Source: Candidatus Bathyarchaeum sp. | GTDB taxonomy: Archaea; Thermoproteota; Bathyarchaeia; Bathyarchaeales; Bathyarchaeaceae | Direction: 5' to 3' | NCBI GenBank assembly: GCA_026014565.1 | Contig: JAOZIB010000006.1 | Span: forward strand, 1 to 38,963 | DNA: 38,963 nucleotides | In this document: positions 1 to 38,963 of the stretch, piece by piece | How positions within the stretch are numbered: the first letter of the stretch is position 1 | How the letters are laid out: each line of letters begins with the position of its first letter | The notes under the pieces: model-generated | What the model saw: the letters and a program-made list of their open reading frames with translations, nothing else | What the model was told of the DNA's origin: nothing | Databases searched by the model: none | Position numbers and translations under genes: made by a program

Positions 1-229
1 CCTCTGCAGTATTGAGGTAGTCGGTAATTCCAACGTGAAGTAATACTTGTTGATTTACTCCTACTGGATTAGGAATGGCACCAAGATAACAATAGGTATG
101 AACGGTCTGGGGGTCAGATGATGCTGGCGGTTGAGCTATGGCAGGTGCAACGACAAAAGAAGCAGACAATGTAAACACTAGAACCAAAGCAATAGAAACA
201 ATTTTTTTGTTAATTTTATTTAATTTCAT
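1..229 (-). CDS. Secreted protein, N-terminal fragment (runs off window)
   Basis: The minus strand reads an open frame from ATG at 229 to the window edge, giving 76 codons. The first 32 residues form a classic signal peptide: basic start (MKLNKINKK), a hydrophobic core IVSIALVLVFTLSASFVV and a probable cleavage after APAIA. The mature part begins QPPASSDPQTV and contains a PNPVGVNQQVLLHVGI segment, which resembles beta-sandwich domains of large secreted archaeal proteins, but I do not recognise the family. An AGGAATG-like ribosome site lies just upstream of the ATG. The rest of the gene is outside the window, so function cannot be given. Confidence 0.75.
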   Translation of the reverse strand, partial: MKLNKINKKIVSIALVLVFTLSASFVVAPAIAQPPASSDPQTVHTYCYLGAIPNPVGVNQQVLLHVGITDYLNTAE

Positions 230-369
230 TTTTCATTCCTTCAGTTTTTATTGGTAGTTATTCCAGTTTGTTTTTAAGCTTTTGCGTTTACTTCAAGATT
301 TTCGAGCAAAATCGTAAGTAATAGGGTAAAAATTACGTAATTGTTTGAAAAAATGCTGTAAATTATTAA

Positions 370-380
370 AAAATATAAAT
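370..380 (+). promoter_or_regulatory. TATA-like element upstream of the Lrp-like gene
   Basis: An AAATATAAAT-type box lies about 45 nt before a GGTGG ribosome-binding-like motif at 412-416. Transcription would then start near 400, which fits a translation start around 423-432 rather than at the TTG at 459. This is by eye only. Confidence 0.4.
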
Positions 381-458
381 GAGTAACTTAATGTCTATTT
401 AATTCAAAAAAGGTGGTTAACGCCAATTAATGGAATTGATACCAAGATTTTAAGAGAT

Positions 459-1394
459 TTGCTTAACGATTCACGAAAGAGCTTTAGAGAAATCGCCAAA
501 GAAGCAGGAGTATCACAAGACATAATCTGGCAACACTACAAAAAAATGAAAAGTCAGGGAATAATTTGTGGTTCCACCATCCAACTTGACTACAGGAGCC
601 TAGGTCACAACGCCGTAGGAAGAATAACAATAAATGTAGAACCGAATCACCAAGACAAAGTGGCAACAAAGATTAAAAAAATCCGTAATGTCGAAGGCGT
701 TTTTGGTGTTAAAAAAGAGCCGGAATTCGTAGCGGTTGTTGAACTAAAGACAGTTGAAGAAATAGAAGAAATCGCCTATTTGATAAAACAAGTTCCATTT
801 GTAACAGGTCTAAAAAAGGAAATTTGGCTTGGAATCAGAAGCATTCCCGATAATTTATCTCAATTATCCAGCACTGCAGAAAAAAGGGCAGTTTCAGAGA
901 AAATAGCAATTCATAATGAGGTAAAAACTCAAAAAAGCAAAATTGATCAAATCGACAAACAAATAATTGAAAAGTTAGGAAAAAACAGTCGTTTATCTTT
1001 TAGAAAAATTGCTCAAGAGATAGGCATTTCTACAGATACCGTTTCTAGAAGGTTTAAGAAACTATACAGCAAAGGAATAATCAAACCATTAATTCAGATA
1101 GACCCAACAAAAATAGGATATAAAGCAACAGTTTTTTTCAGCGTGTCATTTATTTCCGAACAAAAACTAGTTAACATCGTAGAAATAATTAGCCAGATTC
1201 CAGACATAGTTTTAATTTTAAACACTAGTGGGCACTTTGACCTTTTCATAATGTCACTAGTGAAGAACGTTGAACAGATATTTTCAATTCAAGAGGAACT
1301 TTACAAAATACCCGGAATTACCGAACTGGTAACAAAGATAGTAAAATCAGATCCAATATTACCATTCCACTGTGAACACATATCAAATTTTTAA
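459..1394 (+). CDS. Tandem Lrp/AsnC-family transcriptional regulator
   Basis: The protein consists of two consecutive Lrp/AsnC-like modules. Residues about 1-40 hold a helix-turn-helix (FREIAKEAGVSQDIIWQHYKKM) followed by a RAM-like alpha/beta half. Residues about 155-205 hold a second HTH (DKQIIEKLGKNSRLSFRKIA, then ISTDTVSRRFKKL), followed by another ligand-binding-like half. Single-module Lrp proteins are about 150 residues, so this is roughly double. Such proteins normally bind DNA as dimers or octamers and sense amino acids or related ligands; a covalent tandem would act as a built-in dimer (inference). The TTG start at 459 cuts off helix 1 of the first HTH. The frame is open back to 387 and reads GIDTKILRDL immediately upstream, so the real start is probably further 5' (see findings). 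The purine gene purH follows 36 nt later on the same strand. Confidence 0.85.
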   Translation: MLNDSRKSFREIAKEAGVSQDIIWQHYKKMKSQGIICGSTIQLDYRSLGHNAVGRITINVEPNHQDKVATKIKKIRNVEGVFGVKKEPEFVAVVELKTVEEIEEIAYLIKQVPFVTGLKKEIWLGIRSIPDNLSQLSSTAEKRAVSEKIAIHNEVKTQKSKIDQIDKQIIEKLGKNSRLSFRKIAQEIGISTDTVSRRFKKLYSKGIIKPLIQIDPTKIGYKATVFFSVSFISEQKLVNIVEIISQIPDIVLILNTSGHFDLFIMSLVKNVEQIFSIQEELYKIPGITELVTKIVKSDPILPFHCEHISNF

Positions 1395-1430
1395 CAAATC
1401 AAAACATAAAAATCGAGAGGAATAACAAAC

Positions 1431-2009
1431 ATGAAACGTGCATTGATTTCTGTTCATGACAAAACGGGAATAGTTGATTTTGCCAAGGAACTTAACAAAC
1501 TAAGATTTAGGATTATTTCCACTGGTGGAACCTTAACCACCCTTGAAGAAAATGGAGTTTCAAACATCAAACATGTTTCTGAAGTAACTGGTTTTCCAGA
1601 GATACTGGAAGGAAGAATTAAAACGTTACATCCAAAAATGTTAGCAGGGATTTTTGCAATTAGAAACAACAAAGCTCACATGAAGGAGCTTGAAAACTTT
1701 CAGATATCCCCCGTTGATTTGGTTGTTTGCAATTTGTATCCTTTTGAGAAAGTAACAAAGGAGGGGGCAACTCTAAAAACTGCTCTGGAAAACGTCGATA
1801 TCGGGGGTCCAACCATGATTCGGGCGGCTGCAAAAAATTTTGAGAACGTGGTTGTAGTTGTTAACCCTCAAAGGTACACGCAGGTCCTTGAGGAATACAA
1901 AAACAACGGCGATGTAACTGCAAAAACAAGAAAAGCTTTAGCGGGTGAAGCTTTCAAAGAAACGTCCCGATATGATTCAGTAATCTGGGAATTTTTAGAA
2001 AAAATATAA
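1431..2009 (+). CDS. purH: IMP cyclohydrolase, PurH N-terminal (MGS-like) domain only
   Basis: This 192-residue protein matches the cyclohydrolase half of bacterial PurH: ALISVHDKTG at the N-terminus, STGGT (phosphate-binding, about residue 31), the signature GRIKTLHPK (about residues 62-70) and VDIGGPTMIRAAAKN (about residues 121-135). It closes FAICAR to IMP, the last step of purine synthesis. Bacterial PurH has about 510 residues and also carries AICAR formyltransferase; that half is absent, and archaea usually use PurP for that reaction. The start ATG has GAGAGGAA upstream. It lies directly downstream of the Lrp-like gene and may be its target or co-transcribed. The function call is firm; the lack of the second domain is seen directly because a normal stop follows. 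Confidence 0.93.
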   Translation: MKRALISVHDKTGIVDFAKELNKLRFRIISTGGTLTTLEENGVSNIKHVSEVTGFPEILEGRIKTLHPKMLAGIFAIRNNKAHMKELENFQISPVDLVVCNLYPFEKVTKEGATLKTALENVDIGGPTMIRAAAKNFENVVVVVNPQRYTQVLEEYKNNGDVTAKTRKALAGEAFKETSRYDSVIWEFLEKI

Positions 2010-2064
2010 TCATTTAACAGGTTTATATCAGGCTGTAAAGAAGTACTTGTCGAGAGGGCAGTTC

Positions 2065-3618
2065 ATGAAGTTCAGCTGTTACGGTGGAGTAGGAGACATT
2101 GGTGGAAACAAAATCCTAGTTAAAATGGGGAAGGCTTCGATTTTTCTGGATTTTGGATTATCATACAGTGAAGAGGGACTGTTTTTCGAAGAGTTTTTAC
2201 AGCCTCGTTCAGGATGCAAAATACATGATTTACTTAAACTTGGAATGTTACCAAAAATTGACGGAATCTACCGCCAAGATGCCCTTTGCCCAAAAGATTT
2301 TGAAAACTACAATGTTCGTGCAAAAGACTTTTGGAGAATAAACATCCTAAGCTATGAAGAAGCAAAACAAAAGGGTTTGTGGCACCCCGATGCATTGTTT
2401 ATTTCTCATGCCCATTTAGACCACTGTGGATACGCACCGTATTTAGGAGCCTTTCCATTTTTGTGCTCGCAGACCACACAAAAACTAATGGATGCAATAG
2501 CAGAAATTGGAAACCTGCAAAGTTTAGACAAACAACTAACTGCAACAAAAGACCGAAAAATGACCCAACTAAAAACAGGTTTTTTCCCCGGGGAGCCAAA
2601 AGTTGATTACTCAAAAGAGGAAATTAAACGAAAGTTTTCCAATTTGGAACACAAAAAACCACAAATCATCAAAAATGAGCTGACTGTTACTGGATTTGAT
2701 GTGGATCATTCGATACCGGGGTCTATGTCGTGTTTGGTTGAATCAAAAGATACACAGGTGTTGTATACGGGGGACATTCGTTTTCATGGCAAATCAGGCT
2801 ACGACCTAGGAAACGAGCTGGACGGTCTGGCTCCCGATGTTATGTTTTGTGAAGGAACCCGCATCGACAAAACTGAACCAGACAACGAAAAAAAGGTAGA
2901 GTCAGACCTCACAGACATTTTTTCTGAATCCGAAGGCTTGGTGATGGTGGGTTTCACATGGAAAGACATCGACAGATACGAAACAGTAAGAGATGCTGCA
3001 CTAAAAAGTGGAAAAACCCCAGTTTTTGACCCAAGGTTAGCTTACCTTTTGGCAAGGTTGGGCAGAAGCGTTTACGATGAAGGGGCAACTGTGTTTCTTG
3101 AAAGGTGTGGTTCTATGCTTTATTCTCCAGGGGATTACAGTTACTCAAAACATAAAGTCGGCGACATGCCCCTTTCAGAATGGAGCAACAAACGGGACAA
3201 CATAAACGTGGACATAAAACATCTAGAAAAAGGAGTTAGCGCTTTAGAACTTAACAAGAACCCTTCAGGTTATGTTTTGCATCTGGACTATTTCAGGTTC
3301 AAAAACATTTTAGATTTTAATCTTCCCGAAGACTCAGTTTTTGTAAGGGCACAGTGCGAACCCTTCAATCCCAGAATGGAACTATCACAAGACCGAATGA
3401 TACGGTGGCTCGAACACTTCAAAATTAACGCCAAAAACGATTACAAACCTTACCAGATTCACGCGAGCGGTCACGCTTCAGGTCCAGAAATCCAAGAAAT
3501 GATAAACAAAATCAAACCCAAACTGTTGGTTCCCGTTCATACCACATATCCTGACCGATTCAAAAACCCAGCAGGTGAAGTTTACGTTCCAGTAAAGGGT
3601 GAAGAGAAAACTTTTTGA
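2065..3618 (+). CDS. Metallo-beta-lactamase-fold (beta-CASP/RNase J-like) hydrolase
   Basis: The 517-residue protein begins FSCYGGVGDIGGNKILVK, the typical first strands of RNase J and related MBL-fold nucleases. The zinc motif HAHLDH is at residues 115-120, a later Asp ligand sits in VLYTGDIRFHG, and HASGHASGPEIQEMI plus PVHTTYPDRF near the C-terminus match the beta-CASP motifs. An insertion of about 80 residues separates the first strand (FLDFGLSY) from the HAHLDH strand, longer than in standard RNase J. Likely an RNA-processing nuclease; the substrate cannot be told. I chose ATG 2065 because GAGAGG lies 7 nt upstream; a TTG at 2047 would add six residues. A TATA-like TTTATAT at about 2022 suggests its own promoter. 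Confidence 0.82.
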   Translation: MKFSCYGGVGDIGGNKILVKMGKASIFLDFGLSYSEEGLFFEEFLQPRSGCKIHDLLKLGMLPKIDGIYRQDALCPKDFENYNVRAKDFWRINILSYEEAKQKGLWHPDALFISHAHLDHCGYAPYLGAFPFLCSQTTQKLMDAIAEIGNLQSLDKQLTATKDRKMTQLKTGFFPGEPKVDYSKEEIKRKFSNLEHKKPQIIKNELTVTGFDVDHSIPGSMSCLVESKDTQVLYTGDIRFHGKSGYDLGNELDGLAPDVMFCEGTRIDKTEPDNEKKVESDLTDIFSESEGLVMVGFTWKDIDRYETVRDAALKSGKTPVFDPRLAYLLARLGRSVYDEGATVFLERCGSMLYSPGDYSYSKHKVGDMPLSEWSNKRDNINVDIKHLEKGVSALELNKNPSGYVLHLDYFRFKNILDFNLPEDSVFVRAQCEPFNPRMELSQDRMIRWLEHFKINAKNDYKPYQIHASGHASGPEIQEMINKIKPKLLVPVHTTYPDRFKNPAGEVYVPVKGEEKTF

Positions 3619-3657
3619 TAATGTTTTTTAGACTCGACAAGGTTGTTTATTTGGGAG

Positions 3658-4041
3658 ATGAATATTTTGAGTGAAGACTATTCTTTAACTGAATTAAACC
3701 GACCAGACTGGAACAACATGACTGTAATGTCAAAAAAACACACCCCAATAATTGAAGCCCCAAACAAAGTAAAGGCTGACGAATCATTTACAGTAAAAAT
3801 CAAAGTTGGAGGAATCGACGGAGTTGAACACCCCAACACTTTAAGCCACTGGATAAACTGGGTGAATCTTTACGCGGGAAAAAGACTAATCTCTAGAACA
3901 GAGTTTGGTGCCGAAGTATCAGACGGTTACGTAATATCAATCAATGTAACGCTAAAAGAAACAGCAGTTTTGCACGCTCAAGAGTTCTGCAACTTGCATG
4001 GAGTCTGGGAAGGAAAAGCAGTGAAAGTCGAAGTTGAATAA
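3658..4041 (+). CDS. sor: Superoxide reductase (neelaredoxin/desulfoferrodoxin iron domain)
   Basis: The protein reduces superoxide to peroxide without making oxygen, in the cytoplasm of anaerobes. The non-haem iron ligands are visible: His28 (SKKHTP), His58 (VEHPN), His64 (LSHWI), Cys111 and His114 (CNLHGVW), in the spacing known from the Pyrococcus enzyme. There is no N-terminal rubredoxin-like centre, so it is the one-iron class. The residue two before the first His is Lys, where the archetype has the Glu that caps the open iron site in the oxidised state; the following catalytic Lys is kept. Start choice: ATG 3658 is used; TTG 3667, placed 9 nt after GGGAG, is a realistic alternative, and TTG 3643 a weaker one. 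The gene lies 40 nt after the MBL-fold gene. Confidence 0.9.
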   Translation: MNILSEDYSLTELNRPDWNNMTVMSKKHTPIIEAPNKVKADESFTVKIKVGGIDGVEHPNTLSHWINWVNLYAGKRLISRTEFGAEVSDGYVISINVTLKETAVLHAQEFCNLHGVWEGKAVKVEVE

Positions 4042-4381
4042 ACTCGGCACACCTCAAAAAGGCAGTCTTTAAGTAAAGGTTAACCCCAAAGGGGTTTCAC
4101 CTACATTTTTTTCTTAATTGATTTAAATAACAATGGTTTTCAAGATAAATTCGACAAAAAACAGGCAAAAACACAATTAAATCTGTTTAACATTAAAAAT
4201 TGACAGATTCTAGATTAAAATCTGGATTAGATACCCGCAGTATATATATGTCTCCATTTTATTTAAAAATAATATAGAATTCATTGAAGCACTGTCGACA
4301 AAATTGGTGATTTGTCGTTTATTCCAGGATTCTACTCAAAAGCATACGGATTAAACAGGGAGGTGTAATGGAGAGTTGTCT
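4042..4381. other. Intergenic region with promoter and structured leader
   Basis: No gene is seen in these 340 nt apart from a 16-codon frame at its end. After the hairpin at 4082-4096 the sequence is very AT-rich. An inverted repeat CAGATT/AATCTG (4204-4224) lies just upstream of a strong TATA-like tatatatatg at 4241-4250. Inside the presumed leader, CGACAAA/TTTGTCG at 4296-4317 can form a 7-bp stem with an 8-nt loop. Confidence 0.5.
4082..4096 (+). terminator. Hairpin downstream of superoxide reductase
   Basis: AACCCC-AAA-GGGGTT forms a 6-bp stem with a 3-nt loop about 40 nt after the stop codon, followed within 20 nt by a T-rich run. This looks like a terminator or 3'-end-stabilising structure for the superoxide reductase message. 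Confidence 0.5.
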
Positions 4382-4418
4382 ATGTCTGGGATTCAATTTA
4401 AAATGCGAAATAAACTGA
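4368..4418 (+). CDS. Possible 16-codon upstream/overlapping frame
   Basis: An ATG at 4368 follows the strongest ribosome-binding-like motif of the region (GGGAGGTG at 4359-4366, spacing very short) and encodes MESCLCLGFNLKCEIN with three cysteines. It overlaps the start of the next gene in another frame. It may be a leader peptide, or the motif may simply serve the next start. No homology can be claimed. Confidence 0.2.
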   Translation: MESCLCLGFNLKCEIN

Positions 4419-4576
4419 TTCGCAAATTTGAGCAAGCAGGAGCTACATCCATGGAAACAGCAGTAACATTTGAAGAAGCTAACTTGGATGTACAAGAACA
4501 ATATTGGTTAGACTATTTTGCGGGTTCATTTCTTGGATGCATAAAAAAAACCGGTGATCATCGGTATTATGTATAA
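4382..4576 (+). CDS. Small hypothetical protein (64 aa)
   Basis: The sequence MSGIQFKMRNKLIRKFEQ... ends in a GDHRYYV tail. It looks mostly helical with a basic first helix (KMRNKLIRKF), then an acidic segment (FEEANLDVQEQYW), a small hydrophobic stretch and a beta-like end reminiscent of a winged-helix wing, but I do not recognise a family. GGAGAG lies 6 nt upstream of ATG 4382; TTG 4376 is an alternative. It has its own long AT-rich promoter and leader, and converges on the DUF4177-like gene. Confidence 0.6.
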   Translation: MSGIQFKMRNKLIRKFEQAGATSMETAVTFEEANLDVQEQYWLDYFAGSFLGCIKKTGDHRYYV

Positions 4577-4599
4577 ACCAAGTTGAAAAATGGTCTAAA

Positions 4600-4821
4600 T
4601 TATTGTTTTTCTCGCTTTAGGTAAGCAACAGTGAATAAACTTCCTGTTTCTAAACGAACATTTTGAACGCTTACCAGCTCCCAACCTTCTTCACCTAAAG
4701 CATTCAAGTCCTCTTCCACATTTAGGATAACAGCATTTTTTTCCTGCGAACGACGATTAATACTAATTTTAGTTCTTACTGGAAGCGCAACATATTCCCA
4801 AGTCGTCAAAAACAAACACAT
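4600..4821 (-). CDS. DUF4177-like small protein
   Basis: This 73-residue protein carries the pattern seen in small DUF4177-type proteins: an aromatic first strand (TWEYVALPVRTKIS), a middle segment DLNALGEEGWELVSVQNV and a final strand VAYLKREKQ. The function of the family is unknown. No clear Shine-Dalgarno precedes the ATG, so the transcript may be leaderless; TTG codons at residues 3 and 5 are alternative starts. It converges with the 64-residue hypothetical gene, 23 nt apart. Confidence 0.7.
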   Translation of the reverse strand: MCLFLTTWEYVALPVRTKISINRRSQEKNAVILNVEEDLNALGEEGWELVSVQNVRLETGSLFTVAYLKREKQ

Positions 4822-4994
4822 CTAATATCAAAGACAACAATAACATGCTCTTAAAGGTGCCGAGTAACAAAATTAAACAAAACAAGGAATAAAATAAAAA
4901 ATAAAAAAGGTAACAGAAATAATTTTAAAAGCCATCATTTTAGGGAAAAAATAGCCAAAAACATTTGAAAAAAATCATTCAGAACTTTTCGCAG

Positions 4995-5201
4995 TTACTT
5001 TCCCCTACAGGCCCAAGCATTTTTCATGTTAAACATGATAGGTTCACTTGGAGTTCTTTCACGTTGTGGTCTATTTCTACTTCTGCGTTTAGAAAAACAA
5101 ACTTTACAATAAACTGGTTTACCTTTTGTAGGCTCAAAAGGAACAGTGGTATCTTTGCCACATTCAGTGCATTTGACGTCATACATCTTCTTTTCAGACA
5201 C
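4995..5201 (-). CDS. Small zinc-ribbon protein (CxxC...CxxC)
   Basis: Starting at GTG 5201, the protein is 68 residues: MSEKKMYDVKCTECGKDTTV, then YCKVCFSKRRSR. The two CxxC pairs, 17 residues apart, with VPFEPTKGKPVYC between them, match the short zinc-ribbon module found alone or at the ends of archaeal RNA-related proteins. The C-terminal third is very basic (RRSRNRPQRER), so nucleic-acid binding is likely. I prefer GTG 5201 because GAGGTGA ends 5 nt before it; the longer GTG start at 5210 would overlap that motif. Confidence 0.72.
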   Translation of the reverse strand: MSEKKMYDVKCTECGKDTTVPFEPTKGKPVYCKVCFSKRRSRNRPQRERTPSEPIMFNMKNAWACRGK

Positions 5202-5330
5202 GATATTCACCTCGACACTAGCTTAGAAAAGGTTCCAGTTATTATTAGTAGAACACATCTACCCATAAACGAAACTCTTCAAGTATACTAACAAATTCCC
5301 CTTTATAAATTAACGGAAAAAAATAACAAA

Positions 5331-5867
5331 CTAAAGACCAGAAACCAGCGCTTTAGTTTCGGATTTTATTTTATCTAGCTCTTCGGGAGTTGGTTTTCCT
5401 CGTATGTCGCCCATTCTGCCTTGGGTGCTAAATTCTTCTGAGCCACGAAATTCACTTAGAACACACCATTCACCCAATATAGTGAATCCCAAGTGTTCAA
5501 AAAACTGACCAGCATACAATACAGCAGGAGTCGCTTCACGAAGCCCAGTATGAGGACCAGAATACGTGCAGAAAACTAAGGCATATTTACCTGCAACTAC
5601 AGGGGAACTTTTTTTGATTTTTTCTTGCTTTTTGTAAGCATCAAATTTCTTGTGCAAAAAATCCGCAACAGGCTTCGGAAGATGCCACTGATACGAAGGA
5701 AAACCCACACAAACTAGGTCGTAATCAAAATAGTCAATGTTTTCGGCTTCAGTTGTTTTCTTTAACGAAACATGCAATCCTGCTGATTCTAAACCATCTT
5801 TTACTGCAAAAGCAACTTTTTGGGTGTTTCCAGTTGCTGACCAGTATAGAATCAAAGCATTCTTCAA
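5331..5867 (-). CDS. Flavodoxin-family protein
   Basis: Residues 10-15 (SATGNT) form the FMN phosphate loop following the first strand NALILYW. Residues about 50-62 (YDLVCVGFPSYQWH) and 93-108 (GKYALVFCTYSGPHTG) supply the other FMN-ring loops, and the 178-residue length is typical of a long-chain flavodoxin or flavodoxin-like domain. It probably carries electrons in a cytoplasmic redox pathway, perhaps for the oxidative-stress genes nearby (superoxide reductase is 1.3 kb away); the partner is not known. The start is TTG 5867, with AGAGGTT 8 nt upstream. Confidence 0.88.
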   Translation of the reverse strand: MKNALILYWSATGNTQKVAFAVKDGLESAGLHVSLKKTTEAENIDYFDYDLVCVGFPSYQWHLPKPVADFLHKKFDAYKKQEKIKKSSPVVAGKYALVFCTYSGPHTGLREATPAVLYAGQFFEHLGFTILGEWCVLSEFRGSEEFSTQGRMGDIRGKPTPEELDKIKSETKALVSGL

Positions 5868-5917
5868 AGATCAAACCTCTTTAAGATTAATCAAGATAAT
5901 GACCCAATAAAGTTCCA

Positions 5918-6163
5918 TTAAGTTGACTGTTTGTCGTCTAGTATCAACATTGTTATGGTTGACCGAACATTTTTTAGGCTTCGGATTTTAAATGTCACGA
6001 TGTCCTTGAGTTTTTCCATGGTTTCTGCTTGAATTTTTGCAACTAGATCATAAACACCATAAACGGGAAAGATTTCTACAACTGAATCAAGTTTTTCTAG
6101 AGTTGCTGCAATGTCTTCCATGTGTTTGGGTTCCGTGTTAATCAGCACATAAGCCATCGACAT
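5918..6163 (-). CDS. Stand-alone Lrp/AsnC ligand-binding (RAM) domain
   Basis: The protein (81 residues from ATG 6163) is an alpha/beta RAM domain without a DNA-binding HTH: AYVLINTEPKHMEDIAATL, VVEIFPVYGVYDLVAKI, TMEKLKDIVTFKIRSLKNV, STITMLIL. Such single-domain proteins usually bind amino acids or assemble with full-length Lrp proteins. ATG 6163 is preferred because GGAGAG lies 7 nt upstream; an upstream frame extension to 6187 would include that site. It could be a partner of the tandem Lrp-like protein 4.5 kb away; this is inference. Confidence 0.85.
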   Translation of the reverse strand: MSMAYVLINTEPKHMEDIAATLEKLDSVVEIFPVYGVYDLVAKIQAETMEKLKDIVTFKIRSLKNVRSTITMLILDDKQST

Positions 6164-6268
6164 AACGATTCTCTCCACACCTAGCACGGATATTAATCTT
6201 AATAATTGTTTCTTTTTAGCCGTACTTCAAGTATTCAATAACTAAGCCGCTACAAAACTACAAAATTG

Positions 6269-7201
6269 CTATTTTGTATAATCAAGAATCCGTTTTTGAA
6301 TACCGCCATCCTTCATGCCCATAACAAACTCAATAACATCATCGGGTTCGTTAAACTGCAACTTGGTTAAACTAGTAAAACCCCAATCTGAACACTTTAT
6401 ACTAGAAATTGTAGAGGCAGCACTAACAGATTTCGCAAAATCTTCAGTGACATTGTACGTCGCCAAAAAAGCTCCACACCAAACATCTCCAGCGCCAGTG
6501 GTGTCTACTATTTTGTCAGGAGGCAAAACCAAAGCTGGAACCATCTGCATGCCAACATCTTCAGCCTTGATTATGGCACCCAAGGTTCCCAAAGTAACAA
6601 TTAATCGCTTAGCTTTCAAGAGCCTAACAGCAGAAGAAATAGAATCTGTTTCAGCTAACGCTTTTGCTTCAGTGTCGTTAAGAATAAAAAAGTCAGCCTT
6701 CAAAGCAATTTCCTTAAGAATTCTTTTGTTTCTTTTTCCTTCTTTAATGTAACCAAGCCAACTATTAACAGAAACTTGAGTCTCAGGAGAGTTCTTTTTT
6801 ATCTTGTCCACCATTCGGGCAACTTTTGAAGGAGTCATCGGAGAAAGATGAAAAATACTCCTTTTTTTAAGCCAGTCATTAGAAATTCTACGAGACGTAA
6901 GTTTTGAGGCAGCACCTTGCTCAGCTTTAAGGTAATTCGCTTCCCAACGGCGGTCATATTTTATGTGAAACTGAGTAGTAGGTGCATCATATATTTTGAT
7001 GTCGGTATGAGGCAAAAGATTCAGTTTGCTAAGAAACTGGTTGTCTTTTCCAGTTGAGGAGATTAACATAACATCTCGAGAAAGTGTTCGAGCAGCCATA
7101 GCAGCATATAAAGCCGCACCGCCAGGCTGGATTTTTGTTCCATTGATATTTTCGATTTTATCAACCGAAATATGACCCACAAATACCAACCTTTCAGCCA
7201 A
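6269..7201 (-). CDS. PfkB-family carbohydrate/nucleoside kinase
   Basis: The fold is shown by the N-terminal VFVGHISVDKIENI strand, the GGAALYAAMAARTL segment (PfkB signature 1, about residues 27-40), and DTTGAGDVWCGAF (signature 2, about residues 233-245), which holds the catalytic Asp in GAGD and the anion hole. The length of 310 residues is normal. The substrate (ribose, adenosine, fructose phosphate or other) cannot be assigned from these motifs. TTG 7201 is chosen because GGTGGGAG precedes it with 8-nt spacing; a GTG at 7216 overlaps that site. The gene is divergent from aRF1 with about 180 nt between. Confidence 0.87.
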   Translation of the reverse strand: MAERLVFVGHISVDKIENINGTKIQPGGAALYAAMAARTLSRDVMLISSTGKDNQFLSKLNLLPHTDIKIYDAPTTQFHIKYDRRWEANYLKAEQGAASKLTSRRISNDWLKKRSIFHLSPMTPSKVARMVDKIKKNSPETQVSVNSWLGYIKEGKRNKRILKEIALKADFFILNDTEAKALAETDSISSAVRLLKAKRLIVTLGTLGAIIKAEDVGMQMVPALVLPPDKIVDTTGAGDVWCGAFLATYNVTEDFAKSVSAASTISSIKCSDWGFTSLTKLQFNEPDDVIEFVMGMKDGGIQKRILDYTK

Positions 7202-7384
7202 CAGTTTTTCTCCCACCAGACCAGATTATTGTTGATACTTACACACATAGTCAACATTGATTTGAATAGTTTTGCCCTACACCCAGGACATCAATAAAAG
7301 TACAATAACATTCTAAAGTTAAAAGACAACTCTTATCAATTATGCTACAGTTGTTAGGTCTACAATCAAAGAGCGTAATTAACG

Positions 7385-8647
7385 TTGAGCATTAAACATC
7401 AAGATTCTCTGTTACGTTTTCGACTAAAACGTAATCTCGACAGACTCGCAGCCCGAGAAGGCAGAGGAACAGAACTAGTATCCCTTTATGTCCCCCCCGG
7501 CAGGCAAGTCAGCGAAGTAGTGGCCATGCTAAACAACGAGTACGGAACAGCAACCAACATCAAATCAAACACCACCCGAAAAAACGTGCAAGATGCCATC
7601 ACCCGTGTTACTCAACGAATGAAAATGTTCAAAACTGTCCCAGAAAACGGGTTAGTGCTTTTCTGTGGAGCAATCCCCCAAAACGGTCCAGGAAGCGAAA
7701 AAATTGAATTGTATCTTATTTCTCCTCCGGAACCAATACAAATTTACTTGTATCGCTGTGACGCCCGATTCCACACAGAACACCTCGAAGAGTTTCTAAA
7801 AGACAAAGAAACCTACGGAATAATAGTTTTGGATTCTGCTCATGCATCCTTTGCTACGGTGCGGGGAAAATACCTTGACATCGTAAAACAAGTAACCTCA
7901 GGCATCCCTGGAAAATTCAGGGCAGGAGGCCAGTCCGCAAAAAGGTTTGTTCGGATGCGTCAAGCAAAACTTCATGAGTTTTTTACTCGAATTGGCGAGT
8001 ATGCTAACGAAATTTTTCTGCCCATCGAAGACCTCAAAGGCATATTATTAGGTGGACCAGGCCCAACAAAGGAAGATTTTGAAAAAGGAAACTTTTTGCA
8101 CTACACGTTAAAAGACAAAGTACTAGCAGTAGTCGACACCTCATACACCGACGACCATGGCGTAGAAGAGGTTGTAGAAGGCTCAAAAGAGATTTTGCAG
8201 AAACTGCGGTATTTTGAAGAAAAGAAAATCATGCAAAAATTCTTACGAGAAATCGGACAAGACACCGGATTAGCCACCTACGGCGAAGCAGACGTAAGAA
8301 AGTTTTTGAACAACGGCATTGTGGAAACTTTGCTGCTTTCAGAAGACCTAGACACAATTCTAGTCACCGTGAAATGTGGTTCATGTGAATACACTAAACA
8401 AGAAGCAATGAAGATGCATCAAATTGCAGAATTTGAACAAGCAACAAACGGTAGTGCATGTCCAAAATGCACAGTATCAACATTAGCAGTTGTAGAAACA
8501 AAAGAACTCATTGACGACCTGTCTGAAACCGCAGAACTGATCGGAACAGACATAGAAATAATATCCGCAGACACAGAAGAAGGCCAAATGCTCAAAAAAT
8601 CATTTGGAGGAGTTGCGGCGATTCTGCGATACAAAGCTGCAGTTTAG
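7385..8647 (+). CDS. prf1: Peptide chain release factor aRF1
   Basis: aRF1 decodes all three stop codons and triggers peptide release. Domain 1 carries NIKS (residues 58-61) and YxCxxxF (residues 123-129), the stop-codon recognition motifs; domain 2 carries GGQ at 181-183 in RAGGQSAKRF, the catalytic loop at the peptidyl-transferase centre. The C-terminal domain holds a CGSC...CPKC mini zinc site (about residues 337-377). The 420-residue length is normal. It starts at TTG 7385. Its stop overlaps the stop of the convergent valS by four nucleotides, leaving no room for separate terminators. Confidence 0.97.
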   Translation: MSIKHQDSLLRFRLKRNLDRLAAREGRGTELVSLYVPPGRQVSEVVAMLNNEYGTATNIKSNTTRKNVQDAITRVTQRMKMFKTVPENGLVLFCGAIPQNGPGSEKIELYLISPPEPIQIYLYRCDARFHTEHLEEFLKDKETYGIIVLDSAHASFATVRGKYLDIVKQVTSGIPGKFRAGGQSAKRFVRMRQAKLHEFFTRIGEYANEIFLPIEDLKGILLGGPGPTKEDFEKGNFLHYTLKDKVLAVVDTSYTDDHGVEEVVEGSKEILQKLRYFEEKKIMQKFLREIGQDTGLATYGEADVRKFLNNGIVETLLLSEDLDTILVTVKCGSCEYTKQEAMKMHQIAEFEQATNGSACPKCTVSTLAVVETKELIDDLSETAELIGTDIEIISADTEEGQMLKKSFGGVAAILRYKAAV

Positions 8648-11097
8648 TATTCTGCAACAAATTGTATCTCAGGATATCCTTGAACTTCTTTTCCTTTACC
8701 TTTAGACAACTGGATGTCCAGTTTCATTATTTTGCAGGTTCCAACTAGGTCTTCTTCAGCTTTTGCTAGAATATCTGCGGCTTGTTTGTCTTGTGTGTAT
8801 ACTGTTAGTTTTTGGATTTCAGCATTCAAGGGTTTTTGGTTTTCTGCTTTGTCGCGTCGAATCTCGCCCATAACAGCAACAATAAGATCCCCGCTTTTTT
8901 CAACAGCTTCGTCGATTAGCTCTTCTTGAATTTTTGGCCATTGGGAAACATGAATGCTCTCAAGGTGTTTGTCGTCTGCAAACATTATCTGGTAGAGCTC
9001 TTCAGTTATGTGAGGAGAAATTGGGGATAACATCTGAATTATTCGATAAATAGTCACATAAAGAGTGTACTGGGCAGCTTGACGCTTTTCTTCTCCATAC
9101 GTTTCAGGTTGATAGAGCCTGTGTTTGACGGCTTCGATGTAGTTGTCACAAAAACTGTGCCAAGTGAATTTACGGATTTCATCTGTTGCGACGTTAAATT
9201 GGCAGTTATCTAAAGCTTCAGTTACTTTCTTGGTGACCCGCTCCATTTTACTAAGAAGCCAACGGTCAATAAGTTCAAGTTGTGGCTGCTTACTGGTTGG
9301 GTTATAATCTTTGAGGTGCATTCCTGCAAATTTTGAAGCATTCCACAGTTTTCTTAAGAATCTCCATGCATATTCAACGTCTTCCCATCGGAAAGGAATG
9401 TCTGAACCTGTAGCTCCGCCACCTGTTGCCCATTGCCGTGGAGCATCAGCACCATATTTTTCAAACACTTCCGGGGTTGCCACAAAGTTTCCAAGGGATT
9501 TACTCATTTTTCTGCCATCACATCCCAGAACCATTCCGTTGATTAACACGCTGCTATATGGCTTTTGATCAAACAAGGCCAGACCCCTCACCATCAAATA
9601 ATATGCCCAAGTCCGAATAATGTCGTATCCCGATGGGTGCACATCAGCAGGAAACAGTTTTTGCCAGTCGTCTTTGTCGGGCCAGCCTGCATGAACCGCA
9701 CAAGTAAGAGAAGAATCAAACCACGTATCCAAAACGTCAGTTTCAGGAACAAATTCTGAACAGCCACATTTTGGACAGTTATCAGTTTTTGGTCCTTCGT
9801 TTCGGGGATCAATTGGCAACCAGTCAGGTTCAGCCAAAATGACTTCTTGACACTGTTTGCAGTACCAAACAGGAATAGGAGTAGCAAAGATTCTTTGACG
9901 GGAAATTACCCAGTCCCAGTCTAGGCTGTTTGTCCAATCGATCATGCGTTTTTTCATGTAATCTGGATACCAAGTTACTTCCAGAGTGTTTTGTTTTACC
10001 TGTTCAGTGAATTTTCGGGTATTCATGAACCACTGCTCATGTTCCAAAATCTCAATGGGGTGTTTGCATCGCCAGCAGGTTCCTACTTCTTGACTTAAAG
10101 GCTGAGTTTTTTCTAGGCACCCTGATTCTTCTAGGTCATTTACTATAACTTTTCGTGCTTCAATAGTCGTTAAGCCACAGTATTTTCCAGAGTTTTCATT
10201 CATTTTTCCTTTGTCATCTATCAAAATAATAGGCTCAAGCTTCAGAGCAGAAACAGCCTGCACATCAGCTTTATCGCCGTAGGTACAAATCATTAATACT
10301 CCAGTACCAAATTCGGGGTCCACTTCTTTTTCAGCAATAATTTTGACTTGACGATCTGCGATGGGAACTGTGATTGTTTGACCAATGTATTTGCTGTAGC
10401 GTTCATCTTCAGGGTTTACTGCTACAGTTACACAAGCCTGCAAGAGCTCAGGTCGGCTAGTTGCTATGGTTAGATGATTTCTATCATCCAACATGAATTT
10501 GATAAAGTGAAGAGTACCAGTTTTTTGTTCGTGTTCTACTTCTGCATCTGCAATCGCGGTTTCACAGCTCGTGCACCAACTAATGGGGTGAGTTCCTTTG
10601 TAGATTAGACCTTTCTTGTGGAGCATAATGAAGCTGAGTTGGGTTCTTCGCCAGTAGTCGGGATTCATGGTTTTGTATTCGGTGGTCCAGTCCACAGAAC
10701 AGCCAAGACGTATGATGGCTTTTTTCATTATGGCGATGTATTTATCAATAACCTTTTTGCAGAGCTTAACAAATTCCGCTGGAGGCAAATCAGTTTTTTT
10801 TATTTTGTGAATTTCTTCTGTTTTTACTTCTGTTGGAAGCCCGTGACAGTCCCAGCCCTGAGGAAACAAAACATTGTAGCCCCGTAAGCGTTTGTATCTG
10901 GCGAGAGTGTCGATGTAGGTCCAGTTCAGAACGTTTCCCATATGAAAGTTGCCGGACGGATAAGGAGGAGGAGTGTCTATCGTAAAAGATGGACGAGGGT
11001 CAGTTCGGTTGAAGTGATAAATGCCCATTTCTTCCCAGTTTTGCTGCCACTTTTCCTCGATGGCAAGTAAATTAAATTTTTTAGGAAACTTTTTCAT
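8644..11097 (-). CDS. valS: Valyl-tRNA synthetase
   Basis: A class I aminoacyl-tRNA synthetase. Archaeal ValRS features are the HIGH-type motif FHMGN (residues 51-55, after PPPYPSG), GYNVLFPQGWDCHGLPTEVK, a CP1 editing domain (about residues 190-340, with TSRPE), zinc-type cysteine pairs (CWRCKHP, CKQCQEV, CPKCGCSE) and KMSKS at 530-534. The C-terminal anticodon-binding region (about 600-817) includes SPISPHITEELY. At 817 residues it is slightly shorter than many archaeal ValRS. The start ATG 11097 is clear. About 180 nt upstream a 6-bp stem (11184-11202) lies in the possible leader. Confidence 0.95.
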   Translation of the reverse strand: MKKFPKKFNLLAIEEKWQQNWEEMGIYHFNRTDPRPSFTIDTPPPYPSGNFHMGNVLNWTYIDTLARYKRLRGYNVLFPQGWDCHGLPTEVKTEEIHKIKKTDLPPAEFVKLCKKVIDKYIAIMKKAIIRLGCSVDWTTEYKTMNPDYWRRTQLSFIMLHKKGLIYKGTHPISWCTSCETAIADAEVEHEQKTGTLHFIKFMLDDRNHLTIATSRPELLQACVTVAVNPEDERYSKYIGQTITVPIADRQVKIIAEKEVDPEFGTGVLMICTYGDKADVQAVSALKLEPIILIDDKGKMNENSGKYCGLTTIEARKVIVNDLEESGCLEKTQPLSQEVGTCWRCKHPIEILEHEQWFMNTRKFTEQVKQNTLEVTWYPDYMKKRMIDWTNSLDWDWVISRQRIFATPIPVWYCKQCQEVILAEPDWLPIDPRNEGPKTDNCPKCGCSEFVPETDVLDTWFDSSLTCAVHAGWPDKDDWQKLFPADVHPSGYDIIRTWAYYLMVRGLALFDQKPYSSVLINGMVLGCDGRKMSKSLGNFVATPEVFEKYGADAPRQWATGGGATGSDIPFRWEDVEYAWRFLRKLWNASKFAGMHLKDYNPTSKQPQLELIDRWLLSKMERVTKKVTEALDNCQFNVATDEIRKFTWHSFCDNYIEAVKHRLYQPETYGEEKRQAAQYTLYVTIYRIIQMLSPISPHITEELYQIMFADDKHLESIHVSQWPKIQEELIDEAVEKSGDLIVAVMGEIRRDKAENQKPLNAEIQKLTVYTQDKQAADILAKAEEDLVGTCKIMKLDIQLSKGKGKEVQGYPEIQFVAEY

Positions 11098-11552
11098 CAG
11101 TACGCCTCAGTGGATACTAGTTTACCGTAAAATAATCGGGCATCTAAATTAGCTTTTGGGCTCTGAACAATAGAAAAGGGGTTTGTGGCAGATATCGCCA
11201 CACAGGTGAGAATCCATACTAGACCACAACCTCATTTTAGCAAAATTTCATAATATGAACAAACTCAGAGTCTTTATCTATCTACCAATGACAAAAAAGG
11301 ATTGTGAACCATCAACAGGTGAAATGTTGAAAAGATTTTGTAAACTCACTTCACACAAATCGGCAGCAAGGAGTTCTGCAATTTTTGTGCTACAAGCTTT
11401 GTGTTTCCAATTAAGGAAAAATAAACTATAACGGTTCTCAATTATCTCGCCGTCCTGATGTGTGTCCATAATATTGCAGGAATTTAACAACGTTTTTTAC
11501 AGACAATAATTCAACATATTTTAAGAAACGCTGTTTTTAAGGAGAATCAAAC
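11098..11552. other. Intergenic region between valS and the OsmC-like gene
   Basis: These 455 nt contain one doubtful small minus-strand gene (11278-11469, listed separately), an inverted repeat TGTGGC/GCCACA with a 7-nt loop at 11184-11202, and a shared AT-rich promoter zone (catattttaag, about 11514-11524) that could serve both directions. No tRNA or other recognised RNA was found. Confidence 0.5.
11278..11469 (-). CDS. Possible small hypothetical protein
   Basis: A 63-residue frame from ATG 11469 (MDTHQDGEIIENRYSLFFLN...) with a balanced amino-acid composition. A TATA-like TTAAAATATG lies about 45 nt upstream on the minus strand. There is no convincing ribosome-binding motif, and the frame can be extended to 11490 by a TTG. 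I recognise no domain. It could equally be a chance frame in a leader or regulatory region. Confidence 0.35.
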   Translation of the reverse strand: MDTHQDGEIIENRYSLFFLNWKHKACSTKIAELLAADLCEVSLQNLFNISPVDGSQSFFVIGR

Positions 11553-11984
11553 ATGAGCATACAAAAAAAGATAGATTTGGAATGGAAAACTAATCTTCAG
11601 TTTGAAGCAAAAAACCCAAAAGGGCTCTGTGTAAACTTTGATGTTCCAGCAGCTCACGGCGGAGATGAAACTGCAATGTCTCCAATGGAGAACGTGCTAG
11701 CAAGCTTAGCAGCGTGTAGCAGTTTGAATGTTTTGATAATCCTCAAAAAGAAACGACAAAAAGTAAGCAGCTACAAAATACAAGCTACCGCGGACAAAAA
11801 AACAGACGCTCCACCAAAAGTGTTCACAAAAATTCACTTAAAGCACATAGTCAAAGGCGAAAACATTAATCCAGAAGCTCTAAAAAAGGCAATAGAGCTT
11901 TCTGAAGAAAAATATTGTTCAGTAGCAGCAATGCTCAAAAAAGCAGTAGAAATCACTTCATCATACGAAATACTAGAAGATTAA
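11553..11984 (+). CDS. OsmC/Ohr-family protein (peroxide/thiol redox)
   Basis: The protein is 143 residues, the normal OsmC length. The two family cysteines are at Cys55 (LAACSSLNVL, preceded by SPMENVLASLAA) and Cys122 (KYCSVAAML). In OsmC/Ohr proteins these act as a thiol peroxidase pair against organic hydroperoxides; many archaeal members also have uncertain roles. AAGGAG is placed 8 nt before the ATG. It stands alone between valS and pfkA. Together with superoxide reductase and the flavodoxin it suggests an organism that meets occasional oxygen stress. Confidence 0.9.
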   Translation: MSIQKKIDLEWKTNLQFEAKNPKGLCVNFDVPAAHGGDETAMSPMENVLASLAACSSLNVLIILKKKRQKVSSYKIQATADKKTDAPPKVFTKIHLKHIVKGENINPEALKKAIELSEEKYCSVAAMLKKAVEITSSYEILED

Positions 11985-12123
11985 AAGGGCATCTTTTCTG
12001 GTATTCCTCCAAGAGAAAAGAAAGAAAAAAGCCCCAACTAGTATTTTCATTTTTGTGAGTTATTTTGTTCAATGCTTTTGGTAGTCACAACCAGATATAC
12101 AGTTATTCTTTTTCAAAGCTTTA

Positions 12124-12138
12124 GGCAGTAACACTGCC
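12124..12138 (-). terminator. Hairpin downstream of pfkA
   Basis: On the minus strand, GGCAGT and ACTGCC form a 6-bp stem with a 3-nt loop 9 nt past the pfkA stop. The RNA that follows is A-rich rather than U-rich, so this may be a processing or stability element rather than a strict intrinsic terminator. Confidence 0.4.
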
Positions 12139-12147
12139 ATCACAGGT

Positions 12148-13110
12148 TTAGATGGATAGTGTCTTTGCTAACTGCATTAAATACAAGTCAAGTTGTTTAT
12201 TGTTTGAGATAACTTCTTGTAAACTTATGCTGGTTACTTTGCTGTTCTGTAATGCAACCATTTTGTTTCGTTCGTTGTTCTTTAGCAAAGTTACCGCCTT
12301 ATCAGCAAACAAATTAGCTAACAACCTACTTCGAGCTGAAGGGTTTCCACCTCTTTGAGCATAGCCCATTACACTTAAGCGGACCTCTGTGTCGTCAATT
12401 TTTTCAATTTCAGATATCAGTTTACGGGTGTCACCAATTCCTTCTGCGGCGACAATAATTCCGGATTTTTTTCCGATTGCCCTGTTTATCTTTAAAGTTT
12501 CAACTACTTCTTTAACAGTAAAATCAACTTCAGGAACTAAAATCACCTCAGCCCCAACAGTCAAACCAATAGTCAACGCCAAAAATCCCCGTTTTCGACC
12601 CATGACCTCTACAACAAAAACCCGTTCATGCGCATTGGCAGTATCCCGGATTTTGTCGATCTCATTAATTGCCGTGTTTACTGCAGTGTCAAATCCAATT
12701 GTTTCTTCAGTTCCATACACATCGTTATCTATAGTTGCAGGAATCCCGACAACTGCCACGTCAGAAACTTCACTTAATGCCAATCCTCCATGCATGGAAC
12801 CATCCCCGCCAACAACTACTAATCCTTCTACACCATCTTCAGCAAGGTTTTCTGCAGCTTTTTTCATACCTTCATGGGTTCGAAATTCAGGACTGCGGGA
12901 TGTTCGCAAAATGGTTCCTCCAACATGAAGAATCCCCCCGACATTACGAGGAGTTAGCACTCTAAATTTGTTTGAAATTATGCCATCCCATCCCCGCTCA
13001 AAACCTAAAACTTCTAAGCGTTTAGAGCAAGCAACACGAGTAACAGCTCGTATGGTTGCGTTCATTCCAGGTGCGTCTCCACCGCTTGTAACTAAACCAA
13101 TTCTGTTCAT
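12148..13110 (-). CDS. pfkA: ATP-dependent 6-phosphofructokinase (bacterial PfkA family)
   Basis: The enzyme phosphorylates fructose 6-phosphate in glycolysis. MNRIGLVTSGGDAPGMNATI is the family N-terminus; GGDGS at 101-105 and GIPATIDND at 122-130 (catalytic Asp in TIDND) are kept. Gly in GGDGS and the absence of Lys in the PKTIDND-type motif point to ATP rather than pyrophosphate as donor (family knowledge). The length of 320 residues matches bacterial PfkA. Most archaea that use the Embden-Meyerhof path rely on ADP-dependent or PfkB-type kinases, so this is less common. GAGGAA precedes the ATG. It lies 65 nt downstream of larB on the same strand and may be co-transcribed. Confidence 0.93.
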   Translation of the reverse strand: MNRIGLVTSGGDAPGMNATIRAVTRVACSKRLEVLGFERGWDGIISNKFRVLTPRNVGGILHVGGTILRTSRSPEFRTHEGMKKAAENLAEDGVEGLVVVGGDGSMHGGLALSEVSDVAVVGIPATIDNDVYGTEETIGFDTAVNTAINEIDKIRDTANAHERVFVVEVMGRKRGFLALTIGLTVGAEVILVPEVDFTVKEVVETLKINRAIGKKSGIIVAAEGIGDTRKLISEIEKIDDTEVRLSVMGYAQRGGNPSARSRLLANLFADKAVTLLKNNERNKMVALQNSKVTSISLQEVISNNKQLDLYLMQLAKTLSI

Positions 13111-13175
13111 AATCAGTTCCTCAACAACAGCAACCTAATTGTAGATGTAACAAAATAATAAAGTTAAGCAAAACA

Positions 13176-13958
13176 TCAAGCTCGGAATTTTGCTACACGA
13201 TTCGCAATCAAGGTGGCTACTGCTCCAGCTGCAACTCCGCTGTCGATGTTTACAACAGCTAAACCTAACGAGCAAGACTGAAGCATCGACATAAGAGTGC
13301 TTACTCCTTTTTCGCCTAGACCATAACTGTTAGAGGTTGGAACAGCAATAACCGGAACATCAACCATTCCCGCAACTACAGACGCCAACGCCCCTTCCCT
13401 GCCAGCAACAACTATCAAAACGTCGATGTCTTCTTTTATCATGTTTTTCAAAGGAGCAATCAACCGATGAATTCCTGCTACTCCAACATCATAGGAAGTA
13501 ATTACTTCGCAGCCCATGGATTCACAGATAATTTTTGCTTCTTCAGCAACAGTAATGTCTGAGGTTCCAGCAGTAATCACGCCAACTTTTCCACCAGTGG
13601 ACGAGACAACAAAATCTTTCTTTGTTACAACAAGCATATGAGCTGCATCAAAAACCTGCAAAACAGCATCCTTAGGAATTATCCCTTTAACAGCATCGAT
13701 TTGCTGGGGACTGCATCTGCTCACTATTGAACGCCCACGAGAATTCAACATTTTAACAATAATGTCGGTCAGGTGATTGGTGTTTTTTCCGTCTGCCAAT
13801 ATGACTTCGGGAATACCTTTTCGCAGTTCTCGGTGGCTGTCGATACTTGCTACGTTTTCTATTTCGTCAATTGCCAGTATTCTTAGCAATTTTTCGGCTT
13901 CAGTAACAGAAACTTGATTTTTTGCAACGTTTTCAAGAATTTCACGCAACGTGTTCAT
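13176..13958 (-). CDS. larB: LarB, nicotinic acid adenine dinucleotide carboxylase/hydrolase
   Basis: LarB makes the dicarboxylated pyridinium mononucleotide that starts nickel-pincer nucleotide (NPN) cofactor synthesis. The N-terminal helix region (TLREILENVAK, EAEKLLR) and RKGIPEVILADGK are typical. The C-terminal half (from about residue 110) is PurE-like, with VITAGTSDITVAEEA (about 128-142), YDVGVAGIHRL and PTSNSYGLGEKG. From ATG 13958 the protein is 260 residues, the usual LarB length. ATG 13976 (six residues longer) is also possible, since a TATA-like ATATAATT about 20 nt upstream hints at a short or absent leader. The frame extends to 14159 only across the start of larC, which I regard as artefact. 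It is divergent from larC. Confidence 0.92.
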   Translation of the reverse strand: MNTLREILENVAKNQVSVTEAEKLLRILAIDEIENVASIDSHRELRKGIPEVILADGKNTNHLTDIIVKMLNSRGRSIVSRCSPQQIDAVKGIIPKDAVLQVFDAAHMLVVTKKDFVVSSTGGKVGVITAGTSDITVAEEAKIICESMGCEVITSYDVGVAGIHRLIAPLKNMIKEDIDVLIVVAGREGALASVVAGMVDVPVIAVPTSNSYGLGEKGVSTLMSMLQSCSLGLAVVNIDSGVAAGAVATLIANRVAKFRA

Positions 13959-14040
13959 ACCGAATTCACAGTCCATAAGAAAGTAAACAATTATATCATT
14001 ATGATTGCTCCCATTAAAATAACCATATTGTGTGAATCCC
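13959..14040. promoter_or_regulatory. Divergent larB / larC promoter region
   Basis: Only about 82 nt separate the two start codons. The segment is AT-rich with TATATCATTATGATTG in its centre and AAATAACCATATTG nearer larC. A shared control of both arms of the nickel-pincer pathway is plausible, but no clear operator palindrome is seen here. Confidence 0.4.
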
Positions 14041-15294
14041 ATGCAAAAACATAACAGAATAGCAGTTATCGACTGCCAAATGGCAGGCGTAGCAGGAGAC
14101 ATGATTCTAGCTGCCCTTCTTGACCTTGGAGCAAACACCAAAAAAGTAACAGATGCCATAAAATCGTTGGAAAATCCAAGTTATGGATATGAAGAAATCT
14201 CAATCGACCTCAAACAAACAACAAACAAAGATTTCAAAGCAACAACAATCGATGTGACCTCCAAAACTGCGTCTCATATGCATGGGGATAAGTTAATAGA
14301 AATTGTAGAAAAATGCACACAAAGTTTGGAGATTTCATCAAAAGCCAAACAATTTGCGTCAAACACAATTCACACCCTAATTGAGACAGAGGCAAAAATG
14401 CACAACACCAGCATGGACCATACCCACATGCATGAAGTAGGACTAGTAGATACTGCCGCAGAAATCATAGGCACAGCAGTAGCTTTAGATGACCTTGGAT
14501 TATTTGATGCAAAAATCTATTCAACCCCAGTTTCTGTTGGCGGGGGATTGTTCAAATTCTCCCATGGCACTGTTTCGAGTCCAGCTCCAGCAACACTAGC
14601 AATTTTTCAATCTAAACATTTTCCAATTCAAGGAGGACCAATCGAAAAAGAGTTGGCAACACCAACAGGTGCAGCAATTCTGGTTAACATAGTTAATGAG
14701 GTTAGTCGCTTTTATCCAGCTATTGTTCCCACAAAAATTGGTTACGGAGCAGGAACTAAATGCTTTGAAATTGTTCCCAACGTTTTGCGAATTACCATTG
14801 GGGATCGTGTAGACTACGGGCTTTCAAAAGAAGAAATTGCTGTTTTAGAAACAAACCTTGATGACGTCACCGGAGAAATTCTTAGTTACACAATTGACGT
14901 GCTGATTGAAAAAGGGGCAAAAGACGTAACTGTAGTTCAGGGGGTAACAAAAAAGGGCAGACCTAACCAAATTCTAAAAGTGGTAGTTGACAAGACAGAT
15001 GTTGAACGTTTATCTCGGATAATTATGGATGAAACAGGAACCCTTGGGGTTCGAGCCATTTTTTGCGAAAGGCGAGTGATTAACCGCGAACTTGTTCAAA
15101 TAGAAGTATCAATTGATGAAAAAATCGAAAAAGTAGCAGTTAAAGTTGCCAAGGACAACCACGGCAAAATTGTTCAAATAAAGCCTGAGTTTGAAGATAT
15201 AAAATGGCTGGCACACAAATCAAAAAAACCAGCAATAGAAATCTCACGATTGGTTATGACAAAAGCCCAGCAAGTTTTAAGCCAAAAAGAGTGA
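14041..15294 (+). CDS. larC: LarC, nickel-pincer cofactor nickel insertase (cyclometallase)
   Basis: LarC uses CTP to insert nickel into the bis-thiocarboxylated pyridinium nucleotide, the last step of NPN cofactor synthesis. Evidence: the start IAVIDCQMAGVAGDMILAAL (family DxxxGxxGDM motif), the His-rich metal site HNTSMDHTHMHEVG (about residues 121-134), TPVSVGGGLFKFSHGTVSSP, and the C-terminal domain with ETNLDDVTGEILSY and KKGRPNQILKVV. It is a single 417-residue frame, whereas in Lactiplantibacillus plantarum the protein arises from larC1/larC2 by frameshifting. ATG 14041 matches the family N-terminus. larE follows 6 nt later. Confidence 0.95.
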   Translation: MQKHNRIAVIDCQMAGVAGDMILAALLDLGANTKKVTDAIKSLENPSYGYEEISIDLKQTTNKDFKATTIDVTSKTASHMHGDKLIEIVEKCTQSLEISSKAKQFASNTIHTLIETEAKMHNTSMDHTHMHEVGLVDTAAEIIGTAVALDDLGLFDAKIYSTPVSVGGGLFKFSHGTVSSPAPATLAIFQSKHFPIQGGPIEKELATPTGAAILVNIVNEVSRFYPAIVPTKIGYGAGTKCFEIVPNVLRITIGDRVDYGLSKEEIAVLETNLDDVTGEILSYTIDVLIEKGAKDVTVVQGVTKKGRPNQILKVVVDKTDVERLSRIIMDETGTLGVRAIFCERRVINRELVQIEVSIDEKIEKVAVKVAKDNHGKIVQIKPEFEDIKWLAHKSKKPAIEISRLVMTKAQQVLSQKE

Positions 15295-15300
15295 TTTCCA

Positions 15301-16125
15301 GTGGTTAATCTGGACAATAAAATTGAAGAACTCAAGCAATTTATTGCAAACAAAGGAAAAAACGGCGTAGTAATCGCTTTTTCGGGGGGAGTTGACAGCA
15401 CAACACTAGTGGCGTTGTGTTATGAGGTATTGGGAGTAAAAGCAGTAGCGGTAACGGCAATGTCTCCAACATACACAACTGAAGAACTAGAAGATGCAAA
15501 ACAGGCAGCAAAACAAATTGGAATAAAACAACACATAGTAAAATCGGATGAATTATCAAACGAAGAATTCAGTAAAAACCCTGAAAACCGTTGTTACTTT
15601 TGCAAAAAAGAGCTACTAAAACAGATGCAAATAATTGCACAGAAACTGGGTTTTGAAGCAATTTTTGAAGGAACTAACTTCAGCGAATTAACTGGACACA
15701 GACCTGGTTTTGTTGCAGTTCAAGAATCAGAAAAAGTTTACAGTCCATGGGCAATTAACAAGTTTACTCGAGAAGAAATTTGTCAAATAGCCAAACAATT
15801 AAGGCTCTCTGTTTGTGACAAGCCATCTAATGCATGTTTGGCGTCTAGAATTTCTTTCAATGAACCAATTACTGTTGAAAAACTTCAAAGGATCGCAGAA
15901 GCGGAAAGAACTGTGCGAAAAATTGTGGGTGTTACTCAGCTTCGAGTCAGAGACCATGACGGTCTGGCGCGAATTGAGGTACCAAAAAATGAAGTAGAGC
16001 TTTTGGTTAAGCTTGATGTATTGAAGGAGATTGTTAAGAGTTTGAAGTTGTTGGGTTTTAGGTTTGTTACTGTTGACCTTGAAGGTTACCGCACAGGAAG
16101 CATGCTTGAAACATTAGATAAGTAA
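15301..16125 (+). CDS. larE: LarE, sulfur transferase for nickel-pincer cofactor
   Basis: LarE adenylates and sulfurates the LarB product. Residues 28-34 (SGGVDST) are the PP-loop of the N-type ATP pyrophosphatase fold. Cys179 in PSNACLASRISF corresponds to the sacrificial cysteine of the single-use enzyme, and Cys98/Cys101 (NRCYFCKKE) add two more. A three-cysteine arrangement is known in LarE versions that hold a [4Fe-4S] cluster and can turn over repeatedly, so this protein may be the catalytic kind (inference). LRVRDHDGLARIEV is the conserved C-terminal strand pair. The start is GTG 15301; the length of 274 is typical. It is transcribed with larC. A T-tract (16137-16140 region) follows the stop. 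Confidence 0.94.
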   Translation: MVNLDNKIEELKQFIANKGKNGVVIAFSGGVDSTTLVALCYEVLGVKAVAVTAMSPTYTTEELEDAKQAAKQIGIKQHIVKSDELSNEEFSKNPENRCYFCKKELLKQMQIIAQKLGFEAIFEGTNFSELTGHRPGFVAVQESEKVYSPWAINKFTREEICQIAKQLRLSVCDKPSNACLASRISFNEPITVEKLQRIAEAERTVRKIVGVTQLRVRDHDGLARIEVPKNEVELLVKLDVLKEIVKSLKLLGFRFVTVDLEGYRTGSMLETLDK

Positions 16126-16190
16126 AGTTATGCATTTTTTATGCTAGTTATAGAAAGTTTAGGTGTAATAAAACATCTGTAGTAATACGA

Positions 16191-16200
16191 TTTTTAAAAT
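16191..16200 (+). promoter_or_regulatory. TATA-like element of the CooC-like/ABC cluster
   Basis: TTTTTAAAAT lies 70-79 nt before the ATG at 16270 and touches the left arm of the palindrome at 16198-16214. This is the most plausible core promoter for the operon. Confidence 0.5.
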
Positions 16201-16214
16201 AAGTAATACTTATT
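16198..16214. promoter_or_regulatory. 17-bp perfect palindrome, candidate operator
   Basis: AATAAGTA-A-TACTTATT is a perfect inverted repeat with 8-bp arms around one central base. It overlaps the 3' edge of the TATA-like element, a position where a bound repressor would block transcription. A partial copy (GTAATAC, 16182-16188) lies 21 bp upstream of the same heptamer inside the palindrome (16203-16209), two helical turns apart. Confidence 0.6.
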
Positions 16215-16269
16215 AGCATGGGTTTTATTCCCTTTGTCAAGTTTGCTCAAAACCAAGGAAATGAACAAC

Positions 16270-17040
16270 ATGAAAATCCTGATATGTGGAAAAGGCGGCA
16301 GCGGAAAAAGCACAATTTCTGCCTTGCTCGCAAAAAATCTGCAAAACAAAGGATACCGCGTGTTAGTCGTAGACACTGACGAATCAAACTACGGACTTAG
16401 CACCCAGCTAGGCATGAAAGACCCAAAAGAACTCATGGAACTGCTCGGAGGCAAAAAGACCGTAGTAAACAAAATGATGGACGCCTTCGCAAGCGGAAAA
16501 CGCACAGCGGTATTTGATGAACAATGGACCATCGACCAAATTCCCAAGGAATGTGTCGCAAAAAAAGACAACGTGTACCTGCTTCAAATCGGAAAAGTCA
16601 AACATTACGGAGAAGGATGCGCATGCCCCATGGGTGGACTGTCCCGCGATTTTGTTTACAACCTTAAACTGAAACCAAAGGATGTAGCAATAGTAGATAC
16701 CGAAGCAGGCATCGAACATCTAGGTCGCGGAGTAGAAAGCGGAGTCGACCTAATCATCATGGTTTTAGACCCATCATATGAATCAATTAAACTGTCCAAA
16801 AAACTCTGCACCATGGCCCACGAAGCATACAAGACAGTCTATTTTGTGTTAAACAAAATCGATGAAAACCTTTCTGTCACGATGTTAGATAAACTAGGCA
16901 AAACCCGAGTAATCGCACAAATTCCATTCAACAAAAACATTCAAGAAAAAGGGTTACTAGGCGAAGAACTCGACATAAACACGCCCGAAATTGAGGCAAT
17001 CACAAATTTTGTAATTCAAAAATCCGAGGAGGAAAACTAA
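16270..17040 (+). CDS. cooC: CooC-like MinD/NifH-family ATPase (nickel-enzyme maturation type)
   Basis: The 256-residue protein begins MKILICGKGGSGKST, a deviant Walker A (residues 7-15) of the SIMIBI class. It has a CxC motif at Cys117-Cys119 (EGCACPMG), which in CooC bridges a dimer and binds nickel or zinc, and VDTEAGIEHLGRG (about 142-154), the CooC switch II. CooC ATPases drive nickel insertion into the C-cluster of CO dehydrogenase. Related proteins serve other metal clusters, so the exact client here is open. ATG 16270 is preferred because AAGGAA ends 9 nt upstream; an ATG at 16261 touches that site. The stop codon abuts the ATG of the next gene, indicating translational coupling. Confidence 0.88.
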   Translation: MKILICGKGGSGKSTISALLAKNLQNKGYRVLVVDTDESNYGLSTQLGMKDPKELMELLGGKKTVVNKMMDAFASGKRTAVFDEQWTIDQIPKECVAKKDNVYLLQIGKVKHYGEGCACPMGGLSRDFVYNLKLKPKDVAIVDTEAGIEHLGRGVESGVDLIIMVLDPSYESIKLSKKLCTMAHEAYKTVYFVLNKIDENLSVTMLDKLGKTRVIAQIPFNKNIQEKGLLGEELDINTPEIEAITNFVIQKSEEEN

Positions 17041-18159
17041 ATGGTAAAAAAAATATATGTTATAGCATCAGTTGCAATTGTGGCTGTTGTTTTAATTGCC
17101 GCAATTGCAGTTTTATTTAATCCGGACACTTCTGAACCCACAGTAGAGGAACCTGAAACCCGCGAAATCGTAGACATGGCGGGTCGCACCGTGACTGTTC
17201 CCATTGAAGTCAATCGCGTTGTTGCAATATGTTCTGGTTGCTTACGGATTCTCACTTACATGGACGCCACTGACCTAATATGCGCAGTTGAAGAAACAGA
17301 AACAGACCCTACTGGACGACCATACGCTATGGCCCACCCAGAATACGCTTCATTACCCATAATTGGGCCAGCCCATGGTGGAGATAACGAACTAATTGCA
17401 GCCCAAAATCCAGATATAATATTTGCCTCAGACGCAAGAAATCCAGACTTTGACGCGATACAGGAGCAAACAGGAATACCTGTTGTTTGTATCGCTTATG
17501 GTGGATTGGACACAGAAGAAGAAACTCAAAAGTTCTATGATGGACTTACTCTCATTGGTAAAATACTGCATAAAGAAGACAGAGCTACTGAAGTCATCAA
17601 CTATTTTGAAGGCATAATCGATGACCTTGACAGCCGAACCCGTGACGTACCTGATTCAGAAAAATTGTCCGTTTATGTTGGTGGGCTTTCATCAGCTGGG
17701 AAACATGGAATAACTTCAACAAATGCATACTATGCACCATTTACTCTAACGAATTCACTCAACGTGGTTACTGACGAGATGGCTGGTGGATCAACTAACG
17801 TTGTGAGTATAGATGCCGAAGTCATCCCTGACCTTAATCCTGACATCATATTCATTGACTACAGCGGTCTAAGCCTTTGTCAAGAAGATGTGGCAAACTA
17901 TGCAGATGTTTATGGATCGTTAGATACAATACAAAACAACATGACGTACGGTGTAATGGGCTACAACTGGTATCATCTAAACTTTGAGGTGGTGCTAACC
18001 GACGCATACTATATTGGAACTGTTCTTTATCCAGACCAGTTTTCAGACATAGACCCCGTTGAAAAAGCTAATGAAATCTACACTTTCATGGTTGGCGCAG
18101 ATGTATACGATGAAATGGTAGAAATCTATGGTCCATTCGGCACCCTAAACCTACGCTGA
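17041..18159 (+). CDS. FecB/BtuF-type ABC substrate-binding protein
   Basis: Residues about 5-26 are a hydrophobic signal-anchor (VIASVAIVAVVLIAAIAVLF) with no lipobox cysteine, so the protein is probably tethered to the outer face of the membrane by that helix. The rest is a class III periplasmic-binding fold: REIVDMAGRTVTVP (about 41-54), NRVVAICSGCLRILTYMDATDLI, NPDIIFASD (about 121-129), and a second lobe with LNPDIIFIDYSG. This family binds siderophore-iron, haem, cobalamin or other metal chelates; the cargo is not readable from sequence. GAGGAAAAC immediately precedes the ATG. It belongs with the permease and ATPase genes downstream. Confidence 0.88.
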   Translation: MVKKIYVIASVAIVAVVLIAAIAVLFNPDTSEPTVEEPETREIVDMAGRTVTVPIEVNRVVAICSGCLRILTYMDATDLICAVEETETDPTGRPYAMAHPEYASLPIIGPAHGGDNELIAAQNPDIIFASDARNPDFDAIQEQTGIPVVCIAYGGLDTEEETQKFYDGLTLIGKILHKEDRATEVINYFEGIIDDLDSRTRDVPDSEKLSVYVGGLSSAGKHGITSTNAYYAPFTLTNSLNVVTDEMAGGSTNVVSIDAEVIPDLNPDIIFIDYSGLSLCQEDVANYADVYGSLDTIQNNMTYGVMGYNWYHLNFEVVLTDAYYIGTVLYPDQFSDIDPVEKANEIYTFMVGADVYDEMVEIYGPFGTLNLR

Positions 18160-18188
18160 GGGAAACAGTAGATGCAAAAAACTATTCT

Positions 18189-18208
18189 CTGGGCAACAAC
18201 GTGCCCAG
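18189..18208 (+). terminator. Intra-operon hairpin between binding protein and methyltransferase
   Basis: CTGGGCA and TGCCCAG form a perfect 7-bp GC-rich stem with a 6-nt loop, followed 7 nt later by TTTTT. It lies in the 101-nt gap between two cluster genes, so it may be a partial terminator or an mRNA stabiliser that raises the dose of the binding protein over the membrane parts. Confidence 0.6.
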
Positions 18209-18260
18209 CCCCATATTTTTGTTAAATCTTGAAAATTTACCCTAAAAGGAGCACATACTA

Positions 18261-19310
18261 ATGAAAGAACTAAGTAATTTGTTAAATCCTTCATTTCCTA
18301 GATCACAGGCGTTTTCTACCCTGATAATGAAATCTTCAGAAGGACTAAAACGCTATTATTTGATAATGACTGCATGGGAAGATAAACTGTTTGAATACAC
18401 AGTTACTGCCAAGACCGCTCAAGAAATAGCCCAGCAGTTAGGATATCACGAGGCTATGTCTCAGATGTTTTGTGATGCCCTGACAGAAGTTGGTCTGTTG
18501 CTAAAAGAGGAGGACAAATACAGTAATTCTCCCCTGACACGCAACTACTTAACTAAATCCTCTTCACGATACATGAGACACACTCTTGAAAACCTGAAAA
18601 AAACTGCCAAACGATGGAGCCAACTGCCAACATTACTTAGGCAAGGACCAATCATCAAAGAAAAATCAGAAGTGTTTGGTCACGATTGGATAACCCGTAT
18701 CGCTGAAGGGGCAGAAGCAGGGTCTGTTTTCAATACAATTAAAGTTGTAACAAATTATCTGAACATCCAACGTTGGAAAAGACTTCTTGACATCGGTGGA
18801 GGGCACGGCTTGTACTCTATTGCTTTTGCTGCCCTTAATCCCGAACTTGAAGCGTTTGTTTTTGATCGTCCACAAATAACTCCAATAACATGCAAATACA
18901 TTGACGAATATGACGCACAAAGAGTTCACGTGATTTCTGGAGACTTTTATACTGACAATATCGGTGAAGGTTATGATGCCATATTTTCATCCTTTAATCA
19001 AAGTTGTAGTGACCCCGAACTTATTCCAAAACTTGTAAATGCATTACAACCGAACGGAGATTTAGTTTTGCGCAGATTCAAAGATAATTCTAGAGAAAGT
19101 GCTTTGAAAGTTTTGGATTGGAATTTTGTCCAGTTTGAAGGAAAGAAAATCGGCAGCAAGCCTCATTCTAGCAGCAAAATCATTGAGCGAAATGAATATG
19201 TTAAGAATCTAGAATCGTCTGGCTTAATCGTTCTTGATATTGTTCCGGTGGATGAAATGTCTGAGATAGTTTTTGCACGCAAGCCTTCGACGTTCAGGAG
19301 CACCCATTAA
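18261..19310 (+). CDS. SAM-dependent O-methyltransferase-like protein with N-terminal dimerisation domain
   Basis: The 349-residue protein has an N-terminal winged-helix dimerisation domain (about residues 25-105: LFEYTVTAKTAQEIAQQLG, MFCDALTEVGLLLKE) and a class I methyltransferase domain. The SAM-binding motif DIGGGHG is at 177-183, followed by VFDRPQI (acidic motif II region) and YDAIFSSFNQSC. This architecture is that of small-molecule O-methyltransferases (hydroxyneurosporene, ASMT-like). The substrate is unknown. AAAAGGAG is placed 8-10 nt before the ATG. Its stop overlaps the permease start by one nucleotide, so it is tightly tied to the transporter and may act on the imported compound or on a chelator. 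Confidence 0.85.
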   Translation: MKELSNLLNPSFPRSQAFSTLIMKSSEGLKRYYLIMTAWEDKLFEYTVTAKTAQEIAQQLGYHEAMSQMFCDALTEVGLLLKEEDKYSNSPLTRNYLTKSSSRYMRHTLENLKKTAKRWSQLPTLLRQGPIIKEKSEVFGHDWITRIAEGAEAGSVFNTIKVVTNYLNIQRWKRLLDIGGGHGLYSIAFAALNPELEAFVFDRPQITPITCKYIDEYDAQRVHVISGDFYTDNIGEGYDAIFSSFNQSCSDPELIPKLVNALQPNGDLVLRRFKDNSRESALKVLDWNFVQFEGKKIGSKPHSSSKIIERNEYVKNLESSGLIVLDIVPVDEMSEIVFARKPSTFRSTH

Positions 19311-20377
19311 TGGCCGATCATCAAACTGACAAAAATAAACCAGATGACACATCTGATTACACCAAATATATTGGGAAAAAAATATCCTTCATTATTTTGA
19401 CTGCTGTTGCTTTGGTTGCAGTCATTTTGATTGCAACCTCAATTGGTTCGGCTAACCTCTCCATCTCTGAAGTACTTGAACAGATAATCAACCAAAGCGG
19501 AATCGCGTGGACCATCCGTTTTCCGCGGGTGCTGGTAGGTGTGGTTGCTGGTGCTATGCTGGCAGTTACCGGCGCAGTCATGCAGTGTATCCTCAAAAAC
19601 CCTTTAAGTGAACCATATACCCTTGGTTTAAGTCAAGCTGCAGCTTTTGGCGCTGCATTTTCTATCATGTTTCTTGGCGGAGGCAGCATGTACAGCAACT
19701 CCAAGGATGCCGTGATAATTAGTAACCAGTACACTGTAACTATCTGTGCATTTTGTTTCTGTTTGATATCCACAATTGTTATTCTTGCCCTCACTAGCTT
19801 AACCCGAGTTTCTCCAGAATCTATAGTCCTGTCAGGCGTAGTAATGGGCTCCATTTTTGGGGCTGCACGAACGGGATTACAATACTTTGCAAATGAAATT
19901 CAGCTCTCCTCTATGGTTTATTGGACATTTGGGGACCTTAGTCGCATAACATGGGACAATCTGATTCTGCTTGTCTGCATTTGTGTACCTGTCCTCATAT
20001 ACTTCATTTACAACCGCTGGAACTATAACGCAATCGACGCGGGAGTAGATACCGCGAGCAGTCTGGGCGTAAACGTGAATCGACATGTCCGGATAGGCAT
20101 GGTGCTTTGTTCACTTATTGCCGCGTTGATTGTCTCTTTGATGGGGGTAATCGGGTTTGTGGGCTTGTTGGCTCCCCATATTGTCCGCTGGATAATTGGC
20201 TCCGATCACCGGTTTGTGATTCCTGCATCTGCCCTATTGGGAGCATTAATCCTGTTGGGGTCTGATACTGTAGCACGCACAATAATTTCCCCATTGGTGC
20301 TTCCTGTTGGTGTAATAACTTCGTTCCTTGGTGGACCCTTGTTTCTTATTATATTGATTCGGAGGTATAGAAAATGA
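19310..20377 (+). CDS. FecCD/BtuC-type ABC transporter permease
   Basis: The 355-residue membrane protein has a polar, Asp/Lys-rich N-terminal 25 residues and then about nine to ten hydrophobic helices. Family signatures are IRFPRVLVGVVAGAMLAVTG (about 64-83), MQCILKNPLSEPYTLG, GVIGFVGLLAPHIVRWI (about 281-297, the coupling region to the ATPase) and LPVGVITSFLGGPLFLIIL near the C-terminus. It would work as a homodimer with the ATPase encoded next and the binding protein encoded upstream. It overlaps the ATPase gene by four nucleotides (ATGA). The cargo is probably a metal chelate or corrinoid. Confidence 0.93.
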   Translation: MADHQTDKNKPDDTSDYTKYIGKKISFIILTAVALVAVILIATSIGSANLSISEVLEQIINQSGIAWTIRFPRVLVGVVAGAMLAVTGAVMQCILKNPLSEPYTLGLSQAAAFGAAFSIMFLGGGSMYSNSKDAVIISNQYTVTICAFCFCLISTIVILALTSLTRVSPESIVLSGVVMGSIFGAARTGLQYFANEIQLSSMVYWTFGDLSRITWDNLILLVCICVPVLIYFIYNRWNYNAIDAGVDTASSLGVNVNRHVRIGMVLCSLIAALIVSLMGVIGFVGLLAPHIVRWIIGSDHRFVIPASALLGALILLGSDTVARTIISPLVLPVGVITSFLGGPLFLIILIRRYRK

Positions 20378-21126
20378 AACTAAAAGTGAGAGATGTGGAA
20401 TTTGCATACAAAAGTAACCCAGTTCTAGAAAACATACAAATGACTGTAAACGCAAATGAAGTACTAGCAATTTTAGGACCTAACGGAGTGGGAAAAACTA
20501 CACTTCTGAAATGTCTTAATGGTCTGTTGAAGACTCGTAATGGAACAATTTTGGTTGACGGCGAAGAACTAAAGAAAATGAACCGCGTCGAGGTTGCTAA
20601 ACGGATCAGTTATGTACCTCAAAGGGCCGATGTGTCACAAGTTACGGTTTTTGACTCAGTATTACTTGGCAGAAAACCTCACATTACTTGGGATGTTTCA
20701 AAAAAAGACCTCGCTTTAACTAAGGATATGATTGACCGTCTTGGTTTAAGTGAACTGTCATTAAAGTATATCACTGAAATAAGCGGCGGTGAACTGCAGA
20801 AAGTTCAAATTGCACGTGCTTTGGTACAGGAACCCAAAGTTTTGTTGCTGGACGAACCTACCAGCAGTCTTGATTTGTGCAACCAACACCAAATAATGTC
20901 TACTTTGGTTGACGTTGTCAAAAACAACGACATAAGCGCAATCATGACCCTGCACGACATCAACCTCGCGTTGCGTTACGCAGACAAATTCATTATGCTA
21001 AAAGACGGAACAATTTTTGCAGGAGGAGACCACACAGTAATAACCCCTCAAAACATAGAGGCAGTCTATAATCTGCCTGTTAACGTGGCAAACTTCATGG
21101 GGCGACCGATAATCGTTCCCTTGTAG
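20374..21126 (+). CDS. FecE/BtuD-type ABC transporter ATP-binding protein
   Basis: All ABC motifs are visible in 250 residues: Walker A GPNGVGKT (35-42), Q-loop in YVPQRADVSQ (about 80-89), signature SGGELQKVQIARAL (137-150), Walker B LLLDEP (157-162), D-loop SSLD and H-loop His in MTLHDINLALR. The LGRKPHITW segment after the Q-loop is typical of the iron-siderophore/cobalamin subfamily. It energises the FecCD-type permease. It is the last gene of the cluster; a long AT-rich gap with the proteasome promoter follows. Confidence 0.95.
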   Translation: MKLKVRDVEFAYKSNPVLENIQMTVNANEVLAILGPNGVGKTTLLKCLNGLLKTRNGTILVDGEELKKMNRVEVAKRISYVPQRADVSQVTVFDSVLLGRKPHITWDVSKKDLALTKDMIDRLGLSELSLKYITEISGGELQKVQIARALVQEPKVLLLDEPTSSLDLCNQHQIMSTLVDVVKNNDISAIMTLHDINLALRYADKFIMLKDGTIFAGGDHTVITPQNIEAVYNLPVNVANFMGRPIIVPL

Positions 21127-21271
21127 TTATTTTTTATGCAATTTTTGGGGCTTTTAACTAAAGTAATACCGTGGAAATCCTGACAGTTAATTTATTTTTT
21201 CCAAAGGAAAATCAATTAAGTTTAATAGCCCCTTTTAGGTCAATACTGCAAGATAACGGAGAGAACAAAGT

Positions 21272-21886
21272 TTGAGTGACCAAGCCCAAGGACAGTACTA
21301 CATGCCTGGAGCCACCACAGTAGGCGTAGTTTTTGATGGCGGAGTGGTTTTAGCCGCAGAAAAACGAGTGACCTATGGTTCCATGATAATGAGCAAAACC
21401 GGAAAAAAGGTTTTCAAAATCACTGAACAAGTCGGAGCAGCATGTGCAGGATTGGTTTCGGACATGCAAAATTTGACACGAGAAATCTCTGCCCAAGCAA
21501 CACTGTTTACCCTTAACACAAAACGCCTCATGAGTGTAAAAGCTGCATCCAAAGTAACAGCAAACGTGTTGTTCAACAGGAAAATGTCCCCCTTATACAC
21601 CCAAACAATCGTGGGAGGAATGGACGGCGAAGTTGCAGAAATATATGTTTTGGATGTTTTGGGTTCCCTTTTGCCTGACGATTACGCAGCAGTAGGCACA
21701 GGAGCCACCATGGCAACAGGTGTTCTGGAACAAGGTTACAAAGAAAAAATGACCCAAGAAGAAGCAAAAGCCCTAGCCCTTAAGGCGATAAAATCTGCAG
21801 TACGCAGAGATTCCATGAGCGGCAACGGCGTAGACGTGATGATAATCACAAAAGATGGGATACAAGAAGAAACCACCAACTTTTAA
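21272..21886 (+). CDS. psmB: Proteasome beta subunit, apparently lacking catalytic Thr1
   Basis: The 204-residue protein has the beta-subunit fold: a short propeptide (MSDQAQGQYYMPG), the strand ATTVGVVFDGGVVLAAEKRV, then SKTGKKVFKI, AGLVSDMQNL, VGTGATMATGVLEQGY and RRDSMSGNGVDVMII. Aligned without gaps to the Thermoplasma beta subunit, Glu17 is Glu30 and Lys33 is Lys46, which puts Ala14 at position 1, where active subunits carry the nucleophilic Thr. It resembles the inactive or conditionally active beta-1 type of Crenarchaeota, which needs a second, active beta subunit (family knowledge). It starts at TTG 21272 with GGAGAG upstream. Confidence 0.92.
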   Translation: MSDQAQGQYYMPGATTVGVVFDGGVVLAAEKRVTYGSMIMSKTGKKVFKITEQVGAACAGLVSDMQNLTREISAQATLFTLNTKRLMSVKAASKVTANVLFNRKMSPLYTQTIVGGMDGEVAEIYVLDVLGSLLPDDYAAVGTGATMATGVLEQGYKEKMTQEEAKALALKAIKSAVRRDSMSGNGVDVMIITKDGIQEETTNF

Positions 21887-21943
21887 GAACAAAAAATGGT
21901 TTCATAATCCAACAATTTCTTTTTGTCTAAAACCTTTTTGTTC
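21887..21943 (+). terminator. Long inverted repeat downstream of psmB
   Basis: GAACAAAAA right after the psmB stop is repeated in inverse as TTTTTGTTC at 21935-21943. Two T-rich runs lie within the 57-nt span. A weak stem plus poly-T is compatible with archaeal termination. Confidence 0.4.
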
Positions 21944-21998
21944 AAAAACCTTAATACTATAGTAAGGTTGACTTTCCCAGTAGTCAGAGGCAAACAAG

Positions 21999-22616
21999 TT
22001 GACGTTTCAGTTGACCCTTGATGAGGGAAAAATTCTAGTAAACCTTGCACGGCAAACAGTTACAATTTACTTACAGACAGGAAAAATCCTGAAAGCTCCT
22101 ATAGATGTTTCCCCAAAACTAATGGAACCTTGTGGAGTTTTTGTCACCTTAAATTCTGTTAACAATGGAACAAAGCGCCTTAGGGGCTGTATTGGTTTGC
22201 CTTATCCGACCTCGCCTCTTGTTAATGCAGTTATTGAAGCAGCAGTTAGTGCGGCAACTCAAGATCCACGTTTTCCACCAGTTGTGGTTCAAGAACTAGA
22301 CAACATAGTTTTTGAAGTCAGCGTGTTGACACCTCCAGAGCTTGTTAAAGTTGAAAAACCAACTGATTACGCGTCTAAAATCAAGGTTGGAAGGGACGGC
22401 TTGATTCTTGAGCAGGGTTATCATAAGGGCTTGTTGTTGCCTCAGGTTCCGGTTGAGTGGAAATGGGACCCTGAAGAATTTTTGTGTCAAACTGCAGTGA
22501 AAGCAGGATTATCTCCTGATGCTTGGCTACTAAAGGGCACCAAAATTTACCGTTTTGAAGGGATAATTTTTGAAGAAGTTACACCCACAGGCGATGTGAA
22601 ACAAAAGGAAATTTGA
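21999..22616 (+). CDS. AMMECR1-family protein
   Basis: The 205-residue protein carries the family hallmark LRGCIG (about residues 60-65), preceded by PCGVFVTLN and followed by a long alpha/beta domain with [22 protein letters not shown] and [21 protein letters not shown]. Two lobes with an invariant-residue cleft suggest an enzyme, but the biochemical activity of the family is not established. Length and motifs match archaeal members. It begins at TTG 21999. Its stop region overlaps a possible early start of the following glycosyltransferase, so the two are probably co-transcribed. Confidence 0.9.
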
Positions 22617-22630
22617 AGGAAACTAAAGTC

Positions 22631-23809
22631 ATGCGTGTTTTTTTTACGCCGTCTGGGGCGGGTTTGGGTCATGTTGGTCGTTGTATTCCGATAGCAAGAA
22701 AACTGCAACAAGAAGGAGCTGAAATGCTATTTTCAACATACAATGAAGGCTTCAAGTATGTTCAAAAAGAAGGCTTCAAAGTCATAGAAGCCCCTGACAT
22801 CGGAGTACAAGTAAAACACGATGGCAGTATCGATTTTCGTTTAACAACTGTAGACCCTGGACCCTTTCTTACAGTATACAAAATCGCCAAACAAATAGAC
22901 GCAGAAATCGACTACATCCAAGCCTTCGAACCTGACATTGTAGTTTCGGATTCTAGAGCGTCCTCTTTGGTTGCGGCAAAATTTTTGGACATTCCAAGAA
23001 TCTGCATACTCAACCAGTTTCAGGTGTTTATTCCCCGACGAAACAGGTTCCTTAAACTTGCCAGAATCGCAGACGCCACCACATTAACTTTGGTAGGAAA
23101 AGTATGGGCAGAAGTAAACCACATACTGGTTCCAGATTTTCCGCCCCCTTACACGATTTCTAACAAGAACTTCAACATTCCAAAAGCATATCACAAAAAA
23201 ATAAAGTATATTGGTCCAATTCTTCCAAAAAGTTCCAAAGATTTGCCCGAAAAAACTGTTCTTCGCAAAAAACTAGGATTACCAGAAGACAAACCCATCA
23301 TTTTTGCACCTATCAGTGGACCCCCCAAAGAACGAGCGTATTTTACGGGTTTACTTCGGCAAATTTTCACCCACTTTCCTCACGATTACCAAATAGTCAT
23401 GTCCCTTGGATACCCCAACGTGAAATCGGAAACCCCAGTCAACGGGAACATGATAGTTCACGGGTGGATACCAAACCGTTTTGAATACCTCAAAGCCTGC
23501 GACATCGTAATTAGCCGAGGAGGACACGGAACCTTATCTCAGTCAATTTGTTATGGTAAACCAACCATTTTGGTTCCTACACCAAGTCACACAGAACAGT
23601 TCAATAACGCAGAAAAAGCCGTAGAACTGGGAGTGACAGAAATCATACGCCAAGAAGACCTCAACAAACAAACGTTACTTGGTGCAGTTCAAAAACTGTT
23701 AACAAACAAGTACCAAGAAAACGCAAAACAGCTACAAACCAAAATCCAAGACTGGAACGGACTAGAAATCGCCACAAAAATAATCACAGAAACAGCAAAC
23801 AGCAACTGA
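22631..23809 (+). CDS. GT-B fold glycosyltransferase (MurG/UGT-like)
   Basis: The first strand is MRVFFTPSGAGLGHVGRCIP, with the glycine-rich acceptor-side loop. The second Rossmann domain holds IIFAPISGP (about 230) and the nucleotide-sugar motif VISRGGHGTLSQSICYGKP (about residues 296-314), followed by HTEQFNNAEKAVELG, characteristic of MurG/GT1/GT28-type enzymes. The protein has about 392 residues. Sugar donor and acceptor are unknown; surface glycans or glycolipids are likely. ATG 22631 has GAAGGA 10 nt upstream; an in-frame TTG at 22613 would overlap the AMMECR1 stop. Confidence 0.87.
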   Translation: MRVFFTPSGAGLGHVGRCIPIARKLQQEGAEMLFSTYNEGFKYVQKEGFKVIEAPDIGVQVKHDGSIDFRLTTVDPGPFLTVYKIAKQIDAEIDYIQAFEPDIVVSDSRASSLVAAKFLDIPRICILNQFQVFIPRRNRFLKLARIADATTLTLVGKVWAEVNHILVPDFPPPYTISNKNFNIPKAYHKKIKYIGPILPKSSKDLPEKTVLRKKLGLPEDKPIIFAPISGPPKERAYFTGLLRQIFTHFPHDYQIVMSLGYPNVKSETPVNGNMIVHGWIPNRFEYLKACDIVISRGGHGTLSQSICYGKPTILVPTPSHTEQFNNAEKAVELGVTEIIRQEDLNKQTLLGAVQKLLTNKYQENAKQLQTKIQDWNGLEIATKIITETANSN

Positions 23810-23863
23810 GTTGACAATTTAGATTGTTAATCCTCAAATTTTTGGTTAATTTAAAATAAAAAA

Positions 23864-25483
23864 TTATGTTTTTGATGTTTTGTACATTTTTTTCTTAAAA
23901 CTGTAAAGGACTAATGTTGCGATTCCAATAAAAGGCAAAACAGTCCAAAGAGAAAATTCTGGAATCGCACTGATTTTGACGGGATTAATTAAAGGATAGT
24001 TGTCAGTGTTGTTTTCGTAAACAACATATGGGCTGTCACCAATGTTGTCCGCATTGTTGTCTTTGCCAATGTAGTCGTTCCAGTAGTTGCCCTCTTTGCC
24101 ATTGTCCCAAGTGTTTCCTTCAGAATAGTATGTGCTCGGAAAAGGATAGAAAAATTCGTGCTGTTCGTAAACGGATACGGGATTTGAGATAAAATTATTA
24201 TGGTAAAATGTGTTGTTGTCTGAAAATGCAAGGTAAACAGCGTACTGGCTGCTTCTCGAAATGTTGTTTGCCACAAAAGTGTTTTCGTCTCCACTGACCA
24301 ACTTGATTGCGTTTTTGCAGTCCGTAATCAGGTTATTGAGAACAAAATTGTTTTGAACGCCATTTTTGAAGTAAATTCCATCTCCTGAACAAACTATGTT
24401 GTTTTCTTGTATGTAATTAAACACTGGCGTGAAACCTATTATTGATTCAATAATTACTCCCGCTTGTCCGGTAGAAGAAATTTTGTTGCCCTGCACGTTG
24501 TTATAGGAAGAGCTAATCAAACTAACCCCAAAGCTTCCGGTTGCAACTATTGAATTGTCAGTTATGGTATTGTTGTTTGAGGCAGATAATTTGATTGCTG
24601 CACTGTTGTATGAAACCATCGAAGCAGTGTACTCAAGTTGATTATTGAAAATGGTGTTGATGTGGGAGTTTGTTAAAACAATGTTTCCTTGGCAGTTTGA
24701 TATTTTCGTATTGTTTGTCCCAAAAAGAGTGATTGTGTCTCGCAGATCCACAGATGTTTTAACATCTTTTACAGTCATGTTGTTGCAGCCTACGAGGATT
24801 ACTTGCGCGGCAGATTCCACGATCTGGTTTGACTGATTTTCAAGACAAATCAGTGGTTTGCCATTGATTGTGTTATCAAAGAAAAAGTTACCCATAGTAA
24901 GGGGTTCGTAAATTATTAGTCCACTTGCGACAAATTCGTTGTTTGAAAAAACTGTGTTATTACAGTTGAAAATAACGCCGTATTTGTTGGTTTCTGAGGT
25001 TAATTTGTTGCCTGAAACAGTGCAGTTATCAGCACTGATATCTAGAGTAAAGTATGTTGTTTCTATGTGGTTGTTAAGAATTTGATTGCTTGAAGCAGTT
25101 GTGTTGCGTTCATGATTTTTTAAACGAAATTCAATGCCAATACCAAAGTTGACTATCCGTACGTTTTGTATTGTTATATTTGCTCGTCCACTGGAAGTTA
25201 TTGCAATACCGTTTCCTGTTCCTTGAATAGTTTTGTCATCACCATTGAAAACAATGTTATCCTTCTCGATAGTAATGAACGCATCCACAGGATTAATAGA
25301 TCCGCTTAAGTCTTCAATGAGGGTGTAGACGTTTCCATCTCGTTGAATTTTGTCTGTTCCTTCAACGGTTCCATCTTCTCGGAGGTAAATTGAGCTTTTA
25401 GCAGTTACATTTTGTATTATTGGAAGAGAAACAAAAAATAAAGCAAACACTAAAACTAAAGCAACAAACTTGATGTGATTCAT
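23864..25483 (-). CDS. Secreted NosD-like right-handed beta-helix protein with IPEF C-terminal anchor
   Basis: A signal peptide (FVALVLVFALFFVSLPIIQNV, ending near TAKSS) leads into many short beta-helix coils rich in Asn, of the form N-x-N-T-I-x-x-N (NTITDNSIVATG, NNVQGNKISST, NTFVANNISRS). The NosD/periplasmic copper-binding tail WDNGKEGNYWNDYIGKDNN is present near residue 470. The C-terminus has IPEFSLWTVLPF, a hydrophobic helix and a basic end (SFKKKMYKTSKT), resembling PEF-CTERM sorting signals processed by archaeosortases (inference). The 539-residue protein is likely on the cell surface. A paralogue lies at 28412-29566. Confidence 0.85.
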   Translation of the reverse strand: MNHIKFVALVLVFALFFVSLPIIQNVTAKSSIYLREDGTVEGTDKIQRDGNVYTLIEDLSGSINPVDAFITIEKDNIVFNGDDKTIQGTGNGIAITSSGRANITIQNVRIVNFGIGIEFRLKNHERNTTASSNQILNNHIETTYFTLDISADNCTVSGNKLTSETNKYGVIFNCNNTVFSNNEFVASGLIIYEPLTMGNFFFDNTINGKPLICLENQSNQIVESAAQVILVGCNNMTVKDVKTSVDLRDTITLFGTNNTKISNCQGNIVLTNSHINTIFNNQLEYTASMVSYNSAAIKLSASNNNTITDNSIVATGSFGVSLISSSYNNVQGNKISSTGQAGVIIESIIGFTPVFNYIQENNIVCSGDGIYFKNGVQNNFVLNNLITDCKNAIKLVSGDENTFVANNISRSSQYAVYLAFSDNNTFYHNNFISNPVSVYEQHEFFYPFPSTYYSEGNTWDNGKEGNYWNDYIGKDNNADNIGDSPYVVYENNTDNYPLINPVKISAIPEFSLWTVLPFIGIATLVLYSFKKKMYKTSKT

Positions 25484-25554
25484 TTTTCAACAAAATAGAA
25501 CTAGTTGAAGACGTATGAAAAGGATTTTTGTCAAGAAACTTTGACCAATCATAG

Positions 25555-26175
25555 CTACTGCTGTTTTTTCTTGTAATTCATTCCAAGAACATACAGTTCT
25601 GCACTTTTGCTTCGGCTGGCTTTGGGTTTTACCAGTTTCACAAAGCTGAAGTGCCGTTTTGTTTCTTCAACAAAATTGTTTGTTGTGCTTCCTTGAAAGA
25701 CTTTGACGAAAAAGTTTCCTCCGGGTCGAAGAAGCGTTTTAGCAATATTCAAAGACTGGGTTGCTAGGTCGATTTGTCGAGCGTGGTCTAGTTCCCAAAT
25801 ACCTGAAACGTTGGGGGCGACGTCTGAAATTACAACGTCAGGGGCATGGGGAAGTAGTTGTAAAATTTTTGTGATTGTTTCTTTTTCTGTGACGTCTCCA
25901 ACTACTGCTAAAGCATTAGGGGAATCAAAAGGAGCTATTTTTTTGAGGTCAACTGCCAAAATAAATCCTGAATTGTCTACTAAACGCAAGGCAGCTTGTG
26001 TCCAGCCTCCAGGAGCTGCGCCTAAATCCACTACCACATATCCGGGTTTGATAAAATTGAATTTTTTTACTGCTTGAAGAAGCTTAAAAGAAGCTCGTGA
26101 GCGCAGGTTTTCTGCTTTCGCTTTTCGGTAATAGAATTCGTTTTTTCGCTCGTTTACCCATGCACTACCAGGCAA
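25555..26175 (-). CDS. rlmE: 23S rRNA 2'-O-methyltransferase RlmE/FtsJ family
   Basis: The 206-residue protein is a compact FtsJ-type Rossmann methyltransferase. SAM site: VVDLGAAPGGWTQAAL (about 48-63). The catalytic K-D-K-E tetrad is visible as Lys31 (SFKLL), Asp118 (ISDVAPN), Lys158 (FVKVF) and Glu193 (SAELY). In archaea the target may be rRNA or tRNA. The start is TTG 26175 with GGTGA 9 nt upstream; the site lies inside the end of the TFE-beta-like gene, whose stop is 2 nt before. The two genes are therefore coupled. I see no sign of damage. Confidence 0.92.
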   Translation of the reverse strand: MPGSAWVNERKNEFYYRKAKAENLRSRASFKLLQAVKKFNFIKPGYVVVDLGAAPGGWTQAALRLVDNSGFILAVDLKKIAPFDSPNALAVVGDVTEKETITKILQLLPHAPDVVISDVAPNVSGIWELDHARQIDLATQSLNIAKTLLRPGGNFFVKVFQGSTTNNFVEETKRHFSFVKLVKPKASRSKSAELYVLGMNYKKKQQ

Positions 26176-26177
26176 AA

Positions 26178-26555
26178 CTAAATTTCACCAGAAGGTTCCA
26201 TGTTGGGTTGTTCTTCGCCTAAAATCCAAGCAGTCAACATCTTGCACTCATGAGGAGAAATTGGACCCCATGCACCACACCGCGCATCGTTAGGACACAT
26301 TAAACAAGGAGAATCAATAATTGTGTTAAGGGACGCAGGTTTGCGTTTAGTGAACAACCGATAAGTCCATCTGCCGTCATGTAGTTCTTTTTCTCGAAGG
26401 ATTAGCCCTTTTGTTTCTAGTTTCAGGGCGATTCTGCTGCCTTCTCGGCTGGTGGCATCAAGTTCTCGCCACAGTTCAGACTGCAGTACACCATCAGTTC
26501 CGTTGTTGGAAATGACCTCTAAGGCTTTGTATTCGAGTTCGTTGCGTCTGGGCAT
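26178..26555 (-). CDS. Transcription factor TFE-beta-like (RPC39/Rpc34 family, Fe-S type)
   Basis: From ATG 26555 the protein has 125 residues. Residues about 5-70 form a winged helix (YKALEVISNNGTDGVLQSEL, then REGSRIALKLETKGLILREK and a wing WTYRLFTK). The C-terminus holds four cysteines, Cys84, Cys87, Cys93 and Cys104 (CLMCPNDARC...HEC), the pattern of the cubane Fe-S domain of archaeal TFE-beta and human RPC39. TFE-beta pairs with TFE-alpha to help open promoters. ATG 26555 is used because AAGGATCG lies 9 nt upstream and a TATA-like CTTATATC precedes it; an ATG at 26606 is less likely. It is co-transcribed with rlmE. Confidence 0.78.
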   Translation of the reverse strand: MPRRNELEYKALEVISNNGTDGVLQSELWRELDATSREGSRIALKLETKGLILREKELHDGRWTYRLFTKRKPASLNTIIDSPCLMCPNDARCGAWGPISPHECKMLTAWILGEEQPNMEPSGEI

Positions 26556-26767
26556 GTGAATTTCGATCCTTTGAACGTTCGTAGATATAAGGGCACACCA
26601 ACCCATAAAAATGTGTAGGCATTTTGCCGTAATTACACAGATATTAGTAAAAAATTATGGCATCCAGCTTCCCAACAAAATTACGAAAGCTTTTAACCAG
26701 CCCAAACTGCATCAATTTCCAGTTAACTACAAAACGACAAATATAAAATCAGGAGGACTTCAAGAAC

Positions 26768-27793
26768 TTGCCTGAAAAAAACTCATCTGACTCTTACTGT
26801 CTGGGCATAGAATCCACGGCAGACGATTTCGGCGCTGCCGTGGTAACTTTTGATGGCAAGGTTTTGTCAAACACAAACGACGCCTACATGCCCGAACAAG
26901 GAGGAATTCATCCCAGAGAAGCAGCAAGGCATCATGCAGATGTTTCAGAAAAGGTTCTAGCCCAAGCTTTCGAAACCGCAGGGGTGAAACCTCAAGAAAT
27001 CAGCTTAGTTGCTTTTGCACAAGGACCTGGATTAGGCCCTTGCCTGCGAACAGGAGCAACGGCTGCTCGGGCTTTGGCTTCGTATCTGGATGTTCCTTTG
27101 GTTGGAGTTAACCACTGCGTTGGTCACATCGAAATTGGCAAACTGGCAACAGGCGCAACAGACCCAGTTACCTTGTATGCATCAGGAGGAAACACGATAG
27201 TTTCTGCCTTTGAAGCAAAACGGTACAGAATTTTTGGAGAAACCCTAGACATCGCCATCGGAAACTGCTTGGACGTTTTTGCCCGAGCCGTAGGATTAAA
27301 ACAAGGGAATGGGGCACCCTTTGGGGCAGTAGTAGAAAAACTGGCAAAAAAAGGCAAAAAATTTGTTCCTTTGCCTTACACAGTAAAGGGAATGGACCTT
27401 TCCTTTAGTGGTCTTCACACTGCTGCGGTTCAGGCGTTTCAAACAAACAAGTATTCAATTGAAGATATTTGTTTTAGCCTGCAAGAAGTTGCCTTTGGCA
27501 TGCTTACAGAAGTAACCGAACGGGCATTAGCTCACACTGAAAAGCCCGAAGTACTGTTAACTGGTGGTGTTGCAGCAAACAAAAGGTTACAAGAGATGCT
27601 AAAAGTGATTGCAGATGAGCACGGGGCACAATTTTGTGGGGTTCCCATAAAACTTGCTGCAGATAACGGTGCCATGATTGCGTGGGCAGGAATTCTTGCA
27701 TACAACAGTGGCATTTCTACTCCAGTGGAAAAAAGTTTAGTTAATGTAAAATGGCGCCTAGAAGAGGTTGTTGCCCCTTGGTTGGAGGAATAA
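26768..27793 (+). CDS. kae1: KEOPS subunit Kae1 (tRNA t6A37 threonylcarbamoyltransferase)
   Basis: Kae1 transfers the threonylcarbamoyl group to A37 of ANN-decoding tRNAs. Motifs: CLGIESTADDFGAAVV (ASKHA phosphate 1), GGIHPREAARHHAD, NHCVGHIEIG with metal-binding His116 and His120, LYASGGNT, and the late KLAADNGAMIAW with the metal Asp. The 341-residue length is normal. TTG 26768 follows GGAGGAC. The gene is 4 nt upstream of bud32, the classic archaeal pair, which is fused in some euryarchaea but separate here. Confidence 0.97.
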   Translation: MPEKNSSDSYCLGIESTADDFGAAVVTFDGKVLSNTNDAYMPEQGGIHPREAARHHADVSEKVLAQAFETAGVKPQEISLVAFAQGPGLGPCLRTGATAARALASYLDVPLVGVNHCVGHIEIGKLATGATDPVTLYASGGNTIVSAFEAKRYRIFGETLDIAIGNCLDVFARAVGLKQGNGAPFGAVVEKLAKKGKKFVPLPYTVKGMDLSFSGLHTAAVQAFQTNKYSIEDICFSLQEVAFGMLTEVTERALAHTEKPEVLLTGGVAANKRLQEMLKVIADEHGAQFCGVPIKLAADNGAMIAWAGILAYNSGISTPVEKSLVNVKWRLEEVVAPWLEE

Positions 27794-27797
27794 ACGC

Positions 27798-28433
27798 TTG
27801 TTAATCAAAAAAGGCGCAGAAGCCAGCTTATACAAAGAAACATGGCACAATCGCAAAGTCATCATGAAAAAGCGTCATCCAAAGTTGTATCGAACTGCTG
27901 AATTGGACACAATGATTAGGTCCCAAAGGACGGTTCATGAGCCCCACATTATGCACAAAGCAAAAGAAGCCGGAGTTCCCACGCCAACAATTTTTATGGT
28001 GGATGTTGCAGACGCAAACATCGTAATGGAGTTTGTGGAAGGCAAACAAGTCAAAGAGGTACTAGATGGCATAACCAAACAAGACAGATTGGCCCTTTGT
28101 CGACATATTGGAAAAATGATTGGGCGCCTTCACAAGAATGGAATAATCCATGGTGATTTGACGACCTCAAACATGATACTCACACCCAACGGCAATGTAG
28201 TTTTTGTGGATTTTGGGTTAAGCGAACGGTCAATAGAATTAGAAGCAAAAGGCGTAGATCTGCATTTGATGAATCGAACATTGAAAAGCACTCACTACAA
28301 ACACGCTAACGAATGCTACAAAACAGTCATGGAAGGATACACCAAAACAGTAGGAGCAGAAGAAACAAAAAAAGTAATCAAAAAAATCAGAGAAATCGAA
28401 AAACGTGGGCGCTACGTCGCAGACAGAGAATAG
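27798..28433 (+). CDS. bud32: KEOPS subunit Bud32 (atypical kinase/ATPase)
   Basis: Bud32 (211 residues from TTG 27798) is a small atypical protein kinase that acts as a P-loop-independent ATPase switch for Kae1. Visible motifs: IKKGAEASLY (glycine-loop equivalent), VIMKKRHPKLYR (catalytic Lys region, RKxYR pattern), IIHGDLTTSNM (catalytic Asp), VFVDFGLSE (DFG) and a C-terminal GRYVADRE tail. GGAGG lies 9 nt before TTG 27798; a longer frame into kae1 is not needed. Its 3' end overlaps the convergent NosD-like gene by 22 nt. Confidence 0.96.
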   Translation: MLIKKGAEASLYKETWHNRKVIMKKRHPKLYRTAELDTMIRSQRTVHEPHIMHKAKEAGVPTPTIFMVDVADANIVMEFVEGKQVKEVLDGITKQDRLALCRHIGKMIGRLHKNGIIHGDLTTSNMILTPNGNVVFVDFGLSERSIELEAKGVDLHLMNRTLKSTHYKHANECYKTVMEGYTKTVGAEETKKVIKKIREIEKRGRYVADRE

Positions 28434-29566
28434 CCCCTTTTCTTAAAGATTGCCACAAACGTTGCAGTTACCATGAATACTAGCAAAACAGTCCATGAAG
28501 GAAACTCTGGGATTGTAGAGGGTTCCATTAGGGGAAAATTGTCTTGGGCATCGACGCCATGGGTTATGGGAACATTTGTTGTGGGTTCATTTTGAGTAGT
28601 TGTTTTTTGAATTATGTGAGGTGTATCACCTATGCCATCGTTGTTTTCGTCTTTGCCTTTGTAGTTGCTCCAGTAGTTTCCTTGGGTTCCATTATCCCAG
28701 CTAATACTTCGTTGATTTACTGGGTCAACTTGTGAATACAATCCATAGAATTGTTCGGCGTTATCAACAAAGGCGTTATGATAAACGGTGCAGTTAGTGT
28801 AAGAAAGATAAACACCACGTATGTTGTTTTCGATGTTATTTGCAATAATAAATACATCCAATCCACCCGAAACTACGATTCCAGTTCCTGCACTTGCCAT
28901 CCCTGTTTCTTGATTTTCGATTATGTCATTTCTGATTATGTTAATCTGGAAAGAAGATGCAGGATTACTGTCTGCATTTATACCTATCATGTTTTTTGTG
29001 AATAAGTTTTCAGTGATACTGATATGATTACACGCGCCAAACAATATACCTATACGGTTTTTTGTCAGATGATTTTGTTCCACGCTAATGTTAGATGAAT
29101 AAAGCATGTAGACGCCATGGTCGTTATTGGTTACCGTGTTTTTGACAATCTGAATGTTTGAAGAATCGTAAACACGAATAGCTTCATGAAAGTGTTGTAT
29201 CTCTAAATTTTGTATAGTTACATTGCTTCGAGTGTACAAACTCACTCCTTTGCTTGCAGAACCACCATCAATATTGTATACTTCACTTTGCAACATGTAC
29301 CCTGCTCCATCAAGTATGATGTCATTTCTATGAACTTCAATGGAATAATTTTTGATATTACCTGTGAATGTGTAAACGTTTCCAGTTTGCAATATAGGTA
29401 CTGTTGAAGGCTCAATCGTTCCATCACTGTTAATGTGAATACGGGGTAGTTCCACAGATGGAATTGGATTTGCTTTTACGAGGTCACAGGTTAAAGATAA
29501 AATCAAACAAAAACAAATTAACAATAAACCGGTTTGTACTAGAGATTTCCTAAAGTTATGAAGCAT
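28412..29566 (-). CDS. Secreted NosD-like beta-helix protein with IPEFPSW C-terminal anchor
   Basis: Second member of the family in this window, 384 residues. Signal peptide: basic start then GLLLICFCLILSLTCDLVKA. The beta-helix repeats are Asn-rich (NNDHGVYMLYSSNISVEQNH, NIENNIRGVYLSYTN). The NosD tail is WDNGTQGNYWSNYKGKDENN, and the end is IPEFPSWTVLLVFMVTATFV followed by AIFKKRGYSLSAT. It is shorter by about 150 residues than the paralogue at 23864-25483, with fewer coils. Its 3' end runs 22 nt into bud32 on the opposite strand, suggesting it was inserted or rearranged into this housekeeping block. Confidence 0.85.
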   Translation of the reverse strand: MLHNFRKSLVQTGLLLICFCLILSLTCDLVKANPIPSVELPRIHINSDGTIEPSTVPILQTGNVYTFTGNIKNYSIEVHRNDIILDGAGYMLQSEVYNIDGGSASKGVSLYTRSNVTIQNLEIQHFHEAIRVYDSSNIQIVKNTVTNNDHGVYMLYSSNISVEQNHLTKNRIGILFGACNHISITENLFTKNMIGINADSNPASSFQINIIRNDIIENQETGMASAGTGIVVSGGLDVFIIANNIENNIRGVYLSYTNCTVYHNAFVDNAEQFYGLYSQVDPVNQRSISWDNGTQGNYWSNYKGKDENNDGIGDTPHIIQKTTTQNEPTTNVPITHGVDAQDNFPLMEPSTIPEFPSWTVLLVFMVTATFVAIFKKRGYSLSAT

Positions 29567-29706
29567 AACAATTATGATTTAAAAAATGAATCGTAAAAGT
29601 ATTTTTGTAAAGCTTTCTTGACTAAACAAATGATTTTCATTAAAAATGCAGTCAAGATTTCTTGAGTAACATCACTAAACAGGTAGCAACTATGTTTGTT
29701 GGGTAA

Positions 29707-29949
29707 TCACTTTTTTGCTACTTTGAAGGTTTTTTCTGCTACTGAAACGCAGGCTAGAAGGTCGTCTATGGTTGCGATGAGGGTGTGCAGACGTTTTTCG
29801 CATTGTATTGTTGTGTGGACTTCTGAACCGTTTTGTGTTGTTTCAACAGATAGCCCCACTGGAACGTCCATGTTATCCGGGGAAACCGCTTGGACGACTG
29901 ATTGGGCTTCTCGCTCATTTTTATAACTTAGACAGATTTTAGCTTCCAA
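29707..29949 (-). CDS. pcc1: KEOPS subunit Pcc1
   Basis: Pcc1 is the small dimerisation subunit that binds Kae1 and tRNA in KEOPS. The 80-residue protein shows the CTAG/Pcc1 pattern: first strand MEAKICLSYKNEREAQSVVQ, an SPDNMDVPVGLSVE strand, HTTIQCEKRLHTLIATIDDL and a helix ending VAEKTFKVAKK. It starts 11 nt inside the end of the upstream recJ-like gene, so translation is coupled. It is the third KEOPS subunit in the window; the fourth (Cgi121) is not seen. Confidence 0.87.
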   Translation of the reverse strand: MEAKICLSYKNEREAQSVVQAVSPDNMDVPVGLSVETTQNGSEVHTTIQCEKRLHTLIATIDDLLACVSVAEKTFKVAKK

Positions 29950-31396
29950 TTTTTTCCCCAGCCAGTTGGCGTTTAACTAAATCATCTACCATATTGACGA
30001 AGGCTTCCACATCCTTGATGGGTACCTGTGCACCTGCGGCGATGTCATGTCCTCCACCGCGTCCAGAATATTGTTCAGAAGCAGTTTGCATTACATCTCC
30101 CAGATTCAAGCCTTTTTGTATCAGGGGTTCTGAGCCTCGGGAAGAGATTTTCACTTGGTCTTCTCCTGAGATTTTGGCGTAAGCAATGATAGGTTTTCCC
30201 AACTGAGTAAGAGTAGTAGACAATATAGTGCAAACAGGACTGAGAACCTTTTCATCAATGAAGCGATCACCCCTGACTACGTAAATATTTTCCAGCTCTT
30301 CGAGGCGCTCAGGTTTTTCTGTAACCCACCGAAGATACTTGGTGATAGTCCCACGGTAATCTTGGATTACTTTGTTTGCCTCTTCCAAGCATTTTTTGCG
30401 GTCCCCCATGCAAATAGCTGCTCCCAATCCAGCTTTATCCATTCTACCTGTAGCATTCAACAAAACAGAAAATTCCCTCGCATCACGCAAGGTTGTCCAT
30501 GGCTCTTCGTGAGTAAGGGTGTATACGTCCCCAACCAAATCAGAAACAACATCGCCACTCATGCCCTTGGAAACCAAATGCTCCGCAATGGCAGAAAGTA
30601 GCGTCTTTTTTTCTTCTGAAGAAAGGTCACGCAATGCACGCCATTTATCGTTACGTTTAGGTTTAATTCCCAAATTAACCAGAAAGGCGAGACTTTTGTC
30701 TTCTTCACTGCTGATTTCAGGAATAAACGGATTAGTAGTACGAGCTAAAGCCTGATGAATCGGACGAGTCTCCCGACCAAAAAACAACAAATCAGTTTCT
30801 ACTTGAAGAACCCCGGACTCTACTGCATCTTTAACTATAGGAGCGTTTGCGCCACCTAACTTGCGGTCTTTGTTTTTGTCTTGAAGGTCACCTAAAGCGC
30901 CAACAACAGCAAGAGCAGCCAAATCAACATTTTTTTCATTAATTGCCTTAGCAACAAAATACGCCACACCCGAACCACTGATTTCACGAGTTCCATCGAT
31001 ACCCTGAGTGTGGGGGTTTACTTGAATAAAACCGTCAGGAAGCTCCTCTAACACGGGTTGATGATGGTCAAGAATAACAATGTCTTGTCCAGCGAGACGT
31101 TCACCCAAAATGTCAAGGTAACCGCTTCCCATATCAGTAAAAATGGTTAAAGGAGCATTTTCGTGGGCTATTCTGTCTGCAACGTTTTCGTCCATCCAAC
31201 GCTCAAAGCGCAACCGAAACTTTGCCCCTGCCCGAAGCAACGCCTTTCCCATGATACCCCCTGCAGATATACCATCTGCATCTACATGCGTAGAAACGTG
31301 AATGACATCACCTTTTTCGATATGGTCTAAAATTAGGTTAGCTGCTTCATCGGCGTCTTTTGCTAGGGCATCAATTTGTTGCTTAGTAACAGGCAT
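29939..31396 (-). CDS. DHH-family single-strand exonuclease (archaeal RecJ-like)
   Basis: The 485-residue protein has the DHH phosphoesterase core: VIHVSTHVDADGISAGGIMG (motif I, about residues 31-50), an FTDMGSG Asp (motif II), DIVILDHHQP (motif III, DHH, about 127-136) and VGALGD (motif IV). The C-terminal DHHA1 domain ends in YSGRGGGHDIAAGAQVP (about 443-459), the nucleic-acid-binding GGGH loop. Archaeal RecJ homologues work with GINS at the replication fork or in RNA proofreading. Gene order rpsO-recJ-pcc1 is common in archaea. ATG 31396 is the natural start. Confidence 0.92.
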   Translation of the reverse strand: MPVTKQQIDALAKDADEAANLILDHIEKGDVIHVSTHVDADGISAGGIMGKALLRAGAKFRLRFERWMDENVADRIAHENAPLTIFTDMGSGYLDILGERLAGQDIVILDHHQPVLEELPDGFIQVNPHTQGIDGTREISGSGVAYFVAKAINEKNVDLAALAVVGALGDLQDKNKDRKLGGANAPIVKDAVESGVLQVETDLLFFGRETRPIHQALARTTNPFIPEISSEEDKSLAFLVNLGIKPKRNDKWRALRDLSSEEKKTLLSAIAEHLVSKGMSGDVVSDLVGDVYTLTHEEPWTTLRDAREFSVLLNATGRMDKAGLGAAICMGDRKKCLEEANKVIQDYRGTITKYLRWVTEKPERLEELENIYVVRGDRFIDEKVLSPVCTILSTTLTQLGKPIIAYAKISGEDQVKISSRGSEPLIQKGLNLGDVMQTASEQYSGRGGGHDIAAGAQVPIKDVEAFVNMVDDLVKRQLAGEKIGS

Positions 31397-31560
31397 AATT
31401 CTTCACGTCTGGGGTCAAGTTGATGTGTGCCATTTCAGTAAATTCTGCAAATTTGACAACACACAGTAGTATAAGCTGAGAAGCAAGAGAACATATTAAA
31501 ACTTTCGAGTTAGCCTAGTTTCAAATAAACAATAAAACTAACAACAATCAAAAACAAATA

Positions 31561-31584
31561 GAAAAAAGGGAAACAGTTTTCCCT
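31561..31584 (-). terminator. Intrinsic terminator of rpsO
   Basis: On the minus strand AGGGAAA and TTTCCCT form a 7-bp stem with a 4-nt loop, directly followed by TTTTTT, only 5 nt after the rpsO stop. This is the clearest hairpin-plus-U-tract in the window. It would make recJ-pcc1 depend partly on readthrough or on their own promoter in the 190-nt gap. Confidence 0.7.
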
Positions 31585-31588
31585 AAAT

Positions 31589-32029
31589 TTAGAAAAGAGA
31601 AATTGCTTTGGGGGAGTATTTCCAGTCTGCTGGAAGGACGCCTTCTTTTTTGTAGTATCGTACTAGTTTGTAGATTTTTGCTTCTACTAGTTGGAGGGCG
31701 CGTTTGTTGTGCAGATCGGATTTGTTTTTGTCCTGATGGACATGAAGGCGGGTTGCTTTGCGGAGCAGGTTTTCTAGGTCTTCGGGAAGTGTTGAATACA
31801 TGTTTCGTTCTTTTAGAATCTGGGTGACAGATTTACCAGTAATTGATTTAGACAAAGGAACTCCATGTTGGTCCCGCAAAATGATTCCTATTTCACTTGG
31901 GGGGTGTCCGTCTTTTGAAAGCTTTATGATTTGTGCTTCCACTTCTTCTGGTGTGTATCTGCACCATGCGGGGGGTCGTTTACTTACTGGTCTTGTTTCA
32001 TGGGATATTCCTTTTTCTTGTTTTGGCAT
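31589..32029 (-). CDS. rpsO: Small-subunit ribosomal protein uS15
   Basis: The 146-residue protein has the archaeal/eukaryotic uS15 form: an N-terminal extension (KRPPAWCRYTPEEVEAQIIK), SEIGIILRDQHGVP, then the rRNA-binding core LHVHQDKNKSDLHNKRALQL and KIYKLVRYYKKEGVLPADWK. It binds the central domain of 16S rRNA. Length is typical for archaea (about 150). It is located between rdgB and recJ on the same strand, and followed by a strong terminator. Confidence 0.96.
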   Translation of the reverse strand: MPKQEKGISHETRPVSKRPPAWCRYTPEEVEAQIIKLSKDGHPPSEIGIILRDQHGVPLSKSITGKSVTQILKERNMYSTLPEDLENLLRKATRLHVHQDKNKSDLHNKRALQLVEAKIYKLVRYYKKEGVLPADWKYSPKAISLF

Positions 32030-32092
32030 GTTCTTATTCCTCGGAAGCTCCTTAACGTCGGAGGGAAACCAGCTATTTAAAATCTTCGTTTG

Positions 32093-32692
32093 TTAACAAC
32101 CAGAAAACCAATCAGCAAACAGTTTTAGAGCCCGTGCACGGTGAGAATAACTGTTTTTTTCAGTTAACGACATTTCCGCAAAAGTTCGTCCATCACCCTC
32201 AGAGGGAACAAAAATTGGGTCATAACCAAACCCCTCCTCGCCCCGAATTTCAGAACAGATTTTTCCTTCGACTTTACCCACAAAACATATAGGCTCCTGA
32301 TTTAGAGCCGCATAACAAATCACAGACTTGAAATATGCATTTCGGTCGTTGAGACGGTCCATCAACTTGAGAATACCGTTGACACCAACAGTTTGGAAAA
32401 CAAACTTAGAGTAAGGGCCAGGAAAACCCTTTAACGACTCGATAAACAAGCCGGCGTCTTCAACAAAAACAGGCAATCCACAGTTTTTCACAGCATCCAA
32501 AGCGCTGTATTTTGCGATGTTTTCTAGGTGGTCGTCTTGGATTTCAACTGCTTCTATGTCTAGTTTAGCAAGGGTAATATCAAAATTTTCCAGAAAGTTT
32601 TGGGCTTCTTCAAATTTGTGAAGATTAGTGGTAACAAAATTAACTACTTTGGCCTTACGAGAACCAGTGGGATTTGTCGTTTTTTGCTTCAT
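32093..32692 (-). CDS. rdgB: XTP/dITP diphosphatase (RdgB/HAM1)
   Basis: The enzyme removes non-canonical purine nucleotides from the pool. FVTTNLHKFEEAQNFL (about residues 18-33) is the substrate loop TxNxxK; VFVEDAGLFIESLKGFPGPYS holds the catalytic Asp and metal site; EEGFGYDPIFVPSEGDGRTF and the end SHRARALKLFADW complete the family signature. The length of 199 residues is normal; the first 14 residues (QKTTNPTGSRKAK) are a short extra basic lead. It sits between the DUF5615 gene (26 nt) and rpsO (63 nt), same strand. Confidence 0.95.
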   Translation of the reverse strand: MKQKTTNPTGSRKAKVVNFVTTNLHKFEEAQNFLENFDITLAKLDIEAVEIQDDHLENIAKYSALDAVKNCGLPVFVEDAGLFIESLKGFPGPYSKFVFQTVGVNGILKLMDRLNDRNAYFKSVICYAALNQEPICFVGKVEGKICSEIRGEEGFGYDPIFVPSEGDGRTFAEMSLTEKNSYSHRARALKLFADWFSGC

Positions 32693-32718
32693 TGTTTGTC
32701 ACATATTCAAACTACTGT

Positions 32719-33003
32719 TTACTCTAAAGTAATGTTGGGGTATTTTTCTTTGATTTTTTGATCCGCCAGTTGTGCTATCATGGCACTGGAAATTAGAACA
32801 AATTTGGCTCCTTTAAGTTCCATTAGTTCTGCAGGTTTTTGGTCCTGAGTAACTAACAGTAAATCGTTTTTTGCGGCGTATTCTGCGACTTTGCGGTCTT
32901 TTGCTCCGCGCAGTCCAGCTTCTTGGACGGTTACTATGGTCCAGCCTAAAACTTCAAAGTATTCGCGCAGTCCAGAATACATTTCGTCAAGTAAAATTTT
33001 CAT
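32719..33003 (-). CDS. DUF5615-like PIN-fold protein
   Basis: The 94-residue protein begins MKILLDEMYSGLREYFEVLG, with the first PIN-type Asp, then VTVQEAGLRGAKDRKVAEYA (second acidic cluster) and NDLLLVTQDQKPAELMELKG (third Asp). Such small PIN-like proteins are often toxins, or ribonuclease-like components, but no obvious antitoxin gene is adjacent, so a housekeeping RNA role is possible. ATG 33003 has GAGGG 8 nt upstream; a longer frame to 33039 overlaps that site. It is the first gene of the rdgB-rpsO-recJ-pcc1 strand block. Confidence 0.8.
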   Translation of the reverse strand: MKILLDEMYSGLREYFEVLGWTIVTVQEAGLRGAKDRKVAEYAAKNDLLLVTQDQKPAELMELKGAKFVLISSAMIAQLADQKIKEKYPNITLE

Positions 33004-33151
33004 CAAATATCCCTCTATGAGCGTGAAGCTGGAAAACATATCTGTGGAATCTACAATTTATATCTGACCACAAAACCACAAGAAAAGCATCAAAGTAAGG
33101 AAACGTAAATAAACAAGGCGAACAAAAAAGTGGTCTGTATCATTCCAATGT

Positions 33152-33225
33152 GGCCGAAATGAGGTAGTCTGGTAGCCTATAGCCCTGTGGAGGCTAGCGC
33201 CCGGGTTCAAATCCCGGTTTCGGCC
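33152..33225 (+). tRNA. tRNA-His (GTG)
   Basis: A full cloverleaf can be drawn: acceptor GCCGAAA/TTTCGGC, D-arm AGGT/GCCT, anticodon stem TAGCC/GGCTA with loop CTGTGGA (anticodon GTG), a 4-nt variable loop and T-arm CCGGG-TTCAAAT-CCCGG. The extra G at -1 (33152) can pair with discriminator C73, the identity mark of tRNA-His, and is encoded in the DNA. No intron and no encoded CCA. Confidence 0.95.
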
Positions 33226-33301
33226 CCTCTTGTTCACAACAGTTGGAATGAAGCAAAAACCGGGTTTGGCAAAGCTTTAGAAAAGGAAAACGCTAAATCC
33301 A

Positions 33302-33321
33302 TGTTCTCTAACAAGAGAACA
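33302..33321. repeat. Perfect 8-bp hairpin between the two tRNA genes
   Basis: TGTTCTCT and AGAGAACA enclose a 4-nt loop (AACA), ending 9 nt before the first base of tRNA-Ala. It may be a processing signal in a tRNA-His/tRNA-Ala precursor or a transcription signal. Confidence 0.6.
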
Positions 33322-33330
33322 AAACATTGT

Positions 33331-33405
33331 GGGCCGATAGTTCAGTCTGGTATGAATGCCTGACTTGCACTCAGGAGGTCGCGGGTTCAATTCCCGCTCG
33401 GTCCA
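33331..33405 (+). tRNA. tRNA-Ala (TGC)
   Basis: Acceptor GGGCCGA/TCGGTCC contains the G3-U70 wobble pair that identifies alanine tRNA. D-arm GTTC/GAAT, anticodon stem CCTGA/TCAGG with loop CTTGCAC (anticodon TGC), 5-nt variable loop, T-arm GCGGG-TTCAATT-CCCGC, discriminator A. The next three bases are CCA, possibly by chance. No intron. Confidence 0.96.
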
Positions 33406-33417
33406 CCACAACTGAAC

Positions 33418-33642
33418 TTGCTACATTCTGACAAAATCTTTAACACATTATGGCAAATGAAAAGAGACCACTATCAAACATCGCAATCAAAAATAACAGA
33501 CCGCAGACTCCGCATGATAGCTAATACTGTAGACCGTGACAAACCTGAAGAAGTAAAAGAACACCTAGCAAACAAAAAAAGAAAAGACAGCTACATAGAA
33601 GGTTTAAGGCATGAAAACTCCAATAGTAATTGGGGTGAGTGA
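33418..33642 (+). CDS. Possible small hypothetical protein upstream of pcm
   Basis: A 74-residue frame from TTG 33418 (or ATG 33457, giving MKRDHYQTSQSKITDRRLRM...) ends in TGATG overlapping the pcm start by one base, which suggests coupling. The product is hydrophilic, rich in Lys/Arg/Glu and probably helical. It has no recognisable domain, and the frame begins only 12 nt after tRNA-Ala. It may be real or a leader region. Confidence 0.4.
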   Translation: MLHSDKIFNTLWQMKRDHYQTSQSKITDRRLRMIANTVDRDKPEEVKEHLANKKRKDSYIEGLRHENSNSNWGE

Positions 33643-34351
33643 TGAACCAGCAATCAGGGGAGAATTTGGTTCGAAAACTGATAAAACAAGGTGTTCTTCG
33701 GTCGTCTAACGTGATTGAGTCGTTGCGAAGAGTTCCAAGGGAATTGTTTTTGCCAGAAAATGCTAAACCAAGTGCGGCTTTGGATTGTCCGCTTTCTATT
33801 GGTTGGGGCCAAACGGCTTCTGCGCCTCTTGGTTGAGGAGTTGGTCAACCAGGCGAAACATGGTAGCCATAATGGATGAGGCCCTTGAACTAGAAATCGG
33901 ACATAAAGTCTTGGAAATTGGAGGAGGTTCAGGCTGGCATGCAGCAACCATAGCTGAAATTGTTGCACCTTCAGATGTATCGAAAGAAAAATGGGGACAT
34001 GTTTACACAATTGAAAGAATTCCCCAGTTGGCAGCTTTCGCGAAAATTAACATTGATAATGCAGGATTTGCAGACCGGGTTACAGTAATTCACAGCGACG
34101 GAACCCTTGGATATCCAAAAGAAGCTCCGTATGACAGAATTTTTGTTGCTGCTGCAGGTCCAAAGGTTCCAGAACCATTAGTTAACCAACTTAAAGAGAC
34201 GGGTGTTCTTTTGGCACCTGTTGGAGGTGTACAGCTGTATCAAAGCTTAATTCGAGTTAGAAAACAAAATGGAAAAATAACCCAGGAAAACCTTGGGGGC
34301 GTAGCCTTTGTCCCATTAATTGGAAAACATGGCTTTGAACAAAAAGTTTAG
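33642..34351 (+). pseudogene. pcm: Protein-L-isoaspartate O-methyltransferase, frame interrupted
   Basis: Pcm repairs isoaspartyl damage in proteins. The N-terminal part (33642-33836) reads KLIKQGVLRSSNVIESLRRV, PRELFLPE and CPLSIGWGQTASAP, then hits TGA. The rest continues in another frame (from about 33858): MVAIMDEALELEIGHKVLEI, GGGSGWHAATIAEI (SAM site), VYTIER and DGTLGYPKEAPYDRIFVAAA, to a normal C-terminus. The family sequence at the break is SAPHMVAIM. Removing 29 nt (33829-33857) restores exactly that. Both halves are otherwise intact, so either the gene is recently broken, the mRNA or translation skips the insert, or the assembly is wrong. The stop overlaps that of convergent fen1 by 3-4 nt. 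Confidence 0.88.
33823..33855 (+). other. Hairpin-forming insert in pcm
   Basis: CGCCT/AGGCG and GGTTGA/TCAACC stack into an 11-bp stem with a 3-nt bulge (CTT, 33828-33830) on the 5' side only and an 8-nt loop (GGAGTTGG). The bulge coincides with the 5' edge of the 29-nt segment that breaks the pcm frame. Confidence 0.75.
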
Positions 34352-35379
34352 CCAAACCAAGACTCAAGGGTAGTCTTGCTTTTTGATTCCTTAAAACTAA
34401 CAGCCATTTTGTTAACTGCACTTCTGACGCGGTCTTCAGAAAAGTCCCGTTCCCGACACAAAAAATCAACTACCCCTTTCGCGTTTGGGGATTTCCATTC
34501 TAGTTTGTAGTCGTCAGTAACTTTTGGATTCAAGAAAACATCTCGAATTCCTTTGTAATCCGCAATGCAATCAGAATTGTCCAAGTTGGGAATAACTTCT
34601 TCGATGCATCCATGCTTTTGGATTAGTTTCAAGGCAGTTTTGGGTCCAACGCCCTTTATTCCTGGATTAAAATCAGTTCCCACCAATATGGCCAAATCGA
34701 TGAGTTGTTTGCGGGTGATTTCTAAGTCTTTCAGAACAGAGTCAAGTTTCATTACTTCGGGAAACACGTTAACGTAAGTGTTCCGTCTTGGAATTTTTCG
34801 TCTACCGCTTACGGTCACATTTCGCACAAGACGGGTTGCACCAAACAGTAAACTATCGTAGTCTTGGCTCCCACAGTAATCCGCTGTGCCCTTTATTGTC
34901 ATGTAAGCTGCTTGGGCTTCCCCTTCAGAGGGAGCTTGAATCCATGGAATTCCCAATTCAGAAAGCAATCGTTTGGAGTCTTCAGGCATATAACTTTTCA
35001 TTTTAGAAGTCATCTGAGCATAACGCCGCGCCAGTTCAATGTCGCCGTCTTTTTTGGCTTGCTCATACTTCACTAGGGCCTCTGCTTTGACGTGGGTGCG
35101 GCGTTTTACTTCTGCCTCTTTTAGTTCAGGGGATTCTCCATCAAAAACGTAAACAACTTTGACTCCTTTCTCGGCCAAGTTGGCGGTTCGGTACAATAAT
35201 CCGATTAGATGACTGGTTATCATGCCCGAGCGGTCTTTCAAGGGCGTGCCATCAGGTTGGCGAATACTAGACAAAAACTGATAAAGACTATTATAAGCGT
35301 CAATGGCGACAATTTTTCCACTTAGAACATTAAAATCAATTTCAGTTTTTGGAATTAATACTCGCAGATTTACACCCAA
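34348..35379 (-). CDS. fen: Flap endonuclease 1
   Basis: FEN1 cleaves 5' flaps in Okazaki-fragment maturation and repair. The 343-residue protein has the N domain (KIVAIDAYNSLYQFLSSIRQ, VVYVFDGESPELK) and I domain (PSEGEAQAAYM, GSQDYDSLLFGATRLVRNV) with the acidic two-metal residues, and the helix-2-turn-helix LVGTDFNPGIKGVGPKTALK. The C-terminal TTLESWFG is a PIP-box-like end for PCNA. The start is the usual MGVNL at 35379 (GV after Met is functionally important). It follows a wHTH gene and cdc48 on the minus strand. Confidence 0.97.
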   Translation of the reverse strand: MGVNLRVLIPKTEIDFNVLSGKIVAIDAYNSLYQFLSSIRQPDGTPLKDRSGMITSHLIGLLYRTANLAEKGVKVVYVFDGESPELKEAEVKRRTHVKAEALVKYEQAKKDGDIELARRYAQMTSKMKSYMPEDSKRLLSELGIPWIQAPSEGEAQAAYMTIKGTADYCGSQDYDSLLFGATRLVRNVTVSGRRKIPRRNTYVNVFPEVMKLDSVLKDLEITRKQLIDLAILVGTDFNPGIKGVGPKTALKLIQKHGCIEEVIPNLDNSDCIADYKGIRDVFLNPKVTDDYKLEWKSPNAKGVVDFLCRERDFSEDRVRSAVNKMAVSFKESKSKTTLESWFG

Positions 35380-35439
35380 TGCTGTGCCACCAGAAAGGTT
35401 GATGGAAGTTTTCCCAAAGAAAAGGTTAAGGGAAAACTT

Positions 35440-35667
35440 TTATTGTTTTTGTTCGACCAACTCAACTCGTCGTTTGCCTTTTGTGGAAGTTGAGACATAC
35501 AATACGCCTTCAATTTCCATGCGCAACAAAGTCTTGTTTAGTTCGCTAAAGCCGACCTCATGAGTTGCTTTCACCAAATCAAATAGGTCAACGTCTGTCA
35601 TTGGACCTTTCCGTTCCAGTAACTCTCGAATTTGCGTTTTCAAAGGGTGAGACACCCAAGTTTTCAT
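35440..35667 (-). CDS. Small winged-helix protein
   Basis: The 75-residue protein MKTWVSHPLKTQIRELLERK... has three helices (TQIRELLERKG, VDLFDLVKATHE, ELNKTLLRMEIEG) and a beta wing (VLYVSTSTKGKRRVELVE), the layout of a minimal winged-helix domain. It is basic at the wing, so DNA or RNA binding is likely. No specific family is recognised. It lies between cdc48 (28 nt) and fen1 (60 nt), same strand, which suggests a shared operon. Confidence 0.75.
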   Translation of the reverse strand: MKTWVSHPLKTQIRELLERKGPMTDVDLFDLVKATHEVGFSELNKTLLRMEIEGVLYVSTSTKGKRRVELVEQKQ

Positions 35668-35695
35668 CAATACTGTTTCACTTCCATTATTGTAA

Positions 35696-37867
35696 CTATG
35701 CTACAGGAGTTGTAGGCTTCTTTAGTTGTCGAACATTCTTCATGAAATTACGATACCAATTCTCCATATTAGGCATAATAGATGGTCCAGATTTTTCAAG
35801 GGCTTTCCTGAAATCATCAAAAGTAACAACTTTTGCATTTATGTCTCTACGCAAAGCATTAAGTCCAGCTTCTCGACAAAGAGCTTCAATGTCTGCACCG
35901 GAATACTTCTTTGTCATTATAGACAACTGAGCCAAATCCACATCATCTGCCAAAGGCATCTTACTGGTATAGATTTTTAAAATTTCCAACCGACTTTCTT
36001 TTTCGGGTTCAGGAACATAAATCAAACGGTCAAACCGTCCAGGACGAAGAATTGCAGGGTCAACAATGTCTGGCCTGTTAGTAGCTGCAATGATAACTAC
36101 ATCTTCCAATGAGACCAAACCGTCCATCTCGGTTAGTAGTTGACTAATAACTCGTTCAGTTACTCCGCTATCAGTGTAACCCATTCCTCGACCAGGAACC
36201 AAAGAATCAAACTCATCAAAGAATATCACAGTTGGCGAAGCCATTCTAGCCTTTCTGAAAACTTCACGAATTGCTTTTTCAGATTCTCCGACCCATTTGG
36301 AGAATACTTCTGGACCTTTTACGGTTATGAAATTAGCTTCACTTTCGGTTGCAACTGCCCGAGCAAGCAAAGTTTTCCCACAGCCCGGGGGACCATAAAG
36401 CATGATGCCTTTAGGGGGACGAATACCAATCCGAGTGAAAACTTCAGGGTTTTTCAGTGGCCATTCAACTGCTTCTATGAGTTCTTGTTTAAGTTCACCT
36501 AAACCTCCAATTTGGGACCAGTGAACTTCTGGGATTTCAATGTGAACCTCACGCATAGCAGTTGGAGTGATTTCACGGAAAGCATTCAAAAAGTCCTCCA
36601 TACGAACTTCCATTTTCTCCAAAACACTCGGAGGAATGCGTTCTTCATCTAAATTGATTTCAGGTAAATACCTACGCAGAGCTTTCATAGCGGTTTCTCG
36701 GCTCAAGGCAGAAAGGTCAGCACCAGTGTAACCGTGAGACATTTTTGCAAGTTTGTCCAAATCCACATCGTCTGTGAGGGGCATACCTCGGGTGTGAATT
36801 TGTGTCACTTCGTAGCGTCCTTTTTGATCAGGTACACCAATTTCGATTTCCCTATCAAAGCGTCCGGGACGGCGTAACGCAGGGTCAAGGGCTTCGGGTC
36901 GGTTAGTTGCACCGATAACAATCAGGTGGCCTCGACCAGAAAGCCCATCCATCAAAGCCAAAAGTTGAGCAACAACTCGTCGTTCGACTTCTCCAGTTAC
37001 TTCTTCACGTTTTGGAGCAATAGCATCAAGCTCGTCAACAAAAATTATGCTGGGAGCATTTTTTTGTGCTTGCTGGAACATTTCGCGAAGTCGAGCTTCA
37101 GATTCCCCATAGAATTTGCTCATGATTTCGGGTCCGTTTATTGAGTAAAAGTTTGCTTCAGACTCGTTTGCTACTGCACGAGCTAGAAGCGTTTTTCCAC
37201 ATCCAGGAGGACCATGTAACAGTACACCTTTTGGTGGTTCTATTCCAAGGCGTTGGAACAATTCGGGATGCCTTAGGGGTAGTTCAACCATTTCTCGGAT
37301 TCTTTGGATTTCTTCGTGTAATCCTCCGATGTCTTCGTAGGTTGTTCGGGGCAAGCCTTCGCTTTCGGGTGCGGGCTCGGCCATGATTTGGACGTTTGTG
37401 CTGTTATTTATTCTTACAATTCCGTGGGGACGGGATTTTGTTACACGAAAAGGTATGGCGTGTCCTAGCATCATTACTAGGGTGGTGTCACCTTCTACGA
37501 AGGTTCTTTCCATGAGCCGGTTTTTTACAAAGTTTGTAAAGTCTTCATCCACGTTTAATTTCATGTCGATTGGAGCCAAAACTAGACTCGTGGCATTTGT
37601 TACCTTGGCTTGGCGAATTACAACTACTTCGTGTATTGCCACTCCAGCATTTTTGCGGGTGAATCCGTCAATTCGGATTATGTCTCTGTTTTGGTCTTCG
37701 GAGTATGCGGGCCAGGCTATGGCTGCGGTGTTTCGTTTTCCAATAATTTCTATTACGTCGCCCGCTGAGATACCCAGTTTTTGCATTGCTTGTTGATCAA
37801 CTCGGGCGATTCCTCGATAAACGTCTCGCTGTTTTGCATCTTCTACTCTTAGTTGCATTTCGCTCAC
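35696..37867 (-). CDS. cdc48: CDC48/VAT-type double AAA+ ATPase
   Basis: A hexameric unfoldase related to VCP/p97 that feeds the proteasome and extracts proteins. Residues about 1-170 are the N domain (double-psi barrel plus four-stranded barrel). D1: Walker A GPPGCGKT 219-226, Walker B IIFVDELD about 274-281, arginine finger in [10 protein letters not shown]2: Walker A 492-499, Walker [21 protein letters not shown]. The 723-residue length is normal. The C-terminus (LKKPTTPVA) has no clear HbYX proteasome-docking motif. ATG 37867. The aEF-1beta gene is 81 nt upstream on the same strand. Confidence 0.97.
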
Positions 37868-37948
37868 TTAGTTTTCCTTCCTTTATTTAAGTAATCGTAA
37901 GGCTCCCCAGTTTTCGAAGGAAGCCCTCAATATATAAAGTTTGAGAAA

Positions 37949-38215
37949 TTACAGTCTAGTTAATCCCAAAGTCTGGATCTGACCGACGCCTTCAATGGCA
38001 GCTATTCGTTTTTCCGTTTCGTTGGCTATTCCTTCTTGCTCGGGGAGAACCATGTTCACTTTCAAGGCACACAGACCAAAAGCGATGGGCTCTTCTGCAA
38101 ATTTTTTGATTGAAGCAATATCTGCTAGTTTTTCTTGGATTTTCTCTTTTAACACTTCGAGGTTAACTGTTGATTCGGACGGAAAAATTTTGTAAACAAT
38201 AATTATCTTTCCCAT
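37949..38215 (-). CDS. ef1b: Translation elongation factor aEF-1beta
   Basis: aEF-1beta is the nucleotide exchange factor for aEF-1alpha. The 88-residue protein has the ferredoxin-like fold and family sequence: IIIVYKIFPSESTVNLEVLK, EEPIAFGLCALKVNMVLPEQ, ETEKRIAAIEGVGQIQTLGL. Length is typical of archaea (about 90). ATG 38215. In many archaea a small zinc-ribbon gene lies directly upstream; it is not present here. Confidence 0.95.
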   Translation of the reverse strand: MGKIIIVYKIFPSESTVNLEVLKEKIQEKLADIASIKKFAEEPIAFGLCALKVNMVLPEQEGIANETEKRIAAIEGVGQIQTLGLTRL

Positions 38216-38400
38216 TGTTTGGCATTCTCCTAAAGTCTCACTAATATATGTGTTACATTACAAATTTACATGTGTTTTTGGTAATGTGAACTAGCATCCT
38301 AGACGGAAAGCTAGCCTATTAACGTTACTATGTAACAATCCACTACAATTATTGAAAAAATTCAAAACATCCAGAAAGACTTGATAGATGGGAACCCTTA

Positions 38401-38592
38401 ATGGTGCACCAAACAAGCATGCGGAGAATTTGTGTAAAAACTTCAGACCACATTTCTGTAGAAGAGGTAAAAAGAGTCTACAAAGAACTCAAAATCCGAG
38501 ATTTGACGTTACTGCAAAAGGCTGAAGTGCGACCTGAAAAAGCTCAAGCAATTCTGGCACAATTGGAAACAGCAGACGAAAAGTTCATTTGA
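38401..38592 (+). CDS. Small hypothetical protein (63 aa)
   Basis: From ATG 38401 the frame reads MVHQTSMRRICVKTSDHISV, EEVKRVYKELKIRDLTLLQK and AEVRPEKAQAILAQLETADE. A second ATG (MRRIC, 38419) could be the start. The composition is that of a soluble helical protein, but no family is recognised. A GATGGGAA motif precedes the first ATG. A 6-bp hairpin (38626-38640) follows the stop. Confidence 0.55.
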   Translation: MVHQTSMRRICVKTSDHISVEEVKRVYKELKIRDLTLLQKAEVRPEKAQAILAQLETADEKFI

Positions 38593-38625
38593 TAATTCTA
38601 AGATTGGACTTGAAGTTAAAATAGG

Positions 38626-38640
38626 AAACGGAATCCGTTT
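38626..38640 (+). terminator. Hairpin after the 63-aa gene
   Basis: AAACGG-AAT-CCGTTT forms a 6-bp stem with a 3-nt loop 34 nt beyond the stop codon, followed by TTATAG. Confidence 0.4.
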
Positions 38641-38679
38641 TATAGAAGCAAACGTCACTAACAACCACCCTAATACTAA

Positions 38680-38942
38680 CTGAAAAAAATTGTTTTAGCG
38701 CCTTTAGAGTCCCTAGACTACTACCAACGACTGGACGTAACTGAAATCGAAGGCGGCCTAACCAAAGCAGTTGCTAACAAAAATCCTGAAAAAGTTATTC
38801 CACTCTAAAAAAAGTTAGTTAAAGCCAAATTTGAACTAAGCAAAGCAGAATTAGAGAGGCTCTAACCAGCAATCCCAGATGCAAAAGAGGCAACTGATTT
38901 TAGCTTTGGATTACTTCTTGTACTAGGTCTTTGTTATCTTTA
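38680..38942 (+). pseudogene. Decayed coding-like frame with in-frame stops
   Basis: One frame from about 38680 reads coding-like peptide (LKKIVLAPLESLDYYQRLDV, TEIEGGLTKAVANKNPEKVI, KKLVKAKFELSKAELERL, PAIPDAKEATDFSFG) but is cut by TAA after VIPL, after ERL and after CYL. There is no clear start codon. The composition (Lys/Glu/Ala rich) looks like a real protein remnant. The remainder of this 370-nt end region shows no other gene. Its source family is not recognised. Confidence 0.45.
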
Positions 38943-38963
38943 AGCCAAGCTATGATTACGTCT

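Follow-up and report, generated by a model that had tools for sequence, protein, structure and literature searches.

The proteasome beta gene of the window

The DNA analysed here, referred to as the window, is a stretch of 38,963 nucleotides from Candidatus Bathyarchaeum sp. It carries a psmB-type gene (21272..21886, +) for a 20S proteasome beta subunit of 204 amino acids that is predicted to be non-nucleophilic; the assignment was made with PF00227, TIGR03634, the solved chain 6z46_H and a fold match. The reading frame starts with TTG, ends with TAA and reads MSDQAQGQYYMPGATTVGVVFDGGVVLAAEKRVTYGSMIMSKTGKKVFKI.... A likely ribosome-binding site, GGAGAG (21258..21263, +), was recognized in the sequence 8 nt upstream of the TTG. 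The N-termini of related proteins align at this start (SDQAQG...), and one relative has ATG there. An internal ATG at 21302, which would give MPG before ATTVG, was considered as the start and is disfavoured, since the relatives align with the TTG and some of them have no internal Met.

The protein matched PF00227 with E = 6.3e-52 and 176 bits (cut-off 22.4). Against TIGR03634, the archaeal beta model, it scored 218.9 bits over positions 1-185, slightly below the curated cut-off of 224, as compared with 239.8 for the Thr1 paralogue in the same genome. Structural modelling, as recommended in the first-pass annotation, was performed with AlphaFold2 and yielded a model with a pLDDT of 86.9 and a pTM of 0.86. 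This model matched 20S beta chains at 1.6-1.7 Å, consistent with an Ntn-hydrolase beta fold.

One alpha and two beta genes in the genome

The Bathyarchaeum genome assembly (1.81 Mb, 43 contigs, 95.7% complete) contains exactly three PF00227 genes: one alpha gene on contig C27, the beta gene of the window and one Thr1 beta gene on contig C1. The latter (G000:C1:118863-119402) reads MQENIEKLALKGTTTVGVV, with the motif GTTTVG and Thr at position 1, and a pattern search found GTTT[VI]G once in the genome. The first-pass annotation had argued that the window gene implies a separate active beta subunit and had proposed a search for a second psmB with GTTTVG; precisely one further beta gene of this kind is present. 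A structural beta subunit of the type represented by Saci0662 of Sulfolobus acidocaldarius is expected to share its genome with a separate Thr1 beta and an alpha subunit, and both are encoded here. The two beta genes sit on different contigs, a point against the mixed core in so far as their co-expression is only presumed.

Position 1 and the active site

Proteasome genes were taken from about 180 Thermoproteota genomes, sampled at every rank from genus to phylum. Beta subunits were assigned to the window type or the other type by whole-length similarity to the two beta subunits of the Bathyarchaeum genome, and not by residue 1. Since the sampling followed availability, and since the rows lack independence, the counts given below describe conservation and not probability.

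The window protein begins with a propeptide-like extension of 13 residues, MSDQAQGQYYMPG (21272..21310, +), followed directly by ATTVG.... Catalytic beta subunits have Thr at position 1 of the mature protein; the window protein has Ala there (residue 14, codon GCC, 21311..21313, +), followed by Thr2 (residue 15, 21314..21316, +). Glu17 (21359..21361, +) and Lys33 (residue 46, 21407..21409, +) were located by alignment, and Arg19, Ser129, Asp166 and Ser169 are also kept. Residue 14 and Lys46 are 32 residues apart in an ungapped alignment, with TTVG immediately after Ala14. The distance from Thr12 to Lys44 in the other beta subunit of the genome is also 32, with no insertion or deletion between the two proteins. 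Since the same spacing was found in 171/174 window-type and 58/60 other-type beta subunits, the register of position 1 is not in doubt. The placement of Ala14 (GCC) at position 1 with TTVG next, and the fixing of Glu17 and Lys33 by ungapped alignment, both made in the first-pass annotation, are thus confirmed.

Position 1 was Ala in 164 of the 174 window-type beta subunits and otherwise Gly or Ser, three gapped rows reading PG-T being counted as Gly; Thr was found in none of the 174. All 60 beta subunits of the other type had Thr. One protein (L249) with a score between the two types reads PG-T, and the tree described below places it among the window-type proteins. The alanine codons were GCC (56), GCA (50), GCG (32) and GCT (26), and the use of all four indicates selection for the residue. 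Lys33 and Arg19 were invariant in the 174 window-type proteins and Asp166 and Ser169 nearly so, residues 17, 19, 33, 129, 166 and 169 being kept almost without exception. Gly(-1) was present in 163/174. A full-length window-type gene was present in 58 of the 61 genomes sampled for the class, and in one of the remaining three the gene was split over two contigs. The nearest named relatives (n = 7), all from Candidatus Bathyarchaeum or Bathyarchaeota metagenome-assembled genomes, were 85-69% identical to the window protein along its full length.

Some variants were also observed. Two inert beta subunits from the Sulfolobus side, L245 and L247 (genomes G130 and G123), combine Ser1 with Val17, which suggests a possible nucleophile in a broken triad. 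A pair of window-type beta genes was found in each of three genomes of the class (L154/L174 in G092, L171/L172 in G093 and L166/L167 in G094); the L174 copy has an in-frame TAG.

Relationship to Saci0662 and to other inert beta subunits

The best solved match to the window protein by sequence was 6z46_H (2.8e-48). Saci0662 in entry 6Z46, entitled as the S. acidocaldarius 20S proteasome (Saci0613/Saci0662), was also the second-best fold match to the predicted model, with an rmsd of 1.7 Å and 42-44% identity. The crystallized beta chain starts MTAIGIK, with Met immediately before Thr2. The full-length Saci0662-type gene of a close relative starts MEELPATAIGIK, with Ala at position 1. Saci0662 thus resembles the window protein in having Ala1, as read from the full-length gene of the relative, and in coming from a genome that also encodes a single alpha subunit and, as its second beta, a Thr1 subunit. 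The two differ at position 3, which is Thr in the window protein and Ala in Saci0662, and in the N-terminal extension, which has 13 residues in the former and five in the latter.

In S. acidocaldarius, alpha and truncated Saci0662 form a stable barrel of 28 subunits that is inactive, Saci0909 alone does not pair stably with alpha, and addition of Saci0909 at a lower ratio confers activity on the alpha/Saci0662 core (PMC4569737). The authors of that study regarded Saci0662 as indispensable for contact with the alpha rings and termed it 'seemingly catalytically inert' (PMC4569737). Equivalent threonines were described in both Sulfolobus beta subunits (PMC4569737); in our alignment that of Saci0662 falls on position 2, a placement that would account for the lack of activity. 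The biochemistry comes from Saci0662 only.

The relationship was also examined in a tree of 82 rows, obtained by a quick search after removal of the first seven mature positions. A single branch (SH-aLRT 84) separated all 50 window-type beta subunits, the Sulfolobus type among them, from the Thr1 beta subunits and two euryarchaeal beta subunits. The window protein therefore groups with the Saci0662 type, and not with the Thr1 beta subunits, outside the positions that define the trait. The split, for which support is moderate and not decisive, fits a single loss of the nucleophile early in the history of Thermoproteota.

In the eukaryotic 20S particle, beta3, beta4, beta6 and beta7 are without a working Thr1 and share the ring with active subunits. 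The window protein is like these non-catalytic subunits in combining the beta fold with the lack of a working Thr1. Eukaryotic rings, however, hold seven distinct subunits in fixed places, whereas here a single inert type would be combined with a single active one. A further difference is that Lys33 and the other catalytic residues are retained in the archaeal inert type. A parallel at the active site is provided by the T1A forms of yeast beta1, beta2 and beta5 (PMC4792962), in which, as in the window protein, Thr1 is replaced by Ala and the rest of the site is intact; the yeast replacement was engineered, whereas Ala1 of the window protein is natural and conserved. In yeast, T1A is routinely used to inactivate a subunit, which then retains remnants of its propeptide (PMC4792962). 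By analogy with these mutants, the extension of the window protein would not be removed autocatalytically without Thr1.

A probable structural role

The first-pass annotation had interpreted the window protein as a structural, non-nucleophilic beta subunit, and this interpretation is supported, the best solved relative being the inert, barrel-building subunit of Sulfolobus. The window gene very probably encodes a catalytically dead 20S beta subunit, whose role beside the active beta subunit is almost certainly a structural one. Most likely it provides the principal contacts to the alpha ring and the bulk of the beta ring, with the Thr1 beta subunit as the cutter. The protein would have the fold of an ordinary Ntn-hydrolase beta subunit. 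With Ala in place of Thr1, it would have no nucleophile, would not remove its own extension and would cut no peptide bonds; the 13-residue extension would be kept or trimmed in trans. The second beta subunit, with GTTTVG and Thr1, would be inserted into the ring as its only cutting subunit. For Bathyarchaeum, the shared ring and the division of labour within it are inferred from the Sulfolobus orthologue.

Alternatively, the two beta subunits might form separate homomeric particles, the inert one serving, for example, as a chaperone-like chamber or a storage barrel. An inert particle is physically possible, since alpha and the inert beta of S. acidocaldarius alone form a stable barrel (PMC4569737), but the active beta subunit of that organism forms no stable complex with alpha alone and enters the ring together with the inert one (PMC4569737). 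The Bathyarchaeum genome, moreover, has a single alpha gene. We consider separate particles improbable.

If Ala14 were lost through a shifted cut, Thr15 (Thr2) might serve as an active N-terminal nucleophile; this alternative, raised in the first-pass annotation, appears less probable still and was rejected. A threonine is available one residue on, in the window protein and in all 174 relatives. Thr2 is, however, equally invariant in the 60 active beta subunits, which do not use it as the nucleophile, and its conservation is thus structural. If one residue were lost, moreover, the strand would be out of register with Lys33. For 6Z46, the Sulfolobus orthologue was produced as M-TAIG, and the particle of alpha and truncated Saci0662 was inactive (PMC4569737). 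If the construct assayed was the one crystallized, an identity that we infer, the Sulfolobus particle is a direct test of this proposal, and the inactivity of a subunit starting M-Thr2 argues against it. Finally, a sequencing error, a pseudogene or a recent one-codon mutation, for which nothing was found, can be dismissed, because the frame is open over its full length and Ala1, conserved from genus to phylum, recurs in 164 relatives with four codons, which is not the mark of chance, a base-call error or a fresh mutation.

One might not expect the near-complete conservation of the other active-site residues in a subunit with a purely structural role, and this is a point against such a role in its strict form. 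A mixed ring with an obligate dead partner may conceivably have arisen once, before Thermoproteota diversified, and been kept since, with the empty site still functional; we regard this proposal as speculative and rather unlikely. Under it, Lys33, Arg19, Ser129, Asp166 and Ser169 would be kept in the dead subunit because the empty site is still useful; it might, for example, shape the site of its neighbour, bind peptide products or direct the trans-processing of N-termini.

The structural subunit proposed here is of a kind already known, the Saci0662 type, to which Bathyarchaeum adds a member. A literature search for an inert proteasome beta subunit from Bathyarchaeia found no paper, and we know of no experiment on the window protein or on any bathyarchaeal proteasome. 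A partly inactive, heteromeric beta ring, often deemed eukaryotic, is probably the rule in Thermoproteota, the uncultured Bathyarchaeia included, and such rings are probably no peculiarity of Sulfolobus. Caution is also indicated in annotation, as not every archaeal psmB should be called 'proteasome endopeptidase'. The window-type subunits offer a natural T1A series in which to ask why a dead site keeps its other catalytic residues.

ATPase candidates and neighbouring genes

No PAN homologue (TIGR01242) above the curated cut-off was found in this genome or in 25 relatives. The best matches to TIGR01242 were tandem-AAA proteins of the Cdc48 type and one single-AAA protein. Cdc48-type genes of this genome lie in the window (35696-37867, -) and at G000:C24:8171-9703; their products end in ...PTTPVA and ...PQNPPI, and the C-terminal HbYX docking motif is absent from both.

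Directly downstream of the inert beta gene is a gene (21999-22616, +) that we take to be AMMECR1-like. This order is kept in 42 of 73 loci (L034-L090), all 42 being from the same order or from named Bathyarchaeum relatives; the AMMECR1-like gene was not near the beta gene in the loci sampled from other classes. In this genome the beta gene is preceded by genes (17041-21126, +) that resemble those of an iron/corrinoid-type ABC transporter, with a substrate-binding protein, a permease and an ATPase, and by one resembling a methyltransferase gene. Among the other sampled loci, only L036 had permease and ATPase genes close to the beta gene.
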